Source of the DNA: Pseudofrankia coriaricola
GTDB taxonomy: Bacteria; Actinomycetota; Actinomycetes; Frankiales; Frankiaceae
Length of the DNA stretch: 64,000 bases
Direction: 5' to 3'
Assembly: GCF_001854805.1 (NCBI RefSeq)
Contig: NZ_MBLO01000220.1
Span: forward strand, 43,699-107,698
Part shown: piece after piece, positions 1-64,000 of the stretch
How positions within the stretch are numbered: position 1 is the first letter of the stretch
How the letters are laid out: every line of letters begins with the position of its first letter
Notes under the pieces: generated by a model
What the model was told of the DNA's origin: nothing
What the model saw: the letters and a program-made list of their open reading frames with translations, nothing else
Database searches by the model: none
Translations under genes and position numbers: made by a program

Positions 1-768
1 GGCACCCGGCCCCACCTCACCGTCACGACCACGATCGACGCGCTACTCGGCAAGGGCGCCGCCACCCCGGCGACCACCGGCCACGGCCTGCCGCTATCCC
101 ACGCCACCCTGGAACGAATCTGCTGCGACGCCCATCTCACACATATCCTTCTCTCCCAGGAAGGAATACCCCTCGAGCTCGGCCGCACCCGCCGTCTTGT
201 GCCACCGTCGCTACGCCGCGCCCTGGTCGTCCGGGACGGCGGGTGCACGTTTCCTGGTTGTCAGAAGAACGCTGCCTGGACAGACGCACACCACATCGTT
301 CACTGGCTTTCCGGCGGCGAGACAAACCTCGACAACCTCGCCCTGCTGTGCGGTTTCCACCACCGGGTCGTGCATCGCGGAGAATGGGCCGTCTCTATCG
401 GGTTGGACGGCCACCCATACTTCGTCCCGCCCTACTCCGTCGATCCCCAACGCAAGCCCCGCCGAAATCCCCTACACCGCGGCCTCGACCATCTTTACAC
501 CGGAATCTGGGAACCCCCAGCCCGCGCGGACGACACTCGACACGGCGACAACCCGGTCCGCCCGCCCGCCGACGACTGCTGCGCCAGCGAGACGGCCACT
601 TGCCCCGAGGCAGGCCGGCCCGACGACCGCTCGAACGCCCTCTTCGACGACACCTTCCTCGGCGAGGACGACGAGGACCGCGAGCACGACGACAGCGCAC
701 CGGCAACCGGCACCGGCCCGTCGACCAGCCACCCCGCCAGCGGACCAGCACCCGGTCCGCCAGCCTGA
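1..768 (+). CDS. DUF222/HNH endonuclease-like protein, 5' end outside window
   Basis: The reading frame is open from the first base, so only the C-terminal 255 residues are visible. An HNH nuclease motif is clear: a GGCTFPGC zinc-type segment, then DAHHIVHW, a Gly-Gly-x-Thr turn, DNLALLC and an FHHR-x-VH end. This layout is typical of the C-terminal HNH domain of DUF222 proteins, which are abundant in actinobacteria and often carried in mobile or repeated contexts. The tail after the HNH domain is Asp/Pro/Thr-rich and probably disordered. Such proteins are presumed DNA nucleases, but their cellular role is mostly unknown. The family call is good; the function is inference. Confidence 0.85.
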   Translation, partial: GTRPHLTVTTTIDALLGKGAATPATTGHGLPLSHATLERICCDAHLTHILLSQEGIPLELGRTRRLVPPSLRRALVVRDGGCTFPGCQKNAAWTDAHHIVHWLSGGETNLDNLALLCGFHHRVVHRGEWAVSIGLDGHPYFVPPYSVDPQRKPRRNPLHRGLDHLYTGIWEPPARADDTRHGDNPVRPPADDCCASETATCPEAGRPDDRSNALFDDTFLGEDDEDREHDDSAPATGTGPSTSHPASGPAPGPPA

Positions 769-888
769 CCTCCAGGCGTGGGGACGAGGTCGGCCTGCGC
801 CACATGGGCCGCTGGCCCTACCTGGAACACGGAGACCAGTCGCGCAAGCTGCTGGTCGAGAAACCGCGGACCATGCCGCGGATAGGCC

Positions 889-2817
889 GTGGGCTCGACG
901 CTCACGAGGGTGGCCAACTGGCCACGAAGCGGCGCATCGGTGTCGAAAGCCATGTCAAGATGGCTCCCCGTGGCCCCCCGACCCAGGACTCGTGCCCGTG
1001 GGCTACGCGCCGGTCGTCGGGCGGCTGTTCAGGCCGCGCTGGTCACCCTGCTCACCGCGACCGCGGTGGTGCTCGCCGAGCGGGGTACCGACGTCCCGAA
1101 GGACAAGGCCGAGGTGCTGTGGCAGCTCGGCTTCGGGATCTTCTCGACCATTCTCACCGCGCACACGATCGTCTTCGCGGTCAGCGCGGACGCCGAGTCG
1201 GTGTGGCCGTCGTTCACCGACGTCGTCATCGCGATCGCGTTGCCAGAATGGCTGGTCGTCGGCCTGGCCTCGATCCTGGTGGCCTCGGCCGGGGACATCG
1301 GCGGGGATCCAGATGTCATCAACGCCGGGCTGGCGCTGGTATCCATCCAGTCCGTTCTCGGGATCTACACGCTGCTGAAGTCGCTGCAGGCCCTCGGGGG
1401 CGAGGGACGGCGACGGTTCCTCGCGAATCTTGCTACCCGGGATCTGCGCCGGGCGGCCCGGCGGGGCAACCCTGTCCGGCTGAAGGACAAGCACCTGATC
1501 GAGGACTACCTGTCCGGGGTCGAGACGGCGATCGACCGGGGCGACGTCGCGAGCCTGTCTCAGCGGGCCGCGGAGATCGGCCTGTACTGCCGGGCGGACA
1601 GCGACCCGCGGGTGGCCCGTTGGCGGCTCGCCCTGCTGACATACCTCGTCGAGCGCATCGGCCGCGCCGTCCTGTATGACAACCTCACGGGCGATGCCGC
1701 CCGGGTCGCGTTACCGCAGCTCATCGATGGCACTCTGCAGTCCAGCTACCGACTGGCGGAGCTGACGCTGCCGGCCGGCGCGGCCTCGGACCTGGACAGC
1801 CGGGTAACCGAGGTCGAGTCCGCGGTCAGCCTGGGCCAGGTCTGCCGGGTGATCGGCTGGCTGCAGCAGGCCGCGCACGAGCTTCTGCAGCAGGAACCCG
1901 GCCATGTCGGCGCGCGGCAGATCATCGCATCCGTCCAGACGGGCCGGAAGCGGATCGTGCAGTTCGTCGACCCGGACCCGCCCGGGTTCTTCCGTGAGCA
2001 CGGCGACCCGTGGCCAGCGGGGCTGAGCGACCCGCGCGCGGTGCTGGTCTGGCTGTGGGCGCTGTGCGAGTTCGGCGGATCGTGGGTGGGCAGCGGGCTG
2101 TACATCCTCGCCGAGGTGCTCACCGGCGAGAAGTTCTACGGCAACTACTGGCACGGCGACTGCGTCATCACCGAGATCGAGCGACGGATCGGCCAGCACG
2201 GGCAGCACCCACACCGCCGCCGCGACCGCAAGACCGAGCTCGTCCTACGCGCCTGCGGCGGCCTGGACGCGATCTCGCTGGAACTGGCCGCCACAGTCAT
2301 CGCCGGACTGCGCAACTGGCGGTTCACCGCCCCGCCGGGCTACGAACAGGACCCGGCGTTCTCCTCCGATCGCCGCTACCTCAAGTCGCAGCTGTCGATG
2401 TTCTCTACGCATGACTGCCTGCCGAACGCTGAAGCCGCATTCGACTGGCTGGCGCGCACGCTGTCCGATCTGCCGACCGAACCATCGCTGTGGCGCCTCG
2501 TCCAGGCGGACTCGAACCGTTGGGGCCTGACCGAAGGTCTCGACCTGTACGGCCCCGCCGACCGCCCGGCCGCCGCCGTCCTCACCTCCCTGATCCGGCT
2601 GCTCACCCACCGCCCGGCCGAGGCCCGACGACTCGCCGACCTGCTGCCGCTGCCGCTGCTCGGCGGCGCGCTGCAGCTCGCCCGCTTCGCTTTGGCGACC
2701 ACGCCGTCCGCCGAGCCCGTGATGCTGACCTGGTCCGCAGACGGACACGCTCGCCTGGGCCCGCGACAGACCCAGGTCGACGAACTAATAGGCATCCTGG
2801 AAGCCGTGATGGCATGA
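889..2817 (+). CDS. Multi-pass membrane protein with large cytoplasmic C-terminal region, unknown function
   Basis: The longest form is 642 aa from a GTG. An ATG at 952 is an equally good start; neither has a strong ribosome-binding site. Four hydrophobic segments lie near residues 46-67, 82-103, 110-136 and 144-167, followed by about 470 residues of soluble, Leu/Ala-rich sequence. I do not recognise the family. Its stop overlaps the ATG of the next reading frame (ATGA at 2814), suggesting translational coupling. The region between the HNH gene and this start (769-888) has no clear signal. Confidence 0.7.
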   Translation: MGSTLTRVANWPRSGASVSKAMSRWLPVAPRPRTRARGLRAGRRAAVQAALVTLLTATAVVLAERGTDVPKDKAEVLWQLGFGIFSTILTAHTIVFAVSADAESVWPSFTDVVIAIALPEWLVVGLASILVASAGDIGGDPDVINAGLALVSIQSVLGIYTLLKSLQALGGEGRRRFLANLATRDLRRAARRGNPVRLKDKHLIEDYLSGVETAIDRGDVASLSQRAAEIGLYCRADSDPRVARWRLALLTYLVERIGRAVLYDNLTGDAARVALPQLIDGTLQSSYRLAELTLPAGAASDLDSRVTEVESAVSLGQVCRVIGWLQQAAHELLQQEPGHVGARQIIASVQTGRKRIVQFVDPDPPGFFREHGDPWPAGLSDPRAVLVWLWALCEFGGSWVGSGLYILAEVLTGEKFYGNYWHGDCVITEIERRIGQHGQHPHRRRDRKTELVLRACGGLDAISLELAATVIAGLRNWRFTAPPGYEQDPAFSSDRRYLKSQLSMFSTHDCLPNAEAAFDWLARTLSDLPTEPSLWRLVQADSNRWGLTEGLDLYGPADRPAAAVLTSLIRLLTHRPAEARRLADLLPLPLLGGALQLARFALATTPSAEPVMLTWSADGHARLGPRQTQVDELIGILEAVMA

Positions 2818-3379
2818 CCACCGCACCCGCGTCCATGAGCCGAGCCGAGTGGGAACGAGCCCTGGGCCAGGCGACCAGCGCGCCCGAGGTGCTCGTGATC
2901 CAGGTCAGCGCGGACTGGTTCACCGACGAGGCCTGGTTCCCTGTCCGCGATCAGCTCGACCTGTGCCTGTTCCGACGCGCCCTGGCCACGCCAGGCCCGT
3001 TCAACCTGCGCCGCATGATGCTCTACGACCACCCAGCAACCTGGGCGGCGACCCCGAGCGCTACCACCGGGCCGCAGGCGAGCACGGGAACTGGATCAGG
3101 CGAGTACGCCGCCAGCTCGCCGCCTGCGGAGCCGCAGGAAGCGCTGGCAAGGCCATGCCAGCCAGCCAGGACTACGAAGTACGCCAGCTCATCCTCGACC
3201 GGGTCGGCGCCGCGCCCCCACCACCGATCCCTGACGGCATCTGGTTCACCGATATGCCTGAGGCCGCGGAAAATGCCTGGCGAACCCCCGGGCTCATTCC
3301 TCTTGACCCCCACGAAGATCCGATTATCGGCCCCCACCGCGACCGCAACCCGCTCTGGCAGGGAGCCTTCCTTGACTGA
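2814..3379 (+). pseudogene. Hypothetical protein gene with an apparent frameshift
   Basis: Translation from the ATG at 2814 gives convincing protein (for example SADWFTDEAWFPVRDQLDL, then FNLRRMMLYDHP) up to about 3033. Sense then continues in another frame (GGDPERYHRAAGEHGNWIRR, then DGIWFTDMPEA) to a TGA at 3377-3379. Adding one base within the C-run near 3030-3033 joins the two halves into one protein of about 188 aa. The join lies in a CCACCC tract, so a slippage mutation or an assembly error are the simplest explanations. The gene overlaps the preceding gene by four bases and the following TTG start by eight bases, as expected of an operon member. I do not recognise the family. Confidence 0.6.
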
Positions 3380-4337
3380 GACCAGCGCCCAGCCCGGCCA
3401 TGCCTCGAGCGACGCCGCCGCCCCGGCGAGCTCTGGCGGCGGAGGCTCGACCACGGCCAGCGCCGCCCGCATCGACCCCGCGCTCGGGCTCAACCTGGTA
3501 CCCAGCCGTGAGTTGCAGGCTCGCCAGCAGCCGGTCAGCATCTGCGTGCCCGCGCACAACGAGGCGGCGACCATCACCGAGGTCGTTCATGACGCGCTGC
3601 GCGCCTTGAAGCTGCTCGGCGCGGACGGCGAGGTGATCGTCGCCGCGAGCGCCTGCACCGACGACTCCGCCGACCTCGCCGAACGGGCAGGCGCCCGAGT
3701 GATCGAGTGCGGCCGCGGTAAGGGCGTCGCGCTCAAGGCCGGGGTGGCAACCGCCAAAGGCGACATCATCGCCACCGTCGACGGCGACTTCCGCTATTTC
3801 GGCCCCGAACCCATCGCCGCGACCCTGCTGCGGCCCATCCTCTCCGGAACGGCCGACGCGACCATCGCCGACCTGTACTGGCGACCGCTCTACCCGCAGC
3901 TGACCTACTACGGCTTCTTCGCGCCGCTGGCCGGCCGGCTGTACCCAGAGATGCTTGCCAAGGTCGGCACCACACCCTGGTCCGGCCAACGCGCCGCGAT
4001 CCGCCCCCTGTGGAACGTCGACCTGCCGGACGACTTCACCGTGGAGATGGCTCTCAACCTCGCCTGGAATGACAGCTCCGCCCGGGTCCGTCCCGTCCTG
4101 TCGGACGACTGGACAAACCCCCAGCGCCCCAAACCCGATCTTCTTCGCGCCGAACTCGAAGTCATCCTCGCCCACGCCATCAGCACCGGCCGCCTGCGCC
4201 CGGACGGCACCGCCCCCGTTCTCGCCTGGTTCAACCACGTCCACGACTGCATGGCCACCTACCAACCCGGTGCCGACGACCCAGCGGAGTTCGAGACCAG
4301 GCTTCTACGCTTCAGCACGGAGGCGCTGGCAGCCTAG
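3372..4337 (+). CDS. Family 2 glycosyltransferase, GpgS-like
   Basis: A TTG start at 3372 overlaps the upstream stop (TTGACTGA) and has GGGAG just upstream. The protein is about 321 aa, starting with a Gly/Ser/Ala-rich leader of roughly 40 residues. The GT-A core follows: VSICVPAHNEAATI (nucleotide-sugar strand), VIVAASACTDDSAD, GRGKGVALKAG, and the DxD-like metal site in TVDGDFRYFGPE. The pattern resembles glucosyl-3-phosphoglycerate synthase and related NDP-sugar transferases. The acceptor cannot be read from sequence. It probably forms an operon with the membrane protein and the frameshifted gene upstream. Confidence 0.8.
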   Translation: MTETSAQPGHASSDAAAPASSGGGGSTTASAARIDPALGLNLVPSRELQARQQPVSICVPAHNEAATITEVVHDALRALKLLGADGEVIVAASACTDDSADLAERAGARVIECGRGKGVALKAGVATAKGDIIATVDGDFRYFGPEPIAATLLRPILSGTADATIADLYWRPLYPQLTYYGFFAPLAGRLYPEMLAKVGTTPWSGQRAAIRPLWNVDLPDDFTVEMALNLAWNDSSARVRPVLSDDWTNPQRPKPDLLRAELEVILAHAISTGRLRPDGTAPVLAWFNHVHDCMATYQPGADDPAEFETRLLRFSTEALAA

Positions 4338-4802
4338 CGAGGTCGCCGCTGCCAGGGGCAGACATTGCACGCCGCTTCGGCTACACCTATGTCGAGCAGC
4401 ATCGACGCCGTCACCTGGGCCGGCCTCGCGCCGTTCTGACAGCCCCCGCTCACCGACCTGTGCCACCGCGACGGACGGGCTGGCTCGTCGCCAGCGAGGA
4501 CGGCGTCGTTGTCGGGCTGACCTTCATTGTCGGCGCGGCCTGCTCATCACCCGCGACGGCTACCGGACAGCGCCATAATGATGGCTGCGACACTGCCTAG
4601 TGAGACAGCGTCCGACCGACCGACGATACCAAGATTGTCGCGTGACAGCGAACCTGCGCCAGTGCCAATGGGGACTGTTCTGTCGCTGATCACGTGCTGG
4701 TCGTCGCGGTCTTACGTTGATCGGGTGACGTCGTCGGTACCGGTTTGGATCGGGTCGATCCGCGACTACATCAAGATCTAAAGAGGTTGAAGATCATGAC
4801 GG
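4338..4802. other. Gene-poor stretch with degraded coding fragments
   Basis: No intact gene is seen. Short stretches look like remnants of coding sequence on the plus strand, for example RRFGYTYVEQH near 4370-4402 and GWLVASEDGVVVGLTFIVG near 4477-4535. They lie in different frames and are broken by stops. I could not assign them to a family. The base composition is less GC-rich than the flanking genes, fitting an eroding insertion zone. Confidence 0.4.
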
Positions 4803-5292
4803 ATCAACTTCGCCGTCGCGGATCACCTTGGCAGGCCATTCCGCCTGCTCCACACCGACATCCACCACAAGAACATGATCGCTAATAGCGGGTGGGCGTA
4901 CTTCCTCAACTGGGAGCTGGCTCTCTGGGGCGACCCCGTTTACGACTTGGCGGTACACCTCCACAAGATGGCCTACCAGCCCGACGAGGAGGAGCCCGCC
5001 AAAGCCGCTTGGCGCAACGCGGTCTCGCCCGAGACTGCGGCCGAGTGGACCACCGACCTCGACACCTACTTGGCCCACGAGTGCGTGAAATCCGCGGTCG
5101 GGGACACCGTCCGCTACTCCAAACTTATCGCCGCTGGCACCGAGTCACCAGCGGCCCAAGCAGCGCTCATCGACAAGCTCACCACCAAACTCCACGCCGC
5201 CCACACCTTCTGGCGCAGGGCGAATCCTCGACCGCGGCGAGGTGGACCGCCGTGTCCGCAGCCACATCCGCACGATCCGCGCCGCGGGATGA
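4803..5292 (+). pseudogene. Aminoglycoside phosphotransferase-family fragment
   Basis: The frame opens right after a TGA near 4799 and shows the C-terminal half of an APH/choline-kinase-type fold. The Brenner-type motif LLHTDIHHKNMI is followed by YFLNWELALWGDPVYDLAVHLHKM. In active relatives the metal-binding residue at the LNWE position is normally Asp, here it is Asn. The N-terminal lobe is missing and no start is present. Near 5215-5222 the sense moves to another frame, giving GRILDRGEVDRRVRSHIRTI and a TGA at 5290-5292. Truncation, frameshift and a lost metal ligand together indicate a dead gene. Confidence 0.65.
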
Positions 5293-5807
5293 TTTCCTCC
5301 GCCGATAGCTCAGGGACGTTGTTCAGAAGCTCGGCACCAACGCGCGAATCTTCGCCGCTGATGCCGGATTTTCGCCCGATCTAGAAGCCGCCGACGGGGT
5401 TTCGAAAAGTGTGGTCGCGGTGCCATCTGAAGTACCTCTCCCTGCCGCTCGTCCACCAAGAGGTTGACCGGCCGCGCAGTCGGTCGCGGGCGTAGTCCGC
5501 GACGCTGGGGGCATCGTTGACCTCGCCCGCCACTAACAGCTGACCGCCGGGGCCCACAGCGACGTACCCACGTTCGTATAGGCCATCGCACCCCAGCAGA
5601 CAAGCAAGCATCGCGACATTGTCGAAGTCCTTCCGCTCCTCCTCATTGCACGCGGCGCGCTTCTTGATATGCGCAGCTACAAGCAGGTTCACAGGAAAGG
5701 GTCGGCCACACAACGCGCATCGACGCGCGCCGACACGGAGTAGATGTTGCTTCAGCGCCTCCTGCTCCGCGCGTGCGGTCCGGACCACCAGTTTCTCGGT
5801 CTCGCCA

Positions 5808-5815
5808 GTAAATGT
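5808..5815. repeat. Left target-site duplication GTAAATGT
   Basis: This 8-bp direct repeat borders the left end of the 205-bp element. The identical copy is at 6021-6028. Confidence 0.85.
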
Positions 5816-6020
5816 GGCTCTGGCGCATATTCGGTGGTGACGTTCAGTGATCGCGTGGTGAGACGCCGCTTGCGTCTACTTTGTCCTGGTTGAGGCTTTC
5901 CAGCGCAGCGCGGCGGCGCCTGCCGGACCTCGCGAACGTCTGTGAGGTGGCCGATTTCGACCGCTTTGACCTCCACGACCGGCGCTAACGCACCGTTACC
6001 ACCGAATGTGCGCCAGAGCC
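5816..6020. mobile_element. 205-bp MITE with imperfect terminal inverted repeats
   Basis: The left end begins GGCTCTGGCGCATATTCGGT and the right end, read inward, begins GGCTCTGGCGCACATTCGGT. About 25 of the first 27 bases match. The element is flanked by perfect 8-bp direct repeats, GTAAATGT (5808-5815 and 6021-6028). Precise removal restores the reading frame of the host gene, so this is a genuine insertion. No transposase is encoded. An AT-rich 8-bp target duplication and ends starting GGCTCT resemble the ISL3 family, suggesting mobilisation in trans by such an element. The family assignment is inference. Confidence 0.85.
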
Positions 6021-6028
6021 GTAAATGT
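6021..6028. repeat. Right target-site duplication GTAAATGT
   Basis: This 8-bp direct repeat borders the right end of the 205-bp element and matches 5808-5815 exactly. Confidence 0.85.
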
Positions 6029-6851
6029 GACAGCCACCGGTTCGAGCACAGGAGCGCCGCCGGCATCCGGCCCCGCCGCCGCCCGAGGCTGGGTGCGGAC
6101 GTCAAGTGTCCAGGCCTCCGCGAGGACATCCGCGACCTCCTCCTTGATGACGAGGGCCGGCTGGACCACGGCGTTGGGCTTCCACCCGAGGAGGGGTGAT
6201 ATCTCGGAGAACGGGATCCGGACACCGCGCAGACCACTGATCGCATACATATGCTCCCAGGTCAGATCGTGCTTATCTCGCCCCCAGAGACGCTCCGCGA
6301 GACTCGGATTCCTGAACCGGTACGCAACGGTGCCGCCGGCGAACAGGGCCCGATCACTGTAGAAGAAAACCGCATCGTCGACATCGAAGGCTTCGATTGT
6401 GTGCTTGTTGCTACCACCTTTCCCGGGCGTGAGTCCCCACATAGGGGCGGCGCCAGACGGGAACAGATTATCGAGCGAGGATCGCTCGTCGGGTGTCAGA
6501 AGGTCCTCATGGTCCTGGAACCGCACAGGATTCTTGATCGTACGCCGGTATCTCCCCGCCACAGGAGCATTCTTCTGGTTCGCCGGTTGGATCAATATAC
6601 GCATCGGTTACCCCTGCCGACTATTTGCCCGCTCGACTGGGCGACCAGTGCCACCGCTCCACGGTCCACGCGGTACGCCGCGATTGCCCCGGCGGATCAG
6701 AAGGCCAGCCTGGCCGGCAACGCGATGCGCAGCGTACGGATCCGAAGATCGACCAGCTTTGGTTAGGTCACCTGTTCAGCGTGACGGTAGGCGCTGTCGG
6801 ACCCGACATACCTAACCCAGCAGGGGTACTACTGGCACGAAGGGCCGAGGC

Positions 6852-7340
6852 GGCCGTTTCCGCGGCCTGTACCTCGTCATCACCGAGACGCCGGCCTTCT
6901 ACGACGGAACGCAGGGCGTGCAGCGCCTCCCACCGCCGGCCCAGCGGCTGGCGACCGACCTCACCCCTCGGCCCGAAGTGGGACACGGGGAAGTCTGCGC
7001 AGATCCGGTTGGCCGGCTTCAGCGAAGCGTCGCTGGTGGAACTCGGCGGACAGGTACGCGGGCTGTCCACGGCTGGCGCGGCTGCGCGGATCGACAAACT
7101 CGTCAACGATGCCTACCTTGGCGGGCGGCTGGCTGGCTGGCGCGGTCGCCGGCAAGCTGGGCGAGAAGGTAGGTCACGCCCCGCCTGTTCCTAAAGATGC
7201 TCGTCGGCGACATCCTCGACCGCGTCGACGACTTCGACCCCCGCCGCGACTACCCCCTGACGATCGCGCCCGCCGAGATGACCGACCTCGAGCGCAACGC
7301 CGCCTCCCGCGCCGACGACATCGACCTGGACCTCGACTGA
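6852..7340 (+). pseudogene. brxD: brxD-like (BREX ATP-binding protein) C-terminal remnant
   Basis: Three blocks resemble the C-terminal third of BrxD/DUF2791 proteins. They are GRFRGLYLVITETPAFYDGT (frame of 6852), then SAQIRLAGFSEASLVELGG continuing to KLVNDAYL (frame of 6991), and finally VTPRLFLKMLVGDILDRVDD through to IDLDLD and a TGA at 7338. The correct frame changes at about 6965, 7120 and 7172, so at least three frameshifts are needed. The Walker region is not visible upstream. In type 2 BREX (Pgl) loci brxD is followed by brxHI, and a brxHI-like helicase gene lies downstream here. The gene is non-functional. Confidence 0.7.
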
Positions 7341-7476
7341 GCTCCCACCTGCGCGAAGACGCGCATGGTTGGCCGCGCGGTGCCGTACCCAGCCCTGCCA
7401 CCTGTGGTGGGGCGCGTACCACGCGCGAGTCTGCACGGCCCAACACGTCGCCCCAACTCCGCTGGTCTCATGGGGC

Positions 7477-7504
7477 TTGTGGTTCGGCTGACCCGAGCTA
7501 GACT
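7477..7504 (+). promoter_or_regulatory. Candidate promoter of the XRE-ImmA-PIN module
   Basis: TTGTGG (7477-7482) and TAGACT (7499-7504) are separated by 16 bases and resemble -35 and -10 boxes. Transcription would start within or just after the adjacent palindrome, so repressor binding there would block initiation. Confidence 0.4.
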
Positions 7505-7531
7505 TGAATCAGATGGTCACATCCTGATTCA
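7505..7531. promoter_or_regulatory. Inverted repeat operator upstream of XRE gene
   Basis: TGAATCAG and CTGATTCA form a perfect 8-bp inverted repeat with an 11-bp spacer. It sits just downstream of the candidate -10 box and 18 bases before the ATG of the XRE regulator. The position suggests autoregulation by that protein. Confidence 0.55.
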
Positions 7532-7548
7532 GAGAGGGGGTTGCTGGG

Positions 7549-7911
7549 ATGAAATCGATGGACCTTGAGCTGGTTGCCATGGCCGAGCGGATCAGGCAGG
7601 CCGTGAGCACTGCCCGGCTGACCCAGCGCGCTCTGGCTCAGGCCACGGGCATCTCGCAGCCGACGCTGTCTCGGATCATGACCGGCGAGCGGGCGGCCAA
7701 GATGCCTGAGATCATCGCGATCGCCGACGCAACCGGTCACACCGTGGCGGAGCTGACCGGCGTCGGGTCGGTGGCCGACCGCGTTCAGTGCGCGGCCCGC
7801 GCCACGGGCGAAGCCGAGATGGCCGAGATGCGCCAGGAGCTGCTGCACTTCCTTGACCTGGACGCCTACCTGGATGACCAGGGCATCCCGCCGCTTCCGG
7901 TGGTGCCATGA
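7549..7911 (+). CDS. XRE-family HTH regulator
   Basis: This is a 120-aa protein with a helix-turn-helix near residues 24-47 (LTQRALAQATGISQPTLSRI), followed by a leucine-rich helical tail. GAGAGGGGG precedes the ATG. The stop overlaps the ATG of the ImmA/IrrE-like gene (ATGA), and the next junction also overlaps, so the three genes form a tight operon. In such pairs the HTH protein is typically a repressor that is cleaved or regulated by the protease partner, or the antitoxin of the module. An operator-like palindrome lies just upstream. Confidence 0.9.
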   Translation: MKSMDLELVAMAERIRQAVSTARLTQRALAQATGISQPTLSRIMTGERAAKMPEIIAIADATGHTVAELTGVGSVADRVQCAARATGEAEMAEMRQELLHFLDLDAYLDDQGIPPLPVVP

Positions 7912-8765
7912 CGGCTGAAGCAGAGGGTAGGGAGGCGGCCGCGCGGTTCCGCCATGACCACCGGCTGGGAGTGCAGCCGCTGGGCGATCTTGTGTCGATC
8001 GTCGAGCAGGCCAGTGGCATCGATGTGGCGGTGCTCGATGTCGGCCCGGACGAGCATGGGCTCACAATGCGCGACCCGGCCCGAGACTCGGTGGTTATCG
8101 GGGTGGCGCGCACGAACCGGCCGATGCGGCAGCGCAGCACCCTCGCCCACGAGTTGGCGCACGTCCTGTTCGAGGACTGGGCCGACGAGCCGGAACGCTC
8201 GTGGAGCGAACGCCGGCCCGAGGAGGTACGCGCGGACGCGTTCGCCCGGCATCTGCTCATACCGGTGGACGGGCTGCGCGAGTTCCTCGGCAACCGCGAC
8301 CGCGGTGACACGACCCTGGTTCTGCTTTCTCAGGTGGTGCAGCGGTTCCTGGTATCCCCGGCGATCGCCGCGATCGCTCTTGAGCAGGCGGGGTACCTCG
8401 CTGAGACCATGAAGGCGACATGGATGACCCTCACCACTCCTTTACTCGCGTCCCGGTTCGGATGGATCGACCAGTACCGCGCCCTCGAAACCGAGTCCGA
8501 TCGACGTCGAGCTCCCCAACGGCTCCTCGCCCGTGCGATCAACGGCTACCAGGAGCGCGTCGTCTCCGCGCAAACTCTGGCCACGCTACGTGGCGTCAGC
8601 GTCGCGACCGTCGAGGCAGAGCTGTGTGAGGCAGGCATCGAGCCTCGAGAGCCACCCGTTCTCTGGACCGACAGCGCCGATCTCCCGGATGTGGACATCG
8701 ATCCAAGCGACCTGGACGACCTGGACGACCTGGACGACGAGCCTTCCGGGACCACCGAGCGATGA
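7908..8765 (+). CDS. ImmA/IrrE family metallopeptidase
   Basis: The protein has 285 aa. The zinc motif HELAH is at residues 81-85, and the downstream EEVRADAFARHLLIP block supplies the third ligand, probably Glu106. This is the canonical ImmA/IrrE/DUF955 signature, whose members cleave or derepress XRE-type repressors. The C-terminal half contains a helical region (SRFGWIDQYRAL) and ends in a strongly acidic Asp-Leu-Asp repeat made by a 9-bp tandem repeat near 8708-8735. It overlaps both neighbours by ATGA-type junctions, indicating coupled translation with the XRE regulator and the PIN-like protein. Confidence 0.9.
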   Translation: MTAEAEGREAAARFRHDHRLGVQPLGDLVSIVEQASGIDVAVLDVGPDEHGLTMRDPARDSVVIGVARTNRPMRQRSTLAHELAHVLFEDWADEPERSWSERRPEEVRADAFARHLLIPVDGLREFLGNRDRGDTTLVLLSQVVQRFLVSPAIAAIALEQAGYLAETMKATWMTLTTPLLASRFGWIDQYRALETESDRRRAPQRLLARAINGYQERVVSAQTLATLRGVSVATVEAELCEAGIEPREPPVLWTDSADLPDVDIDPSDLDDLDDLDDEPSGTTER

Positions 8766-9394
8766 CCACGCGGCCCGTCATTGACGCCGGGCCCGCTCTG
8801 GGTTTCCTGGCCATCAACAAGGAACGCCTGCTCATCAGCGTCCTCGGACGTCTCAGCGCCCCGGAGACCGTCGCCGCGGAGGTCCTCCGCAAGTCTCGCT
8901 CCGACGGCCGGTTCCGCGCGGCCGAGGCGGTCTGGCAGAAGCTGACGCCGAACTGGATTGAGATCCTGCCCGACGACGTGACACCTGAGCTTTCGGCCGT
9001 CGTCGCGCGGATCACTCGGCTCCCCATGCGCCAACGCATGAAGGAGAGCAAGGATCTGGGCGAGACAATGGTTATAGCTCACGCCGTGGTCGCGGCCGAG
9101 GCCGGCGCGACGGTCACCGTCCTCATCGACGACGGAGCTGGCGCCGCGATGGCGACCTCCGAGCGGAGACGACTGGAACGGCTCCGGCTACAAGGAAGAC
9201 CGGTAGGCGGCCTAAGGCTCGTCAGCACCCTGACCGTTCTGGAACGCGCGGCCGGCGGCAAACACATTCCCGACAGAGCCACGATGCGCACCATCTACAC
9301 TCGGCTCCGCGACCATGACGACGGTCTTCCTCCAATTGAACGGACCGGACTGCTCCTGCCCGAGCTCTGGGTGGCAAGAACGCGCGCGAGGTAG
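8762..9394 (+). CDS. PIN-like domain protein, probable RNase toxin or effector
   Basis: The 210-aa protein begins TRPVIDAGPALGFLAI, a PIN-type first strand with Asp8. Further conserved acidic residues fit the PIN active site: Glu40 (APETVAAEV), Glu101 (KDLGETMVI) and Asp123/Asp124 (VTVLIDDGAG). PIN proteins are Mg-dependent ribonucleases, often toxins. The gene is the third member of a coupled XRE-ImmA-PIN operon, so the HTH and protease genes probably control it. The C-terminal 70 residues are helical and not recognised. The toxin role is inference from fold and context. Confidence 0.7.
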   Translation: MTTRPVIDAGPALGFLAINKERLLISVLGRLSAPETVAAEVLRKSRSDGRFRAAEAVWQKLTPNWIEILPDDVTPELSAVVARITRLPMRQRMKESKDLGETMVIAHAVVAAEAGATVTVLIDDGAGAAMATSERRRLERLRLQGRPVGGLRLVSTLTVLERAAGGKHIPDRATMRTIYTRLRDHDDGLPPIERTGLLLPELWVARTRAR

Positions 9395-9485
9395 GTGACG
9401 CGATGCCACACCGCGTCCGCGTGCAGTCGCGAGTTGCCCTGCGTCGGAACCGCGAAGCGACCGTCAGCCAGGCCGTTGCTGGCCA

Positions 9486-9540
9486 TCGCGGTTCGGGTGG
9501 ATCGACCAGTACCGTGCCCTACAGGCCGAGTCCACCTGGC
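9486..9540 (+). repeat. Degenerate copy of the ImmA-like gene's C-terminal segment
   Basis: Read in one frame, this stretch encodes SRFGWIDQYRALQAESTWRR. It closely matches SRFGWIDQYRALETESDRRR in the protease at about 8451-8510. The nucleotide match is also obvious over about 50 bases. Flanking sequence is not clearly related and the copy is out of any long frame. It looks like a leftover from a duplication or from an older resident copy of the module. Confidence 0.6.
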
Positions 9541-9680
9541 GTCGGGGAGGTCCGGATGAGCGACGGAGCTAGCTCAACGCGCCGGCGGGACCCGCGGCAC
9601 GGCTGCCCAACGGCCTTCGGCATCGTCGAGGACCTGAGAGATTGCACCCTCCCCGTCGCGGGCCTGGATCTGGGCCTCAG

Positions 9681-12125
9681 GTGACCGTCGAGCCCGAGCC
9701 CGAATCCGGCCAGAGCGGCCCGGCGGATGCGGCGGAGCTGCTGCATCCGGTAGTGCTGCACCACATCGTCAACACGCTGCAGTGGCCGGGGCTGCGGCCG
9801 TTGCAGGAGGCGGCTGTCGGGCCGCTGCTCGCCGGGGCGGACGCGCTGCTGCTCGCCCCGACAGCTGGCGGAAAGACCGAGGCCACGGTCTTCCCCGTGC
9901 TGTCGCGGATGGCGGCGGAGAACTGGCAGGGAACCTCGGTCCTGTACCTGTGTCCGCTGAAGGCGCTGCTCAACAATCTGGCACCTCGGCTGGAGGCCTA
10001 CACCGGCTGGCTCGGTCGGCGCACCGCCGTCTGGCACGGCGACGTGACGACCAGCCGCCGGGACCGGATCCGCCGAGAACGGCCCGACGTCCTGCTGACC
10101 ACGCCTGAGTCACTCGAGGCGATGCTCATCAGCGTCCGCACCGACCATCAGGACTTCTTCGCGGGCGTGCGGACCGTGATCGTCGACGAGGTACACGCCT
10201 TCGCCGGCGACGACCGCGGCTGGCACCTGCTCGCCGTCCTGGAACGCCTGCGCCGCATCATCGCCCGCGAGCAGGCCGCGAACGCCACCGGCTCTCTCCC
10301 GTCCAGCCCTCCCCCGTCCGCCGACGACCGGCGCGTTCCGCGGAACGCGGAGATCATCGCAGGCAACGCGCGGCCCGAGGGTGTCGGACCGACGATGCCC
10401 GCCAGGCACGGACAGGCCGGGCCGGAGCTTCAGGTCATCGGCCTGTCAGCGACAGTCGGCAACCCGGCCGAGCTGCTGCACTGGTTGCAGGGCTCCGGCG
10501 CCGGCCGCCGCCGCGCGGAGGTCGTCGCCCCGGACCTGGCCGCCACGCCGACGGCTGTGTCGTCGACCGGGCAGTTGGCTGGGCCCGCCGTCAAGGCCGT
10601 CACCGCCAGCCTGCCCACGCCTGACGCGGGGGCAACCGTGGCCGGTAGCGCCCGTCCCATGATCTATTCGCCGGCTCTGCCGCCCGCCCCGCCGCCGGGC
10701 GAGATCGAGCTGGACTACGTCGGGTCGGTCGCGAACGCGGCGAAGGTGCTCGCTTTGCTGCACCAAGGCGAGAAGCGGCTGGTCTTCTGCGACTCGAAGA
10801 AGACCGTCGAGGAGCTCGGCCAGGCGCTGTGCTCCCTCGGCGTGACGACGTTCCTTTCGCATGCGTCCCTGTCGGTCGACGAGCGGCGCCGGTCCGAAGA
10901 GGCCTTCGCCCAGGCGCGCGACTGCGTCATCGTCTCGACGAGCACGCTCGAGCTCGGCATCGACGTCGGCGACCTGGACCGCGTCGTCCAGATCAACGCT
11001 CCGGCGACCGTCGCCTCGTTCCTGCAGCGCCTCGGCCGCACCGGCCGGCGCGCCGGCACCATCCGCAACTGCCTGTTCCTCGCGCTGTCCGAGTCCGCGT
11101 TGGTGCAGGCGGCCGGCCTGCTGCTGCTCTGGGGCCGCGGCTGGGTCGAGCCAGTCGTCCCCCCGCCGGAGCCGCGCCACATAGTCGCCCAGCAGGTGCT
11201 GGCCTACTGCCTGCAGGAGAACCGCGTCGGCGACCAGCTCTGGGCCGAAGAATGGAACGGCGTCGCCCCGTTCGACCGGTCCGCCGAGCCGATCGTGCGC
11301 CACCTCGTCCGGATGGGCTACCTCGACTCCGACGGCGGCATGCTGTTCGTCGGCCCCGAAGCCGAGCGGAAGTTCGGCCATCGGCACTTCTCCGAGCTGA
11401 CCGCCGTGTTCACCGCCGCCCCCGAGTTCACGGTCCTCTCCGGCCGCGACGAGATCGGCCGGACCGACCCGGTCCTGCTCACCGACCCGGTCGAGGGCCC
11501 GCGCCTGCTGCTGCTCGCCGGTCGGAGCTGGCGGGTCACCCACATCGACTGGAAACGCCGCCGCTGCTTCGTCGAACCCGCCGACGGCGGCGGCCGTGCC
11601 CGCTGGCTCACCTCAACGGCCGGGGCCCTGTCGTTCCCGATGACCAGGGCAATGCGCGCGGTCCTGCTTGGCGCTGACCCCCCAGTCTCGCTGACCCGTC
11701 GCGCGACCGAGCATCTCGCGGCGATCCGTGACGCCCATCTCGACGTTGTCCACCCCGCCGGAACGATGATCGTCCGAACGGAGAACCTCACCGACGTCCG
11801 CTGGTGGACCTGGGCGGGTGAACGCGCGAACCGCACCCTCGCAGCCACCCTCAGCGACCTCTCCGACCCCAGCCAGGCCCCCACCGCCGCCTACCTGCGG
11901 CTACGCACCGACCTCACCCCCGACATGTGGCGAGCGGCCACCACCGATGCCGACGCCCATATCTGCCTCCCTCTCGTCGCCGACGAAGCGCTCAGCGGCC
12001 TGAAGTTCAGCACCGCCCTCCCACCCCGTCTGGCCGAAGCCACCCTCGCCAGCCGCATGTCCGATCTCCCGGCCGCCACCACCGTCCTGTCCGAACCCGT
12101 CCGCTTCGCAGTCCTGCCCGCCTGA
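9681..12125 (+). CDS. brxHI: Lhr-like DEAD/DEAH helicase, BrxHI of type 2 BREX
   Basis: A GTG at 9681 is the preferred start (about 814 aa). It overlaps the stop of the upstream remnant frame (GTGA). Superfamily 2 helicase motifs are intact: Walker A TAGGKT (61-66), DEVH box (169-172), a GLSATVGNP motif III-type segment and QRLGRTGRR (motif VI, near 449-457). A long C-terminal region follows, as in Lhr-like helicases. Only the end of brxD remains upstream and no pglW, pglX, pglY or pglZ is in view, so this is probably the last intact gene of a decayed type 2 BREX locus, unless retained for another role. Confidence 0.8.
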   Translation: MTVEPEPESGQSGPADAAELLHPVVLHHIVNTLQWPGLRPLQEAAVGPLLAGADALLLAPTAGGKTEATVFPVLSRMAAENWQGTSVLYLCPLKALLNNLAPRLEAYTGWLGRRTAVWHGDVTTSRRDRIRRERPDVLLTTPESLEAMLISVRTDHQDFFAGVRTVIVDEVHAFAGDDRGWHLLAVLERLRRIIAREQAANATGSLPSSPPPSADDRRVPRNAEIIAGNARPEGVGPTMPARHGQAGPELQVIGLSATVGNPAELLHWLQGSGAGRRRAEVVAPDLAATPTAVSSTGQLAGPAVKAVTASLPTPDAGATVAGSARPMIYSPALPPAPPPGEIELDYVGSVANAAKVLALLHQGEKRLVFCDSKKTVEELGQALCSLGVTTFLSHASLSVDERRRSEEAFAQARDCVIVSTSTLELGIDVGDLDRVVQINAPATVASFLQRLGRTGRRAGTIRNCLFLALSESALVQAAGLLLLWGRGWVEPVVPPPEPRHIVAQQVLAYCLQENRVGDQLWAEEWNGVAPFDRSAEPIVRHLVRMGYLDSDGGMLFVGPEAERKFGHRHFSELTAVFTAAPEFTVLSGRDEIGRTDPVLLTDPVEGPRLLLLAGRSWRVTHIDWKRRRCFVEPADGGGRARWLTSTAGALSFPMTRAMRAVLLGADPPVSLTRRATEHLAAIRDAHLDVVHPAGTMIVRTENLTDVRWWTWAGERANRTLAATLSDLSDPSQAPTAAYLRLRTDLTPDMWRAATTDADAHICLPLVADEALSGLKFSTALPPRLAEATLASRMSDLPAATTVLSEPVRFAVLPA

Positions 12126-12269
12126 CCTCGCGGGAGAGATTGCGGTGCGCGTTCCGCGTGGGCTGCCAGCGCCGACCCGCCAGAGATCGGCGTCGACATC
12201 GGCGAGCTGAGCGACATCGTCATCGGTCGGGCGAGCCAGTCCGGTCGCCGGGTGGTCACACTCCGCGCA

Positions 12270-13118
12270 TCAGACCGCCGGTGTCCAGCCGTGGCCCGTC
12301 GCGCGGTAGCCGTTGTCGGCGAGGAAGACGCGGGCGCGGCCGAGTGCGCGTTCCGTGCCGAAGACCTCCCAGCGTGACCGGTAGCCGTTCGGCGCGTCCA
12401 CGAGCGCGTCCCGGAAACGCCGGAACGGGCCGCGCCCGTCGAGGGCCCGCAGTAGCCGCTCCCGCCAGCGCGCGTCCACCGTGTCGGCGAAGTCGAGCAT
12501 GTCCCGGTAGCCTTCGCCGCTCTCCGGAGAAAAGGCCAACCACCTTTCCGGGTCAAAGTCGTCGCGGAGCTCGTTCAGCTCCGGCGGCGGGTCGAACTCC
12601 AGGCTTCCAGGCGGCCATATGAACCCGGTTTCCAGGTCGATGACGCCGCGCCCCTGGCGTGGGTCACCGTCCAGGAACTCGGCCAGGTCCGCCAGATGCA
12701 CCGGAATCGGTGTCAGCGGCCACCGTGGCAGGTCCGGGACGCTGCTCATCGGCGCGTCGGCCGCCGTCTCCGGCGGCCAAGGCTCCCCGAGCACGTCGGC
12801 CAGCTCACGGGCCAGCACGTCGTCGCCCTCCCAGCCCCGCCCCCACAGCTCGGCCACGCATCGCCGTGCCTGCTCGGCCAGCGCGTCGGCCTCCTTGCCG
12901 CCGATCCTGGCGGCCCCGGCCCCGGCCCCGGCGCCAGCGATCACGTCGAGCAGCAGCTGCCCGACGTGCTCGGCGACGGCCGCGATCGGCCGCCCGGCCA
13001 GCGCCGCGGCCACGTCGACGCCGGGCGCGCGTAGCCGCCACAGCTGCTCACGATCCCAGTCGAACACGCGCCAGTCATACCCGTTCACAGGACCCCATGA
13101 CCAGCGACGCGACCACAT
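12270..13118 (-). CDS. UPF0158 family protein
   Basis: The 282-aa protein has the UPF0158 signature in its second half: GYRDMLDFADTV, WRERLLRALDGRGPFRRFRD, then RWEVFGTERALGRARVFL. The N-terminal half is a divergent Ala/Gly-rich region containing a GAGAGAGA run. A GTG at 13088 with GGGGTCC upstream is an alternative start that would remove ten residues. The biochemical role of the family is not established. The gene is convergent with the helicase gene. The 144-base gap between them holds no clear terminator. Confidence 0.75.
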   Translation of the reverse strand: MWSRRWSWGPVNGYDWRVFDWDREQLWRLRAPGVDVAAALAGRPIAAVAEHVGQLLLDVIAGAGAGAGAARIGGKEADALAEQARRCVAELWGRGWEGDDVLARELADVLGEPWPPETAADAPMSSVPDLPRWPLTPIPVHLADLAEFLDGDPRQGRGVIDLETGFIWPPGSLEFDPPPELNELRDDFDPERWLAFSPESGEGYRDMLDFADTVDARWRERLLRALDGRGPFRRFRDALVDAPNGYRSRWEVFGTERALGRARVFLADNGYRATGHGWTPAV

Positions 13119-13276
13119 CGGGGACGTCTCCGGCGCCCGCGGTGCGACGCCGCGGTGAGACCCATCGAGCGGGCGACCGTCGCGGCCGGCGTGACGCAGT
13201 TCAACGAGGTGTGGGGTGGGGCTCGCGTGTTAGGTCAGGCGGTGGGCGGGGCCTGCGGGGTGTTTGGGCTGTTCGG

Positions 13277-14173
13277 ATGGGTTCCATGGCTGCCCACTCC
13301 TTGTACGGACAACGTCGCCTTCCGCCCAAGGCCGCGTTCGTCGTGGGCTCGGCCACGTTGATCCTGACGTTCCTCGCGTCGGGTACGCCGATCCCGCTGT
13401 ACAGCACCTATCGGCTCGAGGACGGCATCTCGAACTCGGGCCTGGCGCTCACCACCGTCGTCTACTTCACGATGACGGCGCTCTCGCTGCTGCTGCTCGG
13501 CCGGCTGTCCAACCACCTCGGCCGCCGCCCGGTCGGCATCGCCGCCCTGCTGAGCTCGATCGCCGGCGGGCTGGCGCTCATGCACGTCGCGGCGCTGCCG
13601 GCGCTGGTCGTCGGCCGGGTGCTGCAGGGGATCGCCTGCGGGGTCGCGTCGAGCGCGCTCGGCTCGTACGTCATCGACACCGCGCCCGAGGCACCGCGCT
13701 GGCTGGCGGCGCTGATCACCAGCATCGTCCCGCCGCTGGCCGTCCCCCTCGGCGCCTTGTTGTCGGGCGCGATCGTCGAATATGGGCCGGCGCCCCGAGT
13801 GCTGACCTACAGCATCATGGTCTGCGCCCTTGCCCTTGGCGTCGTGCTGCTGCTGGCATGCCCGGAGAGCGTCGAGCGGCACGACTCATCGGCCGCGGCC
13901 GCAGCCGTAGCCGCGCTGCGAACGCTGCGGCCGCATGTCCGCGTGCCCGCCGGTGCCGGGAGGCCGCTGTTCGTCGCCGGCACGGTGGCGCTCGCGACCT
14001 GGTCGCTGGGAGGCTTCTTCCAGGCGTTCGCGCCCGGCCTGACCGCGGACCGGCTCGGCACCGACAACACCTTCGTCGTGGCGCTGGTCTTCGCGTCGCT
14101 GTCGGTGCTCTCCCCGGTCGGCGGAGTGCTGACCGGCCGGCTGCGGCCTTGCCGAGACCACGGAGCGGGCTGA
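13277..14173 (+). pseudogene. MFS transporter, C-terminally truncated
   Basis: The start is the ATG at 13277 or 13286. The frame encodes about 298 aa with roughly eight to nine membrane helices and the MFS loop motif GRLSNHLGRRPVGI between helices 2 and 3. Full-length MFS proteins have twelve helices and about 400 residues. Here translation leaves the family at GVLTGRLRPC and stops soon after, with no remaining helices downstream before the TetR gene. It is therefore most likely a dead gene. The substrate would have been a small molecule or drug, which is unknown. Confidence 0.75.
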
Positions 14174-14231
14174 GGGACCACCTGGAGCGGTCCCCAGACG
14201 AGACCCGACTCGCCTGTGAGCGGTGTCGGCA

Positions 14232-14906
14232 TCAGGAGCTCTGGAGTCGGGCAAGGCCGTCGAGGATGAAGTCGAGCGCGAATTCGAATTCGGCGTCGTC
14301 ATCGCACCGGCCGAGCGCGCCGCCGTGGGTCACCGCGAGCGCCATCTCCACCGCGTAGGGGTGGCTCGCGCCGAGTTCCCTGGCGAGACCGGCGGCCGTC
14401 TCAGGATCAAGATCACCGGAATCGTCGAAGAGATCCCTCGTGAACCCGAGAACGCGACTACCAAGGATATGCAGGGCGTGATGCGCCTGCGCGACCGAGA
14501 AGCCACCTTCGCGGAGGATGCCGATCACCGCGTTGGCATATGTCAACATGGCGGGCCCGGGCGCCGCCTGCATCTCCACCGTGGTGGGCACCCACGGATG
14601 ACGCAGAATTATGCTGCGGGCGGCAAGCGCCATCTGGCGCAGCGAGGTCTTCCAGTCGGCATCATCGATGCTGATAGGAATCTGACTGATCACGGCTTCG
14701 GTCATGCCGCTCAGAAGGTCGCTCTTGTTGCGTACGTGCGTGTAGAGGGACATCGCCTCGACGCCCAGATGCTGCGCGAGCTTACGCATGCTGATGGCGT
14801 CAACGCCGTCCCTGTCGGCGAGCTCGATGGCGGCCGCCATCACCCGCTCCCTCGTCAGCTGCGGGCGGCGTTCGGGGCCCGTCCCGCCCGGCGCGGAGAT
14901 CCTCAC
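14232..14906 (-). CDS. TetR-family repressor
   Basis: This 224-aa protein has an N-terminal TetR HTH (RERVMAAAIELADRDGVDAI then MRKLAQHLGVEAMSLYTHVR) and a TetR_C-type ligand domain. It is divergent from the alcohol-dehydrogenase-like gene at 15066. The intervening 159 bases contain tandem palindromes CTTACACCGTAAG that match the usual form of a TetR operator. It most likely represses itself and that dehydrogenase until a small lipophilic ligand binds. Confidence 0.9.
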   Translation of the reverse strand: MRISAPGGTGPERRPQLTRERVMAAAIELADRDGVDAISMRKLAQHLGVEAMSLYTHVRNKSDLLSGMTEAVISQIPISIDDADWKTSLRQMALAARSIILRHPWVPTTVEMQAAPGPAMLTYANAVIGILREGGFSVAQAHHALHILGSRVLGFTRDLFDDSGDLDPETAAGLARELGASHPYAVEMALAVTHGGALGRCDDDAEFEFALDFILDGLARLQSS

Positions 14907-14979
14907 GTCACCTTCCCTCTACAGCCCTGGATCGCGCCCTCAAGAGACTCCCTTGACCGCGGGGGACCCCCTTGACTGC

Positions 14980-15026
14980 CTTACACCGTAAGCCTTACCC
15001 TTACACCGTAAGCCCTACTCCGTGAG
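14980..15026. promoter_or_regulatory. Tandem palindromic operator of the TetR/dehydrogenase pair
   Basis: Two perfect copies of the palindrome CTTACACCGTAAG lie at 14980-14992 and 15000-15012, exactly 20 bases apart, so on the same DNA face. A third copy with three mismatches (CCTACTCCGTGAG) is at 15014-15026. They sit between the divergent TetR and dehydrogenase genes. Confidence 0.75.
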
Positions 15027-15065
15027 GACGGGCGATCTTACCACCTTGACCTGGGAGGACGCGGT

Positions 15066-16124
15066 ATGGATCAAGACGCGAGCACCGCCTTCCGACGAGC
15101 TCCGTCCAGCGGGAGAAGCTCTACCATGCATGCCGATTCACCGACCATGCGCGCCGTCGTTCAGGAGGGCTATGGGGTGCCGGAGCGGGTGATGCGGCTC
15201 CAGGAGATCCCTGTGCCGTCGATCGGCGCTGACGACGTCCTGATACGGATGCGGGCCACCAGCGTCAACACACCGGACTGGGCCGCCGTCACCGGAGTGC
15301 CATACATCCTCCGCCTGAGTGCCGGACTACGCCGACCGAAGCGCCCGATCCGAGGCAGCGACGTCGCTGGCGTGGTGGAGGCCGTCGGCCCGCGAGTCAC
15401 CGACCTGTCACCCGGAGACGAGGTGGTCGGCTCCACCAGAGCGCGGGCCGGCGCCTTTGCCGAGTATGTGGTCGCGCCAGCTGCCCAACTCGTCAAGAAA
15501 CCAGCCGGACTCGCGTTCACCGACGCCGCGGCGTCGGTCACGACCGGGCTCGCCGCCCTGGTCGCCATCCGAGACATGGCACAGGTCGGTGCTGGCACGC
15601 GCGTTCTGATCAACGGCGCCTCGGGCGGCGTCGGAACCATGGCGGTCCAGATAGCCAAGGTGTTGGGCGCGAACGTAACCGGCGTATGCGGTTCCCGCAA
15701 CGTCGAACTGGTCCGGTCGCTTGGGGCAGACCACCTCATCGACTACACGACCGAGGACGTCACCCAGAGCCAACAGCTATTCGACGTCATCCTCGACAAT
15801 GTGCTGAACCATCCGTCGAAAGCACTCGCGCGCCTGCTGGCACCCGGAGGAGTTCTCATCCCGAACAGCATCGGGTACACCGGCGGCCTGCTCGCTGGCC
15901 TGCCCAGGACGGCGCGGGCAGTTCTGCGGGGATTGGGTTCCATCAATGTAAGACTGGTGACCCCTGCCGTGAATCACGAAAATCTCGACGCACTCCTCCA
16001 GCTCCTCGAATCCGGCAAGATCAGGGTGGTCATCGACAAGATCTACCCACTCGACCAGGCGGCGAGCGCCGTCACGCACATGCTGCAACATCACGCCAAC
16101 GGCAAGATTGTCGTTGCCGCATAA
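15066..16124 (+). CDS. Zinc-independent MDR-type NAD(P)-dependent dehydrogenase/quinone oxidoreductase
   Basis: The ATG at 15066 has GGGAGGAC upstream; in-frame ATGs at 15126 and 15147 would be closer to the usual family start. The protein is 352 aa. It shows the MDR catalytic domain (RAVVQEGYG, GSDVAGVVEAVGP) and the Rossmann nucleotide site VLINGASGGVGTMAVQIAK. The Cys/His zinc ligands of classic alcohol dehydrogenases are not apparent, so a quinone-reductase or enoyl-reductase activity is more likely. It is controlled by the divergent TetR gene through the tandem operator. Confidence 0.85.
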   Translation: MDQDASTAFRRAPSSGRSSTMHADSPTMRAVVQEGYGVPERVMRLQEIPVPSIGADDVLIRMRATSVNTPDWAAVTGVPYILRLSAGLRRPKRPIRGSDVAGVVEAVGPRVTDLSPGDEVVGSTRARAGAFAEYVVAPAAQLVKKPAGLAFTDAAASVTTGLAALVAIRDMAQVGAGTRVLINGASGGVGTMAVQIAKVLGANVTGVCGSRNVELVRSLGADHLIDYTTEDVTQSQQLFDVILDNVLNHPSKALARLLAPGGVLIPNSIGYTGGLLAGLPRTARAVLRGLGSINVRLVTPAVNHENLDALLQLLESGKIRVVIDKIYPLDQAASAVTHMLQHHANGKIVVAA

Positions 16125-16274
16125 CGGCGCGAGCCGGGCTGGCGCCGGACCACCTGGCGCGCATTGGACAGCGCGAGGACTCTGCCGTCCGGCCGGAACG
16201 CGGCCGCCGCGTGGTCACCCTGGAATGCGTCGAGGTGGGACGCCGTCCGGCGTCATCCACACCTTCCAGACCTC

Positions 16275-16317
16275 GTCCGAAGCCGGCTCCGGCCGAGGCG
16301 AGCAGCCGGCTTCGGAC
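16275..16317. terminator. Bidirectional hairpin terminator
   Basis: A perfect 14-bp inverted repeat, GTCCGAAGCCGGCT and AGCCGGCTTCGGAC, has a 15-base loop. It lies between two convergent genes (dehydrogenase plus, SDR minus). No U-run follows, as is usual in actinobacteria. Confidence 0.7.
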
Positions 16318-16335
16318 GATTTCGCCGGCCTCGGG

Positions 16336-17127
16336 TTAGAAGACGGTGGAGGTGGTGTTGCGGCCGCCGTTGACGCCGATGATCTGGCCGGTGACGTAGC
16401 TGGCCTCGTCGCGGCAGAGGAAGGAGCAGGCGGCGGCGATGTCCTCGGACTGGCCGCCGCGGCGCACCGGGGTGCGAGCGACGACGGCGTCGAGGCCACC
16501 GGGACCGAGGCGACCCTTGGCGGCGTTCCGCTCGGTCATCGGGGTGATGATGAAGCCGGGCGGGATCGTGTTCACGGTGATGCCGAACTCGCCGAGCTCC
16601 AGGGCCAGCGACTTGGTGAAGGTGATGACGCCGCCCTTGGACGCCGAGTAGTGCGTCATGAGCGGCTGGCCGCCCTGGGCGCTGGACGACGAGATGGTCA
16701 CGATCCGGCCCCAGTGCGCCTCGATCATGTCGCGGACCACGGCCTGGCAGCTGTGGAACGTGCCGGTGAGGTTCACGTTCACCAGCGCGTTCCACTGGTC
16801 GGCGGTGATGTCGAGGAACCGGCGGAAGCCCTCTCGGCCGGCCGACGTCACCAGGATCGTGGCGGGGCCGTACAGCGACTTGATCTCCGCGACGCCGGCG
16901 TCGATCTGCTCGCGGCTGGTCACGTCGACGGTGACGGGGTGCGCCTCGCCGCCAGCGGCGGCGATCTCGTCGGCGACCGCCTTGGCGTTGCCGGGGTCCA
17001 GATCGAAGACGCCGATCTTGGCACCGTCGACGGCCAGGCGCAGCGCGCAGCCGCGCCCGATGCCCGATCCGCCGCCGGTGACGATGGCGACCTTGCCGGC
17101 CAGGCTGTCGCTGGGTGCCGCGGTCAT
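16336..17127 (-). CDS. Short-chain dehydrogenase/reductase (FabG-like)
   Basis: The 263-aa protein has the classical SDR cofactor motif TGGGSGIG (residues 17-24), a Ser-rich catalytic strand (ISSSSAQ) and the YSASK active site (Tyr160, Lys164). It ends NGGRNTTSTVF. The Asp-rich turn FDLDPG after strand 2 favours NAD over NADP. It is the last gene of a minus-strand run that starts with the Rieske oxygenase at 20591. It probably oxidises a diol or alcohol intermediate of the same pathway. Confidence 0.88.
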   Translation of the reverse strand: MTAAPSDSLAGKVAIVTGGGSGIGRGCALRLAVDGAKIGVFDLDPGNAKAVADEIAAAGGEAHPVTVDVTSREQIDAGVAEIKSLYGPATILVTSAGREGFRRFLDITADQWNALVNVNLTGTFHSCQAVVRDMIEAHWGRIVTISSSSAQGGQPLMTHYSASKGGVITFTKSLALELGEFGITVNTIPPGFIITPMTERNAAKGRLGPGGLDAVVARTPVRRGGQSEDIAAACSFLCRDEASYVTGQIIGVNGGRNTTSTVF

Positions 17128-17185
17128 CTGCGCGTGGTTCCCTTCAGTCGGTGACGCCTGTGTCGGTGACTGCTGCGCCGGGCTG

Positions 17186-18019
17186 TCAGGCCACGGCTTC
17201 CTCGCCGACGAGGGTGGTTCGGTGCATCAGGCGGCGGGACGCGGCCGTGTATGGCTGGGCGCGGTGCAGGATTCCGGTGTTGTCCCAGATGACCAGGTCG
17301 CCGCGGTGCCAGTGGTGGCGCAGCGAGAAGTCGGGCTGGGTCGCCCAGTCGAGCAGCCGGTCGAGCAGGGCGCGGCTCTCGTCCTCGGCCAGGCCGACGA
17401 CGTGGTCGGCGGTGGCACCGACGAGCAGCGACTTGCGCCCGCTGCGCCGGGTCCACACCAGCGGGTGTTCCCCGGAGCGCACCTTGTCCCACGAGGCGCG
17501 CATCTTCGGCGACGCGTCCGGCTGGGCCAGCCGTTGCGTCGCCGCGAAGCTGTGCACCACCCGAAGCTCGGCGAACCGCGCCTTCTCCTCGCCTGCGAGC
17601 GCCTCATAGGCGGCGTAGAGGTTGGCGAACTCGGTGTCGCCGCCCTCGGTGGCGACCTCGAGCGCGGTCAGCAGCGTGGCCTTCTGCGGGACCAGGTCGT
17701 TGGCGCCGTCGATGTGCCAGAAGAACGTGCCCGCCCGGTAGGCCGCGAGGGTGCTCTGCGCCGGGTCGAGGGTGATCGCCGAGACCTCGGGGTGGTCCTT
17801 CTCCCCGCCCATCGGCGCGACGACCACCTCGCCGAGCATCCGGGACAGCGTCACCAGGTCGGCGTCGTTGATGTGCGCCTCGCGGTAGATGACAACGCCA
17901 TGCTCGTCGAGGTACTTGCGCAGCTCGGCGGCGACCTCGGAAGTGGCGAGCTCCGGCCCGGTACGGCCCACGATCTCGACGCCGATTCCCGGACTGATCG
18001 GGCTGACGGTGACGGACAT
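17186..18019 (-). CDS. TauD/TfdA-type Fe(II)/2-oxoglutarate dioxygenase
   Basis: The protein has 277 aa. The facial triad is visible: His102 and Asp104 in FFWHIDGAND, and the distal His252 in DNTGILHRAQPY, followed by the Arg-rich 2-oxoglutarate-binding segment ASRRLMHRTTL. TauD-family enzymes hydroxylate sulfonates, aryloxyalkanoates or similar acids. Lying between an SDR and a carboxymuconolactone-decarboxylase-like gene in a Rieske operon, it probably catalyses an oxidative cleavage or hydroxylation step. The exact substrate cannot be read. Confidence 0.88.
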   Translation of the reverse strand: MSVTVSPISPGIGVEIVGRTGPELATSEVAAELRKYLDEHGVVIYREAHINDADLVTLSRMLGEVVVAPMGGEKDHPEVSAITLDPAQSTLAAYRAGTFFWHIDGANDLVPQKATLLTALEVATEGGDTEFANLYAAYEALAGEEKARFAELRVVHSFAATQRLAQPDASPKMRASWDKVRSGEHPLVWTRRSGRKSLLVGATADHVVGLAEDESRALLDRLLDWATQPDFSLRHHWHRGDLVIWDNTGILHRAQPYTAASRRLMHRTTLVGEEAVA

Positions 18020-18064
18020 GGTCTCTCCCGTCTGGTCAGAACGCGGCGCGGGGCGCGCGCCCGT

Positions 18065-18658
18065 CTATGCGGTGGTCGACTGGCGGCGGACGGCCGCCAG
18101 CATGTCGTCGTCGATGTCGACCTCGAAGGAACGCAGCAGGTAGGCGAGCGTCTCGTACGCGCCGACCGTGAAGATCACGTCCAGGATCTGCTTGACCTCG
18201 AACTTGTCCGCGAGGACGGCCCAGGTCTCGTCGCCGATCTTGCCGTCGTCGACCAGCTCGTCGACGGCGCGCAGCAGCGCCGCGTCCAGCGGGTCCCACA
18301 GCGGCGCGTCCGGGCCGAGCGCGATCCGCTGGATCTCCTCGTCGGACAGGCCAGCGTCCCGCCCGAGGAAGGTGTGCTGCAGCCACTCGTAGCCCGCCCC
18401 GCGGGCCGCGGCGACCCGCAGCACCAGCAGCTCGCGCTGGCGCGGCGTGAGGGTGCTCGTCGACAGGATGTGGCCGTTGAAGGTGAAGAACGCCTGCGCC
18501 AGCGTCGTGTGGTACGCGTAGACACCCAGGGTGTTCAGGGCCTTGGAACGGCCCTCGGGGGACAGCTTCGCGGGCACGCCCGGTGGCTCGAGCGCGGCCA
18601 GCACCTGCCGCATCTCCTTGGGCCACTGCTTCAGCGGGAGCGGATCGATTCGAGCCAT
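18065..18658 (-). CDS. Carboxymuconolactone decarboxylase-family protein
   Basis: The 197-aa protein has the all-helical AhpD/CMD fold pattern, with a NGHILSTSTLTPRQRELLVL block and the GAGYEWLQHTFLGRDAGL segment holding the conserved Glu and His. The CxxC pair of peroxidase-type AhpD proteins is absent, so a decarboxylase or hydrolase-like role is more likely than antioxidant activity. Spacing of 45 bases to the TauD-type gene downstream suggests cotranscription. Confidence 0.82.
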   Translation of the reverse strand: MARIDPLPLKQWPKEMRQVLAALEPPGVPAKLSPEGRSKALNTLGVYAYHTTLAQAFFTFNGHILSTSTLTPRQRELLVLRVAAARGAGYEWLQHTFLGRDAGLSDEEIQRIALGPDAPLWDPLDAALLRAVDELVDDGKIGDETWAVLADKFEVKQILDVIFTVGAYETLAYLLRSFEVDIDDDMLAAVRRQSTTA

Positions 18659-18943
18659 GTCAGGTGAGTCCCCTACGTCAAGATCGCCTGCCGGTGTGGG
18701 CGACGCTCCCAGTCTTTCGCGGAGCGGGTCGCCGCGTCGACCGAAGCCGAGCCGACAGGAGCCATGGTCATCGGGGGGTAGGGGAGGTAGACAGACCCGG
18801 CCGGTGCCGGCGTCGCCATGTCAACGGGGCTGGTCAACATGGCTTCGTCGGCCCCGGCCAGGGCCGCGCCGGCCCACGAGGAGCCGGTGGCAGTTATCCC
18901 GAATCCGTCCGCCCGAGGGATCTTCTGGTCCGTCGAGGACCGG

Positions 18944-19270
18944 TCAGACCGCGGGGGCGAGAACGTTCGAGATGTGTGCGGCGCCCGCGTCCGGCACGCG
19001 CGGCTGGCGCCACGCCTCGACCGGGAACGAGATCGTGCACAGCGAGTAGTACAGAAGCAGCAGGTTGTAGGCGTCCTCGGGGAGGTCGTCCAGGTCGAAC
19101 TTGTCGAGATAGGCCAGCGCGTCCTGCATGCGGGGGAAGACCGCGTCGTAGAACGTCTGCATCTCGTCCATGTTCGAGCCGTACCGCTTGGCGAACCGGT
19201 CGTCCTCGGCCGCGAGGCACCAGTCGGTGAACGGCTCCAGGTCCGCGAAGTCCGCGGGCAGCTTGGCCAC
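18944..19270 (-). CDS. Small conserved partner protein of a Rieske oxygenase operon, unknown function
   Basis: The protein has 108 aa and starts MAKLPADFADLEPFTDWCLA; GAAGGAGCC precedes the ATG. It is acidic, helical and rich in aromatic residues (for example AYNLLLLYYSLCTI), and has no recognised motif. It lies only 37 bases after the Rieske oxygenase gene. It may be a small or accessory subunit, analogous in position to beta subunits of ring-hydroxylating enzymes but much shorter than those. I cannot assign a function from sequence. Confidence 0.75.
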   Translation of the reverse strand: MAKLPADFADLEPFTDWCLAAEDDRFAKRYGSNMDEMQTFYDAVFPRMQDALAYLDKFDLDDLPEDAYNLLLLYYSLCTISFPVEAWRQPRVPDAGAAHISNVLAPAV

Positions 19271-19307
19271 GGGTGGCTCCTTCTCGATTTCTCGATCGAC
19301 CGGGCGG

Positions 19308-20591
19308 TCAGACCAGCGCCGGGGACGGCTTGGCGCCCGGGGTGGTCTTGACGTACTCGGCGCAGAACGCGCGGGCGGTCTGGTGCAGGTGGCGCAGGAG
19401 GATCTCCTGGTCGTTCAGCGGGAACTCGCTGACCGCCCGGGACTCGAGCATGCTCTGGGTCGCCTCGAGGGTGTTGGCGTCCTGCAGGCCGTACTCCTTG
19501 AACGTCGCCGCCGCCAGCTCCTGGCGCAGCCGGTCCGTCGCGTTCTTCGCCGGCGCGAAGTACAGCGCCGCCTCGAAGGTGTGGCGGTTCACCGCGGTCG
19601 GCCAGTAGTGGTACGTGAGGTACCAGCCCGGCTCCCAGACCAGGATCATGAAGTTCGGGAAGAACACGAACGAGTCGACACCCCAGGCCTTGTGCCGGGC
19701 CGGGTTGAGCGCGGGCGGCAGCTCGATGTCGAACGGCTTGTCCCACGGGCCGAACAGGCCGGTGCGCAGCTCCCGCTCGATCGGCTTGACCATCCTCGGG
19801 TCCTTCGGCGGGGACATGCCGCCCCAGCTGGAGACCATCGAGTGCGGGCCCTCGATCTGGTACGACAGCGCCTCGAAGCCGTACTGCTGCAGCTTGCGGG
19901 ACTCCTCCGCGGTTGCCTGGCGGCTGTGCAGCACCGGCGCGTGGTAGAACTCCGCGAACGCGTCGATGAACAGCTTCCAGTTGGCGCCGATGTCCGACTT
20001 GTACTTGTACACCGCGGTCATCTCGCCCCAGGGGTAACCCTCGAGGCCGGCCGCGAGCGGGCCGAGGTACTCGACGAGGGACTGGGTGCCGTCCTTGTCG
20101 AAGTTGATGAAGATGAAGCCCTGCCAGATCTCGCAGCGCACGTCCGCGAGGCTGTACTTCGCCTTGTCGAGGTCGAAGAACTCGGACTCCTGCTGCACGA
20201 AGGTGCAGGCGCCGCCGAGGTCGTACCGCCAGGCGTGGTACTTGCAGATGAACTGCCGCGCCGTGCCGGACGTCTCCTCACGCGGAAAGTCCTGCCAGAC
20301 CAGCTTGTTGCCGCGGTGGCGGCAGACGTTGTGGAACGCCTGGATGCCTTCGGCGTTCCGCACAATGATCACCGAGGAGCGAGCGGCGTCGATCTCCTTG
20401 GTGAAGTAGCTGCCCACCTTCGGAAGCTGCTCGACCCGGCCGACGTTGAGCCACGTCTTGCCGAAGATCGCCTTGCGCTCGAGCTCGTAGTGCTCGGGCG
20501 AGATCGAGTCCTCGTACGAGGCATCCGCCGTGCTCAGGTCGGGATAGTGCTGGGTCCAGCTGCCCTCAGCTGGCTTCGGGAAGTGAGCCAT
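19308..20591 (-). CDS. Rieske non-haem iron oxygenase alpha subunit
   Basis: The 427-aa protein has a complete Rieske centre: Cys90 and His92 in NVCRHRGN, Cys116 and His119 in FICKYHAWRYDL. The catalytic domain shows the mononuclear iron motif with Asp210, His217 and His222 in FIDAFAEFYHAPVLH. It belongs to the ring-hydroxylating dioxygenase alpha-subunit family. Separate ferredoxin or reductase genes are not in view. It heads an operon with the small partner, CMD-like, TauD-like and SDR genes. A palindrome TGAGAA-N5-TTCTCA lies about 60 bases upstream of its start. Confidence 0.92.
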   Translation of the reverse strand: MAHFPKPAEGSWTQHYPDLSTADASYEDSISPEHYELERKAIFGKTWLNVGRVEQLPKVGSYFTKEIDAARSSVIIVRNAEGIQAFHNVCRHRGNKLVWQDFPREETSGTARQFICKYHAWRYDLGGACTFVQQESEFFDLDKAKYSLADVRCEIWQGFIFINFDKDGTQSLVEYLGPLAAGLEGYPWGEMTAVYKYKSDIGANWKLFIDAFAEFYHAPVLHSRQATAEESRKLQQYGFEALSYQIEGPHSMVSSWGGMSPPKDPRMVKPIERELRTGLFGPWDKPFDIELPPALNPARHKAWGVDSFVFFPNFMILVWEPGWYLTYHYWPTAVNRHTFEAALYFAPAKNATDRLRQELAAATFKEYGLQDANTLEATQSMLESRAVSEFPLNDQEILLRHLHQTARAFCAEYVKTTPGAKPSPALV

Positions 20592-20652
20592 GTTCGCGCG
20601 GTTCCTTTCCGTACCCCGGACTGGAGGCCATGGTAGCAGTCCTCTCTGGTGT

Positions 20653-20669
20653 TGAGAAGGACGTTCTCA
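20653..20669. promoter_or_regulatory. Operator-like palindrome upstream of the Rieske operon
   Basis: TGAGAA and TTCTCA are separated by GGACG, a perfect 6-5-6 palindrome of the size bound by TetR or GntR dimers. It lies 62-78 bases upstream of the Rieske start codon. Confidence 0.45.
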
Positions 20670-20940
20670 TCCCGCGAGTGTTGACCCCCACCGGATGCGC
20701 CAATGTCCTCACGCCGCTGGCGGCGCAGCGACGAGAATTCCGGCGCTTCCTGGCCACCATGTACCGGCGACTGCGCCGCTGGCCGGCACGCCACCGCGCC
20801 GGTCACGGAGAGCGTCAATCCCCGCACGGCTGAGCGGGCCGTAGCGGCCCGCGATGGACCGGATCCAGGCCCAGATAGGCCGCGCGCCGCGGTCCTCGCC
20901 GGTGTCTGGTGCCACAGCGGCGCCGCGCAGCTCCGACTGT

Positions 20941-20976
20941 GTCGGATGGGCCTGTCTATAGGCAGGCCCATCCGAC
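20941..20976. repeat. 36-bp near-perfect palindrome
   Basis: GTCGGATGGGCCTG and CAGGCCCATCCGAC form a perfect 14-bp inverted repeat around the core TCTATAGG, itself nearly palindromic. A diverged half-copy (CTGCCTATGGACCTGCCCAT then CCGAC) is at 21014-21039. It could end the cox-like transcript or be a dispersed repeat; no U-run follows on either strand. Confidence 0.65.
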
Positions 20977-21103
20977 GCACTCCGAACCATCGGGTGCGAA
21001 CTGTGTCAGCTCAGCCTGCCTATGGACCTGCCCATCCGACACGATCTGGATATGGATGGCGGTCCTGGCGCGGCGGTGCCCCTCGCGGGGCCGCCGAGCG
21101 CCG

Positions 21104-21566
<463 letters not shown>

Positions 21567-21574
<8 letters not shown>

Positions 21575-22490
21575 CGATCGCTCCCGCACTCGCCGCCGTG
21601 ACGCCAACCCCGTCGGAGCCGGCCGCTTCCGCGCTCGCCGCCGCCCACGCCCGCGCGACCAGCTCGGCGCCGACCCGGACGCGGTAGTCCGCCGAACCCT
21701 GCAGGTCCGCGGGGATGTCCTCCAGGCCGCTCATGGCCAGCCGGCCGAGCTCGGCCCCGTCCAGCTCGCCGGCTCGCTGGCCGACGGCGGCCGCCTCCGC
21801 CGCCGGCGCGCGCAGCGGCGTCGAGCCGAGGCCCAGCATCCCGATCGCGGCGCGGGCGACCCGGTCGTCGCCGTTCAGCTCGAGGGCGACGACCACGCCG
21901 GCGATCGCGAAGTCGCCGGCCCGGCGGGCGAACTCCTCGACCGCGAACCCGCACCGGCCCGTCCACACCGGGAAGCGAACCCCGACGAGCAGCTCGTCCG
22001 GCTCCAGCGCCGTGCTCCACAGGCCGGTGAAGAACTCGGCGGCGGGGATGACCCGCCGGCCGGCCGAGGCTGAGAAGGCCTCCAGCTCGGCGTCGAGCGC
22101 GAGCGCGACGGCCGGGTACTCGGCCGCCGGGTCGGCGTGCGCGATCGAGCCGCCGAGGGTGCCCCGGTTGCGGATCTGGAAATGCCCGATCAGGGGTGTT
22201 GCCCGCGCGAGCAGCGGTACCGCGCGGGCAACGCCCACGTCCGCCCCGACAGCGGCCTCGGTCATGCCGGCGCCCAAGCGGAGGCTCGCGCCGTCGACCG
22301 TGAGGCCGCGCAGACCGTCCAGCCGGGACACGTCGATCAGATGGTCGAAGTAGGCCAGGCGCAGCGACAGCATCGGCACCAGGCTCTGGCCGCCGGCGAG
22401 AACCTTGGCCTCGTCCCCCAGCTCGGCGAGCAGCGCCGCCGCCTCGTCCACGCTGCCGGGACGGTGGTATTCGAACCGCGCGGGCTTCAT
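21567..22490 (-). CDS. Molybdenum hydroxylase FAD-binding subunit (CoxM-like)
   Basis: Starting at MKPARFEYHRP, the protein has 307 aa. The FAD-binding motifs of the CoxM/xanthine dehydrogenase medium subunit are present: LAGGQSLVPMLSLRLA near residues 31-46, and GTLGGSIAHADPAAEYP. The region upstream in frame contains repeated VHAAG codons and no family residues, so this internal ATG is preferred. It lies between coxG-like and coxS-like genes in the same operon. Confidence 0.92.
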
Positions 22491-22621
22491 CCAGCCCGCC
22501 GCGTGGACCGGGCCAGCCGCGTGGACTGGGTCATGAGGACTCCCAAGGATGGGTTGTGGTGCAGGGCCGCGGGGCGCGCGATGGTGGCGGAGCCGCACTC
22601 GCCCCGCGGCCCTGGGCACGG

Positions 22622-23596
22622 TCAGGCGTTGCGCACGATCAGCCAGATGACCAGCCCGACGACGGCCGCGCCGACGAGCACCGGCAGCGCCCGCCTGGCC
22701 AGCGGCCAGGCGACCACGCCGAGCAGGCTCACCGGCTCGGACTCGGCGGTCCGCACCGGTGCGGCCGGCGCCGTCGCTGCCGGTGCTGGTGCCGGTGCCG
22801 GTGTCGGTGCCGGTGCGGCCAATCCCGCCGCGGGCGCGTCCGGTGGTGCGGGTGCTGGCGCGGTCGCGCCGGCGCCGGCCGCCGGCAGCGGGGCGGCGGC
22901 CAGCCCTGCCGGTGCCGGCGCGGTCGCCGACGCGACGGTCTGGGCCGGCGTCGTCGCCTCGCTGCCGGCGGCCGGCGAGGCGACGGAGTGGTTGGCGGGA
23001 CCGGCGGAGCCGTCCGCCCCAGCCGGCCCCGATGCTTCGGCGGGGCTGGCCGAAACCGCGGGGCCGGCCGAGGCGGCGGGGCCTGTGGGGCTGACGGGGC
23101 TGACGGGGCTGGCAGGCTCCGCGGGACCGGCGGCGGCCGGGTCCGCCGCGCCGGCCGCCACCACGTCGGCCTCCAGGTTGCGGACGAACTGGGTGACCAG
23201 CTTCCCGCTGACGTCGGCCAGCACGCCGCGGCCGAACTGCGCGGCCTTGCCGGAGATGGTGAGGTCGGTGACGAGGTGGACGGCGGTGCCGTCGCCGTCG
23301 GGGGTGAGCCCCATGGTGACGACGGCGCTCGCGTTGCCCTGGCCGCGGGACTCCTTACCGTCGGCCTTGATGACGGCGCGGTGGGTCTCGGCGTTCTTCT
23401 CCCGGAAGGTGGCCTTTCCCTTGTACTGGGCGACGATCGGGCCGACCTTGACCTTGACGGCGCCGTGGAAGTCCACGCCGTCGACCGACAACAGCTGAGC
23501 GCCCGGCATGCAGGGCGCGATCCGCTCCGGGTCGGTCAGCAGCGCCCAGGCGGCCTCGACCGGCAGCGCGACCCGGAATTCGTTCACCAGCTCCAT
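22622..23596 (-). CDS. CoxG-like SRPBCC protein with membrane anchor
   Basis: Residues 1 to about 145 form a CoxG/SRPBCC domain (FRVALPVEAAWALLTDPERI, CMPGAQLL, DLTISGKAAQFGRGVL). A long Ala/Pro/Gly/Ser linker of about 140 residues follows, then a C-terminal hydrophobic helix (VPVLVGAAVVGLVIWLIV). CoxG proteins anchor or help mature CO-dehydrogenase-type enzymes at the membrane. Its ATG shares one base with the stop of the large-subunit gene. The linker DNA is highly repetitive, so length variation between strains is likely. Confidence 0.88.
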   Translation of the reverse strand: MELVNEFRVALPVEAAWALLTDPERIAPCMPGAQLLSVDGVDFHGAVKVKVGPIVAQYKGKATFREKNAETHRAVIKADGKESRGQGNASAVVTMGLTPDGDGTAVHLVTDLTISGKAAQFGRGVLADVSGKLVTQFVRNLEADVVAAGAADPAAAGPAEPASPVSPVSPTGPAASAGPAVSASPAEASGPAGADGSAGPANHSVASPAAGSEATTPAQTVASATAPAPAGLAAAPLPAAGAGATAPAPAPPDAPAAGLAAPAPTPAPAPAPAATAPAAPVRTAESEPVSLLGVVAWPLARRALPVLVGAAVVGLVIWLIVRNA

Positions 23597-25920
23597 CAGT
23601 GCCCCGCCTCGGTCAGTAGAGCAACAAGTGCGGCCGGGCTCGCCGGCAAATTTGTGATCTTCACGCCGAACGGCGACAGCGCGTCGGCGACGGCGTTGAT
23701 GACGGCCGGCGGCGCGCCGATCGCCCCGCCCTCACCGGCGCCCTTGTGGCCGCCCGGCCCGGGCGCCGGCGTCTCCATGTGGCCGTACTCGATGTGCGGC
23801 ACCTCGGTCGTCGTCGGCAGCAGGTAGTCGACGAACGTGCTGGCCAGCGGGTTGCCGTCCTCGTCGTAGACCATGTGCTCGAGCAGCGCGCCGCCGATGC
23901 CCTGGACCGTGCCGCCGGCGATCTGCCCCTCGACGATGTTCGGATTGATCATCGGGCCGACGTCCTCGCCGACGATGTAGCGCAGCAGGGTCACCTTGCC
24001 CGTGACGACGTCGACCTCGCAGGTGCAGACGTGGGTCGCGTTCGACCACAGCATCGGGGCCTTCGCGGTGTAGGTGGCGCTGGCCTCGACCCCGTCCGGC
24101 CCCGCGAGGTCCGCGTAGGTCAGTGACTGCCCCGACGACTGCCCCGACGACTGCCCCGACCCGCGCACCTGGGCCCGCCCGTCGGCGACCTCGATGTCCT
24201 CGGGGGGCACGCCCAGGCGCGGGGAGGCGAGCTCGGCGAGCTTCGCCCGCAGGGCCGCGGCCGCCTCGCCGACCGCGCCGGCCGTCGCCGAGCCGCTGCG
24301 GCTGCCGGCGGTGCCGGAACCGAACGGCGTCACCGCCGTGTCGCCCTGGATGGTGTCAACGTTGTCGAAGGGGACGCCGAGCGCGTCGGCGGTCAGCTGG
24401 ATGACGGTCGTCTCCAGGCTGTTGCCCGACGAGCCGCCGTTGACAATGACCGTCATTCGGCCGTCGGGGGCGACCCGGAGCACCGCGCCCTCGCAGGCGT
24501 AGTACTCCTGGCCGGTGGCCGTCGGCTCGATGTAGGTGGAGGTGCCGACCCCCAGGTAGCGCCCGGCCGCGCGGGCGGCGGCCTGCTCGGCGCGGAAGGC
24601 GTCGTAGTCGAGCATCTTCAGCGCGAGCTCGAAGGTCTCCAGCGGCGACGAGTGGTCGTACGGAGGCATGCCGGCCGGGTTCGGGTAGGGCAGCTCGTCG
24701 CGGCTGATCATGTTGCGGCGGCGCAGCTCCACCGGGTCGAGGCCCATGTCGCGGGCGGCGATGTCGAGCAGCAGCTCGCGGGCGACCGACTCGAACTGCC
24801 ACGGCCCGCGGTAGGCGTGGCGCCCGGCGGTGTTCGAGAAGAGCGACGTCGTCGACCAGGACGCGAGCGGCACCTTGTACGGGCCGGGGAACAGCAGTCC
24901 CACGGCGGCGGCGGCGCCGACCGGCCATGGCGTCGGGTAGGCGCCGATGTCCTGGGTGTGCTCGATGCCGGCGGCGAGGATCGTGCCGTCGGCGGCGAAG
25001 GCGATCCTGGCGTGGCCGTGCTCGTGGCGGGCCTGGCCCGCGGCCATCAGGTTCTCCCGCCGGTCCTCGATCCACTTGAGGGCGGCCGGGACCTTGCGCG
25101 CGGCGAGCATGACGCACATGTCCTCGCGCATCGGCACGACCTTCTGGCCGAAGCCGCCGCCGGTGTCGCGCATGAGGACGCGGACGCGCTCAGGCTCGAG
25201 CCCCAGCAACCGGGCGCCGAAGGCGCGCACCTCGTGCGGGGTCTGCGTCGCCGCCCAGATCGTCAGCTCGTCGGTGTCGGCGGACCATTCGACGACCATG
25301 CCCCGGGTCTCCATGGGGACGGGGGCGTAGGCCTGCTGGTAGAAGGTCTCGTCGGCGATGTGCGCGGCCGAGGCGAAGGCCGCCTCGACGACCTGCGGCG
25401 GCGGGCCGGCAAGGCCGCCGGCGACGTTGTTCGGGTATTTCGGGTGGACGAGGATGCCCGAGGTCTGGGCATCGCGATAGTCGGCCACGGCGGTTAACGG
25501 CTCGTAGTCGACCTCGACCAGCTCGACCGCGTCCTCGGCTATGTAGCGGTTTTCGGCTACCACCAGCGCGACCGGGTCACCGACGAACCGGACCTCGCCC
25601 GAGGCCAGCGGCGGGCGCGGCGTGTCCGGTACCTTCGGGCCGTAGGAGGAGTACCACTGCTCGTGCACATCCGGGTTCAGGTCGGCGGCCGTGAAAACGG
25701 CGTGCACCCCGGGAAGCGCGAGCGCGGCCGACGCGTCGATCTCGTTGATCAGCGCACGGGCGAACGGGCTGCGCACAAAACAGGCGTGCAGCATTCCGGG
25801 CCGCTGGATGTCGTCGACGAAGGTCCCGTGCCCGGTGAGCAGCCGGCCGTCCTCGACCCGCGGCACCCGGCTGCCCGTGTAGCGGGTCGGCGGGGTTGGG
25901 GCCGTGGCCGTCTCGGTCAT
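23596..25920 (-). CDS. Molybdenum hydroxylase large subunit (xanthine dehydrogenase/CoxL family)
   Basis: The 774-aa protein has the molybdopterin-cytosine-dinucleotide family motifs: TGGGFGQK, an HAYRGPWQFE segment at the active-site loop, and the C-terminal catalytic Glu in KGAGEGGAIG. The CO-specific loop with Cys (VAYRCSFR) of true CoxL is replaced by AYRGPWQ, so this is a form II-type or other aromatic/aldehyde hydroxylase, not a CO dehydrogenase. A 12-bp tandem repeat at about 24125-24160 inserts three SSGQ units. It leads the coxLGMS-like operon and is divergent from a TetR gene. Confidence 0.92.
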   Translation of the reverse strand: MTETATAPTPPTRYTGSRVPRVEDGRLLTGHGTFVDDIQRPGMLHACFVRSPFARALINEIDASAALALPGVHAVFTAADLNPDVHEQWYSSYGPKVPDTPRPPLASGEVRFVGDPVALVVAENRYIAEDAVELVEVDYEPLTAVADYRDAQTSGILVHPKYPNNVAGGLAGPPPQVVEAAFASAAHIADETFYQQAYAPVPMETRGMVVEWSADTDELTIWAATQTPHEVRAFGARLLGLEPERVRVLMRDTGGGFGQKVVPMREDMCVMLAARKVPAALKWIEDRRENLMAAGQARHEHGHARIAFAADGTILAAGIEHTQDIGAYPTPWPVGAAAAVGLLFPGPYKVPLASWSTTSLFSNTAGRHAYRGPWQFESVARELLLDIAARDMGLDPVELRRRNMISRDELPYPNPAGMPPYDHSSPLETFELALKMLDYDAFRAEQAAARAAGRYLGVGTSTYIEPTATGQEYYACEGAVLRVAPDGRMTVIVNGGSSGNSLETTVIQLTADALGVPFDNVDTIQGDTAVTPFGSGTAGSRSGSATAGAVGEAAAALRAKLAELASPRLGVPPEDIEVADGRAQVRGSGQSSGQSSGQSLTYADLAGPDGVEASATYTAKAPMLWSNATHVCTCEVDVVTGKVTLLRYIVGEDVGPMINPNIVEGQIAGGTVQGIGGALLEHMVYDEDGNPLASTFVDYLLPTTTEVPHIEYGHMETPAPGPGGHKGAGEGGAIGAPPAVINAVADALSPFGVKITNLPASPAALVALLTEAGH

Positions 25921-26146
25921 GGATCTGGCTCCTCGCGTCGCGGCGTGCTGGCGGTGCGTTGGCGGCGGGCGCGGGGCCCATGGGCGAGCCAGGTGCTGAG
26001 CGCTCGCCCAATCGTTATGCTGGGCGCATGCCTACCTTCCCATCGCCTCACACGTCAAGGGGTACGGCGTCCGGGCTGGTAGGGGCACAGGCGCCAGCAC
26101 GGGCCGCGGCACGTGCGCCGCGGCCGGCGGTACGGAGCGCCGCGCC

Positions 26147-26758
26147 GTGACCACTCCCCGCCGGATGGGCGCGCCGGACTCGAAGACCAGGGCCGCGCTG
26201 CTCGACGTCACCGCCCAGATCATGATCGAGGAAGGCTACGCCGCGGCGACCTCGCGGCGGGTCGCGGCGAAGGCCGGCGTCAAGCCCGCGCTCGTGCATT
26301 ACTACTTCCGCACGATGGACGACCTTTTCCTGGCGCTCTTCCAGAAAGGCGCCGAGGTAAATCTGAGACGCTACGAGCAGGCGCTTGCCTCGGAAAAGCC
26401 GCTACGTGCGCTCTGGGAGCTCTCCAGCGAGCCGGTGGGCACCGTCCTGCTGTCGGAGTTCCAGGCGCTGGCAAACCACCGCAAGGCCATCCGCACCGAG
26501 ATCGCCGACTACGCGGAACGCTTCCGCGCGCTCCAGGTGAAGGCCCTCACCGGCCTTCTCGCCGACGCCGGCGTCAACATCGACGACGTCCCGCCGACGG
26601 TGGTCGCCCTCGTCGTCGTCGGCATCGCCCGGATCCTCATCTCGGAGGACATTCTCGGCGTTACCACCGGCCACTCGGAGACCCTCGCGCTCATCGAGCG
26701 ACACCTCACCCAGCTCGAATCCGCCGCGGCGGGCGCGGGCGAGAAGGCGGTTCCGTAG
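26147..26758 (+). CDS. TetR-family regulator
   Basis: The GTG start at 26147 gives 203 aa. The TetR HTH is clear (IMIEEGYAAATSRRVAAKAG, then VKPALVHYYFRTMDDLF). It is divergent from the molybdenum hydroxylase operon across a 226-base gap and is the likely regulator of that operon. Its last 53 bases overlap the 3' end of the convergent double-GntR gene, so the two transcripts would be antisense at their ends. Confidence 0.9.
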   Translation: MTTPRRMGAPDSKTRAALLDVTAQIMIEEGYAAATSRRVAAKAGVKPALVHYYFRTMDDLFLALFQKGAEVNLRRYEQALASEKPLRALWELSSEPVGTVLLSEFQALANHRKAIRTEIADYAERFRALQVKALTGLLADAGVNIDDVPPTVVALVVVGIARILISEDILGVTTGHSETLALIERHLTQLESAAAGAGEKAVP

Positions 26759-28403
26759 GAGTCACCGGCCGGACGACGCCGACGGGCTCATCAATGACGT
26801 CGACCATGAGGCGGTGGGCGTAGTCGTGGGACTCGGCGAAGGGGACGTTGACGTCGAGGAGGGCCGCCCAGCACCCGCGGGCCCGGCCGGGGTCTCGGGC
26901 GGCCAAGGCGTCGACCAGCTCGGCGAACAGCGGGACGAGGCAGCTGGTGGCGGCGGCGGCCCACGAGTCGTCGGCCGGTGCGTTGACCGCCGGCCTCGTA
27001 CCCAGGCGCACCCACTGGAGGATCTCGGCGACGACGGCGAGGGCAGGGTTGCCCGTCGTGCCGAAGACGACGGCGGCGGCGCGCCGCCACGCGTCGGAGA
27101 AGCGGGAGACGTCATCGGCCGCGGTCGCCATCTCCGCCACGAGCGCCCGCAGCGCCGCGAGCGACCTGTCGTCGATCCGGGTGGCCGCGAGCTCCATCAT
27201 CGCGGGCTCGATGAGGCGGACGGCGTGGAAGTAGTCGGCGAGGGTGACCTGGCGGGCTTCGAGCACCGTGCCCGCGAGCTGGGCGGCGACCAGCGTGGAC
27301 GGGTGGTGAACCTGGGCGCCGGCGCGATCGCCGGCCCGCAGCGTCAGTAGCGACTCCATCTCCAGGATCCGCAGCGCCTCGCGCAGCGTCGGCCGGGAGA
27401 TGCCGAACTCGGCGGCGAGACCCGCGAGTGAAGGCAGCCGGTCGCCGTCGGCGAGGCGGCCCTCGGCGATGCGGGCCCGGATCTCATTGGCGACGACGGC
27501 GGCCATCCGCCGCGGCGGCGCCGCGGCACCGGCGAACGCCCCGCCAGCGGAGGTCCCGCCTGTGGACGCCCCGGCAGTGGACGCGCCGTCGGTGTGGGCG
27601 CGCCACAGCGGCACGACGTCGATCGGCGCCCGGCCGCGGCCACGGGGAACCAGCAGCCGGCCGGTGGACAGCAGGTAGCCGCTCCAGGCCCGGCTCGCCG
27701 CGGCGGCCTCCCGCTGGCGGGCCGCCGCGAGGAACGCGCCGTGCGCGGCGACGATCCGCCGGCCGATCCGCTCGGAGGACCTCGGGTCGGCGGCGTCCAG
27801 CGCGGTGTACACCTGACCGGCGTGAATCACCCGCAGGATGCCGGCGATCACCGCGATGGAGCGGTTCCCGGAGAGGTCGGTGACGGCCTGGTCGAAGGTC
27901 GAGACCGCGGTGACGAACGCGAGCAGGTCGCCCGCGGCGCGCTCGTTGTCGTGCAGGGTGGCGAGGTGGTCGAGCGCGTCGTCGCCGGGGCGCAGGACGA
28001 GCTGCCCCGCCGCGGGCGGCTCGAGCACCGAGCGGGCCTCCTCCAGGTGCTCCAGCGTGGTACCGCGCAGCTGCAGCAGGAGGGCGACGTAGCTCGCCGC
28101 CGAGGTGAGGCCGGGGCGGCGCACGACGGCCCCGCCGCCGCGGCCCCTGCGGACGTCGAGCAGCGACTGGGCCTCGAGAATCCGCAGCGCCTCGCGCAGC
28201 GTGTCGCGGGAGACGCCGAAGGCCGCCATGAGCTCGGTCTCGGGCGGCAGCCGCGCGTCGGCGGCCAGCGTTCCGCGCAGGATCTGGCGGCGCAGGTCGG
28301 CCGCCAGCACATGCCCGATCTTCTGTGGGCTGCGCCGGACCGGCGGCCGCAACGTCCCGGCGGCGGGGACACGACCCGTGACCGCCGCCGCCGACGGCGT
28401 CAT
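26706..28403 (-). CDS. Double GntR/FCD transcription regulator (tandem fusion)
   Basis: The 565-aa protein is about twice the length of FadR/GntR-FCD regulators and contains two complete copies. Copy one has a winged HTH near residues 28-95 (LRRQILRGTLAADARLPPET, VSRDTLREALRILEAQSLL) and a helical FCD-type ligand domain. An Ala/Gly/Thr linker around 265-300 leads to a second HTH (LADGDRLPSLAGLAAEFGIS, RPTLREALRILEMESLL) and second ligand domain. One chain could therefore bind both halves of an operator. It overlaps the TetR gene tail-to-tail. Confidence 0.88.
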   Translation of the reverse strand: MTPSAAAVTGRVPAAGTLRPPVRRSPQKIGHVLAADLRRQILRGTLAADARLPPETELMAAFGVSRDTLREALRILEAQSLLDVRRGRGGGAVVRRPGLTSAASYVALLLQLRGTTLEHLEEARSVLEPPAAGQLVLRPGDDALDHLATLHDNERAAGDLLAFVTAVSTFDQAVTDLSGNRSIAVIAGILRVIHAGQVYTALDAADPRSSERIGRRIVAAHGAFLAAARQREAAAASRAWSGYLLSTGRLLVPRGRGRAPIDVVPLWRAHTDGASTAGASTGGTSAGGAFAGAAAPPRRMAAVVANEIRARIAEGRLADGDRLPSLAGLAAEFGISRPTLREALRILEMESLLTLRAGDRAGAQVHHPSTLVAAQLAGTVLEARQVTLADYFHAVRLIEPAMMELAATRIDDRSLAALRALVAEMATAADDVSRFSDAWRRAAAVVFGTTGNPALAVVAEILQWVRLGTRPAVNAPADDSWAAAATSCLVPLFAELVDALAARDPGRARGCWAALLDVNVPFAESHDYAHRLMVDVIDEPVGVVRPVTPTEPPSRPRPPRRIRAG

Positions 28404-28650
28404 CGCGCCTTCACGCCTACGACCCTCACAGCGCTCCTCGCCTGCGCCGCATCTGGTGACGGCACCCCGCCAACCCGGCCACTGATGGTGACAGCGCCCC
28501 AGCGCTGTGCCAACTCAGCAACCTCGCCAGCCTCGGGCCCAGACCGACCACCGTCATATGCTTCGGCCCCAGAACCACGTTGGGAGCAGGGTCCCTGCCG
28601 GATTGGCGGAGCTTGCGTAGCCGATCTGGGAGGTTAGGCCCAGCGCCCGA

Positions 28651-28673
28651 AGGCTGGCGCGCAGCGCCAGCCT
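28651..28673 (-). terminator. Hairpin after the enoyl-CoA hydratase gene
   Basis: AGGCTGGCGC and GCGCCAGCCT form a perfect 10-bp stem with a GCA loop. It starts at the last base of the minus-strand stop codon. Confidence 0.6.
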
Positions 28674-29464
28674 CATAGGGGCCCGTCTTCCGCGAACTGC
28701 TTCGGGACCCATTCCGGCGAGCGCTTCTCCATGAACGCGCGCATGCCCTCGCGCGGCTCCGGCGAGTTCTCCAGCGCCCAGAACATCGTCTGGTAGTCGA
28801 TGAAACCGTAGCGCTCGTTGAGCATCCGCTTGACGTGCATGCGGGCCATCGGCGGTGTCCGCAGCACCTGCTTGGCCGCGTCGACCGCCTCGTCGCGCAG
28901 CTGCTCGTGCGGGACGACCCGGGAGATCAGGCCGATCCGCTGGGCCTCGGCCGCGTCGAACTTGCGGGCCGAGAGGAGCAGGTCACGGGCGACCGCGATG
29001 CCGACGTGCGCCGGCAGGGTGGCGGCGTAGGTCGCGTCCGGGATACCGCGCAGCAGCTCGGGCACCCGGAAGGTCGCGCGGTCGCTGGCCACGCAGATGT
29101 CGGACATCATCGCGATCAGCAGCCCGCCGGCCTGGCAGATGCCGTTGACGGCCGCGATCACCGGCGCGGTGCTGTCGCGGATGGTCAGGAACGGCAGCAT
29201 GTGGGCGCCGATGTTCGGGGTCGGCTCGTCGCCCGGGTCGCTGCGGCCGGCCAGGTCACCGCCGGGGGCGAAGACGTCGCCGGTGCCCGTGATGATGAGG
29301 GCGGCCAGATCCGGGTCGGAGTTGACCAGGTGCACGGCCTTCTTGATGCCGAAGTACATGGCCGGGGTGAAGGCGTTACGCGCGTGCGGCCGGTCGATGT
29401 ACAGCCACGCGAGGGCGCCGTCCCGCTCGAACCGCAGACCGCCCGCGCCAAGCTCGTCCGCCAC
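28673..29464 (-). CDS. Enoyl-CoA hydratase/isomerase family protein
   Basis: A GTG at 29464 with AGGAGG upstream is chosen; the protein has 263 aa. Crotonase-fold features are present: HARNAFTPAM, the oxyanion-hole region (TGTGDVFAPGGDLAGR), and INGICQAGG-type second oxyanion strand (VNGICQAGGLLIAMMSD). The final residues (EKRSPEWVPKQF) follow the family pattern. It hydrates or isomerises an acyl-CoA intermediate. It is divergent from the SDR at 29800 and may share control with it. Confidence 0.9.
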   Translation of the reverse strand: MADELGAGGLRFERDGALAWLYIDRPHARNAFTPAMYFGIKKAVHLVNSDPDLAALIITGTGDVFAPGGDLAGRSDPGDEPTPNIGAHMLPFLTIRDSTAPVIAAVNGICQAGGLLIAMMSDICVASDRATFRVPELLRGIPDATYAATLPAHVGIAVARDLLLSARKFDAAEAQRIGLISRVVPHEQLRDEAVDAAKQVLRTPPMARMHVKRMLNERYGFIDYQTMFWALENSPEPREGMRAFMEKRSPEWVPKQFAEDGPL

Positions 29465-29799
29465 TGGTCCTCCTGAGGTGTCGACAGCCCGGACACCGCA
29501 CCGCCGTGACCGGGTCAACTGTATAGCGAGACGGGCTCCCCTCAGCCCGGCTTCGCGGATCACCGACCCAGGCCAGCGACCCCACACCCAGCCTTACCTA
29601 CTCGCGCCCTACACGCCATCGGTAGGTCCGCTCTGGCCCGACTCACCGTGGACGGCGGACCAGGTCAACTATATTTTCGTGGGCGGCCCGAAAGTGGCCC
29701 GGGTCACGCCACGTCGCCGCCTCGTGGCATGGCGCCCGAACGGCCGGTGAGACAAGGATTGACTTCGACGTTGACAACGATTCGGACGGAGGGCGCCTG
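29465..29799. other. Divergent promoter region with a repeated motif
   Basis: No gene is seen. Two copies of a 17-bp motif occur in the same orientation, GACCGGGTCAACTGTAT (29508-29524) and GACCAGGTCAACTATAT (29658-29674). Each contains the small palindrome GACC-N-GGTC followed by AACT-R-TAT. They lie between the enoyl-CoA hydratase and SDR genes and are likely regulator or promoter sites. Confidence 0.5.
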
Positions 29800-30570
29800 A
29801 TGAAGACTCCCGCGGAGCTTTTCGACCTGACCGGCCGGGTCGCGATCGTCACCGGCGGCAGCCGGGGCATCGGCCGGGCGGTGGCCGAGGGCCTGGCGGC
29901 CGCCGGCGCGGACATCGTCATCGCCAGCCGCAAGCTCGAGGCGTGCGAGAAGGCGGCCAAGGAGATCGAGGCCGCCACCGGCCGACGCGCGCTTCCCGTC
30001 GCCTGCCACGTCGGCAGCTGGGACGACTGCGACCGGCTCGTCGAGACCGTCTACGCCGAGTTCGGCAAGGTCGACGTGCTGGTCAACAACGCCGGCATGT
30101 CACCGCTGTACGAGAAGCTCTCCACGGTCACCCGCGAGCTCTACGACAAGGTGCACGCCGTCAACGCGAGCGGGCCGTTCCGGCTGTCCGCGCTCGTCGG
30201 CGAGCGGATGGCGGCCGGCGACGGTGGATCGATCATCAACGTCACCACCGCCGGCTCGCTGCGGCCAGGCCCGGAGGACCTTCCCTACGCCATGGCGAAA
30301 GCCGGGCTGAACGCGCTCACGCTGGGGCTGGCCGGCCAGTGGGCGCCGAAGGTGCGCGCGAACCTGGTGCTGCCGGGCGCGTTCGACACCGACATCTCCA
30401 AGGCGTGGGGCGCCGAGGCGCAGCGCCGCGCGGCTGAGATGAACCCGATGGGGCGCATCGGCGTCCCGGAGGATCTGGTCGGCGTCTGCGTCTTCCTGGC
30501 GAGCGACGCGTCCGGCTACATCAACGGCGCCCAGATCCTCGCCGACGGCGGACTGTTCCGCACGCTGTAG
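29800..30570 (+). CDS. Short-chain dehydrogenase/reductase
   Basis: The 256-aa protein has TGGSRGIG at residues 18-25, the NNAGMS segment (LVNNAGMSPLYEKL) and a YAMAK active site. GGAGGGCGCCTG precedes the ATG. The cofactor loop (ASRKLEAC) with Arg after strand 2 favours NADP. It ends only 16 bases from the convergent TetR gene. Together with the divergent crotonase it suggests a beta-oxidation-like conversion. Confidence 0.9.
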   Translation: MKTPAELFDLTGRVAIVTGGSRGIGRAVAEGLAAAGADIVIASRKLEACEKAAKEIEAATGRRALPVACHVGSWDDCDRLVETVYAEFGKVDVLVNNAGMSPLYEKLSTVTRELYDKVHAVNASGPFRLSALVGERMAAGDGGSIINVTTAGSLRPGPEDLPYAMAKAGLNALTLGLAGQWAPKVRANLVLPGAFDTDISKAWGAEAQRRAAEMNPMGRIGVPEDLVGVCVFLASDASGYINGAQILADGGLFRTL

Positions 30571-30586
30571 GACCGTTCGGATTCGC

Positions 30587-31384
30587 TCACACCGCGGTGG
30601 GCGGCGGCGGTCTGCGGCCCTCGCGGATCGCGTCGGCCAGCACCCCGATCGCCCAGGTGATCGCCCTGGTCGCCTGCTCGCCGTCGAGCTGCCAGGCGGC
30701 GAGCAGCCGCTGGTAGGACTGCACGCTCCACAGCACGTCGAGCATGGCCGCGGCCATCCGCCGTTCCTCGTCGGTCCAGTCGGCGGCCGGCCCCGCGACC
30801 GCGCCGATCACGGCCTCACGGCGGACCACGTCCGCTTCCACCAGTGTCGGCTGGGACGGTGTCTCGTCGCCCCAGCGCGCGACCGCGTATGACGGCAGGG
30901 TCGCGAACAGCCGCGCGCTGATCGGGCCCATCCGATCGAGGCTGAGCCCCTCGTAGCTGATCCCGGACTCCTCGCCGAGGCTGCGCATGACGGCGTCGTG
31001 CAGCTCCCGCTCGGTGGCGAAGTACCGGTAGACGGTGCGCTCCCCCACGCCGGCGCGCTCCGCGACGGCGCGGAAGGTGAGGCCCTTCCAGTCCCACGTG
31101 GTGAACTCGTGCACCAGCTCGGACCCCGCGGCGAGAATGCGCTCCCGGGTCCGCGCCGCGCGCTCGCGCCGCAGCGGGCTGTCATAGCGACGGCGTCCGT
31201 GGCCCGCCGCGTCGCCCGCGTCCTCGGCCGCCGCGTCATCGAACGCCGCGTTGTCCCCCGCCGCGTCGTCGCCGACGTCGTGGGGCTCCGTGTCGGGCGT
31301 CGTCTCCGGTGGCCCATCGAGACGGTGCTCACCCACCTGCCCGCTCGCCTCCTCATCGGGTGTTGCCGGGACGCCGGTATTCAT
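30587..31384 (-). CDS. TetR-family regulator with acidic N-terminal extension
   Basis: The 265-aa protein begins with about 70 residues rich in Asp, Ala and Glu (for example DDAAGDNAAFDDAAAEDAGD), probably disordered. The TetR HTH follows (RERILAAGSELVHEF, LTFRAVAERAGVGERTVYRY). It is divergent from the sulfotransferase gene at 31513. The intergenic DNA contains GGCCGG-N5-CCGGCC near 31408. It is a candidate regulator of the sulfation locus. Confidence 0.88.
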   Translation of the reverse strand: MNTGVPATPDEEASGQVGEHRLDGPPETTPDTEPHDVGDDAAGDNAAFDDAAAEDAGDAAGHGRRRYDSPLRRERAARTRERILAAGSELVHEFTTWDWKGLTFRAVAERAGVGERTVYRYFATERELHDAVMRSLGEESGISYEGLSLDRMGPISARLFATLPSYAVARWGDETPSQPTLVEADVVRREAVIGAVAGPAADWTDEERRMAAAMLDVLWSVQSYQRLLAAWQLDGEQATRAITWAIGVLADAIREGRRPPPPTAV

Positions 31385-31512
31385 GGCACTCTACTGTCAT
31401 GAAATAGGCCGGGCCAGCCGGCCGACTGTTCTCACCCATACACGGTCCCCACCCACCCTCGCGGCACCGGCCACCTACCCGGGGGTGTGGGTCGCGAGAA
31501 GGGAGCGCTCAC

Positions 31513-32739
31513 GTGCGATTAGCTGACAGCCTCATCGACGAGGCGCGTGCCTCGACCGGCCTCGACGATTTCGGCGGTGATTCGTTCCGCGAGGGCCTGG
31601 AGCGGGTCACCCACGCGTTGGAGACCGAGGCACAGCTCAGCGCGACCGGCCAGGCCGCGCTGAGCCGCCTGATGGTCGGGGCCCTCAGGACCCGTCTGTA
31701 TATCGAGCAATGGTACAAGGACCACCCCGAGACCGACGACGCGCCGATCATCGGGCCGCTCATCGCCCTCGGCCTGCCCCGGACCGGCTCGACCGCGCTG
31801 GCGGGGCTGCTCGCCGAGGACCCGGACATCCGTTACCTGCACCGCTGGGAAGCCGCCGAGCTCGTGCCACCGCCGGCGTCGGTGACGGAGTCCCCGGACC
31901 CGCGGCTGCTGCGCCAGATCGAGATCCAGTCCCGGCGCACCGAGCTCGACAAGGCTCTCGTCCCATCCTTCCCCGACGGCCCGCAGGAATGCCACGAGCT
32001 GATGCTCCTGGACTTCAAGGTGCACTACTTCGAGTGCTTCGCCCGCGTCCCCTCGTACGCCGAGTGGCTGCTCGACGCGGACCTCACCGAGACGTTCCAG
32101 TACATGCGCCGGGCGCTGAAGTACCTGCAGTGGGGCCGGCCCGCGAAGCCCTGGCGGCTGAAGAACCCCAACCACCTCGCCCACCTGGTCGACATCGACA
32201 AGGCCTTCCCCGACGCGAGGTTCGTGATGACCCACCGCGACCCGACCGAGGTCCTGGTCTCGGTCTGCGACGTCTACTCCAACGTCGCGCTGCGGTTCAA
32301 CGACACCGTCGACAAGCACTACATCGGCGCGATCAACACCACGGTGCTCGCCACCGGGATGGCCCGGACGCTGGCGTTCCGCGACAACGGCAACTCCCAC
32401 CGGTTCTACGACATCGACTTCCGCGCCATGCAGCGCGACCCGATCGGCGAGATCCGTGGCCTCTACGACTGGCTGGGTGCGCCCGCCACCCCGGCGTTCG
32501 AGGAGAACATGCGCCGGTGGTGGAAGGAGAACTCGGAGGACCGCGTGCGCGTCAAGCACGCCGACCCGGCCGACTACGGCCTCGACCTCGACGCGATCCG
32601 GCCACGGTTCGCGGAGTACATCGACCGGGCGGCGCGTTGGACCTCCCGCCCGGGCACCGTCCCCACCCATCCCACCGACGCGCCAGCCAGCGCCACCAGT
32701 CCCGCCGGCGGGGGCCTCCGGCCTCACGACGCAAGTTAG
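31513..32739 (+). CDS. PAPS-dependent sulfotransferase
   Basis: A GTG start at 31513 with GAAGGGAG upstream gives 408 aa. The 5'-phosphosulfate loop is GLPRTGST (87-94) and the 3'-phosphate-binding region is FVMTHRDPTEVLVS. It belongs to the Stf0/sulfotransferase-3-like group common in mycobacteria and Frankia, which sulfate lipids or other small hydroxyl compounds. The next genes encode an unknown lipocalin-like protein and the enzymes that make PAPS, so donor supply and transfer appear to be genetically linked. Confidence 0.9.
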   Translation: MRLADSLIDEARASTGLDDFGGDSFREGLERVTHALETEAQLSATGQAALSRLMVGALRTRLYIEQWYKDHPETDDAPIIGPLIALGLPRTGSTALAGLLAEDPDIRYLHRWEAAELVPPPASVTESPDPRLLRQIEIQSRRTELDKALVPSFPDGPQECHELMLLDFKVHYFECFARVPSYAEWLLDADLTETFQYMRRALKYLQWGRPAKPWRLKNPNHLAHLVDIDKAFPDARFVMTHRDPTEVLVSVCDVYSNVALRFNDTVDKHYIGAINTTVLATGMARTLAFRDNGNSHRFYDIDFRAMQRDPIGEIRGLYDWLGAPATPAFEENMRRWWKENSEDRVRVKHADPADYGLDLDAIRPRFAEYIDRAARWTSRPGTVPTHPTDAPASATSPAGGGLRPHDAS

Positions 32740-32755
32740 GAAGGACACGATCTCC

Positions 32756-33793
32756 ATGGCGATCGACCTCTCCGGTGGCCTGCCCATCGATCGGGAGTAC
32801 TTCTTTCCCTCCCGGCCGGACAACCCCGACATGCGGGACTCGGCCAGCTTCTGGGTCACCGACGACAAGGGCGAGATCGGCCTGCCCCGGTTCGGGATCG
32901 AGGCCGTCGCGGCCAACTGGGACACGCACCTCGTCACGTTCAACGTGGTGTTCGCCGACGGCCGGGTGTATCGGCTGCGCGGCGCCGGCCCGGCGCACTC
33001 ACCGTTCAACGCGGCCGGCCAGCCGGCGATCCTCGGCGCGGGCGGGCTCGCGTTCGAGGTCCTCGAGCCCTACCGGACGTGGCGGATGACCTACGACGGC
33101 CCGGCCGTCGAGACGACCTCCCAGGCACTCGTCGAGGGCAGGCAGGACGGCCCGACGGTGAACCTGCGCGTCGAGGTCGAGACGACGATGGCCGCGCCGC
33201 CGTGGGAGCAGGGAGCGCTGCTGCCCGACGCGGCCGAGCGCCTCGCGAACACCTCCGACGGCGACATGATGGGCCACGGGCCGCGCATCGAGCAGTTGTT
33301 CGCCGCGACCGGTGTCGTCCGGGTACCGGGCGAGGAGAAGACCTTTACCGGCAGCGGCCTGCGCATCAAGCGACAGGGCGTCCGTCATCTGGAGGGGTTC
33401 CGCGGCCACACCTGGCAGTCCGCGGTGTTCCCCAGCGGCAAGGCCTTCGGCTACATCACCTACCCACCGCGTCCGGACGGCCGCGAGGTGTTCAACGAGG
33501 GCTACCTGTTCCTGGGTGAGGAGAAGCTCATTCCGGCCCGCGTTGTCGAGGCCCCCTGGCTGCGCCGGCTGGTACCGTCGGGCGATCCCGTCCCCGTCGT
33601 GTTCGAGTCCGAACTCGGCATCACCCGTATCGAAGGCGTGACCGTGAACACCACCCACGACACGGTCCATCGGCCGGAACTGCCCAACTTCCCGGTGCTG
33701 TTCCAGGGCGAGTGCAGGTATACGTGGGACGGAGAGGAGACCTACGGCATGCTCGAGCGGTCTACCGTACGCGACCAGATCGAGTGGTCATGA
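32756..33793 (+). CDS. Lipocalin/CrtC-like beta-barrel protein, unknown function
   Basis: The ATG at 32756 has AGGAAGGAC upstream and gives 345 aa. The sequence is rich in alternating beta strands and aromatic turns ([51 protein letters not shown]). This resembles the duplicated lipocalin-like fold of hydroxyneurosporene-synthase (CrtC)-related and DUF7064-type proteins. Its stop overlaps the cysD ATG. It may bind or modify the lipid that the upstream enzyme sulfates. That link is inference from context. Confidence 0.7.
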
Positions 33794-34737
33794 GCGCGCC
33801 GACCGGCGGCGGTGCCCGGGACCTGCTCCCAGGCACCACCCGCCTCAGCCACCTGCAGCGTCTGGAGGCGGAAAGCATCCAGATCTTCCGGGAGGCCGTC
33901 TCGGAGAGCGAGCGGCCGGTGATGCTGTACTCGGCGGGCAAGGACAGCTCGGTGATGCTGCACCTGGCGATGAAGGCGTTCTACCCGTCGAAACCGCCGT
34001 TCCCGCTGCTGCACGTCGACACGACGTGGAAGTTCAACGCCATGTACGCCTTCCGGGACGGACTGGTCGCGGACCTGGGTCTGGATCTGCTGGTCCACCA
34101 GAACCCCGACGCGCTCGCGCAGGGCATCAACCCGTTCGACCACGGCTCGGCGGTGCATACCGATGTGTGGAAGACCGAGGGGTTGAAGCAGGCGCTGGAC
34201 AAGTACGGCTTCGACCTGGCGTTCGGTGGGGCGCGCCGCGACGAGGAGAAGTCCCGGGCGAAGGAACGGGTCTTCTCGATCCGCTCCACGGCGCATCGCT
34301 GGGACCCCAAGCAGCAGCGCCCCGAGCTGTGGCGGCTCTACAACGCCCGCAAGGCGCCGGGGCAGAGCGTGCGGGTGTTCCCGCTGTCGAACTGGACCGA
34401 GCTGGATATCTGGCTTTACATCCATCACGAGAACATCCCGATCGTCCCGCTGTACTACGCCGCGCCGCGACCGGTCGTCGAGCGCGACGGCGCACTGATC
34501 ATGGTGGATGACGAGCGGATGCGGCTGGCACCGGGCGAGGTGCCCGAGCAGCGCGAGGTCCGGTTCCGCACGCTCGGCTGCTACCCGCTGACCGGGGCGG
34601 TGGAGAGCTCGGCGACGACGCTGCCCGAGATCATCCAGGAGATGCTGCTCACGACCAGCTCGGAACGCCAGGGCCGGGTCATCGACCACGACTCGTCCGG
34701 GTCGATGGAGAAGAAGAAGCAGGAGGGGTACTTCTGA
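33790..34737 (+). CDS. cysD: Sulfate adenylyltransferase subunit 2
   Basis: The 315-aa protein contains the PP-loop variant [11 protein letters not shown] (Ser48-Ser53) and the conserved blocks [35 protein letters not shown] and [13 protein letters not shown]. With CysN it forms the heterodimer that makes adenosine phosphosulfate from ATP and sulfate, driven by GTP hydrolysis. It overlaps the upstream gene by four bases and is followed after 130 bases by a cysN-cysC fusion. No cysH or other reduction gene is nearby, supporting a role in PAPS supply rather than assimilation. Confidence 0.96.
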
Positions 34738-34747
34738 CCCCGCCAAA

Positions 34748-34843
34748 GGGCATGCGAAAATGCTTTTCCTTCGCATGCCCGGAGGCATTTCAACAGGGAG
34801 CCCGGCCGAAGAGCGTGCGAAAATGCTTTTCCTTCGCACGCTC
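34748..34843 (+). ncRNA. Two tandem covarying RNA hairpins between cysD and cysNC
   Basis: Hairpin 1 has arms GGGCATGCGAA (34748-34758) and TTCGCATGCCC (34770-34780). Hairpin 2 has arms GAGCGTGCGAA (34811-34821) and TTCGCACGCTC (34833-34843). The 11-base loop AATGCTTTTCC is identical. The stems differ at two base pairs, and both differences are compensated on the other arm. The repeat period is 63 bases. Each hairpin is followed by CGGAGG. The loop ATGs (34760, 34823) are in frame with cysNC. A structured leader controlling cysNC, or a dispersed repeat element, are both possible. Confidence 0.6.
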
Positions 34844-34867
34844 GGAGGCCTTCCAGCAGGAGGCAGC

Positions 34868-36790
34868 ATGGCGCACGCGGCGGGCGACCTCGTCGCCACC
34901 GACATCGACGAGTACCTACGCCAGCACGAGAACAAGTCGATGCTGCGGTTCATCACCTGCGGCAGCGTGGATGACGGCAAGAGCACGCTGATCGGCCGGC
35001 TGCTGTACGACGCGAAACTGGTGTTCTCCGACCACCTCGCCGCGCTGGAGTCCGACTCGAAGAAGGTCGGCACGCAGGGCGGTGAGCTCGACTTCGCGCT
35101 GCTCGTCGACGGCCTGGCGGCCGAGCGCGAGCAGGGCATCACGATCGACGTCGCCTACCGGTTCTTCTCCACCGAGCACCGTAAGTTCATCGTCGCCGAC
35201 ACCCCGGGCCACGAGCAGTACACCCGCAACATGGTCACCGGCGCCTCCACCGCCGACCTCGCGGTGATTTTGATCGACGCCCGCAAGGGCGTGCTCACCC
35301 AGACCCGCCGCCACAGCTACCTGGTCTCCCTGCTCGGCATCCGCCACGTCGTGCTCGCCGTGAACAAGCTCGACCTCGTCGACTACTCGAAGGACGTCTT
35401 CGACGCCATCGAGGCCGACTACCGCGCGTTCGCGGAGCAGATCGGGCTGACCGACATCGTCTGCATACCGCTGTCGGCGCTGCGCGGCGACAACATCACC
35501 GAGCCGAGTCCGAACATCTCGTGGTACACCGGCCCGACCCTGGTCGGGCACCTGGAGACCGTGCAGGTCACCGACGACCTGGACACCGGCCCGTTCCGCC
35601 TGCCGGTCCAGTGGGTCAACCGGCCCGACCTGGACTTCCGCGGCTTCTCCGGCCAGGTCACCGGCGGCACGGTCCGCCCCGGCGACCGGGTCCGCATCGT
35701 CCCGTCGGGCACCGAGAGCACCGTCGAGCGGATCGTCACCGCCGACGGCGACCTGCCCGAGGCCATCGCCGGCCAGTCCGTCACGATCACCCTCGCCGAC
35801 GAGGTGGACGTCTCCCGTGGCGACGTGCTCGCCGCCGCGGGCGACCCGCCGGCCGTCGCCGACCAGTTCGAGTGCCACCTCGTCTGGATGAGCGACGAGC
35901 CGATGCTGCCCGGCCGGCCCTACCTGCTCAAACTCGGCACCCGCACCGTCGGCGCGACCGTCGCCCAGCCGAAGTACAAGGTCAACGTCAACACCCTCGA
36001 ACACACCGCCGCCCGCACCCTCGAACTCAACGAGATCGGCGTCGCCAATCTCAACCTGGACCGGCGGATCGCGTTCGACCCCTACACGGTGAACCGCGAC
36101 ATGGGCGGGTTCATCCTCATCGACCGGTTCACCAACGCCACCGTCGCCGCCGGCCTGTTGCACTTCGCCCTACGCCGGTCCGACAACATCCACTGGCAGG
36201 CCGTCGAGGTCAACAAGGCAGCGCGGGCCGCGGCCAAGGGCCAGCGCCCGGCGGTCGTCTGGTTCACCGGCCTGTCCGGCGCCGGCAAGTCCACCATCGC
36301 CAACCTCGTCGAGAAGAAACTCCACGACCAGGGCCACCACACTTATCTCCTCGACGGCGACAACGTCCGCCACGGCCTGAACAAGGACCTCGGCTTCACC
36401 GAAGCCGACCGGGTGGAGAACATCCGCCGCATCGGCGAGGTCGCCAGACTGATGGTCGACGCCGGCCTCATCGTCCTGACGTCGTTCATCTCCCCGTTCC
36501 GCGCCGAACGGCAGCTCGCCCGCGACCTGCTCGCCGACGGCGAGTTCATCGAGGTCTTCGTCGACACCCCCCTCGACGTCGCCGAAACCCGCGACCGCAA
36601 GGGCCTCTACGCCAAGGCCCGCCGCGGCGAGCTCACCAACTTCACCGGCATCGACTCCCCCTACGAACCCCCCATCCACCCCGAGCTCCACCTCGATGCC
36701 TCCGGCGCGGTCTCCGCCGAGACCAGTGCCAACCAGGTCGTCGCCTATCTCCATGAGGCCGGCCTCCTCACTCCACCGCCGGCGGAGTAG
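34868..36790 (+). CDS. cysNC: Bifunctional sulfate adenylyltransferase subunit 1/APS kinase
   Basis: The ATG at 34868 with CAGGAGGC upstream gives 640 aa. The N-terminal GTPase has GSVDDGKST (32-40), [10 protein letters not shown] and AVNKLDLVD. The C-terminal APS kinase begins near residue 460 with [11 protein letters not shown] and continues through [17 protein letters not shown]. The fusion makes PAPS directly from APS. In-frame ATGs at 34760 and 34823 within the upstream hairpin loops would add repeat-encoded residues, but they lack the family sequence. A strong terminator follows at 36838. Confidence 0.96.
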
Positions 36791-36832
36791 GCAACCGGCA
36801 GAGTAGGCAACCGGCAGAGTAGGCAATCAGCT
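36785..36832. repeat. 16-bp tandem repeat, about 2.6 copies
   Basis: GAGTAGGCAACCGGCA is repeated at 36785 and 36801, with a partial third copy at 36817. The first copy contains the cysNC stop codon. Confidence 0.75.
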
Positions 36833-36837
36833 CACCC

Positions 36838-36871
36838 GGGTCCGGGGCGGCCGTTCGGTCGCCCCGGACCC
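36838..36871. terminator. Strong bidirectional terminator
   Basis: GGGTCCGGGGCG and CGCCCCGGACCC form a perfect 12-bp stem around a 10-base loop that can pair further. It sits between the convergent cysNC and ogt genes. Confidence 0.75.
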
Positions 36872-36906
36872 GCCTCACCCGGTCGGTTGACCCGTTCGGC
36901 GAGGAC

Positions 36907-37446
36907 TCACCACAACGTGCGGCGCACGTCTCCTGCCCCAACCGCGGCCGGGGCGCGGCTCGCCTCGAGCGCCAGCAGGTGCCGCTTGCGGTCTAGGCCG
37001 CCGCCGTAGCCGGTGAGGTCGCCGGCGGACCCGACGACGCGGTGGCACGGCACGATGATGCCGATCGGGTTGCGGCCGTTCGCGAGGCCGACGGCGCGCG
37101 CCGCGCCCGGCCGGCCGACGCGGTCGGCCAGCTCGCCGTACGAGATGGTCCGCCCGTAGGGGATCTCGCGCAGCCCGGCCCACACTGCGCGCTGGAACTC
37201 GGTCCCTCGCGGGGCCAGTGGCAGGTCGAAGGCCGTCAGCGCCCCGTCGAAGTACGCCCGCAGCTGGGCGACGACGTCGCCGAACGCGGCCGGGTCGCGA
37301 TCGCCGAACGTCTCCGGCCCGGGACGGTGCCGCTGCTGCTCCATGTACAGGCCGGCGAGCACGCCGTCGACGGCGACCAGGGTGAGATCCCCGACCGGGC
37401 TGTCGATCACCGTGTGGGTCACGTGTTCTGACTGCTGGGCACGCAT
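36907..37446 (-). CDS. ogt: Methylated-DNA-protein cysteine methyltransferase
   Basis: The 179-aa protein contains the methyl-acceptor motif IIVPCHRVVG with Cys134, plus the GTEFQRAVW and IPYGRTISYGELA blocks of the DNA-binding domain. It repairs O6-alkylguanine by irreversible transfer of the alkyl group to the cysteine. It directly follows the ada-alkA gene on the same strand (28-base gap), making a compact alkylation-repair operon. Confidence 0.96.
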   Translation of the reverse strand: MRAQQSEHVTHTVIDSPVGDLTLVAVDGVLAGLYMEQQRHRPGPETFGDRDPAAFGDVVAQLRAYFDGALTAFDLPLAPRGTEFQRAVWAGLREIPYGRTISYGELADRVGRPGAARAVGLANGRNPIGIIVPCHRVVGSAGDLTGYGGGLDRKRHLLALEASRAPAAVGAGDVRRTLW

Positions 37447-37474
37447 CTTCTCTCCTGTGGGTCAGTCGGATGGG

Positions 37475-38986
37475 TCAGTCGGATGGAAGCCGGTTGATGG
37501 GGTGGTCGCTGGTCGCCCAGAGGTACTGGACCGCGTAGGCGCGCCACGGCCGCCAGGGCGCCGCGCGCTTCGTCAGCGCCGCGGGCGTCGACGGCAGGCC
37601 GAGATCGGCCGCCGCGCGCCGCACGCCGAGATCCGTGGCGACGAACGCGTCGGGATCGCCGAGCGCGCGCATGGCGACCAGGTCGACCGTCCAGGGCCCG
37701 ACGCCCGGCACCGCCGCGAGCTGGGCCCTGGCCCGCTCCCAGTCGCCGCCGACGTCCAGCTCCAGGTCCCCCGTCGCGAGGGCGGTGACCAGCGCGCGCA
37801 CGCTCGCCCGCCGGGACCGGGGCATCGCCAGCGTCTCCGGATCCAGCTCGGCCAGCGCCGACGTGGTCGGGAACAGGTGGGTCAGCCCGCCGTCGGCGTC
37901 CCGGGCGGGCTCGCCGTGCGCGGTCACCAGCCGCGCGGCGAGCGTTCGCGCGGCGGCCGTCGACACCTGCTGGCCAAGCACCGCGCGGATCGCGAGCTCC
38001 GCCGGGTCGGTGGTACGCGGGACCCGCCGGCCTGGGTTCTTCGCGACCAGCGGAGCCAGTACCTCGTCGGCGCCGAGCTGGGCGTCGATCGCGACCGGGT
38101 CCGCGTCCAGGTCCAGCAGCCACCGGCACCGGTTGATCGCGGTCGTCAGGTCGCGCAGGTCGGACAGGGCCAGCCGGCACTCGATGTGCTCCGGCGCCGG
38201 GCGCAGCGCCGCGACGGCGTGTCCGTGTGGGAGCCGCAGCGTCCGGCGGTACGCACCGTCGCGCCATTCCTCGATCCCCGGCACCGCCGTGGCCGCGAGG
38301 TGGCCGAACAGGTTGTCCGGGCACAGCGGCCGCCGGAACGGGAGCCGCACGACGATGGTGCCGGCCGTTCTGGTTCCGGCCGTTCTGGTGCCGGCTGTTC
38401 TGGTGCCCGGTGCTCCTGGCTCGTCGACGGCCTTCGCCCGCGTCCGCAGCTCGCTCGGCGAGACCGCGAAGACCTCCTGGACCGTCTCGTTGAAGGCGCG
38501 CACGCTGGCGAAGCCCGCCGCGTACGCCAGGTCGGCCATCGGCAGTTTCGTGGTCTCGATCAGCAGGCGCGCGGTCTGCGCGCGCTGCGCGCGGGCCAGG
38601 GCGAGCGGCCCCGCGCCCAGCTCGGCCATCAGCTGCCGTTCGAGCTGGCGAACGCTGTAACCGAGCCGGGCGGCGAGCCCCGGCACACCCTCGCGGTCGA
38701 CCAGCCCGTCCGCGATCAGCCGCATCGCGCGGGCGACGAGGTCGGCGCGCTCGTTCCACTGCGGCGAGCCCGGCACGGCGCCCGGCCGGCAGCGCTTGCA
38801 GGCCCGGAAGCCCGCCTGCTGCGCCGCCGCGGCGCTCGGGAAGAACCGCATGTTCTCGGGCTTCGGCGGCGTCGCCGGGCAGCTGGGGCGGCAGTAGATC
38901 CCGGTGGTGAGCACGGCGGTGAAGAACCAGCCGTCGAAGCGCTCGTCCCGCGCCTGAACAGCTCGCACACACCGCTCAACGTCCAT
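37475..38986 (-). CDS. Ada-type sensor fused to AlkA 3-methyladenine glycosylase
   Basis: Start at the internal ATG at 38986 (503 aa). The N-terminal Ada zinc domain has Cys32, Cys36, Cys63 and Cys66; Cys32 (GIYCRPSC) matches the methylphosphotriester acceptor of Ada. An AraC-type HTH occupies about 75-180. A tandem TRTAG repeat (15-bp units, 38357-38401) forms the linker. The C-terminal glycosylase has the HhH motif VPGVGPWTVDLVAMRALGD. Such fusions sense methyl damage and repair alkylated bases. It probably activates its own operon with ogt. Confidence 0.92.
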   Translation of the reverse strand: MDVERCVRAVQARDERFDGWFFTAVLTTGIYCRPSCPATPPKPENMRFFPSAAAAQQAGFRACKRCRPGAVPGSPQWNERADLVARAMRLIADGLVDREGVPGLAARLGYSVRQLERQLMAELGAGPLALARAQRAQTARLLIETTKLPMADLAYAAGFASVRAFNETVQEVFAVSPSELRTRAKAVDEPGAPGTRTAGTRTAGTRTAGTIVVRLPFRRPLCPDNLFGHLAATAVPGIEEWRDGAYRRTLRLPHGHAVAALRPAPEHIECRLALSDLRDLTTAINRCRWLLDLDADPVAIDAQLGADEVLAPLVAKNPGRRVPRTTDPAELAIRAVLGQQVSTAAARTLAARLVTAHGEPARDADGGLTHLFPTTSALAELDPETLAMPRSRRASVRALVTALATGDLELDVGGDWERARAQLAAVPGVGPWTVDLVAMRALGDPDAFVATDLGVRRAAADLGLPSTPAALTKRAAPWRPWRAYAVQYLWATSDHPINRLPSD

Positions 38987-39151
38987 GTCCACCCGTCCAG
39001 CGTGCCCGCCGCCCGGCGCCAGGTCTCGCGGAAATACGACATGGCGGTGCGGCCACACGGTCCCGGGCGGCAGGCCACCCAACCGGGCTCTGCGCACGTA
39101 CGCGCACAGAGCGGCTGATGTGCACGGACGCGCACATCGACAGGCGAAGGG

Positions 39152-40831
39152 TCAGGGCACGTAGCGCCGGCGGAGGGCGTTCTTGGCTACCTTGCCCATG
39201 TCGGTGCGGGGGAGGTCGTCGACGATCTCGAGCTGCTCGGGGAGCTTGAACTTCGCCAGGCCCGCGGCCGAGGCATGGGTGGCCAGGTCTGCGAGGGTGA
39301 CGGGCGCGGCGCCCTCGGCCAGGCGGATGACGGCGCAGCAGCGTTCGCCGGTGCGGTCGTCGGGGAGGCCGATGACGGCGACCTCGGCGACGGACGGGTG
39401 GGTGGCGAGGATGTCCTCGACCTCGGGCGCCGCGATGTTCTCCGCGTTGCGGATGATGACGTCCTTGCGGCGGCCGGTGATGCGGACGTGGCCGCGCGGG
39501 CCGACGACGCCGAGGTCGCCGGTGCGGAAGAAGCCGTCGGCGTCGAAGAGGCCGGCGGTCTCGGCGGCGGGGACGCCGAGGTAGCCGGAGAAGAGCTGTG
39601 CGCCTCGGACCAGCAGCTCGCCCTCCTCGCCGGGCGGGCACGGGGTGCCGTCGAACGCGATCACCCGCAGCTCGACGCCCGGGGCGGGGCGGCCCTCGGT
39701 GACGGTGAGCTCGTCGTCGGTGTCGTCGAGGCGCGCGTGCGTCGCCAGCGGGAACTCGGTCATGCCCCAGCTGGAGAGCACACCACGGCCGCCGAGCTCA
39801 CGGGCGACCTCGGCATGCAGTCCGGGGGGCTTGGGCGCGCCGCCGCTGAACGCCGCCCGCAGCTTCGGGAAGAGCACCGCGTCCGGGTCCTTCGTGCGGT
39901 CGGCGGACTGGGCGGCGATGTACGCCCGCAGGAACGGCAGGGCCGAGCCGAGGAAGGTCGCCCCGAGCGCCGCCATCGTCCGCGGGGACGCCTCGGGGTC
40001 GAAGCTGTCGAGCAGCAGCAGCCTCATCCCGGACAGCAGCGACGCGGAGAGCATGACGGCGCCGCCGATGTGGGCGATGGGGAACGCGATCGGGTAGAGG
40101 TCGGCGGGCGTCGAGGCGACGCCGGAGACGCTGCCGCGCGCCGCGACCGACACTGAGACGTCTGTGTGCAGCACACCCTTCGGGTCCGCGGTGGTACCCG
40201 AGGTGGTGTAGATCCAGCGGGCCTCCCCCGGCCCGGCCGGCGGCGCCGGGGGTGGGATCGGCTCGGAGTCGTCGACCATCGGCAGGGCAAGGCGGTCGCC
40301 CGCCGCCGTGGCGCCGGGCGCGCCGGCCGCGGCCGCGCGGTGGTCGACGAGCAGCACGTCGATGGCGGGCGCGCCGGTGCCGGCGCGCGCGGCGCTGATC
40401 GAGGAGATCATCGCCTCGTGGTCGCAGCCACGCCAGCGCGGCACGGTGACAAACAGCGAGGTCGCCGCCTTCGCGGTGACGTAGGCGACCTCGCGTTCGC
40501 GCAGCGTCGGGATGATCGGGTTCTGGGTGGCGCCGACGCGGGCGAGCGCGGCCATGAGCACCGCCGACTCCAGGGTCGTCGGCAGCTGCCAGCTCACCAC
40601 GGTGCCGACGCCGATCCCGCGGGCCGCGAGCGCCGCCGCGACCCGCTCGGCGGCGCGCCTGTACTGCGCGGCGGTCAGGCTGCGGCCGAGGTCGTCGAGG
40701 AGCAGCTCGGTGTCGGGCGTGGCCGCCGCCCGGCGCTCGACCAGCTCCCAGAAGGTGCGCGCGTCCCAGTCGGCCGCGGGCGGACCCGCGTACACGCCAT
40801 CGGTCCGCGGGCTTTCCGCCGTGCCGCTCAC
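39152..40831 (-). CDS. Acyl-CoA ligase (AMP-binding enzyme)
   Basis: The ANL adenylating-enzyme motifs are present: WIYTTSGTTADPKGVLHT (P-loop), LSSWGMTEFP, and GDLGVVGPRGHVRITGRRKD with the C-terminal Lys in RTDMGKVAKNAL. A GTG at 40831 gives 559 aa and fits the family start. An ATG at 40912 would add 27 residues and cannot be excluded. It is the third gene of a minus-strand set with the ThDP-like and amidohydrolase genes. It activates a carboxylic acid to its CoA thioester, of unknown identity. Confidence 0.9.
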   Translation of the reverse strand: MSGTAESPRTDGVYAGPPAADWDARTFWELVERRAAATPDTELLLDDLGRSLTAAQYRRAAERVAAALAARGIGVGTVVSWQLPTTLESAVLMAALARVGATQNPIIPTLREREVAYVTAKAATSLFVTVPRWRGCDHEAMISSISAARAGTGAPAIDVLLVDHRAAAAGAPGATAAGDRLALPMVDDSEPIPPPAPPAGPGEARWIYTTSGTTADPKGVLHTDVSVSVAARGSVSGVASTPADLYPIAFPIAHIGGAVMLSASLLSGMRLLLLDSFDPEASPRTMAALGATFLGSALPFLRAYIAAQSADRTKDPDAVLFPKLRAAFSGGAPKPPGLHAEVARELGGRGVLSSWGMTEFPLATHARLDDTDDELTVTEGRPAPGVELRVIAFDGTPCPPGEEGELLVRGAQLFSGYLGVPAAETAGLFDADGFFRTGDLGVVGPRGHVRITGRRKDVIIRNAENIAAPEVEDILATHPSVAEVAVIGLPDDRTGERCCAVIRLAEGAAPVTLADLATHASAAGLAKFKLPEQLEIVDDLPRTDMGKVAKNALRRRYVP

Positions 40832-40988
40832 CCGATCAACCGCTTTCTTCTCGCGGGTCAGCCCAGGCGAAGGACCCGCGACGACGGGAAGCCTCGTACG
40901 CCCGGTGCCCATGCCAGGGGTCAGGATGCCGCCGACGACGGCCGCCCGCGCGAGGCGGACGACCGTCGGCGGCCGGGATGAAACAGCG

Positions 40989-42272
40989 TCAGGCAGTGGC
41001 CTTCGAGGCCATCTCGGCGAGGGAGATGCCCTCGTGCTTGATCTCGAAGCGGCCCTTGTCGAACGGGCGGATCTCCACATCGTGCCCGGCGACCTCGGCG
41101 CGCAGCGCGCCGACAGTGGAGGCCTCCTTCGGCCGGTGCGCGAACGGATCGAAGGAGTACCACCGCATCGCGTTCTCGTAGGACATCTTGTTGATGTCGT
41201 CGACCGGCACGCCCGGTGCGGACTTGAGCAGTTCCTCGCCCGGCCACGGCCAGCTGGAGTCCGAGTGCGGGTAGTCGCACTCCCACGCGATGTTGTCGAT
41301 ACCGATCTTGTGGCGCAGCTCGACGCCGACCGGGTCCTCGATGAAGCAGGTGAGGAAGTGTTCCCGGAAGACCTCGCTCGGCAGCTTCCCGCCGAAGTTC
41401 TGGCCGGTCCACAGGTGGTGCATGTCGTAGGTCCGGTCGAGGCGCTCGAGGAAGTACGGGATCCACCCGGTGCCGCCCTCGGACAGGGCGATCTTGATCG
41501 TCGGGAACTCCTTGAGCACCCGGGACCAGAGCAGGTCGGCCGCGGCGCTGCAGATGTTCATCGGCTGCAGGGTGATCAGGACGTCCATCGGGGCGTCAGG
41601 CGCTGTGAACGTGAGCTTGCCGGACGAGCCGAGGTGGATCGAGAGCACCGTGTCGGTGTCGACCAGCGCCTTCCACAGCGGGTCCCAGTACGCGTCGTGG
41701 AAGCTGGGGAGGCCCAGGGTCGCCGGGTTCTCGGTGAAGGTGATCGAGTGGCAGCCCTTGGCCGCGAGCCGGTGGACCTCCTTGGCGGCGAGCTCCGGGT
41801 CCCACAGGACCGGCAGGCCCATCGGGATGAACCGGCCGGGGTAGGCGCCGCACCACTCGTCGACGTGCCAGTCGTTGTAGGCCTGGACGACCGACAGCGC
41901 CAGGTCCTTGTCGTCCGCCGCGGAGAACAGCCGGGCGGAGAAGCCTGGGAACGAGGGGAAGCACATGGAACCGAGCACGCCGGCGGCGCTCATGTCCTTG
42001 ACGCGCTCGTGGATGTCAAAACAGCCGGGACGCATCTCGTCGAAGGCTGTCGGCTCGACGCCGTACTCCTCCTTCGGCCGGCCGGCCACCGCGTTCAGCC
42101 CGACGTTCGGGATGATCGAACCGTTGAACGTCCACACATCGGAGCCGTCCTCGCGGTGGAGGACCTTCGGCGCCGCGTCGGCGAACCTCGCCGGCAGGCG
42201 CCCCTGGAACATGTCCGGCGGTTCGACAAGATGGTCGTCGACGCTGATCAGGATGAGGTCTTCCGCGTTCAT
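40989..42272 (-). CDS. Metal-dependent amidohydrolase (amidohydrolase-2 family)
   Basis: Starting at the ATG at 42272 with GGAGG upstream, the protein has 427 aa. Features of the ACMSD-like amidohydrolase-2 family are visible: SVDDHLVEPPDMF (metal-ligand DxH variant), SIHLGSSG and WECDYPHSDSSWPWP (metal-binding Asp). Family members are hydrolases or non-oxidative decarboxylases of aromatic or cyclic acids. It is flanked by an acyl-CoA ligase and a ThDP-like gene. A copy of the recurrent 17-bp motif lies 57-73 bases upstream of its start. Confidence 0.9.
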   Translation of the reverse strand: MNAEDLILISVDDHLVEPPDMFQGRLPARFADAAPKVLHREDGSDVWTFNGSIIPNVGLNAVAGRPKEEYGVEPTAFDEMRPGCFDIHERVKDMSAAGVLGSMCFPSFPGFSARLFSAADDKDLALSVVQAYNDWHVDEWCGAYPGRFIPMGLPVLWDPELAAKEVHRLAAKGCHSITFTENPATLGLPSFHDAYWDPLWKALVDTDTVLSIHLGSSGKLTFTAPDAPMDVLITLQPMNICSAAADLLWSRVLKEFPTIKIALSEGGTGWIPYFLERLDRTYDMHHLWTGQNFGGKLPSEVFREHFLTCFIEDPVGVELRHKIGIDNIAWECDYPHSDSSWPWPGEELLKSAPGVPVDDINKMSYENAMRWYSFDPFAHRPKEASTVGALRAEVAGHDVEIRPFDKGRFEIKHEGISLAEMASKATA

Positions 42273-42328
42273 GCCGAGCCTCCGCTCACAAGCAAGTACG
42301 TCAGAGGCAACGTGTCCTCTTGACAACT

Positions 42329-42345
42329 GATTGCATCCAATATGC
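42329..42345. promoter_or_regulatory. Recurrent 17-bp motif, copy 1
   Basis: GATTGCATCCAATATGC lies upstream of the minus-strand amidohydrolase gene. The inner 13 bases form the palindrome GCAT-N5-ATGC. Related copies are at 43762, 47710 and 59862. Confidence 0.5.
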
Positions 42346-42368
42346 CGCCCATCGGCAAGTAGTCCGCA

Positions 42369-43730
42369 TCACATGGGACCAGCCGACGGGCTGACAGTCC
42401 AGGCGACCAACGGGCCGGCGGCGGCGACCAGTTCCTGGGTGGCGGTGTAGTCGACCGGTAACTCAAGGACGCGCACACCCGGGGTGGCGAGCGCGTCGAC
42501 GAGCCATTCCCGGTGCTGGGCGGACGATCGGGGCACGCCGCGCTCGCCCCAGACCTCGACGACGAGCCGGATGCCGAGGCGCCCGGCCCAGTCCAGGCAG
42601 GCGGCCGCGACACCAGCGTGAGGCGGGTGGTCGACCACGGCCACGCCGATGCCGTCACCGGCGAGGGCGGCGGACAGCGCGCCGGCGATCGCCACGCCGT
42701 CCCGCCCAGCCGCCGGCACCCGGACGCTGCCGAGCCGGACCGTCGAGAACGTCCGGCCGATCCAGTGCGCCGCCGGGCCCGGCTCGGTCCACACGGAGCC
42801 GCCCTCGGGCAGGACCGCGGCGAGGTCGGCCGCCGCGCACGCCGGGTTCAACGGCGCGCCGGTGGCCGCGTACAGAGGGCCGGCGACGGCGGCGAGCTCC
42901 CGGTAGAGCGCGGGACGCGGGCCGCCCTCGGTGACGGGAACCCGCGCCCGCATCGTCGCCGCGGCGGCCGGCAGGTCGGCGGGGTCGACGATGACCAGCC
43001 GCGCGGGGTCGACGCCGGCGGCGGCGAACAGCGCGGGCGCGCACTCGTCGGCGTCCAGCCCGACGGTGACGACCACCGCGTCCGGGTACGCGCCGGCGAG
43101 CGCGAGGTCGCGCTCCTGCAGGAACCCGGTGCCGAGGTGATGCGGGCTGTCCCAGCGGAACACGCCCTTGGCGGTGAAGACGTTGAGGACGCCGAGGCCG
43201 CCGCGCGCGGCGAGCTCCGCTAGGGCCCGCGCCGCGCCCGCCCGGACGACGCCGTGCCCGGCGAGCACCAGGTCTACTTCCAGCGGCCCCGCGGCGCCCG
43301 GCCGGCAAGCCGCGCCCGGCAGCCTCGGGGCGAGGCCCCGGTCCATGAGCGCCGTCGCGGGGGTGCCGGCCACGGGCGGCTCCGGGTCGGCCGTCAGGTC
43401 GAAGTCGAGGTGGACCGCCACCGCGCCGGCGCCCGCCTTCCTTGCCCGCGACACGGCGGCCGCGAGCTCCGGCGCCGAGCGGGCGGTCGCCGGCTCGCCG
43501 GGGTCCACCCGCCGCGAGAACAGGGTCAGCACGTCGCCGTCCCACAGGGCGCCGAGACCCGCGCCCATCGTTCCCTCGGCCTCGGCGAGCGCGAGCGCGC
43601 AGTCGAGGTCCGGCGCGGGCACGGCCCGGATGCCGGGAACCACGCGCCCGGCGCCGCCGCCGCGCGGGCCGCCGGGCATCTCGACCACGTGCCGGAGGCC
43701 CTGGCGGCGCAGCCAGTCACCGACCGTCAT
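42369..43730 (-). CDS. Degenerate ThDP-dependent enzyme-like protein
   Basis: The 453-aa protein has the three-domain outline of acetolactate-synthase-like enzymes but is short (typical length 540-600). The N-terminal region begins WLRRQGLRHVVEMPGGPRGG, and a central Rossmann-like domain follows (EVDLVLAGHGVVRAGAA, AVVVTVGLDADE). In the C-terminal part the cofactor-binding GDG...NN motif is only partly recognisable. It may be a non-catalytic or unusual member. It leads a minus-strand set with the amidohydrolase and acyl-CoA ligase genes. Function is not assignable. Confidence 0.6.
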   Translation of the reverse strand: MTVGDWLRRQGLRHVVEMPGGPRGGGAGRVVPGIRAVPAPDLDCALALAEAEGTMGAGLGALWDGDVLTLFSRRVDPGEPATARSAPELAAAVSRARKAGAGAVAVHLDFDLTADPEPPVAGTPATALMDRGLAPRLPGAACRPGAAGPLEVDLVLAGHGVVRAGAARALAELAARGGLGVLNVFTAKGVFRWDSPHHLGTGFLQERDLALAGAYPDAVVVTVGLDADECAPALFAAAGVDPARLVIVDPADLPAAAATMRARVPVTEGGPRPALYRELAAVAGPLYAATGAPLNPACAAADLAAVLPEGGSVWTEPGPAAHWIGRTFSTVRLGSVRVPAAGRDGVAIAGALSAALAGDGIGVAVVDHPPHAGVAAACLDWAGRLGIRLVVEVWGERGVPRSSAQHREWLVDALATPGVRVLELPVDYTATQELVAAAGPLVAWTVSPSAGPM

Positions 43731-43761
43731 GCCCCCTCCTCAGCCCTTCCGATGATGAAAG

Positions 43762-43778
43762 GTATGTTATATACAATC
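43762..43778. promoter_or_regulatory. Recurrent 17-bp motif, copy 2
   Basis: On the minus strand this reads GATTGTATATAACATAC. It occupies the 53-base gap between the divergent ThDP-like gene and the NIPSNAP-like gene, and ends only five bases before the GTG at 43784. Binding there would directly affect both promoters. Confidence 0.55.
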
Positions 43779-43783
43779 TGCGT

Positions 43784-44548
43784 GTGACGGCGAACACCAC
43801 CACGGCGAACACCAAGGTCTACACCCACGAGTTCATCGACATCCTGGGTACAAACCGGGCGAACTACATCCACCACATGACCGCGAACTGGAGCCCGATC
43901 GCCCAGGAGGAGCGCAACCAGCTCTGCTACGGCGTCTGGGGCGTGATCGGCACGACGGGGCGCTGGCCGCAGGTGATCAACATGTGGGAGGAGGACGGCT
44001 TCGACGGTCTCGCCGCCGGTCTCGAGCACGAGACGAAGTCCGCCGCCTTCCAGGACCCGAAGCTCGCGAAGTGGTGGCAGGAGGCGTCCGGCTACCGCAG
44101 CGGCGGCCTTGACCGGATCGTCGTCCCGGCGCCCTGGGCACCGACCATCGAGCAGCTGTGCGCCGACGGCGTGCGCGGCGACGTGTACGCGCACGAGCTG
44201 GTCAAGGTCCCGCGCGGAACCGCCAGCGACTTCCTGGAGATCGCCGCCGACGAGGCGGCGCCGGTGTACGCGTCGTTCGGATGGAAGCTCGTCGGCGCGT
44301 TCCGCACCGCGCTGGCCGACGACTCCGAGTGCCTGCTGCTGTGGGCCATCGAGAGCATGCAGGCCTGGGCGGAACTCGAGAAGGCGGCCACCTTCGGTGG
44401 CGAGGCGGTGAACCGCTGGAGCAAGCGGCTGCGCGAGGTCAGCGAGTCGTCCGGCCGTTTCCTGATGCGCGACGCGCCGCTGTCGCCGATGCGCATCGGG
44501 CGCCAGCCCAGCCGCGCCGACCGTCACGAGGGCTGGACGGACCTGTAG
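43784..44548 (+). CDS. NIPSNAP-like protein, unknown function
   Basis: A GTG start at 43784 is preferred because the family-like sequence begins soon after (TKVYTHEFIDILGTNRANYI). The protein has 254 aa with two similar alpha-beta halves, as in the dimeric-barrel NIPSNAP fold (CYGVWGVIGTTGRWPQVINMWE, then VYAHELVKVPRGTASDFLEI). There is no Shine-Dalgarno sequence; TATACA at 43770-43775 could serve as a -10 box for a nearly leaderless transcript. Many such genes lie beside aromatic or lipid catabolic genes. The biochemical role is not established. Confidence 0.65.
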   Translation: MTANTTTANTKVYTHEFIDILGTNRANYIHHMTANWSPIAQEERNQLCYGVWGVIGTTGRWPQVINMWEEDGFDGLAAGLEHETKSAAFQDPKLAKWWQEASGYRSGGLDRIVVPAPWAPTIEQLCADGVRGDVYAHELVKVPRGTASDFLEIAADEAAPVYASFGWKLVGAFRTALADDSECLLLWAIESMQAWAELEKAATFGGEAVNRWSKRLREVSESSGRFLMRDAPLSPMRIGRQPSRADRHEGWTDL

Positions 44549-44593
44549 GCACCGGTCCGCGAACAGCACGGGCAGCGCAAGCAGGCTGTAGGC

Positions 44594-44640
44594 ACGGATC
44601 CCGCGAACGTCGCGGGATCCGTAGGCGTCGCGGGATCCGT
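44594..44640 (+). promoter_or_regulatory. Hairpin with two alternative 3' arms
   Basis: The arm ACGGATCCCGCGA (44594-44606) can pair perfectly with TCGCGGGATCCGT at 44610-44622 (three-base loop). It can equally pair with an identical second copy at 44628-44640. It lies between the NIPSNAP-like and acyl-CoA dehydrogenase genes, both plus strand. It could be a terminator or an attenuator with two states. Confidence 0.5.
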
Positions 44641-44671
44641 AGGCGTCGAGGAAGGCGTTCGGGAGGTCTAT

Positions 44672-45868
44672 GTGAGCGCAGGAGCAAGCGAGCGGAGTGG
44701 TCGTCCGAGGGACGAGGATGGCCGCGAAGCGAGTGCGGCAACGGAGCGAACTCGAGACGCAGTGAGCGTGCCATTCAGCGAGGAACGCGAGCAGTTGCGT
44801 GGGGTGGTGCGCGAGTTCCTCGCGGACGTCGCGGGCGAGGAGGCGGTGCGCGCGGCCATGGCCACGCCCGCCGGCTGGGACCCGGCCGTGTGGCGCGGCC
44901 TGGCCGAGGACCTCGGCGTACTGGGCCTGGGCATACCGGAGGAGCTCGGCGGCGTCGGCTATGGCTTCGCCGAGATCGGCGTCGTCTTCGAGGAGAGCGG
45001 CGCCGCGCTGCTCTGCGCGCCCCACCTGGCCACGGTCGCCGCCGCGCAGGCGCTGCTCGCCACCGGCGACGACGCCGCGGCGGCCGACCTGCTGCCGCGG
45101 GTCGCGTCCGGGACCGTCGCGACACTCGCGGTCACCGAGGCCGACGGCCGCTGGGAGGAGTCGTCGGTGACGGCGACGGCCGAGCACGGCGCCGACGGCT
45201 GGCGGCTGACGGGCACCAAGATGTTCGTGCTGGACGGCGCCACCGCCGAGCTGGTGCTGGTCGCCGCCCGCACCGGCGGCGGGGTGAGCCTCTTCGCGGT
45301 CGACGGCGCCGCGGACGGCCTGCGCCGCACCGGCCTCGCGACCCTGGACCAGACCCGCCGGCAGGCGCGCCTCGACCTCGCCGGCGTGCCCGGGCGGCTC
45401 GTCGGCGCGGAGGGGGCCGCCTGGCCCGCCATCGAGCGGGCGCTGCGGCTGGCGATCGTGGCGCTGGCCGCCGAGCAGGTCGGCGGCGCGAGCCGGACGC
45501 TGGACATGGCCGTCGAGTACGCCAAGACCCGCGTCCAGTTCGGCCGGCCGATCGGATCGTTCCAGGCGATCAAGCACAAGTGCGCGGACGTCCTCGTCGA
45601 GGTCGAGTCGGCCCGCTCGGCGGCCTACGCCGCCGCCGCGGCGGCGCAGCGGCCCGACGACCCGGAGCTCGCGCTGGTCTCGAGCCTGGCCAAGGCCTAC
45701 TGCTCCGACGCGTATGTGCACGCCGCCGCCGAGAACATCCAGATCCACGGCGGCATCGGCTTCACCTGGGAGCACCCGGCCCACCTCTATTTCAAACGGG
45801 CGAAGAGCTCGCGGGTGCTGTTCGGCGACCCGGTGCACCACCGGGAGCTGCTGGCCCGTCAGCTGTAG
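44672..45868 (+). CDS. Acyl-CoA dehydrogenase family protein
   Basis: The GTG at 44672 has GGGAGG seven bases upstream and gives 398 aa. The first 30 residues are low-complexity Arg/Glu/Ser-rich sequence from a repetitive stretch, and the family fold begins at VPFSEEREQLRGVVREFL, where a GTG at 44762 is an alternative start. Flavin-site and C-terminal helix motifs are present (EELGGVGYGFAEIGVV, TRVQFGRPIGSFQAIKHKCA, IQIHGGIGFTWEHPAHLYFK). The usual catalytic Glu cannot be placed with confidence. It is convergent with the enoyl-CoA hydratase gene. Confidence 0.88.
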   Translation: MSAGASERSGRPRDEDGREASAATERTRDAVSVPFSEEREQLRGVVREFLADVAGEEAVRAAMATPAGWDPAVWRGLAEDLGVLGLGIPEELGGVGYGFAEIGVVFEESGAALLCAPHLATVAAAQALLATGDDAAAADLLPRVASGTVATLAVTEADGRWEESSVTATAEHGADGWRLTGTKMFVLDGATAELVLVAARTGGGVSLFAVDGAADGLRRTGLATLDQTRRQARLDLAGVPGRLVGAEGAAWPAIERALRLAIVALAAEQVGGASRTLDMAVEYAKTRVQFGRPIGSFQAIKHKCADVLVEVESARSAAYAAAAAAQRPDDPELALVSSLAKAYCSDAYVHAAAENIQIHGGIGFTWEHPAHLYFKRAKSSRVLFGDPVHHRELLARQL

Positions 45869-45894
45869 CCGACGGGCGGGCCTCGCGTGCCGCC

Positions 45895-46773
45895 TCAGCC
45901 GCCCTGACGCTGGCGGTCCGCCTCGGCGGTCCTGGCGGCCTTCGCCGCGCGCAGGCTGTCGCGCAGGGCGCGGACGTGGTCGGCGAAACCGGGCCGGCCG
46001 ACCGACCACTCCTGAGCGGCCAGCTCCAGCTCGACCGCGTCGTCAGACGACGTGACCGCGAGGCTCGCCCGCAGCGTCTCCTTCGTACGCGCCACCAGGT
46101 CACGCTGGCGGCCCCCGGCGCGGGCGGCCAGCGCGCACGCCCGGTCCATCAGCTCGCCGTCCGGCACGCAGCGCCAGGCGAGCCCGGCGGCCGCCGCCTC
46201 CTCGCCGGTGAGCCGGTCGCCGCACAGCACCAGCGCCGCGGCGCCCTGCGGCCCGACCCGATGAGCCAGCCGCCACAGATGGCCGCCGCCGGGGTGAATA
46301 CCGACGTCGAGGAAGCGGGGGTCGAACGTCGCCGACGGCGACGCCAGCACGACGTCGCAGGCCAGCGGCAGGTTCACCCCGGCGCCGATGGCCGGGCCGC
46401 CGACGGCCGCGACCGTCGGCACCGAGGCGTTCGCGATGGCGAGCATCCCGGCGTACACGTCGCGCAGCGGCGCCTTCGGGGTGATCAGATCGTCCAGGCT
46501 CCCGCCCGCGGAGAACACCGGCGGGCTCGCGGCCAGCACGATCGCACCCACGCCCGCCCCCAGCACCGCCGCGACCGCGGCGGCAAGGGCGTCGGAGAGT
46601 TCCAGCGACAGCGCGTTGCGGTGCGCCGGGTCGTCGAGCGTCAGCACCGCATAGCCGTCCCGGAGCTCGGTCGCGACCAGCGGCCGCTGTACCGCCGGGT
46701 CGTGCGCCGCAGAGTCGTGCACCGCCGGTTCGTGCGCCGCCGGATCCGGGGCGTGCTGGGTTCCTGCCGTCAC
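45895..46773 (-). CDS. Enoyl-CoA hydratase/isomerase family protein
   Basis: The GTG at 46773 with GGAGG upstream gives 292 aa. After an Ala/His/Asp-rich leader with repeated HDPAV-like units, the crotonase fold starts at LVATELRDGYAVLTLDDP. Oxyanion-hole segments are AASPPVFSAGGSLDDL and VGGPAIGAGVNLPLACD. It is the last gene of a minus-strand group led by the KAS III-like gene and lies 62 bases after an SDR gene. Confidence 0.88.
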   Translation of the reverse strand: MTAGTQHAPDPAAHEPAVHDSAAHDPAVQRPLVATELRDGYAVLTLDDPAHRNALSLELSDALAAAVAAVLGAGVGAIVLAASPPVFSAGGSLDDLITPKAPLRDVYAGMLAIANASVPTVAAVGGPAIGAGVNLPLACDVVLASPSATFDPRFLDVGIHPGGGHLWRLAHRVGPQGAAALVLCGDRLTGEEAAAAGLAWRCVPDGELMDRACALAARAGGRQRDLVARTKETLRASLAVTSSDDAVELELAAQEWSVGRPGFADHVRALRDSLRAAKAARTAEADRQRQGG

Positions 46774-46835
46774 GGCAACCTCCGACGAGCTCGGTCGGGT
46801 GGGGCATCGGCGCGGGGCCGGCGGGGCCCCGGCGG

Positions 46836-47669
46836 TCAGAGCGGCAGTTTCCCTTCCGCGTCGAGCAGGTCGCCTTCGGCGGCGCGCTGGCCCAGGTGGC
46901 CCAGGGTCGAGGCGTCCAGCGGCGCGCTCGCCGGGTTGAAGGTGACGTCGTCGACGGCGATCTTCGGGTGCGCGAGCGCGAACGCGGTCAGCTCGGCGAC
47001 GGCGACCCCCACGTCGTCGACGTGCATGAATTCGGCGGTGACGACGCCGGTGCCGGCCCACTTCGGCAGGACCTCGCTGAGTACGTCACCGGAGAAGTCG
47101 CGGTGGATGTCGGTCGGCGTGGTCGCGCCGATGGTCAGCCGGAGGAAGCGGTGCTCGGGGTGTTCCAGCCGCCAGGTGCGGACCGTGTGCTCCAGGGCGG
47201 CCTTGGTGGCACCGTAGGCGCCGAGGCCCTGCAGCGGCTGGGCGACGTTGGCCGAGGAGACATAGAGGAACAGGCCGGGCTCGGTCCGCGCCTTCACGGC
47301 CGCGGCGGTGACCAGTGCCGGGCCGACGACGTTGGTGGCGAACGCGCTCCCCCAGGACTCGGCGGTCAGCCTGGCCATCAGCTCCAACGGGGAGACACCT
47401 ACCGGGAAGAGCACCGCGTCCAAGCCGCCGAGTGTCGCCGTCGCGGTCTCGACGATCCGGGCGCAGTCGTCCTCGCGGTGCAGATCCGCGGGGATCGCGA
47501 CACCGCCGCCGGCCGTGGAGACAACCTCGTCGAGCTGGGCGGCGCGCCGGCCGACGACGGCGATCTCACCGCCGCGCGCGGCGATCGCGAGAGCGGTCGA
47601 ACGGCCGACACCGGACGAAGCCCCGACGACCAGGATCCGACGGCCCTTCAGATCGATCTCGATACCCAT
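46836..47669 (-). CDS. Short-chain dehydrogenase/reductase
   Basis: The 277-aa protein has the cofactor motif VGASSGVG near residue 15, VSSANVAQ (catalytic Ser region) and YGATK (active-site Tyr and Lys). The FPVGVSPLEL segment replaces the usual NNAG, a minor variation. A copy of the recurrent 17-bp motif lies 41-57 bases upstream of the start. It probably acts with the neighbouring enoyl-CoA hydratase and acyl-CoA dehydrogenase. Confidence 0.87.
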   Translation of the reverse strand: MGIEIDLKGRRILVVGASSGVGRSTALAIAARGGEIAVVGRRAAQLDEVVSTAGGGVAIPADLHREDDCARIVETATATLGGLDAVLFPVGVSPLELMARLTAESWGSAFATNVVGPALVTAAAVKARTEPGLFLYVSSANVAQPLQGLGAYGATKAALEHTVRTWRLEHPEHRFLRLTIGATTPTDIHRDFSGDVLSEVLPKWAGTGVVTAEFMHVDDVGVAVAELTAFALAHPKIAVDDVTFNPASAPLDASTLGHLGQRAAEGDLLDAEGKLPL

Positions 47670-47709
47670 GCGGCGCGCTCCCTGAGCTGGCGGACGACGG
47701 CGTCAGATC

Positions 47710-47726
47710 GGATACTATATCCAACC
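47710..47726. promoter_or_regulatory. Recurrent 17-bp motif, copy 3
   Basis: On the minus strand this reads GGTTGGATATAGTATCC. The inner 13 bases are a perfect palindrome, GGATA-CTA-TATCC (47710-47722). It lies just upstream of the SDR gene that starts at 47669. Confidence 0.5.
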
Positions 47727-47813
47727 ACGATCTTGCCTGTCCATCCAGATATCCAGCCATCCAGCCGTCGCACCGACCCGTGTCGTCACGACATCCGGCC
47801 GTCGCAACGACGC

Positions 47814-47864
47814 GGGGCGGTGCCCGGCACGGTCGGTTCGTTCTACCGTGCCGGGCACCGCCCC
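47814..47864 (-). terminator. Very stable hairpin terminator
   Basis: A perfect 20-bp stem (left arm 47814-47833, right arm 47845-47864) has an 11-base loop. It begins 23 bases after the stop of the mycofactocin-type SDR gene, on the minus strand. Confidence 0.75.
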
Positions 47865-47886
47865 GGGCCGTACTGCCCGCGCGCCG

Positions 47887-48750
47887 TCAGATCGCGCGTT
47901 CGCCCTTGAGCATCGAGCCGGCGTCGAGCCGGAGGTTGATGCCGGTCATGTAGCGGGAGTCCTCGCTGGCCAGGAACAGCACCAGGGCCGACACGTCTCC
48001 CGGCTCGATGTACGGGATCGGCATCGGCTGCATCCCGGGGAAGACCGCCTCCGCGTCCTCGCGGGTCGGGGTCTTGCCCTGGGCGACGAGGTCGGGACGG
48101 AACGAGCGGTAGATGTCGTCGTTCTGCAGCAGGCGGGTGTTGACGTTGGTCGGGTGAACCGCGTTCAGCCGGATGTTGTGCGGCGCCAGCTGCAGCGCGA
48201 GCGTCTCGACGTACTGGAAAACCAGCCGCTTGGCGAACGAGTACGCCACGCCGCCCGTCTTGCCCATTGCCTCGGTGGTGTTCTTCATCAGCCCGGCGGT
48301 GGAGCCGGTGATGATGATGGAGGCACCGGCCTGCAGGTGCGGGGCGACGACGGCGACCGTGTTGTGCGCACCGACGAAGTCGACGTCCATGCCGTCGATG
48401 AAGCCCTCGATGAGGGTGTTGTCGTTCATCGGCAGGATGCCGGCGTTCGCGCAGACGATGTCGACCCTGCCGAAGCGGGCGATGCCCTGGTCGAGCGCGG
48501 CCTTCAGCTGCTCCTTGATCCGCACGTCGGCCTTGACGGCGACGATGCCGCGGCCGAGCGCCTCGACCTCCTTGACGGTCTGCGCCAGATCCTCGGCGCT
48601 CGCCATCTCGTAGTTGACGGACGGGATGTCCTCGCAGATGTCGACCGCGATGATGTCCGCACCCTCGCTGGCGAGCTTGATGGCGTGACTACGCCCCTGC
48701 CCCCGCCCGGCGCCGGTGATGAAGGCGACCTTGCCGTCCAGCTTGCCCAT
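47887..48750 (-). CDS. Mycofactocin-type short-chain dehydrogenase
   Basis: Starting at the ATG at 48750 with GAGGAAG upstream, the protein has 287 aa. The N-terminal signature ITGAGRGQGRSHAIKLASEG and the DICEDIPSVNYEMAS insert are typical of SDRs that use a tightly held nicotinamide cofactor reoxidised through mycofactocin. ANAGILPMND and YSFAKR (catalytic Tyr and Lys) are present. No mycofactocin biosynthesis gene is in view. It would oxidise an alcohol intermediate of the local pathway. Confidence 0.88.
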   Translation of the reverse strand: MGKLDGKVAFITGAGRGQGRSHAIKLASEGADIIAVDICEDIPSVNYEMASAEDLAQTVKEVEALGRGIVAVKADVRIKEQLKAALDQGIARFGRVDIVCANAGILPMNDNTLIEGFIDGMDVDFVGAHNTVAVVAPHLQAGASIIITGSTAGLMKNTTEAMGKTGGVAYSFAKRLVFQYVETLALQLAPHNIRLNAVHPTNVNTRLLQNDDIYRSFRPDLVAQGKTPTREDAEAVFPGMQPMPIPYIEPGDVSALVLFLASEDSRYMTGINLRLDAGSMLKGERAI

Positions 48751-48926
48751 GTATCTCTTCCTCCTCAATCGCGATCTACGTCGCGATCGTGGCCTGGGAC
48801 GCGATCGTGGCGGCTGCGCCTACGACGCCGGTCGTCATCGTAGTTCTCTGGCGGGGAGAGACGCATTCCGTAGCAGTCCGATACACGAAGATGAAAGACC
48901 TGCCAGACGCGGCCAAGCAACCTGTG

Positions 48927-50003
48927 CTACGGGATGCGGACCACCTGTGCCGCCCAGGTGAGGCCGGCGCCGTAACCGACGAGCAGCGCCAGGTCACCGG
49001 CCCGCACCGCCCTGGCGCGGCGCAGCCGGTGCAGGGCCAACGGGATGGAGGCGGCCGAGGTGTTGCCCGCCCCGGCACCGTCACGCGCGACCACGGCCCT
49101 GACCGCGCCGAGCTTCTCGGCGACGGTGTCGACAATACGGAGGTTGGCCTGGTGCGGCACGACGGCCGCCAGGTCGGCCGGAGCGACACCCGCACGCTCG
49201 CAGGCGTCGAGCGCGATCTTGTGGACGGTCTCGATGGCCCAGCGGAAGACAGCGGGTCCTTCCATCCGCATCCATTGGTTCTCCGGCTCGACCCGGATGA
49301 GCGAAGCGCGGGAGCCGTCGCTCCCCCACGTCACCGGGCCGATCGCGGCCGGCTCCCCGGCCGCGCCCGCGGCGGCCGGCCCGATGACGACCGCGCCGGC
49401 GCCATCCCCGAAGATGATCGAAGTGCCCAAGTCGGCCGGGTCGACGTAGTCGGTCATCCGCTCGGCGCCGACGACGACGGCGTGGCGGGCGGTGCCGGCG
49501 CGCACCGAGTCGGACGCCGCCGCGACGGCGTAGCAGAAACCGGCGCAGACCGCGTTGAGATCGACGGTCGCCGCGCCGGGCACGCCAAGGCCGCTCGCGA
49601 CGTCGGCGGCGACAACGCCGGTGCGCGGCGGGGAGCTGCAGGTCGCGACCATCACCAGGTCGACCGCTCCGGCGGGCAGCCCACTGTCGTCGAGGGCGTC
49701 GCGCGCCGCGGCGAGCGCCATCGCGCCCACGGTCTCGTCCGCGGCGGCGACCCCCCGGGCCGCGAAGCCGGTCCGCGCCTCGACCCACTGCGCGGTACGG
49801 CCGAACCTTCCGCCCACCTCGTCGCTGGTCAGCCGGCCCGCGGGCCGGTAGGCGCCGGTACCCAGCAACCGCGCCCCGCCGACCGCCGGCCGGGCGCCGC
49901 GCGAACCCACGGACCTCGGGACCGGCACGGACACTCCCGCCGCGGTGGCCGCGCCCGCAATGGGAGAGAAGCCGCTGAGCACTGGGGTTTCGACGACTGT
50001 CAT
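48927..50003 (-). CDS. 3-oxoacyl-ACP synthase III-like (KAS III) protein
   Basis: The ATG at 50003 with GGAG upstream gives 358 aa. The thiolase-fold triad is intact: Cys153 in DLNAVCAGFCYA, His284 in VVPHQANLRI and Asn314 in GAGNTSAAS. The first 40 residues are a Pro/Gly/Val-rich extension. KAS III-like proteins condense acyl-CoA starters with malonyl-ACP or make ester-type products. No acyl-carrier protein gene is nearby, so the role in primary fatty-acid synthesis is doubtful. Earlier ATGs at 50039 and 50057 are possible. Confidence 0.88.
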   Translation of the reverse strand: MTVVETPVLSGFSPIAGAATAAGVSVPVPRSVGSRGARPAVGGARLLGTGAYRPAGRLTSDEVGGRFGRTAQWVEARTGFAARGVAAADETVGAMALAAARDALDDSGLPAGAVDLVMVATCSSPPRTGVVAADVASGLGVPGAATVDLNAVCAGFCYAVAAASDSVRAGTARHAVVVGAERMTDYVDPADLGTSIIFGDGAGAVVIGPAAAGAAGEPAAIGPVTWGSDGSRASLIRVEPENQWMRMEGPAVFRWAIETVHKIALDACERAGVAPADLAAVVPHQANLRIVDTVAEKLGAVRAVVARDGAGAGNTSAASIPLALHRLRRARAVRAGDLALLVGYGAGLTWAAQVVRIP

Positions 50004-50871
50004 GGACTCCGTACTCCTCACGCCGACCTTCGACGACATCCGCCAGTGGCCGCGCACGTCATGCGGCCAAGGGGTGCCATGAACAGCGTCGAACTGTTTT
50101 TCGACATAGCAGGAACCAACGTCTCGTTAGCAATGGATCGATGGGCGATACCAATCCCCACGGACTGGTCCGCACGGCCTCGTGGCGCGCCTTAAAGGTG
50201 CGGCCGGTACGCGTCCAGCCCGCCTTCGGTGACGCCAGCGAAAACACAAAATAAATCGCGGATGGATAGCGTACCGGCGCGGCGGGCGATGCCGCCAGGG
50301 CGGGTCGAGGCCGAGGCGTTCGACCCTCCGGATCCGCCGAAACGGTCCCCGCACCGGCTGCCGGCTGCCGGCTGCCGGCAGCCGGCAGCCGGCAAGGAGA
50401 ACGATCGGCTGGCGGCACCGCGCGATACCGGCTGGGTGGACCGGGCGGCCGAGCCCTCCCGCCAGGCGTGGCGTGGATCGTGGTCGAGCGCCCCGCGTGG
50501 CCGTAATGGAAGTCGCTACGGGCTGGCGGGACCCGGACGTCATGCGGCCTGTTCCACGCCGCGGTCATGCGGCTGCGCGGCCTCCACGCCGACCACAGCC
50601 ATGCGAGTGAACGCACACTCTGTGAGTGCATCCTTCCGGGGAGTCGCGGAGCTCGGCAAAGCTTGACTCCGACATCGAAGAATGTAACCTTCGTCACACC
50701 CCGTCGGCCGACGTGAAGCAGGCGGCATGCCACTGACCCCGGCAACCGGCTCGACTAAGGAGCAATGTCGGTGAGAAGGCGCGCGACCTGGACCCATTCC
50801 GAACTTCCCGAAAGTACTGTCGCGTTCTTACGTTAACGGTCGGCCGATGAGGCTGGCGCGGAGGAATTAGC
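50004..50871. other. Long intergenic region upstream of the Liv-type transporter
   Basis: No gene is supported. It contains a small hairpin GTCGAA-ctgttt-TTCGAC (50088-50105), the strong heptad hairpin at 50354-50392, and an inverted repeat CGAAG-N8-CTTCG (50676-50693). The promoters of the divergent KAS III-like and permease genes must lie here. The stretch near 50590-50830 is less GC-rich and promoter-like, but I cannot pick boxes with confidence. Confidence 0.5.
50354..50392. repeat. Perfect hairpin built from heptamer repeats
   Basis: Two and a half copies of CCGGCTG (50354-50371) are followed by CTG and then the exact reverse complement (50375-50392). This gives an 18-bp stem with a three-base loop. 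It is far from any gene end, so termination is less likely than a structural or regulatory role. Confidence 0.7.
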
Positions 50872-52938
50872 GTGCTTCAGTACATCTTGGCTGGCTTGGC
50901 GCTCGGCTCCATCTATGCCATCGCGTCCGCGGCGCTGGTGGTCACCTACGTCTCGGCTGGCGTCTTCAACTTCGCCTTCGGCTCGATGGCCTACGTCGTC
51001 GCCCGGTTCTACTACTGGCTCAACTCTCAGCATGGAATGTCGACGGTGTCGGCCGGCCTGCTGGCGATCCTCGTGCTGGCACCGCTGCTAGGCGTCGTGC
51101 TCTACGCCGTGCTGTTCCGGTTCATCCGGAACTCCTCGACGCTCGTCAAGATTGTCGCGACGATCGGCCTGTCGGTGGCGTTGCCCCCGATCAGCGACCT
51201 GATTTTCGGCAACCAGGCGATCACGTCCGCGCCGGGCCTGGCGTCACTGAACGACGAGCCCTTCCACATTCTTGGGACGGTGGTGACCACCGACCAGGTG
51301 ATCACCTACGGGTTCCTCCTCTTCGTGGTCGCCGCGGGCACGGTGGTGCTGCGGCTGACGGACGTGGGCCTGAAGGTGCGGGCGATGGTCGACTCGGAGG
51401 CGATGTCCTCGCTGTCGGGCACCCACCCGGGCCGGGTCTCGCTGGGGGTGTGGGCGGTCAGTTCGACGCTGGCCGGGCTCGCCGGTGTTCTGGTCGCTCC
51501 GACGGACGGCCTGTCTCCGGGTGGGATGACGGCGCTGATGTCGGCGGCGATCGCCGCGGTGGTGGCCGCGCGGCTGCGTTCGCTGCCTGGCGCGGTGGTC
51601 GCGGCGCTGGCGATGGGCGTCATCACCGACGTGATCCAGAAGTACCTGCCCACGAACAGCTCGCTGACCGCGGCGATCGTGCCCAGCGTCCCGTTCGCGT
51701 TCATGGTGGTCTTCCTGATCTTCTACGTTGTCCGGTCGGGGTCGGTCGACGAGGACGCCGGCGCGGGCGGCCCGCTCGACCAGGCGATCCGGCCCGCGTC
51801 GGCGGATTCGGCGGTCACCGCGGCGGCCGCCTACGCCGCCCCCTGGGAGAAGTGGCTCGGGCTGGTCCCTTTGGTCGTCGTGGCGTTCGTGCCGCTGATG
51901 TTCAGGGGCTCGCCGTACTGGCTGGGGCTGACGGCGCTCGGGCTGTGTTACGGCATCACCTATCTGACGTTCACCGTCGCCACCGGAGAAGGCGGGATGC
52001 TGTGGCTCTCGCAGATCGTCTTCGCCGGTGCGGGAGCGCTCGGCGCCGCCCAGTTCGCGACGAACGCCCACCTGCCCGTGCTGTTGGCGATCGTCCTGGC
52101 GGGGCTCATCGCGGCCGCCGCCGGCGCGGTCCTCGGGCTGCTCACAATCCGGCTCGGTGATCTCTATGTGGGTCTGGCGACGCTGACGTTCGGCCTGCTG
52201 GTCGAGACGCTGGTCTTCACCCGCGGCCGTTTCCTGCAGGGCGGGCTCGGGGTCATCATCGAACGCCCCAGCTGGGCCGTCGACGACCTGACGTTCGCCT
52301 ACCTGGCGTTGGGGGTGTTCGCGGTCCTGGCGGCGTTGACCCTGAACCTGCGCCGCTCGACGAGTGGACTCGCGCTGCGCGGGGTGCGGGACAGCGCGCC
52401 GGCGGCGCGGACGCTGGGCCTGTCCGTGGTGCAGGTGAAGGTCATCGTCGGCGCGCTGGCGGCGTTCGTCGCCGCGGTGGGTGGTGCGTTCGTCGCGATG
52501 TACCAGATGACGGCCCAGCCGACGTCCTGGGCGACGTACGCCGGCCTGGTGTGGCTCGCGGTGGTGGTGACCCTCGGGGTCCGGTCGATCTCCGCCGCCC
52601 TGCTCGCCGGGCTGTCGTTCACCCTGATGCAGGGAGTGCTGCAGAGCTACGCCCCGGCCCGGCTGACCTCGCTGCTGCCGATCCTGTTCGGCCTCGGCGC
52701 GATCGGGGTCGCGCGCAACCCCGAAGGCGCGGTCCCGCAGGCCGGACGCCAGCTGCGCGGGCTGCTGACCGGGGCGCTGTCACGCATCGCGAAGCCGTCG
52801 TCGCCCGCCACGCCCGCGCTGGCCGGGATGGACGTTGGGACCGGCGCGCCCCCGCCGGTCGTGGCCGAAGCATCCGTTGCCCACGTCGGCGGCCCGGCTC
52901 GGGAAGCGGCCGCCGCGACGACGAAGGCGGAACCATGA
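50872..52938 (+). CDS. Fused branched-chain amino acid-type ABC permease (LivH-LivM)
   Basis: A GTG start preceded by GAGGAATTA gives 688 aa. Residues 1 to about 290 match LivH (LQYILAGLALGSIYAIASAA, a KVRAMVDSEAMSSLSG loop). After a charged linker, residues from about 320 match LivM (LGLCYGITYLTFTVATGEGG, then SGLALRGVRDSAPAARTLGL). Both membrane subunits are thus on one chain with about sixteen to eighteen helices. The stop overlaps the ATG of the ATPase gene. The importer probably takes up a small hydrophobic acid or amide rather than necessarily an amino acid. Confidence 0.9.
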   Translation: MLQYILAGLALGSIYAIASAALVVTYVSAGVFNFAFGSMAYVVARFYYWLNSQHGMSTVSAGLLAILVLAPLLGVVLYAVLFRFIRNSSTLVKIVATIGLSVALPPISDLIFGNQAITSAPGLASLNDEPFHILGTVVTTDQVITYGFLLFVVAAGTVVLRLTDVGLKVRAMVDSEAMSSLSGTHPGRVSLGVWAVSSTLAGLAGVLVAPTDGLSPGGMTALMSAAIAAVVAARLRSLPGAVVAALAMGVITDVIQKYLPTNSSLTAAIVPSVPFAFMVVFLIFYVVRSGSVDEDAGAGGPLDQAIRPASADSAVTAAAAYAAPWEKWLGLVPLVVVAFVPLMFRGSPYWLGLTALGLCYGITYLTFTVATGEGGMLWLSQIVFAGAGALGAAQFATNAHLPVLLAIVLAGLIAAAAGAVLGLLTIRLGDLYVGLATLTFGLLVETLVFTRGRFLQGGLGVIIERPSWAVDDLTFAYLALGVFAVLAALTLNLRRSTSGLALRGVRDSAPAARTLGLSVVQVKVIVGALAAFVAAVGGAFVAMYQMTAQPTSWATYAGLVWLAVVVTLGVRSISAALLAGLSFTLMQGVLQSYAPARLTSLLPILFGLGAIGVARNPEGAVPQAGRQLRGLLTGALSRIAKPSSPATPALAGMDVGTGAPPPVVAEASVAHVGGPAREAAAATTKAEP

Positions 52939-54785
52939 CCGGCGGCCCGGTGACGACGGACGGCACGACGACCCAGACCCAGACCGACGCCGAGGCCGCG
53001 CAGCTGGCGCGGGGCGCCGTGGCGCCTTTACCCGCTGGCCCGTCGGAGGCGCCACGGCTGGCCTGCGTCGGCGTCACGATGCGGTTCGGCGGTCTCGTCG
53101 CCGTCGACGACGTCGGCCTTTCCGTCCCACCCGGTCAGATCGTCGGGCTGGTCGGGCCGAACGGCGCGGGGAAGAGCACCCTGTTCGCGGTGGTGTCCGG
53201 GCTGCTGCGCCCGACCCGCGGGCAGGTACTGCTCGACGGCGTGGACGTCACCGGCGCCAGCGCGCAGGCGCGGGCTGCCCGGGGGCTGGCGCGCACGTTC
53301 CAGCACCCCGAGCTGTTCACCAGCCTCACCGTCCGCGACCATCTCGTGCTCGCCCACCGGGTCCGCAACGCCAGGCGACGGGTCTGGTCCGACCTGTTCA
53401 CCGTCGGCAGCCTGCACCGGCCGCGGGCGGCCGAGACCGACGACGTCGACGGCCTGCTGGAGCTGCTCGGGCTCACCGACGTCGCCCACCACCCGGCCAT
53501 GGGGCTGCCGCTGGGAACCGCCCGGCTCGTCGAGCTGGGCCGCGCGCTCGCGACGTCCCCGACCGTGCTCCTGCTGGACGAGCCCTCCTCCGGACTGGAC
53601 TCGGCGGAGACCGAGCAGCTCGAACGCGTGCTGCGGCGCGCCACCCGCGAGCGCGGCATCTCCGCCCTGCTGGTGGAGCACGACGTCGAACTCGTGATGC
53701 GCCTGTCCAGCACCATCTACGTCCTCGACTTCGGGAAGCTGATCGCCAGCGGCACCCCCGAACAAGTCCGGGCGGACCCCACGGTCCAGGCCGCCTATCT
53801 CGGCGAGGAGCTGGCAGACACCCGGGACACCACGGACACCACGGACACCACGAGTGCCGTGGGTGCTGGGGAGGCCGCGGACGAAGCCGACGCGGCGGAG
53901 GCCGGGGACGCGGTCGACGCGTCTCGGGAGCGTGCAGCGGACGGCGACGGCCCGGCCGGTCCGGCCGCCGTCGCCCAGGCGAGCGCCCCGGGGCCGGCCC
54001 TGGCCACGGCCCGTCCCGATGCTGGCGACCGCGACGCGGCCCTGGGCGCCGGCCCGGCGGGTGGCGCGCTGCTGACCGTCGACGGGCTGGCGGTGCGCTA
54101 CGGCGAGGCGCTCGCGCTCGGCGGCGTCTCCTTCACCATGGGCACCGGCACGGCGCTGGCCATCCTGGGCGCGAACGGCGCGGGGAAGAGCAGCCTGGCC
54201 CGCGCCGTCTCGGGGCTGGTCCCTCCGTCCGCCGGCCGGGTCGTCTTCGACGGCCAGGACATCAGCGCCTGGCGGCCCCACCGCATCCGCCGCGCCGCCC
54301 TGGTCCACCTGCCCGAAGGACGGGGAGTCTTTCGCGGCCTCACGGTCATCGACAACCTGCGGATGGCCGCCGGGGCGTCCGGTGGGCGGCGGGCCCGGCG
54401 TGAGGCGGTGGACCTGGCGCTGGAGATCTTCCCGATCTTCGCGTCCCGGCGCCGCCAGGTCGCGGGGCTGCTCTCCGGCGGAGAGCAGCAGATGCTCTCC
54501 CTCGCCCGGGCCCTGGCCACCTCACCGAAACTGGTGATCGCCGACGAGATGTCGCTGGGACTCGCCCCGAAAATGGTCGACCAGGTCTTCGACGGCCTCG
54601 CCCGGGCCCGCCAGGCCGGCGTCACCGTGATCATGATCGAGCAGTACGTCCACCGCGCGCTGGACTTCGCCGACGAGTGCCTGGTCCTGCAACGCGGCAC
54701 GGTGGCCTGGCAGGGACCCACCACCGACGCCCGCGGCGAGGTCCTGCGCCACTACCTCGGCGACGCGACGGCCGCCGACACCTAG
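52935..54785 (+). CDS. Fused ABC ATPase (LivG-LivF)
   Basis: The ATG at 52935 overlaps the permease stop and gives 616 aa. The first ATPase has Walker A GPNGAGKST (near 74-82), a Walker B LLLDEPSSGLD and a degenerate signature. A linker rich in Asp, Thr and Ala, including a DTTDTTDTT repeat, occupies about 296-375. The second ATPase has GANGAGKSS (near 411), LSGGEQQM (near 513) and VIADEMSLGLAP. It powers the fused permease. Putting both subunits on one chain fixes a 1:1 ratio. Confidence 0.9.
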   Translation: MTGGPVTTDGTTTQTQTDAEAAQLARGAVAPLPAGPSEAPRLACVGVTMRFGGLVAVDDVGLSVPPGQIVGLVGPNGAGKSTLFAVVSGLLRPTRGQVLLDGVDVTGASAQARAARGLARTFQHPELFTSLTVRDHLVLAHRVRNARRRVWSDLFTVGSLHRPRAAETDDVDGLLELLGLTDVAHHPAMGLPLGTARLVELGRALATSPTVLLLDEPSSGLDSAETEQLERVLRRATRERGISALLVEHDVELVMRLSSTIYVLDFGKLIASGTPEQVRADPTVQAAYLGEELADTRDTTDTTDTTSAVGAGEAADEADAAEAGDAVDASRERAADGDGPAGPAAVAQASAPGPALATARPDAGDRDAALGAGPAGGALLTVDGLAVRYGEALALGGVSFTMGTGTALAILGANGAGKSSLARAVSGLVPPSAGRVVFDGQDISAWRPHRIRRAALVHLPEGRGVFRGLTVIDNLRMAAGASGGRRARREAVDLALEIFPIFASRRRQVAGLLSGGEQQMLSLARALATSPKLVIADEMSLGLAPKMVDQVFDGLARARQAGVTVIMIEQYVHRALDFADECLVLQRGTVAWQGPTTDARGEVLRHYLGDATAADT

Positions 54786-54983
54786 ATCGGAACGGCGGCC
54801 GCGCCCCCGTGGCCTCGACCGGCCGCTCCGCCCGGCCACGCCGGACGCCGACAACGCCGACAGCGCAGACAGCGCCGACAGCGCCGGTGCACGGCGGCGC
54901 CGGACGGGTGTCCCGGATCCTTCTCCTCCAAACGACAAGCCAGAACGCATCCGCGACCCACCACCGATGCACGGGGAGCAAAA

Positions 54984-56249
54984 ATGATCCGCGGGAGAAA
55001 GCGAATTCTCGGCGTCGCGGTGGCCGGTGCCACCGCCCTGCTCGTCGCGGCGGCCGGCTGCGGCGGCTCGTCCGGGTCGGACGGGGGCGGCGGCGGGAAC
55101 GCGAACGCCCCAGCCGGCAACAAGACAATTACGGTCGGAATATTAACCGACGTCACCGGCGCGGCCGCCTCTGGCAACAAGACCAGTGTCGACGGCGTCA
55201 AGGCCGGGGTGGTGTACGCGGCGCGGAACGGCTACACCATCAAGTACGTCGTGGGCGACACGATGACCACGCCGGACGGCGCGCTCTCGGCCGCGCAGAA
55301 GATGGTCACCCAGGACCACGTGCTGGTCGTGATCGCACACTCGGCCCTGGCCTTCACGGCGGCGAACTACCTGACCGCCCACAAGGTCCCGGTGGTCGGC
55401 ATGGCCGAGGACGGCCCCGAGTGGATCACGGCGAAGAACATGTTCTCCGTCGTCGGGGCGCTGCAGCAGACCAAGGTCGCGACGACCATCGGCAAGTTCT
55501 TCAAGCTGCAGGGCGTCACCAACCTCGCGTCGATTGGCTACTCGGTCTCGCCGCTGTCCTCGGAGGCCGCCCTCTCGGCCGGGGAGTCGGCCAAGGCCGC
55601 GGGCGTCAAGGTCGGCTACCTCAACGCCAAGTTCCCGTTCGGCAGCACCGACGTCGGCCCGACCGTGCTGGCCATGAAGCAGGCCGGGATCGACGCGTTC
55701 ACCGCGTCGGTCGACCCGAACACCTCCTTCGCCCTGATCACCGGGCTGCGCCAGCAGGGCGTCGACATCAAGGTCGCGCTGCTGCCCGCCGGATACGGCG
55801 GCGACCTGGAACAGGCCGGCCCCGGCGCGCTCAACGCCGCCCAGAACGTCTACTTCTCCCTCGGCTACGAGCCCGTCGAGCTGCAGACGGCCGCCACCAA
55901 GCAGTTCCAGAGCGACCTCAAGGCCGCCGGCGTCACCGTCGTGCCCTCCTACGCCACGTACAACGGGTACGCGGCCATCGGCCTGCTCGTCCGCGGGCTC
56001 AAGGGGGCCGGCGCCAACCCGACCCAGGCTTCGGTCATCACCTCGCTGTCGGGCATCCACGACTGGGACGGCCTGGGCCTGTTCGGCGGGCGCAAGGTCG
56101 ACATCAACGACCGCGAGAACATCGTGGGCGGGGCGGGCAACTGCACCTGGATCACGAAGCTCGAGGGCGACAAGTTCACCCCCGTCAAGGGCGCCGACCC
56201 GATCTGCGGCGACGTCATCCCGGGCGTCACCGTGGCGCCGCAGTCCTGA
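54984..56249 (+). CDS. ABC transporter substrate-binding lipoprotein (Liv-type)
   Basis: The 421-aa protein has an Arg-rich N-terminus, a hydrophobic signal and a lipobox-like end at Cys26 (LLVAAAGC). The mature part is a type I periplasmic-binding fold (KTITVGILTDVTGAAASGNK, HSALAFTAANYLTAHKVPVV). GGGGAGC precedes the ATG. It is the third gene of the transporter set. The 198-base gap upstream contains short tandem repeats (CGCCGACAG units near 54850-54885). The ligand is unknown. Confidence 0.9.
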   Translation: MIRGRKRILGVAVAGATALLVAAAGCGGSSGSDGGGGGNANAPAGNKTITVGILTDVTGAAASGNKTSVDGVKAGVVYAARNGYTIKYVVGDTMTTPDGALSAAQKMVTQDHVLVVIAHSALAFTAANYLTAHKVPVVGMAEDGPEWITAKNMFSVVGALQQTKVATTIGKFFKLQGVTNLASIGYSVSPLSSEAALSAGESAKAAGVKVGYLNAKFPFGSTDVGPTVLAMKQAGIDAFTASVDPNTSFALITGLRQQGVDIKVALLPAGYGGDLEQAGPGALNAAQNVYFSLGYEPVELQTAATKQFQSDLKAAGVTVVPSYATYNGYAAIGLLVRGLKGAGANPTQASVITSLSGIHDWDGLGLFGGRKVDINDRENIVGGAGNCTWITKLEGDKFTPVKGADPICGDVIPGVTVAPQS

Positions 56250-56284
56250 TCCGCGGACGGGCCCGGTAACAGGACCCGGGACAG

Positions 56285-56316
56285 TCGGGCTCGGCCGCCG
56301 GGGGGGCCGAGCCCGA
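56285..56316 (+). terminator. Hairpin terminator after the binding-protein gene
   Basis: TCGGGCTCGGCC and GGCCGAGCCCGA form a perfect 12-bp stem with an eight-base loop. It lies 36 bases after the stop codon at 56249. Confidence 0.7.
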
Positions 56317-56650
56317 TCTGTGTGCCGAGACGCCATCCCTCGGGACGTGCGACCCGGGACTGGCGAACCGCGGGACGGCGGCAATGTCGAGCCGGCTTGC
56401 CGCGGCGTTCCGGGGGATGACGAGGACAACAGCGTTCAGCGATGGCGACGGCGTCTTGGTATTTCCTGCGCCGGCCGCCGGTCCTGTCGGCGGTATGCAC
56501 CGCCAAAAAGGCAGTCGCAAGCGCTAGAAAAGCGCTATACAAAAGAAAAGCCAGCGGGGTCGCGGGCGGATGCCGGAAAGTCGGCGGGCATACCCGCGGA
56601 AAACCCTGGCGGCGCCTTGCCCTGATCTCGGAATTGTTTATCCTGCACAG
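56317..56650. other. Intergenic region before a small hypothetical gene
   Basis: Nothing coding is seen. The part from 56515 to 56580 is unusually A-rich for this window. The only clear signal is the promoter described at 56617-56644. Confidence 0.4.
56617..56644 (+). promoter_or_regulatory. Candidate promoter with leaderless start
   Basis: TTGCCC (56617-56622) and TATCCT (56639-56644) are 16 bases apart. The GTG at 56651 lies seven bases after the -10 box, so transcription could begin at the start codon itself, a common arrangement in actinobacteria. Confidence 0.45.
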
Positions 56651-57040
56651 GTGGGCAATCGCGTGGCGAGATGGGACGGCGACGAGCACGGCGTGCGCGC
56701 CGGGCACCTCGTCGAGGTGGTCGCGTTGCCGCTGGCGCTGCCGCCGGTGTCGGCCATGCGGGCCGCGCACTCGACGGAGCCGGCACGGGTGTTCGCCGGG
56801 GCCGTCGACACCTGGCTGCGGGCGGGCGGCTGGCGGCTCGGCAGCCGGGGCGCGGGCTCGGTGGCCCTGCGCGGCGGTGACGAGGGCGAGCCGGGCTGGC
56901 TGAAGGACGCCTGGGAGAACGAGGTACGCGCGCGGAACTGGCCGCCCGGCGCGGTGCGGACCCTGCTCGTCGTCACCTACGACGAGACGCGGCTCTACTG
57001 GTGGGCAAGCGGCGGGGCCCGCGACCTCGACCTGAGCTGA
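56651..57040 (+). CDS. Small hypothetical protein
   Basis: The frame gives 129 aa from the GTG at 56651. It has no Shine-Dalgarno site but a good -10 box just upstream, consistent with a leaderless mRNA. Codon third positions are strongly G/C, supporting real coding. The sequence has a mixed alpha-beta character (GHLVEVVALPLALPPVSAM, TLLVVTYDETRLYWWASGG) and no motif I recognise. It sits between the transporter set and a TetR gene. Confidence 0.6.
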   Translation: MGNRVARWDGDEHGVRAGHLVEVVALPLALPPVSAMRAAHSTEPARVFAGAVDTWLRAGGWRLGSRGAGSVALRGGDEGEPGWLKDAWENEVRARNWPPGAVRTLLVVTYDETRLYWWASGGARDLDLS

Positions 57041-57227
57041 CCCGCGAGACCCGGCGGCCGTGGGAATGCGGCGGCGGCCACGGTCGCGGGGCCGCCCGCC
57101 AGGCATGACGACCTCCGGGGCACGTCCGCGCCGTGAAAGGATCTGGTCGACCGCATCGCTGGTGGCCGCGGCGGGCGCACGGAAGAGCTCCGTCGCCCCG
57201 GCCCAAGTGGTACGCACAAGGAGCGAC

Positions 57228-57899
57228 GTGTCCGAGACGGCCGAGAACCTCATGGAGAACGCGACCGGTCAGCCACCGCGCGACCGGTCACGACGTCGCC
57301 GGTCGGGACGCGACCCGGCCGGGCGCACCCAGATCCTCGACGCGGCCGTCGCGTGCATCCTCGAGCTGGGCTTCTACCGGGCGAGCACCAACGAGATCGC
57401 CCGGCGCGCGAACCTGAGCTGGGGGGCGATCCAGTACTACTTCGGCTCGCGCGAGTCGCTGATGCTCGCCGCCGTCGACGAGCTCAACCGCCGGTTCATC
57501 GCCTCGATAGCCCAGCGCCACATCGAGGGCGACACGCTCGAGGAGCGCATCGAGTCGCTCTACGAGCTTCTCGCGCAGTACTACGGCGCGCCGAGCTACC
57601 TGGCCCGGCTACAGATCATGCTGAACCTGCAGAGCGACCCGGACACCTCGGCCGCCGCGACGGCGGCCCTGACCGACATCTCGGGGCGGGTCGCCGATCA
57701 GATCCGGCGGCTTGTCGAGGAGACGCTCGGGCCCGGCTCCGACCGGGCCCAGGGCAGCGCCCTCTTCCACGCCATCCGCGGCTTCGTGCTCAGCCGGCAG
57801 CTCTCCGAGTCCGTCGACCCGGAGCAGGGCCGGCACGACGACGTGGTCCGCAAGATCTTCCTCGCGAGCATCGTCGCCGCGGAGCGGCGCACCCACTAG
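57228..57899 (+). CDS. TetR-family regulator
   Basis: The GTG at 57228 has AAGGAG seven bases upstream and gives 223 aa. The HTH is clear (TQILDAAVACILELGFYRAS, TNEIARRANLSWGAIQYYFG), with a ligand domain after residue 80. It lies between two Liv-type binding-protein genes and is a reasonable candidate for controlling transporter expression. Longer upstream in-frame starts encode only Arg-rich non-family sequence. Confidence 0.9.
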   Translation: MSETAENLMENATGQPPRDRSRRRRSGRDPAGRTQILDAAVACILELGFYRASTNEIARRANLSWGAIQYYFGSRESLMLAAVDELNRRFIASIAQRHIEGDTLEERIESLYELLAQYYGAPSYLARLQIMLNLQSDPDTSAAATAALTDISGRVADQIRRLVEETLGPGSDRAQGSALFHAIRGFVLSRQLSESVDPEQGRHDDVVRKIFLASIVAAERRTH

Positions 57900-58266
57900 G
57901 CCACAGCGGTACCACCAGCCGCCGCCCGGTCACCGGCCGCGCGACGTCGGCAACAGCGCCCAGCTCACCGCGGAGGCGTTCCGCACCGTCCCGACATCGG
58001 GGCGGCGCACGCGACGCCGTGACCCGCCCCGGCCTGACGAATGACCCGGAACGCCGCGGGCCAGCCGACATCCGAATTTGCCGCCCATATATTTGACGGC
58101 GACGTCGAAATCATTTTTGTGTGGCCGGGACATTCCCGAATAGCCGCCCACGGCCGGGACACCCCACCCCACCGAAAAGGGCCGGAACAGGAACGGTAGC
58201 GTGCGCAACATCACGATCGCTATGTGACCCCACTCCGCTCTGGTTCGGACAGGAGACGAAGACGTC
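57900..58266. other. Intergenic region, no clear signal
   Basis: No gene or strong hairpin is seen. A short AT-richer patch at 58076-58125 may contain the promoter of the downstream binding-protein gene. AGGAGACG lies just upstream of its ATG. Confidence 0.4.
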
Positions 58267-59550
58267 ATGAAAGGTCAGCACTTACGCGGGCGGACGGTCG
58301 CCGCGGCGGCCGCCACACTGCTCGGGCTGTCCGCCGCGGCGGGCTGCGCATCCGCCTCGTCCTCACCCGGCTCGACGGACGCCGCTGACAGCTCCTGCCC
58401 GTCGCCGGGTGTGACCAGCAAGACCATAAAGCTCGGACTCATCTACCCGGACACCGGCGGCGTGGTCTCCGCCGCGTTCCATTCGGCGCGCAGCGCCATC
58501 GAGGCGCGGGTGGACCTGCAGAACGCGAAGGGCGGTGTACATGGACGGCAGGTCGTCCTCGAGTGGCGCGACGACGAGTCGACCCCCGAGGCGTTCTCGC
58601 GGGCGGCGCACGACCTCCTCGACAACGAGCACGTCTTCGGCCTCATCGCGCAGTCCATCGTCATCGGGCCGTCGGCTGAATGGATGGACAAGGCCGGCGT
58701 GCCGGTGGTCGGCGTGGCCGCCGACAAGTCCTGGACCGAAGGCCACGACAACATGTTCAACTTCGGCTCGCTGTTCAACGAGGGAAAACCGGTCTCGACG
58801 TTCGGCGAGTACGTGAAGAAGCAGGGCGGGACGAAGGCCTACCTCGTCGTCGACCAGTCCTCGCCGGCGTCACACAGCCTGGCGGTGCAGTTCGCCCCCA
58901 GCCTCACGTCCCAGGGCGTGAGCGTCGTCGGCACGAGCGACTACAGCGAGTCCGTCTCCAGCCCCGCCAAGGTGGTCGACGGCCTCAGGAGAACCGGCGC
59001 CGACGCGCTGATCGGCACGATGCAGCCGGAACCCTACATCGACATCCTCGCGGCGGCGAAGGCGGCCGGCATCAGGCTCAAGGTGGCGCTGGTCAGCGCC
59101 GGCTACGGCACCCAGTTGCTCTCCACCAGGGGCCGGGATATGGCCGGCATGTCGGTCATCACTGGCTACCAGTCGTTCCAGCAGAACTCCCCCACGATGC
59201 GCGCCTACCACGACGCCATGGCCGCCTACGCCCCGGAGCTCCCCGACCCGGACGAGGAGGTCGCGCTCGCCTCCTACGTGACGGCCGACGAGATGCTGCT
59301 CGGCCTCGACCGCGCCGGGCAGTGCCCCACCCGCGAGGCGTTCATCCAGAACCTGCGCCAGGTGCACGACTACTCCGCCGGCGGGCTGATCGCGCCCGTG
59401 GACCTCAACGAGCCGGAGGCACCGGCCAAGTGCTTCAACTTCCTGCGGGTGAACGCGGCGGGCGACGCCTTCGAGGTGGCGCCCGGCGGCAACGGCCCCG
59501 CGGGGTTCTGGTGCGGCACCGCGCTGGGCTCGGGCGGCGCCCGCAAGTGA
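58267..59550 (+). CDS. ABC transporter substrate-binding lipoprotein (Liv-type), second copy
   Basis: The 427-aa protein has a signal peptide ending at Cys27 (LSAAAGC) and a type I binding fold (KTIKLGLIYPDTGGVVSAAF, GLIAQSIVIGPSAEWMDKAG). Sequence similarity to the binding protein at 54984 is only moderate in the short stretches compared. No permease or ATPase lies next to it, so it may feed the fused transporter upstream with a different ligand. Additional cysteines (Cys43 and others near the C-terminus) may form disulfides. Confidence 0.9.
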   Translation: MKGQHLRGRTVAAAAATLLGLSAAAGCASASSSPGSTDAADSSCPSPGVTSKTIKLGLIYPDTGGVVSAAFHSARSAIEARVDLQNAKGGVHGRQVVLEWRDDESTPEAFSRAAHDLLDNEHVFGLIAQSIVIGPSAEWMDKAGVPVVGVAADKSWTEGHDNMFNFGSLFNEGKPVSTFGEYVKKQGGTKAYLVVDQSSPASHSLAVQFAPSLTSQGVSVVGTSDYSESVSSPAKVVDGLRRTGADALIGTMQPEPYIDILAAAKAAGIRLKVALVSAGYGTQLLSTRGRDMAGMSVITGYQSFQQNSPTMRAYHDAMAAYAPELPDPDEEVALASYVTADEMLLGLDRAGQCPTREAFIQNLRQVHDYSAGGLIAPVDLNEPEAPAKCFNFLRVNAAGDAFEVAPGGNGPAGFWCGTALGSGGARK

Positions 59551-59649
59551 ACTGTCGCGTCCAGTGACCAACCGCGGCTGGCCGGCCGCCCGACCCCGCC
59601 GGGCGGCCGGCCACCGCCGACGATCTTCGTGGCCGTCCCGGTCGTCACT

Positions 59650-59812
59650 TCATGAAGTACGCCCCGGCTGGCTGACGGCCTGCCCGGACGTGATGCTCTT
59701 CGTCCTCCCGGACGCCCACCACAACAGCAATGTGGCCCCCGACCCGCGTCGCCTTGTGGACCGCGTCGTGGCCTGGGCGGCGAGCCTGCGCCAGCCGGCC
59801 ACGCGCCTCTGA
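59650..59812 (+). pseudogene. Possible alpha/beta-hydrolase C-terminal remnant
   Basis: About 45 codons read ACPDVMLFVLPDAHHNSNVA then PDPRRLVDRVVAWAASL and a stop. The order Asp...His followed by a helix resembles the catalytic-His end of alpha/beta hydrolases. The rest of the gene is missing and no start is evident. The match is short, so this is tentative. Confidence 0.35.
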
Positions 59813-59861
59813 CACCCGGGGCCTCCACGTAACCCGCGCGCCCGCGACTCAGGGAAGATAT

Positions 59862-59878
59862 GATTGTAGACAATATAC
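59862..59878. promoter_or_regulatory. Recurrent 17-bp motif, copy 4
   Basis: GATTGTAGACAATATAC lies 73-89 bases upstream of the LLM oxidoreductase start. It also contains the palindrome ATTGT-AG-ACAAT. Related copies are at 42329, 43762 and 47710. Confidence 0.55.
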
Positions 59879-59889
59879 ATAATCTTGGT

Positions 59890-59935
59890 GCAGCTCATGA
59901 CGGCGACACACAGCAGCTCATGACGGCGACACACA
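59890..59935 (+). repeat. Two tandem 23-bp repeats in the LLM gene leader
   Basis: Two identical, adjacent 23-bp units beginning GCAGCTCATGACGGCGACAC lie at 59890-59912 and 59913-59935. Each contains an ATG followed by a short out-of-frame reading frame. Confidence 0.75.
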
Positions 59936-59950
59936 AAGGAGGCCCGAGCG

Positions 59951-60877
59951 ATGGCGACGTCGCGTCCTCGGCTCGCGATCGGCCTGCCCGTCGGGGAGTC
60001 GATGTTCAAGGCCGACGAGCAACACAAGGTCATCGATCTGTGCCGCGCCGCCGACGACGCCGGCGTCGACACTCTCGTGCAGAGCGACCACGTGATCATG
60101 GGCGAACGAACGGACCGGTACCCGTTCGGGACGTTCAACTTCCCGAACGGCTCGCCCTGGCTGGAGCCGCTCACGCTGTTGTCGGTCGTCGCTGGGGCGA
60201 CGTCGCGGGTGCGGCTGTCGACCGGCGTCCTCATCGCGGGGCTGCGCCGCGCCCCGATGCTCGCCAAGATCTGCGCGACGCTGGACGCGCTCAGCCTGGG
60301 CCGCCTCGAGATCGGCGTCGGTACCGGCTGGCAGCCCGAGGAGTACGAGACCCTCGACCTCGACTTCGACAACCGGGCGCAGATCCTCGACGACACGATC
60401 GCCGCCTGCCGGGCACTGTGGGCTCCCGGCGGCGGCACCGCCGTGGACCTGCCGACGGTCAGCTTCGAGAAGATCTGGTGCGACCCGAAGCCGGTCCAGC
60501 GGAACGGGCCGGCGGTCCTGTTCAGCGGCCCGCTGACCAGGCGCAACCTGCGCCGTATCACCGAGCTGGGCGACGGCTGGATTCCGATCATGGGCGAGTC
60601 GCCCGAGGGCGTGGCGGCCGGGGTCGGGAAGATCCGCGAGGCCTGGGCCGCCGCGGGCCGCGGCGACGCCGTCCCGCGCGTGCGCCACACCCTGCCACTG
60701 GTCCGCGGCGAGGGCCGCGCGCTCGACCTGGACCGGACGCTGGCCGGCGCGGCGGCGATGGCCGAGATCGGTGTCACCGAGGTCTCGCTGCCGGCCGCGG
60801 CGTTCGTCCGCGACCACGCCGAGGCGGCCGCCTGGGTCGGCGACCTAGGCCAGCGCTGGGAGAAGCTGTGGAGCTGA
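59951..60877 (+). CDS. LLM-class F420-dependent oxidoreductase
   Basis: The 308-aa protein has the luciferase-like monooxygenase TIM-barrel pattern (LAIGLPVGESMFKADEQHKV, QSDHVIMGERTDRYPFGTF, LSLGRLEIGVGTGWQPEEYE). AAAGGAGG precedes the ATG. The GVGTGWQPEEY segment is typical of the F420-using actinobacterial branch. It overlaps the SnoaL-like gene by ten bases. The pair probably acts together on a hydrophobic substrate imported or produced locally. Confidence 0.9.
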   Translation: MATSRPRLAIGLPVGESMFKADEQHKVIDLCRAADDAGVDTLVQSDHVIMGERTDRYPFGTFNFPNGSPWLEPLTLLSVVAGATSRVRLSTGVLIAGLRRAPMLAKICATLDALSLGRLEIGVGTGWQPEEYETLDLDFDNRAQILDDTIAACRALWAPGGGTAVDLPTVSFEKIWCDPKPVQRNGPAVLFSGPLTRRNLRRITELGDGWIPIMGESPEGVAAGVGKIREAWAAAGRGDAVPRVRHTLPLVRGEGRALDLDRTLAGAAAMAEIGVTEVSLPAAAFVRDHAEAAAWVGDLGQRWEKLWS

Positions 60878-61401
60878 ACGAGCTGAACGCGGCCGGAAGG
60901 ACACGCCCCGCCGGGCTGCTCCCCGCCGGCCGCTCGGCCGGCGACCCGGCCGACCGGCTCGCGCTGCGCGACCTGGTCGACAGCTACGCCGCGGCGGCCG
61001 ACGCCAGGGACGAGCAGTTGTTCGTCTCGCTGTTCGCCGACGACGCTGTGCTCCAGGTGCGCTACGCGAACCTGGAGGATCCCGCGACCACGGTCACCGG
61101 AGCCGCCGCGATGGCCTCGATCCCGAGGGCGCTCGGCGCCCGCTTCCCGGAGACGTTCCACCTCGTCGGCAACCACCGCTGCCAGGTCGACGGGGACAGC
61201 GCCGTCGGCGAGACGTACTGCGACGCGCACCACCTGCACACCGGCGCGGACGGAGAGCCCGCCGACCTGCGCATGGTGATCCGCTACGCGGACGCCTACG
61301 GCAGGGGCGCCGACGGCGCGTGGCGCTTCGCCCGGCGGACCGTGAACGTGCTGTGGCAGCACGTCGGACCGGTCTCCGCCAGCGCGCTGCACCGCTCCTG
61401 A
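60868..61401 (+). CDS. SnoaL-like/NTF2-fold protein
   Basis: A GTG at 60868 overlapping the upstream stop gives 177 aa. The NTF2-like fold begins at DRLALRDLVDSYAAAADARD and continues through LFVSLFADDAVLQVRY and FHLVGNHRCQVDGDSAVGET. His-rich pocket residues (CDAHHLHTG) fit an isomerase, cyclase or dehydratase. The catalytic activity is not defined by sequence. It is translationally coupled to the LLM oxidoreductase. Confidence 0.82.
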   Translation: MELNELNAAGRTRPAGLLPAGRSAGDPADRLALRDLVDSYAAAADARDEQLFVSLFADDAVLQVRYANLEDPATTVTGAAAMASIPRALGARFPETFHLVGNHRCQVDGDSAVGETYCDAHHLHTGADGEPADLRMVIRYADAYGRGADGAWRFARRTVNVLWQHVGPVSASALHRS

Positions 61402-61557
61402 CATCTCGACATCGGGGTGACCGTCCCCGCGGCACGGCCGCCAACCAGGTGAAGAACGTCCACCGCGCGCTGGCCGCCATCGGTCGCAGCGCCGTCATCC
61501 TCGGCTCGGGCGGCTGACCGGCCCGGCCGCCCAGCCGCGCCACGACCCCGTCTCCCG

Positions 61558-61570
61558 AGAACCAGGTTCT
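61558..61570. promoter_or_regulatory. Operator-like palindrome upstream of SDR gene
   Basis: AGAACCAGGTTCT is a perfect 6-1-6 palindrome. The half-site GGTTCTA recurs at 61654, inside a small inverted repeat CTCCT-N6-AGGAG (61649-61664), just before the SDR start. Confidence 0.4.
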
Positions 61571-61680
61571 AATGCCGCCTGCCGACCGCGAGGCCAGTTA
61601 AAAGCACGATATCTGGCCTCCATCTTCCTTCTGGGGGCTAGTGATTGACTCCTGGTTCTAGGAGACCACACCATGCGGGT

Positions 61681-62454
61681 ATGGACGCTGAGAAGTTACG
61701 GGCCCTCTTCGACCTGACCGGCCGGGTCGCGGTCATCACCGGGGGCACCCGCGGCATCGGCCGCGCGATCGCCGAGGGCTTCGTCGCCGCCGGCGCGGCC
61801 GTCGTCGTCGCCAGCCGCAAGGCCGACGCCTGCGCCGAGACCGAGACCCACCTGAAGGCGATGGGTGGACAGGCCCTCGGCGTCCCCACTCATGTCGGCG
61901 ACCTGGCCGCCCTGCGCACGCTCGTCGAGCGGACCGCCGCGACCTTCGGCCGCATCGACATCGTCGTCAACGACGCCGCGACCGGCCTCGCTCAGCCACT
62001 GGGCGCGATGACCCCCGATGCATGGGGCAAGTCGTTCGACGTCAACCTGCGCGGCCCGGTCTTCCTCGTGCAGGAGGCGCTGCCCTACCTGACCGCGAGC
62101 CCGTCCGCCTCGGTCATCAACGTCGTCTCAGCCGGCGCCTTCCTGCACTCCCCCGGGGTGTCGATGTACGCCGCCGCCAAGGCGGCGATGGTCGCGTTCA
62201 CCCGTTCCATGGCCGCCGAGTTCGCGCCGCGCGGTGTCCGGGTCAACGCGCTGGCCCCCGGCGCCGTCGACACCGACATGGTCCGCGCCACCACCCCCGA
62301 CTCGCGGGAACGGATGACCAAGGCCAGCCACCAGGCCCGGCTCGCCCACCCCGACGAGATGGTCGGCCCGGCCCTCCTCCTGGCCGCCGACGCCGGCAGC
62401 TTCCTCACCGGCCAGGTGCTTCTCGTGGACGGCGGCCTCGTCGTCGCCCGCTGA
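61681..62454 (+). CDS. Short-chain dehydrogenase/reductase
   Basis: The ATG at 61681 gives 257 aa. TGGTRGIG, a modified NNAG (VVNDAATG) and YAAAK are present. The N-terminal half (DLTGRVAVITGGTRGIGRAI, ASRKADAC) is very like that of the SDR at 29800, suggesting paralogues. Its stop TGA directly abuts the stop of the convergent MarR gene, the two sharing the palindrome TGATCA. Confidence 0.9.
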   Translation: MDAEKLRALFDLTGRVAVITGGTRGIGRAIAEGFVAAGAAVVVASRKADACAETETHLKAMGGQALGVPTHVGDLAALRTLVERTAATFGRIDIVVNDAATGLAQPLGAMTPDAWGKSFDVNLRGPVFLVQEALPYLTASPSASVINVVSAGAFLHSPGVSMYAAAKAAMVAFTRSMAAEFAPRGVRVNALAPGAVDTDMVRATTPDSRERMTKASHQARLAHPDEMVGPALLLAADAGSFLTGQVLLVDGGLVVAR

Positions 62455-62976
62455 TCAGTGGGCGGGGTGGAGTTCCGAACGGTCCTGGCGGGGCCAGGGA
62501 CGCCCCTGGCCCCGCTCCATGGCGAGGTTGAAGCGGGCGAGCAGGTGGGCCAGGGTCGCCAGATCCGCCGGGTCCCAGTCGCGGACCATCCTGGCGATGC
62601 CACCCACCGCCCAGGCGCGGTCGGCGTACAGCCGGGCGAGGCCATGATCGGTGATGCGCAGCTTGCGGGCAACCCCGCCCTCCGGGTCCGGGATTCGCTC
62701 GACCAAGCCGGCGCGCAGCATCGCGGCGGTCTGCCGGTTGATCGTCGACGCGTCCAGTCCGAAGGCCTCGGCGAGCTGGCCGATGGACATCGGGCCCTCG
62801 GCCTCGATCCGGCTGAGCAACAGGTAGGCGCTACGTTCCAACCGCTGCTCGGCCTTGGCCGCCTCCGCCCGGGCGGTGGCAGTCATGACCATGTACCGGC
62901 TGATTAACATCAGCTCGCGCTCGATGTCGGCGACTTCAGCCAGGCCGGCCGCATCCGCCGTCGTCTCGGGCTCCAT
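62455..62976 (-). CDS. MarR-family regulator
   Basis: The 173-aa protein has the MarR winged-helix pattern (LERSAYLLLSRIEAEGPMSI, GQLAEAFGLDASTINRQTAA, then the wing around DPEGGVARKLRITDHG). It is convergent with the SDR gene with no spacer. The upstream region has three spaced copies of a CGGTA-containing motif that may be its operator. Confidence 0.9.
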   Translation of the reverse strand: MEPETTADAAGLAEVADIERELMLISRYMVMTATARAEAAKAEQRLERSAYLLLSRIEAEGPMSIGQLAEAFGLDASTINRQTAAMLRAGLVERIPDPEGGVARKLRITDHGLARLYADRAWAVGGIARMVRDWDPADLATLAHLLARFNLAMERGQGRPWPRQDRSELHPAH

Positions 62977-63382
62977 CGCGACCCCTCTCCCCTCGCATCC
63001 GCGCTGGAACCGAGCCTACTCTCGATGTGCGCGGTACACACTGTATGCACGGTACATATAAACGGCGCGGTATCGAGCAAACCAGCGTGCGCCCCTCGGC
63101 CACCCGGACCTCCCCGCCGCCTCCGCCACGACCAGAACGTTCCGTCGGGCAGGCAGCTCCGCCGGCCTGGTCGGAGAAAACTCGCCGGGACGAGCAGCGG
63201 ATGGCCGAGTCGCGCGTCATCTACACGTGCGACCATCCACCCCCCGCCCACGAGCCGAGGCCGCCGCCGCGCCAGCCGTGCCCGCCGGGGCCACCATGCC
63301 CGCCGGGACCGCGGCGGACGCGGCGGACGCGGCGGACGCGGCGACCGCGGCCGGGCTCAGCGGGCGCCGAGATCCTGGCCGC
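62977..63382. other. Intergenic region between MarR and sigma-factor genes
   Basis: No gene is supported, although an upstream in-frame extension of the sigma factor is possible. A 9-bp GCGGACGCG tandem repeat lies at about 63312-63340. Repeated sites GCGCGGTACA (63029), GCACGGTACA (63047) and GCGCGGTA (63065) lie near the MarR start. Confidence 0.5.
63029..63073. promoter_or_regulatory. Array of CGGTA repeats upstream of marR-like gene
   Basis: GCGCGGTACA, GCACGGTACA and GCGCGGTA occur in the same direction at about 18-base spacing. They lie 53-97 bases upstream of the MarR start codon. They may form a multi-site operator. Confidence 0.4.
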
Positions 63383-63910
63383 ATGACCGCCCGGTTCCCG
63401 GACACAGCCCCCGGCCATGGTTCCCGCGACGCGGTCGGTCTGCTGTTCGCCGAGCACCGGCTCGGGCTGTTGCGGCTCGGGGTGCTGCTGCTCGGTGACC
63501 AGCGCGCGGCCGAGGACGTCGTCCAGGACGCGTTCATCGGGCTGCTGCGGCACTGGCCGCGGCTGCGCGACCCGGAGCGAGCGGTGGCGTACCTGCGCGC
63601 GAGCGTCGTCAACCGCGGGCGCAGCCAGCTGCGCCGCCGGGCGGTGGCGCGCCGCGTCGGGGTGCGCTACGAGCCACCGGTCTGGTCGGCGGAGTCGGCC
63701 GTGCTGCTCGGTGAGGACCGGCGGGCGGTGCTTGCCGCGGTGCGCCGGCTGCCGCCGCGCCGCCAGATCGTCCTCGTCCTGCGCTACTACCTCGACCTCG
63801 GCGACGACGAGATCGCCGAGACGCTCGGCATCGCACCCGCCACCGTCCGGTCCACCGCCACCAGGGCACTGCGCGCGCTCGGCGACCTGCTCGGCGAGGA
63901 GGAAGCATGA
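63383..63910 (+). CDS. ECF/SigE-family RNA polymerase sigma factor
   Basis: The ATG at 63383 gives 175 aa, the usual length of the SigE-family actinobacterial group; GTG 63227 or ATG 63296 would add an Ala/Asp repeat tail. Region 2 (VGLLFAEHRLGLLRLGVLLL, RAAEDVVQDAFIGLLRHWPR) and region 4 (RLPPRRQIVLVLRYYLDLGD, DEIAETLGIAPATVRSTATR) are complete. The stop overlaps the start of the next gene, as in sigma/anti-sigma pairs. Confidence 0.92.
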   Translation: MTARFPDTAPGHGSRDAVGLLFAEHRLGLLRLGVLLLGDQRAAEDVVQDAFIGLLRHWPRLRDPERAVAYLRASVVNRGRSQLRRRAVARRVGVRYEPPVWSAESAVLLGEDRRAVLAAVRRLPPRRQIVLVLRYYLDLGDDEIAETLGIAPATVRSTATRALRALGDLLGEEEA

Positions 63911-64000
63911 CCGCCCTGGAGGACCGCCTGCGCAACGCCTTCGCCGCCGTCGCCGAGATCGTGACTGCCGACGACCTGGCCTTCGAGCCGGACCGGGCGC
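63907..64000 (+). CDS. Start of a gene downstream of the sigma factor, 3' end outside window
   Basis: The ATG at 63907 overlaps the sigma-factor stop. The visible 31 codons read TALEDRLRNAFAAVAEIVTA then DDLAFEP. In this position the product is often an anti-sigma factor or a small membrane protein. Too little is visible to identify it. Confidence 0.6.
   Translation, partial: MTALEDRLRNAFAAVAEIVTADDLAFEPDRA

Follow-up and report, generated by a model that had tools for sequence, protein, structure and literature searches.

The hairpin pair between cysD and cysNC

The window, by which we mean the whole stretch of 64,000 nt analysed, carries two hairpins in the spacer between cysD and cysNC (Table 1). 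The start of cysD is uncertain (33790 as listed, 33784 by codon-usage call). Direct reading confirmed the description in the earlier note of two 63-bp units (34738–34863), each with a perfect 11-bp stem and the identical loop AATGCTTTTCC. The paired arms are GGGCATGCGAA with TTCGCATGCCC in unit 1 and GAGCGTGCGAA with TTCGCACGCTC in unit 2. The units start 63 nt apart and are 85% identical over 60 nt. Allowing up to three mismatches, TGCGAAAATGCTTTTCCTTCGCA occurs twice in the window, against 0.00 expected from shuffles. The folding z-score of 34730–34880 is −2.87, and none of 200 shuffles was as good. Folding further predicts an outer helix of the GGCC/GGCC type, which encloses the hairpins beyond an AAA/GG[CA] internal loop and is weaker in unit 1. 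No sigma-70-type promoter or intrinsic terminator was found at 34600–35000, and an Rfam search of the hairpins returned two matches, both far under the gathering score. Judged from sequence, AGGAGG at 34858–34863, within the 3′ tail of unit 2, is the likely ribosome site of cysNC. Elsewhere in the window (37475–39097, minus strand) lies what we take to be an AlkA/Ada-like reading frame, whose translation holds the short peptide repeat TAGTRTAGTRTAGT.

Table 1. Coordinates of genes and repeat units around the hairpin pair (window numbering)
Feature	Position	Strand	Details and basis
cysD, sulfate adenylyltransferase small subunit	33790..34737	+	NCBIfam NF009214 CysD, 544.8 bits; gene call; stop TGA 34735-34737
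Repeat unit 1	34738..34800	+	Stem 34748-34758 / 34770-34780, loop 34759-34769; model R1 match 34739-34791, 67.2 bits
Repeat unit 2	34801..34863	+	Stem 34811-34821 / 34833-34843, loop 34822-34832; model R1 match 34802-34854, 69.1 bits
cysNC, bifunctional sulfate adenylyltransferase subunit 1 / adenylylsulfate kinase	34868..36790	+	NCBIfam NF004035, 1080.5 bits; start from gene call and comparison with 19 other junctions

A dispersed family with covarying stems

The earlier note had offered two readings of the pair, a translational control element for PAPS synthesis and a dispersed palindromic repeat, and had proposed a genome-wide search and a covariation analysis. The second reading is supported. 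Eight genomes of the genus were searched (G000 to G007, G000 being that of the window). The pattern GAAAATGCTTTTCCTTC with up to three mismatches gave 95 + 99 widely scattered matches in G000, compared with 1 + 1 for the reversed pattern. The covariance model R1 found at least 150 copies in G000 at E 0.01, 116 in G004, 80 in G001 and 31 in G003; the low-copy genomes G002, G005, G006 and G007 hold 4, 6, 3 and 1. At E 0.001 matches occur in 17 of 35 genomes from the order, and related hairpins are numerous in genera g7 and g4. A class-wide search under stricter filters matched 10 of 296 genomes at E 1e-5, all from the window's family. Relatives from G022, G030, G033 and G010 mostly read GGCCAAAGG...CCGG[CA]GGCC with other loops, often GCGATCATG. 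The two-unit query had no match in plasmids or phages, nor the exact core pattern in viral contigs, in collections that may omit near relatives of the window's genome.

We aligned 45 distinct copies (loci L001–L060) over the inner and outer helices. Pairing is found in 96.4% of cells and falls to 29–49% when the partner is slid by 1–3 columns. Two-sided changes occur in 6 of 15 pairs (mean in shuffles 4.2, with 9 of 500 reaching this number), and 57 cells carry them compared with 17.5 in shuffles; the stems thus covary. The five innermost pairs are invariant because the pattern by which the copies were chosen fixed the inner GC pairs and favoured the loop, and the covariation rests on the other pairs. 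The consensus unit of about 69 bp consists of CTAGAG, GGCC-AAA-stem (11 bp)-loop (11 nt)-stem-GG[CA]-GGCC and a tail to GGATCA. It starts with CTAGAGGGCC, ends in GGATCA and lies 5′ of CTRANGG. We note a longer variant (L207:6699, L217:2425, L154:1123, L316:2456 and L317:2515) with a second hairpin, of the type CCTGCCGGATCGC-GAA-GCGATCTGG.AGG, between the main stem and the GGATCA tail; beside L316:4962 this extra arm recurs several times.

The stems can also be followed after insertion. Sixteen same-site comparisons between species (18 less L029/L218 and L198/L118, where the site occupied did not appear to be the same; L041 is counted in three) gave 6 compensated changes, 8 on one side only with pairing retained and 6 that are unpaired in at least one species. 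One occupied site has A-T in G001, G-T in G000 and G-C in G003 and G004. At orthologous occupied sites the identity of core relative to flank was higher in some comparisons and lower in others, with no consistent extra conservation of the core. The hairpin structure appears to be mostly kept, through selection or gene conversion, with no strong constraint demonstrated. One copy is found at the same site in three low-copy species (L097, L098 and L111 in G002, G006 and G005, with 47–48 of 48 core bases identical), and some copies must therefore be old.

The two base-pair differences between the stems of the window are indeed compensated (G-C/A-T and A-T/G-C), as the earlier note had stated. It had also seen in them an argument for selection on structure. 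Compensated differences occur throughout the family, however, and alone are no proof of selection at this locus. The loop of the cys units recurs exactly at only one other place in G000 among the matches listed. Sharing this rare loop, the two units probably arose by tandem duplication, their stems diverging afterwards through compensated changes, and this divergence may be read as the best hint here of selection on structure. The GGAGG reported to follow each hairpin is likewise present, as CGGAGG after each stem; it is part of the conserved 3′ side of the hairpin, CCGG[CA]GGCC.

Placement, edges and the landing motif

Genomic placement was examined in stretches chosen around copies in G000 and G004, which are not a random sample. 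They hold 149 R1 matches including the two of the window, or 148 after one overlapping duplicate was dropped. These form 112 arrays, 85 single and 27 with 2–4 units, spaced 63–72 bp apart and most often 69. Genes around the arrays were called with our own codon-usage script, not a published gene finder, and for a gene that reads into an element the script may take the element's TAG as the stop. Only 9 of the 112 arrays lie within called genes, though 80% of the sampled loci is coding. Both neighbours are on the strand of the element in 35 arrays and on the opposite strand in 28; a further 21 come after a same-strand gene and themselves face an opposing gene, 12 are flanked by divergent genes and 7 adjoin the end of a contig or stretch. 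Orientation to transcription thus follows no rule. The handful of neighbours identified by family search include purA, nuoK, nuoL, nuoN and a polyprenyl diphosphate synthase. Copies lie directly 3′ of nuoN and of nuoK (before nuoL) in G000, and in G004 an orthologous array follows the same nuoK-like gene (L197:3437 and 8840; L228:4739–4856). Two copies sit in frame within protein genes and add a short peptide, one in a UDP-glucose 4-epimerase-like (galE-like) gene of G005 (L035:1500–1552), the other in a WcaI-like glycosyltransferase gene of G000 (L184:3487–3539).

In the 112 arrays whose edges were read, CTAGAG-GGCC predominates on the left. On the right GGATCA predominates; CTR comes next, then usually A or G, any base and GG. 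The CTR of this tally is partly built in by anchoring, though it can also be seen in the raw list at a fixed distance. The hairpin core begins exactly 2 nt past a same-strand stop in 28 arrays, and in 16 the stop of an opposing gene lies exactly 16 nt past the core, so that 44 of 112 have an edge exactly at a stop codon. By way of background, of 146,904 intergenic points in the sampled loci 272 adjoin same-strand stops and 235 opposing stops. Recognition of stop codons as such was considered as the cause and is weakened by a count of the CTRANGG sites that stand empty in these loci, according to which stops need not be recognised. These sites already coincide with stops (33 forward and 10 reverse, beside 127 other intergenic and 330 coding), and the motif together with the loss of gene-breaking insertions explains most of the stop placement.

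An empty site was located at purA. The hairpins 3′ of purA are present in G000 and absent from the seven other genomes of the genus, and in G001 both flanks can be aligned. The empty G001 site (95% identical over the query) reads ...CTCCTCTAACGGATCATCGGCGCC, and the filled G000 site reads ...CTCCTCTAACGG-GCCAAAGG...two units...GGATCA-CTGACGGATCACCAGCGCC. The edges in G000 are CTAACGG on the left and CTGACGG on the right, the empty site has CTAACGG, and no clear inverted repeat was seen by eye. The other six genomes are too divergent past the purA stop (TGA in G004, TAG in the rest) to be aligned by eye. This pair supports a recent insertion exactly at the purA stop; among clean empty/filled pairs with a near-consensus element it is the only one. 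The left CTAACGG, in place of CTAGAG, could come either from the element or from a target duplication of up to 7 bp.

Taken together, these data suggest how the element may spread. It stands immediately 5′ of CTR(A)NGG. The C-TRA of this motif contains a stop, and CTA read backwards is TAG, so a landing can leave the neighbouring gene intact. The left CTAG of the element would supply a new stop and the old one would move to the right edge. Tandem arrays would arise by repeated insertion or duplication at one boundary.

cysD–cysN junctions across the genus

The earlier note had looked to conservation upstream of cysN. We compared 20 cysD–cysN junctions from the eight genomes (species) and found a hairpin at only 3, the remaining 17 including the closest relatives. 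The filled junctions are that of the window (two units), a second G000 operon (G000:C6, L069; one unit) and G005 (L067; one unit with another loop). Of the hairpin-free junctions 11 overlap as TGATG, 2 as TAGTG, 3 have a TGATGG variant 17 bp longer and 1 (L078) a longer unrelated spacer. CTGATGG, which fits the landing motif, is present in 14 of these 17. A tree of 19 junctions (the partial locus L086 is among the 20 junctions and outside the tree; a partial cysNC match, G006:C261, was left out) requires three changes, all forced by well-supported branches, and the closest relatives of every filled operon lack the hairpin. The changes may be three gains, or fewer gains plus losses; we infer gain, not loss, of hairpins at cys. 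Both filled G000 operons have GGCCGAAGAGC in common, making one insertion followed by gene conversion between them possible.

Several further features of these junctions were noted. In L062, L064 and L086 the junction is 17 bp longer than the overlap, and in L064 and L086 TGATGGC stands at both ends of the extra stretch, which is possibly the footprint of a past insertion. The spacer of L078 (G004:C1:3074323) is different and long, with a potential stem of its own (GGTCGGCG...CGCCGACC) and AAAGGAGG ahead of the start; by eye it lies outside the R1 family. G002 has three near-identical cysD–cysNC operons at distant places (L068, L072 and L079; end branches 0.0006–0.004). A scan of a contig collection with CysD kept 80 loci (best 85% protein identity), none of them, going by title, of the window's genus; these loci were left out of the comparison.

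CTGATGG, in which the stop of cysD and the start of cysNC overlap, would be a natural landing site. The edges of the cys element have drifted from consensus (TGACC on the left, no GGATCA on the right), and we infer that the cys hairpins arose by the same insertion rule as the consensus copies. Insertion would have parted the overlapping stop and start, presumably with loss of translational coupling, and would have left a ribosome-site-like stretch directly ahead of cysNC. The end of cysD in the window reads GGAGGGG, and many overlapping junctions have GGAGGGG or GAGGGG ending 8 nt before the cysNC start. All three filled junctions have a new purine-rich stretch ahead of the ATG (AGGAGGCAGCATG, GGGAGGACAAATG and AAGGGATTTGACATG), and these stretches may have been selected as ribosome sites. 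The hairpins may affect the translation of cysNC.

In our view it is very unlikely that the hairpins act in cis, on translation or by attenuation, to tune cysNC and so the supply of PAPS, with the loop ATG or GGAGG as the working part. The hairpins do stand at the same place in three cysD–cysN operons, both stems of the window are intact, and each hairpin is followed by a ribosome-site-like stretch before cysNC. It is also correct that the loop ATGs of the window (34760 and 34823) share the reading frame of cysNC, which starts at 34868. This frame is not kept elsewhere, however: the ATG is out of frame in L069 and replaced by CTG in L067, and we rejected a start-codon role for it. The same hairpin is moreover scattered through the genome, no Rfam family comes near threshold, and 17 of the 20 junctions do without it. 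The PAPS control element proposed in the earlier note is thus not supported, and the refuting conditions that the note itself had named, wide scatter and lack of conservation upstream of cysN, speak against it.

A milder proposal is that a mobile insertion has since been put to use, uncoupling cysNC from cysD translation or protecting the end of the cysD mRNA and so altering the CysD:CysNC ratio. This is compatible with a mobile repeat and may be entertained, although we think it somewhat unlikely. The insertion parts a stop/start overlap that most relatives keep, a purine-rich stretch precedes the ATG in 3 of 3 filled junctions, and the units of the window differ by two compensated pairs despite their rare common loop, as if the stems had been kept after tandem duplication. 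Orthologous sites in general, on the other hand, show as many unpairing as compensated changes (6 each, beside 8 one-sided), and their cores are not consistently better conserved than the flanks.

We consider it very probable that the cys hairpins belong, as tandem copies, to a short mobile repeat that is palindromic and peculiar to one actinobacterial family. This is based on observed dispersal, covarying stems, placement at motif and stop, the empty site at purA and the absence of hairpins from most cysD–cysN junctions. The repeat is probably non-coding, and the cys hairpins are probably not a sulfur-specific switch.

Known repeat systems and the search for a mobilizer

The element resembles REP and MIRU repeats in behaviour, yet it departs from each in defining features. 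In the part of the literature available, most REPs are intergenic and near 3′ ends, their super-families carry a GTAG or CGTC tag at one end of the palindrome, and CGTC repeats occur without an associated transposase (PMC3733652; neither "frankia" nor "actinobacteri" occurs in the accessible text). Like REPs, the element is palindromic, dispersed and near 3′ gene ends, with 103 of 112 arrays outside called genes. Unlike them, it has no GTAG or CGTC tag at its edges (112 arrays read), its hairpin is longer with an internal loop, and a stop codon lies exactly at many of its boundaries. Descent from classical REP elements, with a REP-associated tyrosine transposase (RAYT, of the Y1 type) as mover, would account for these likenesses and for the compensated stem variation. 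G030, G031 and G032 of genus g7, with 129, 12 and 43 related-hairpin matches at their listed thresholds, and also G007, have one Y1 gene (PF01797) each. No Y1 gene was found in G000–G006, that is in 7 of the 8 genus genomes, nor in G022, G033 or G034; among these G004 is a two-contig assembly with 116 copies. Together with the missing tag this makes a REP/RAYT origin highly improbable.

Target preferences are known for some IS families: TA or CTAG for IS630-like elements and a CT core for IS110-like elements. A miniature transposable element moved in trans by such a family would be consistent with the tandem arrays, with the CTAG or CTRA seen on either edge and with the CT of each junction. 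By eye, however, there is no clear terminal inverted repeat, and since the right edge carries CTG as often as CTA, a TA is not needed. IS110 was tried as carrier and rejected: G000 has five matches, and their loci are without any of three end/core motifs. We regard movement by a known IS family as rather unlikely. The 79 exact CCCCAGGATCACT (right end) sites of G000 were compared by eye with the hairpin matches listed, and five sites outside these were fetched. All five proved to be altered or long-variant copies or tails, not a larger element sharing the right end. Around L316, the right-end site where genes were called, no transposase was noticed. The Y1, IS110 and right-end searches thus gave no candidate for the mobilizing enzyme.

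Small MITE-like elements are given as 100–200 bp in the accessible part of one account (PMC2229807). Like RUP, Correia/NEMIS, ERIC and RPE, the present element is a small non-autonomous repeat with some copies in frame within protein genes (L035 and L184). It differs from MITE-like elements and RPE in its length of about 69 bp, the lack of clear terminal inverted repeats and the small share of arrays (9 of 112) in called genes. The element is not mentioned in the accessible portions of a Frankia insertion-sequence paper (PMC2770080; text without "palindrom" or "MITE") or of a Frankia transcriptome paper (PMC3188489; text without "hairpin"). No earlier report of such a Frankia repeat family was found by title, most subscription journals being outside coverage.

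MIRUs, as far as the available part of the source goes, appear mobile, insert at start codons and contain an ORF coupled to the downstream gene at −4 nt (PMC12548453). The present element is likewise made of short tandem units and at cysD–cysNC is inserted at a stop/start junction of co-oriented genes. Unlike a MIRU, it occurs in both orientations genome-wide and has no conserved coupled ORF at cysNC, where only the window copy has its loop ATG in frame. Its boundary genome-wide is related to stop codons or the motif, not to starts.

A more ambitious reading can be put forward. The element would be a site-specific mobile hairpin that does without a tyrosine transposase, integrates at C^TRA stops by means of an undescribed enzyme and acts as a portable re-initiation module, as a MIRU does at start codons. 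The host gene would gain a new stop, and the displaced old stop would end a mini-cistron of 15 codons, with AAAGG as ribosome-site-like stretch and the ATG in the loop (for example MIFLRTPGGRCPQDH). The frame of the loop ATG ends exactly at the junction stop in 44 of 84 readable arrays; since 27 of these 44 encode the same peptide they are not independent. A conserved peptide was not borne out by the arrays read, and relatives in other genera have loops of other lengths. We judge this reading improbable.

Conclusions

The hairpin is very probably a mobile repeat restricted to one family, with the cys pair among its landings. It illustrates clearly how a gene-dense genome can be filled by a mobile repeat that spares the genes: the landing motif coincides with stops, and the element supplies a stop of its own. 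It raises the problem of how a covarying hairpin is moved in genomes in which no Y1 enzyme, the usual mover, was found. It is also a warning that hairpins which stand in tandem between two genes and show compensated changes can be mobile repeats and not regulators.
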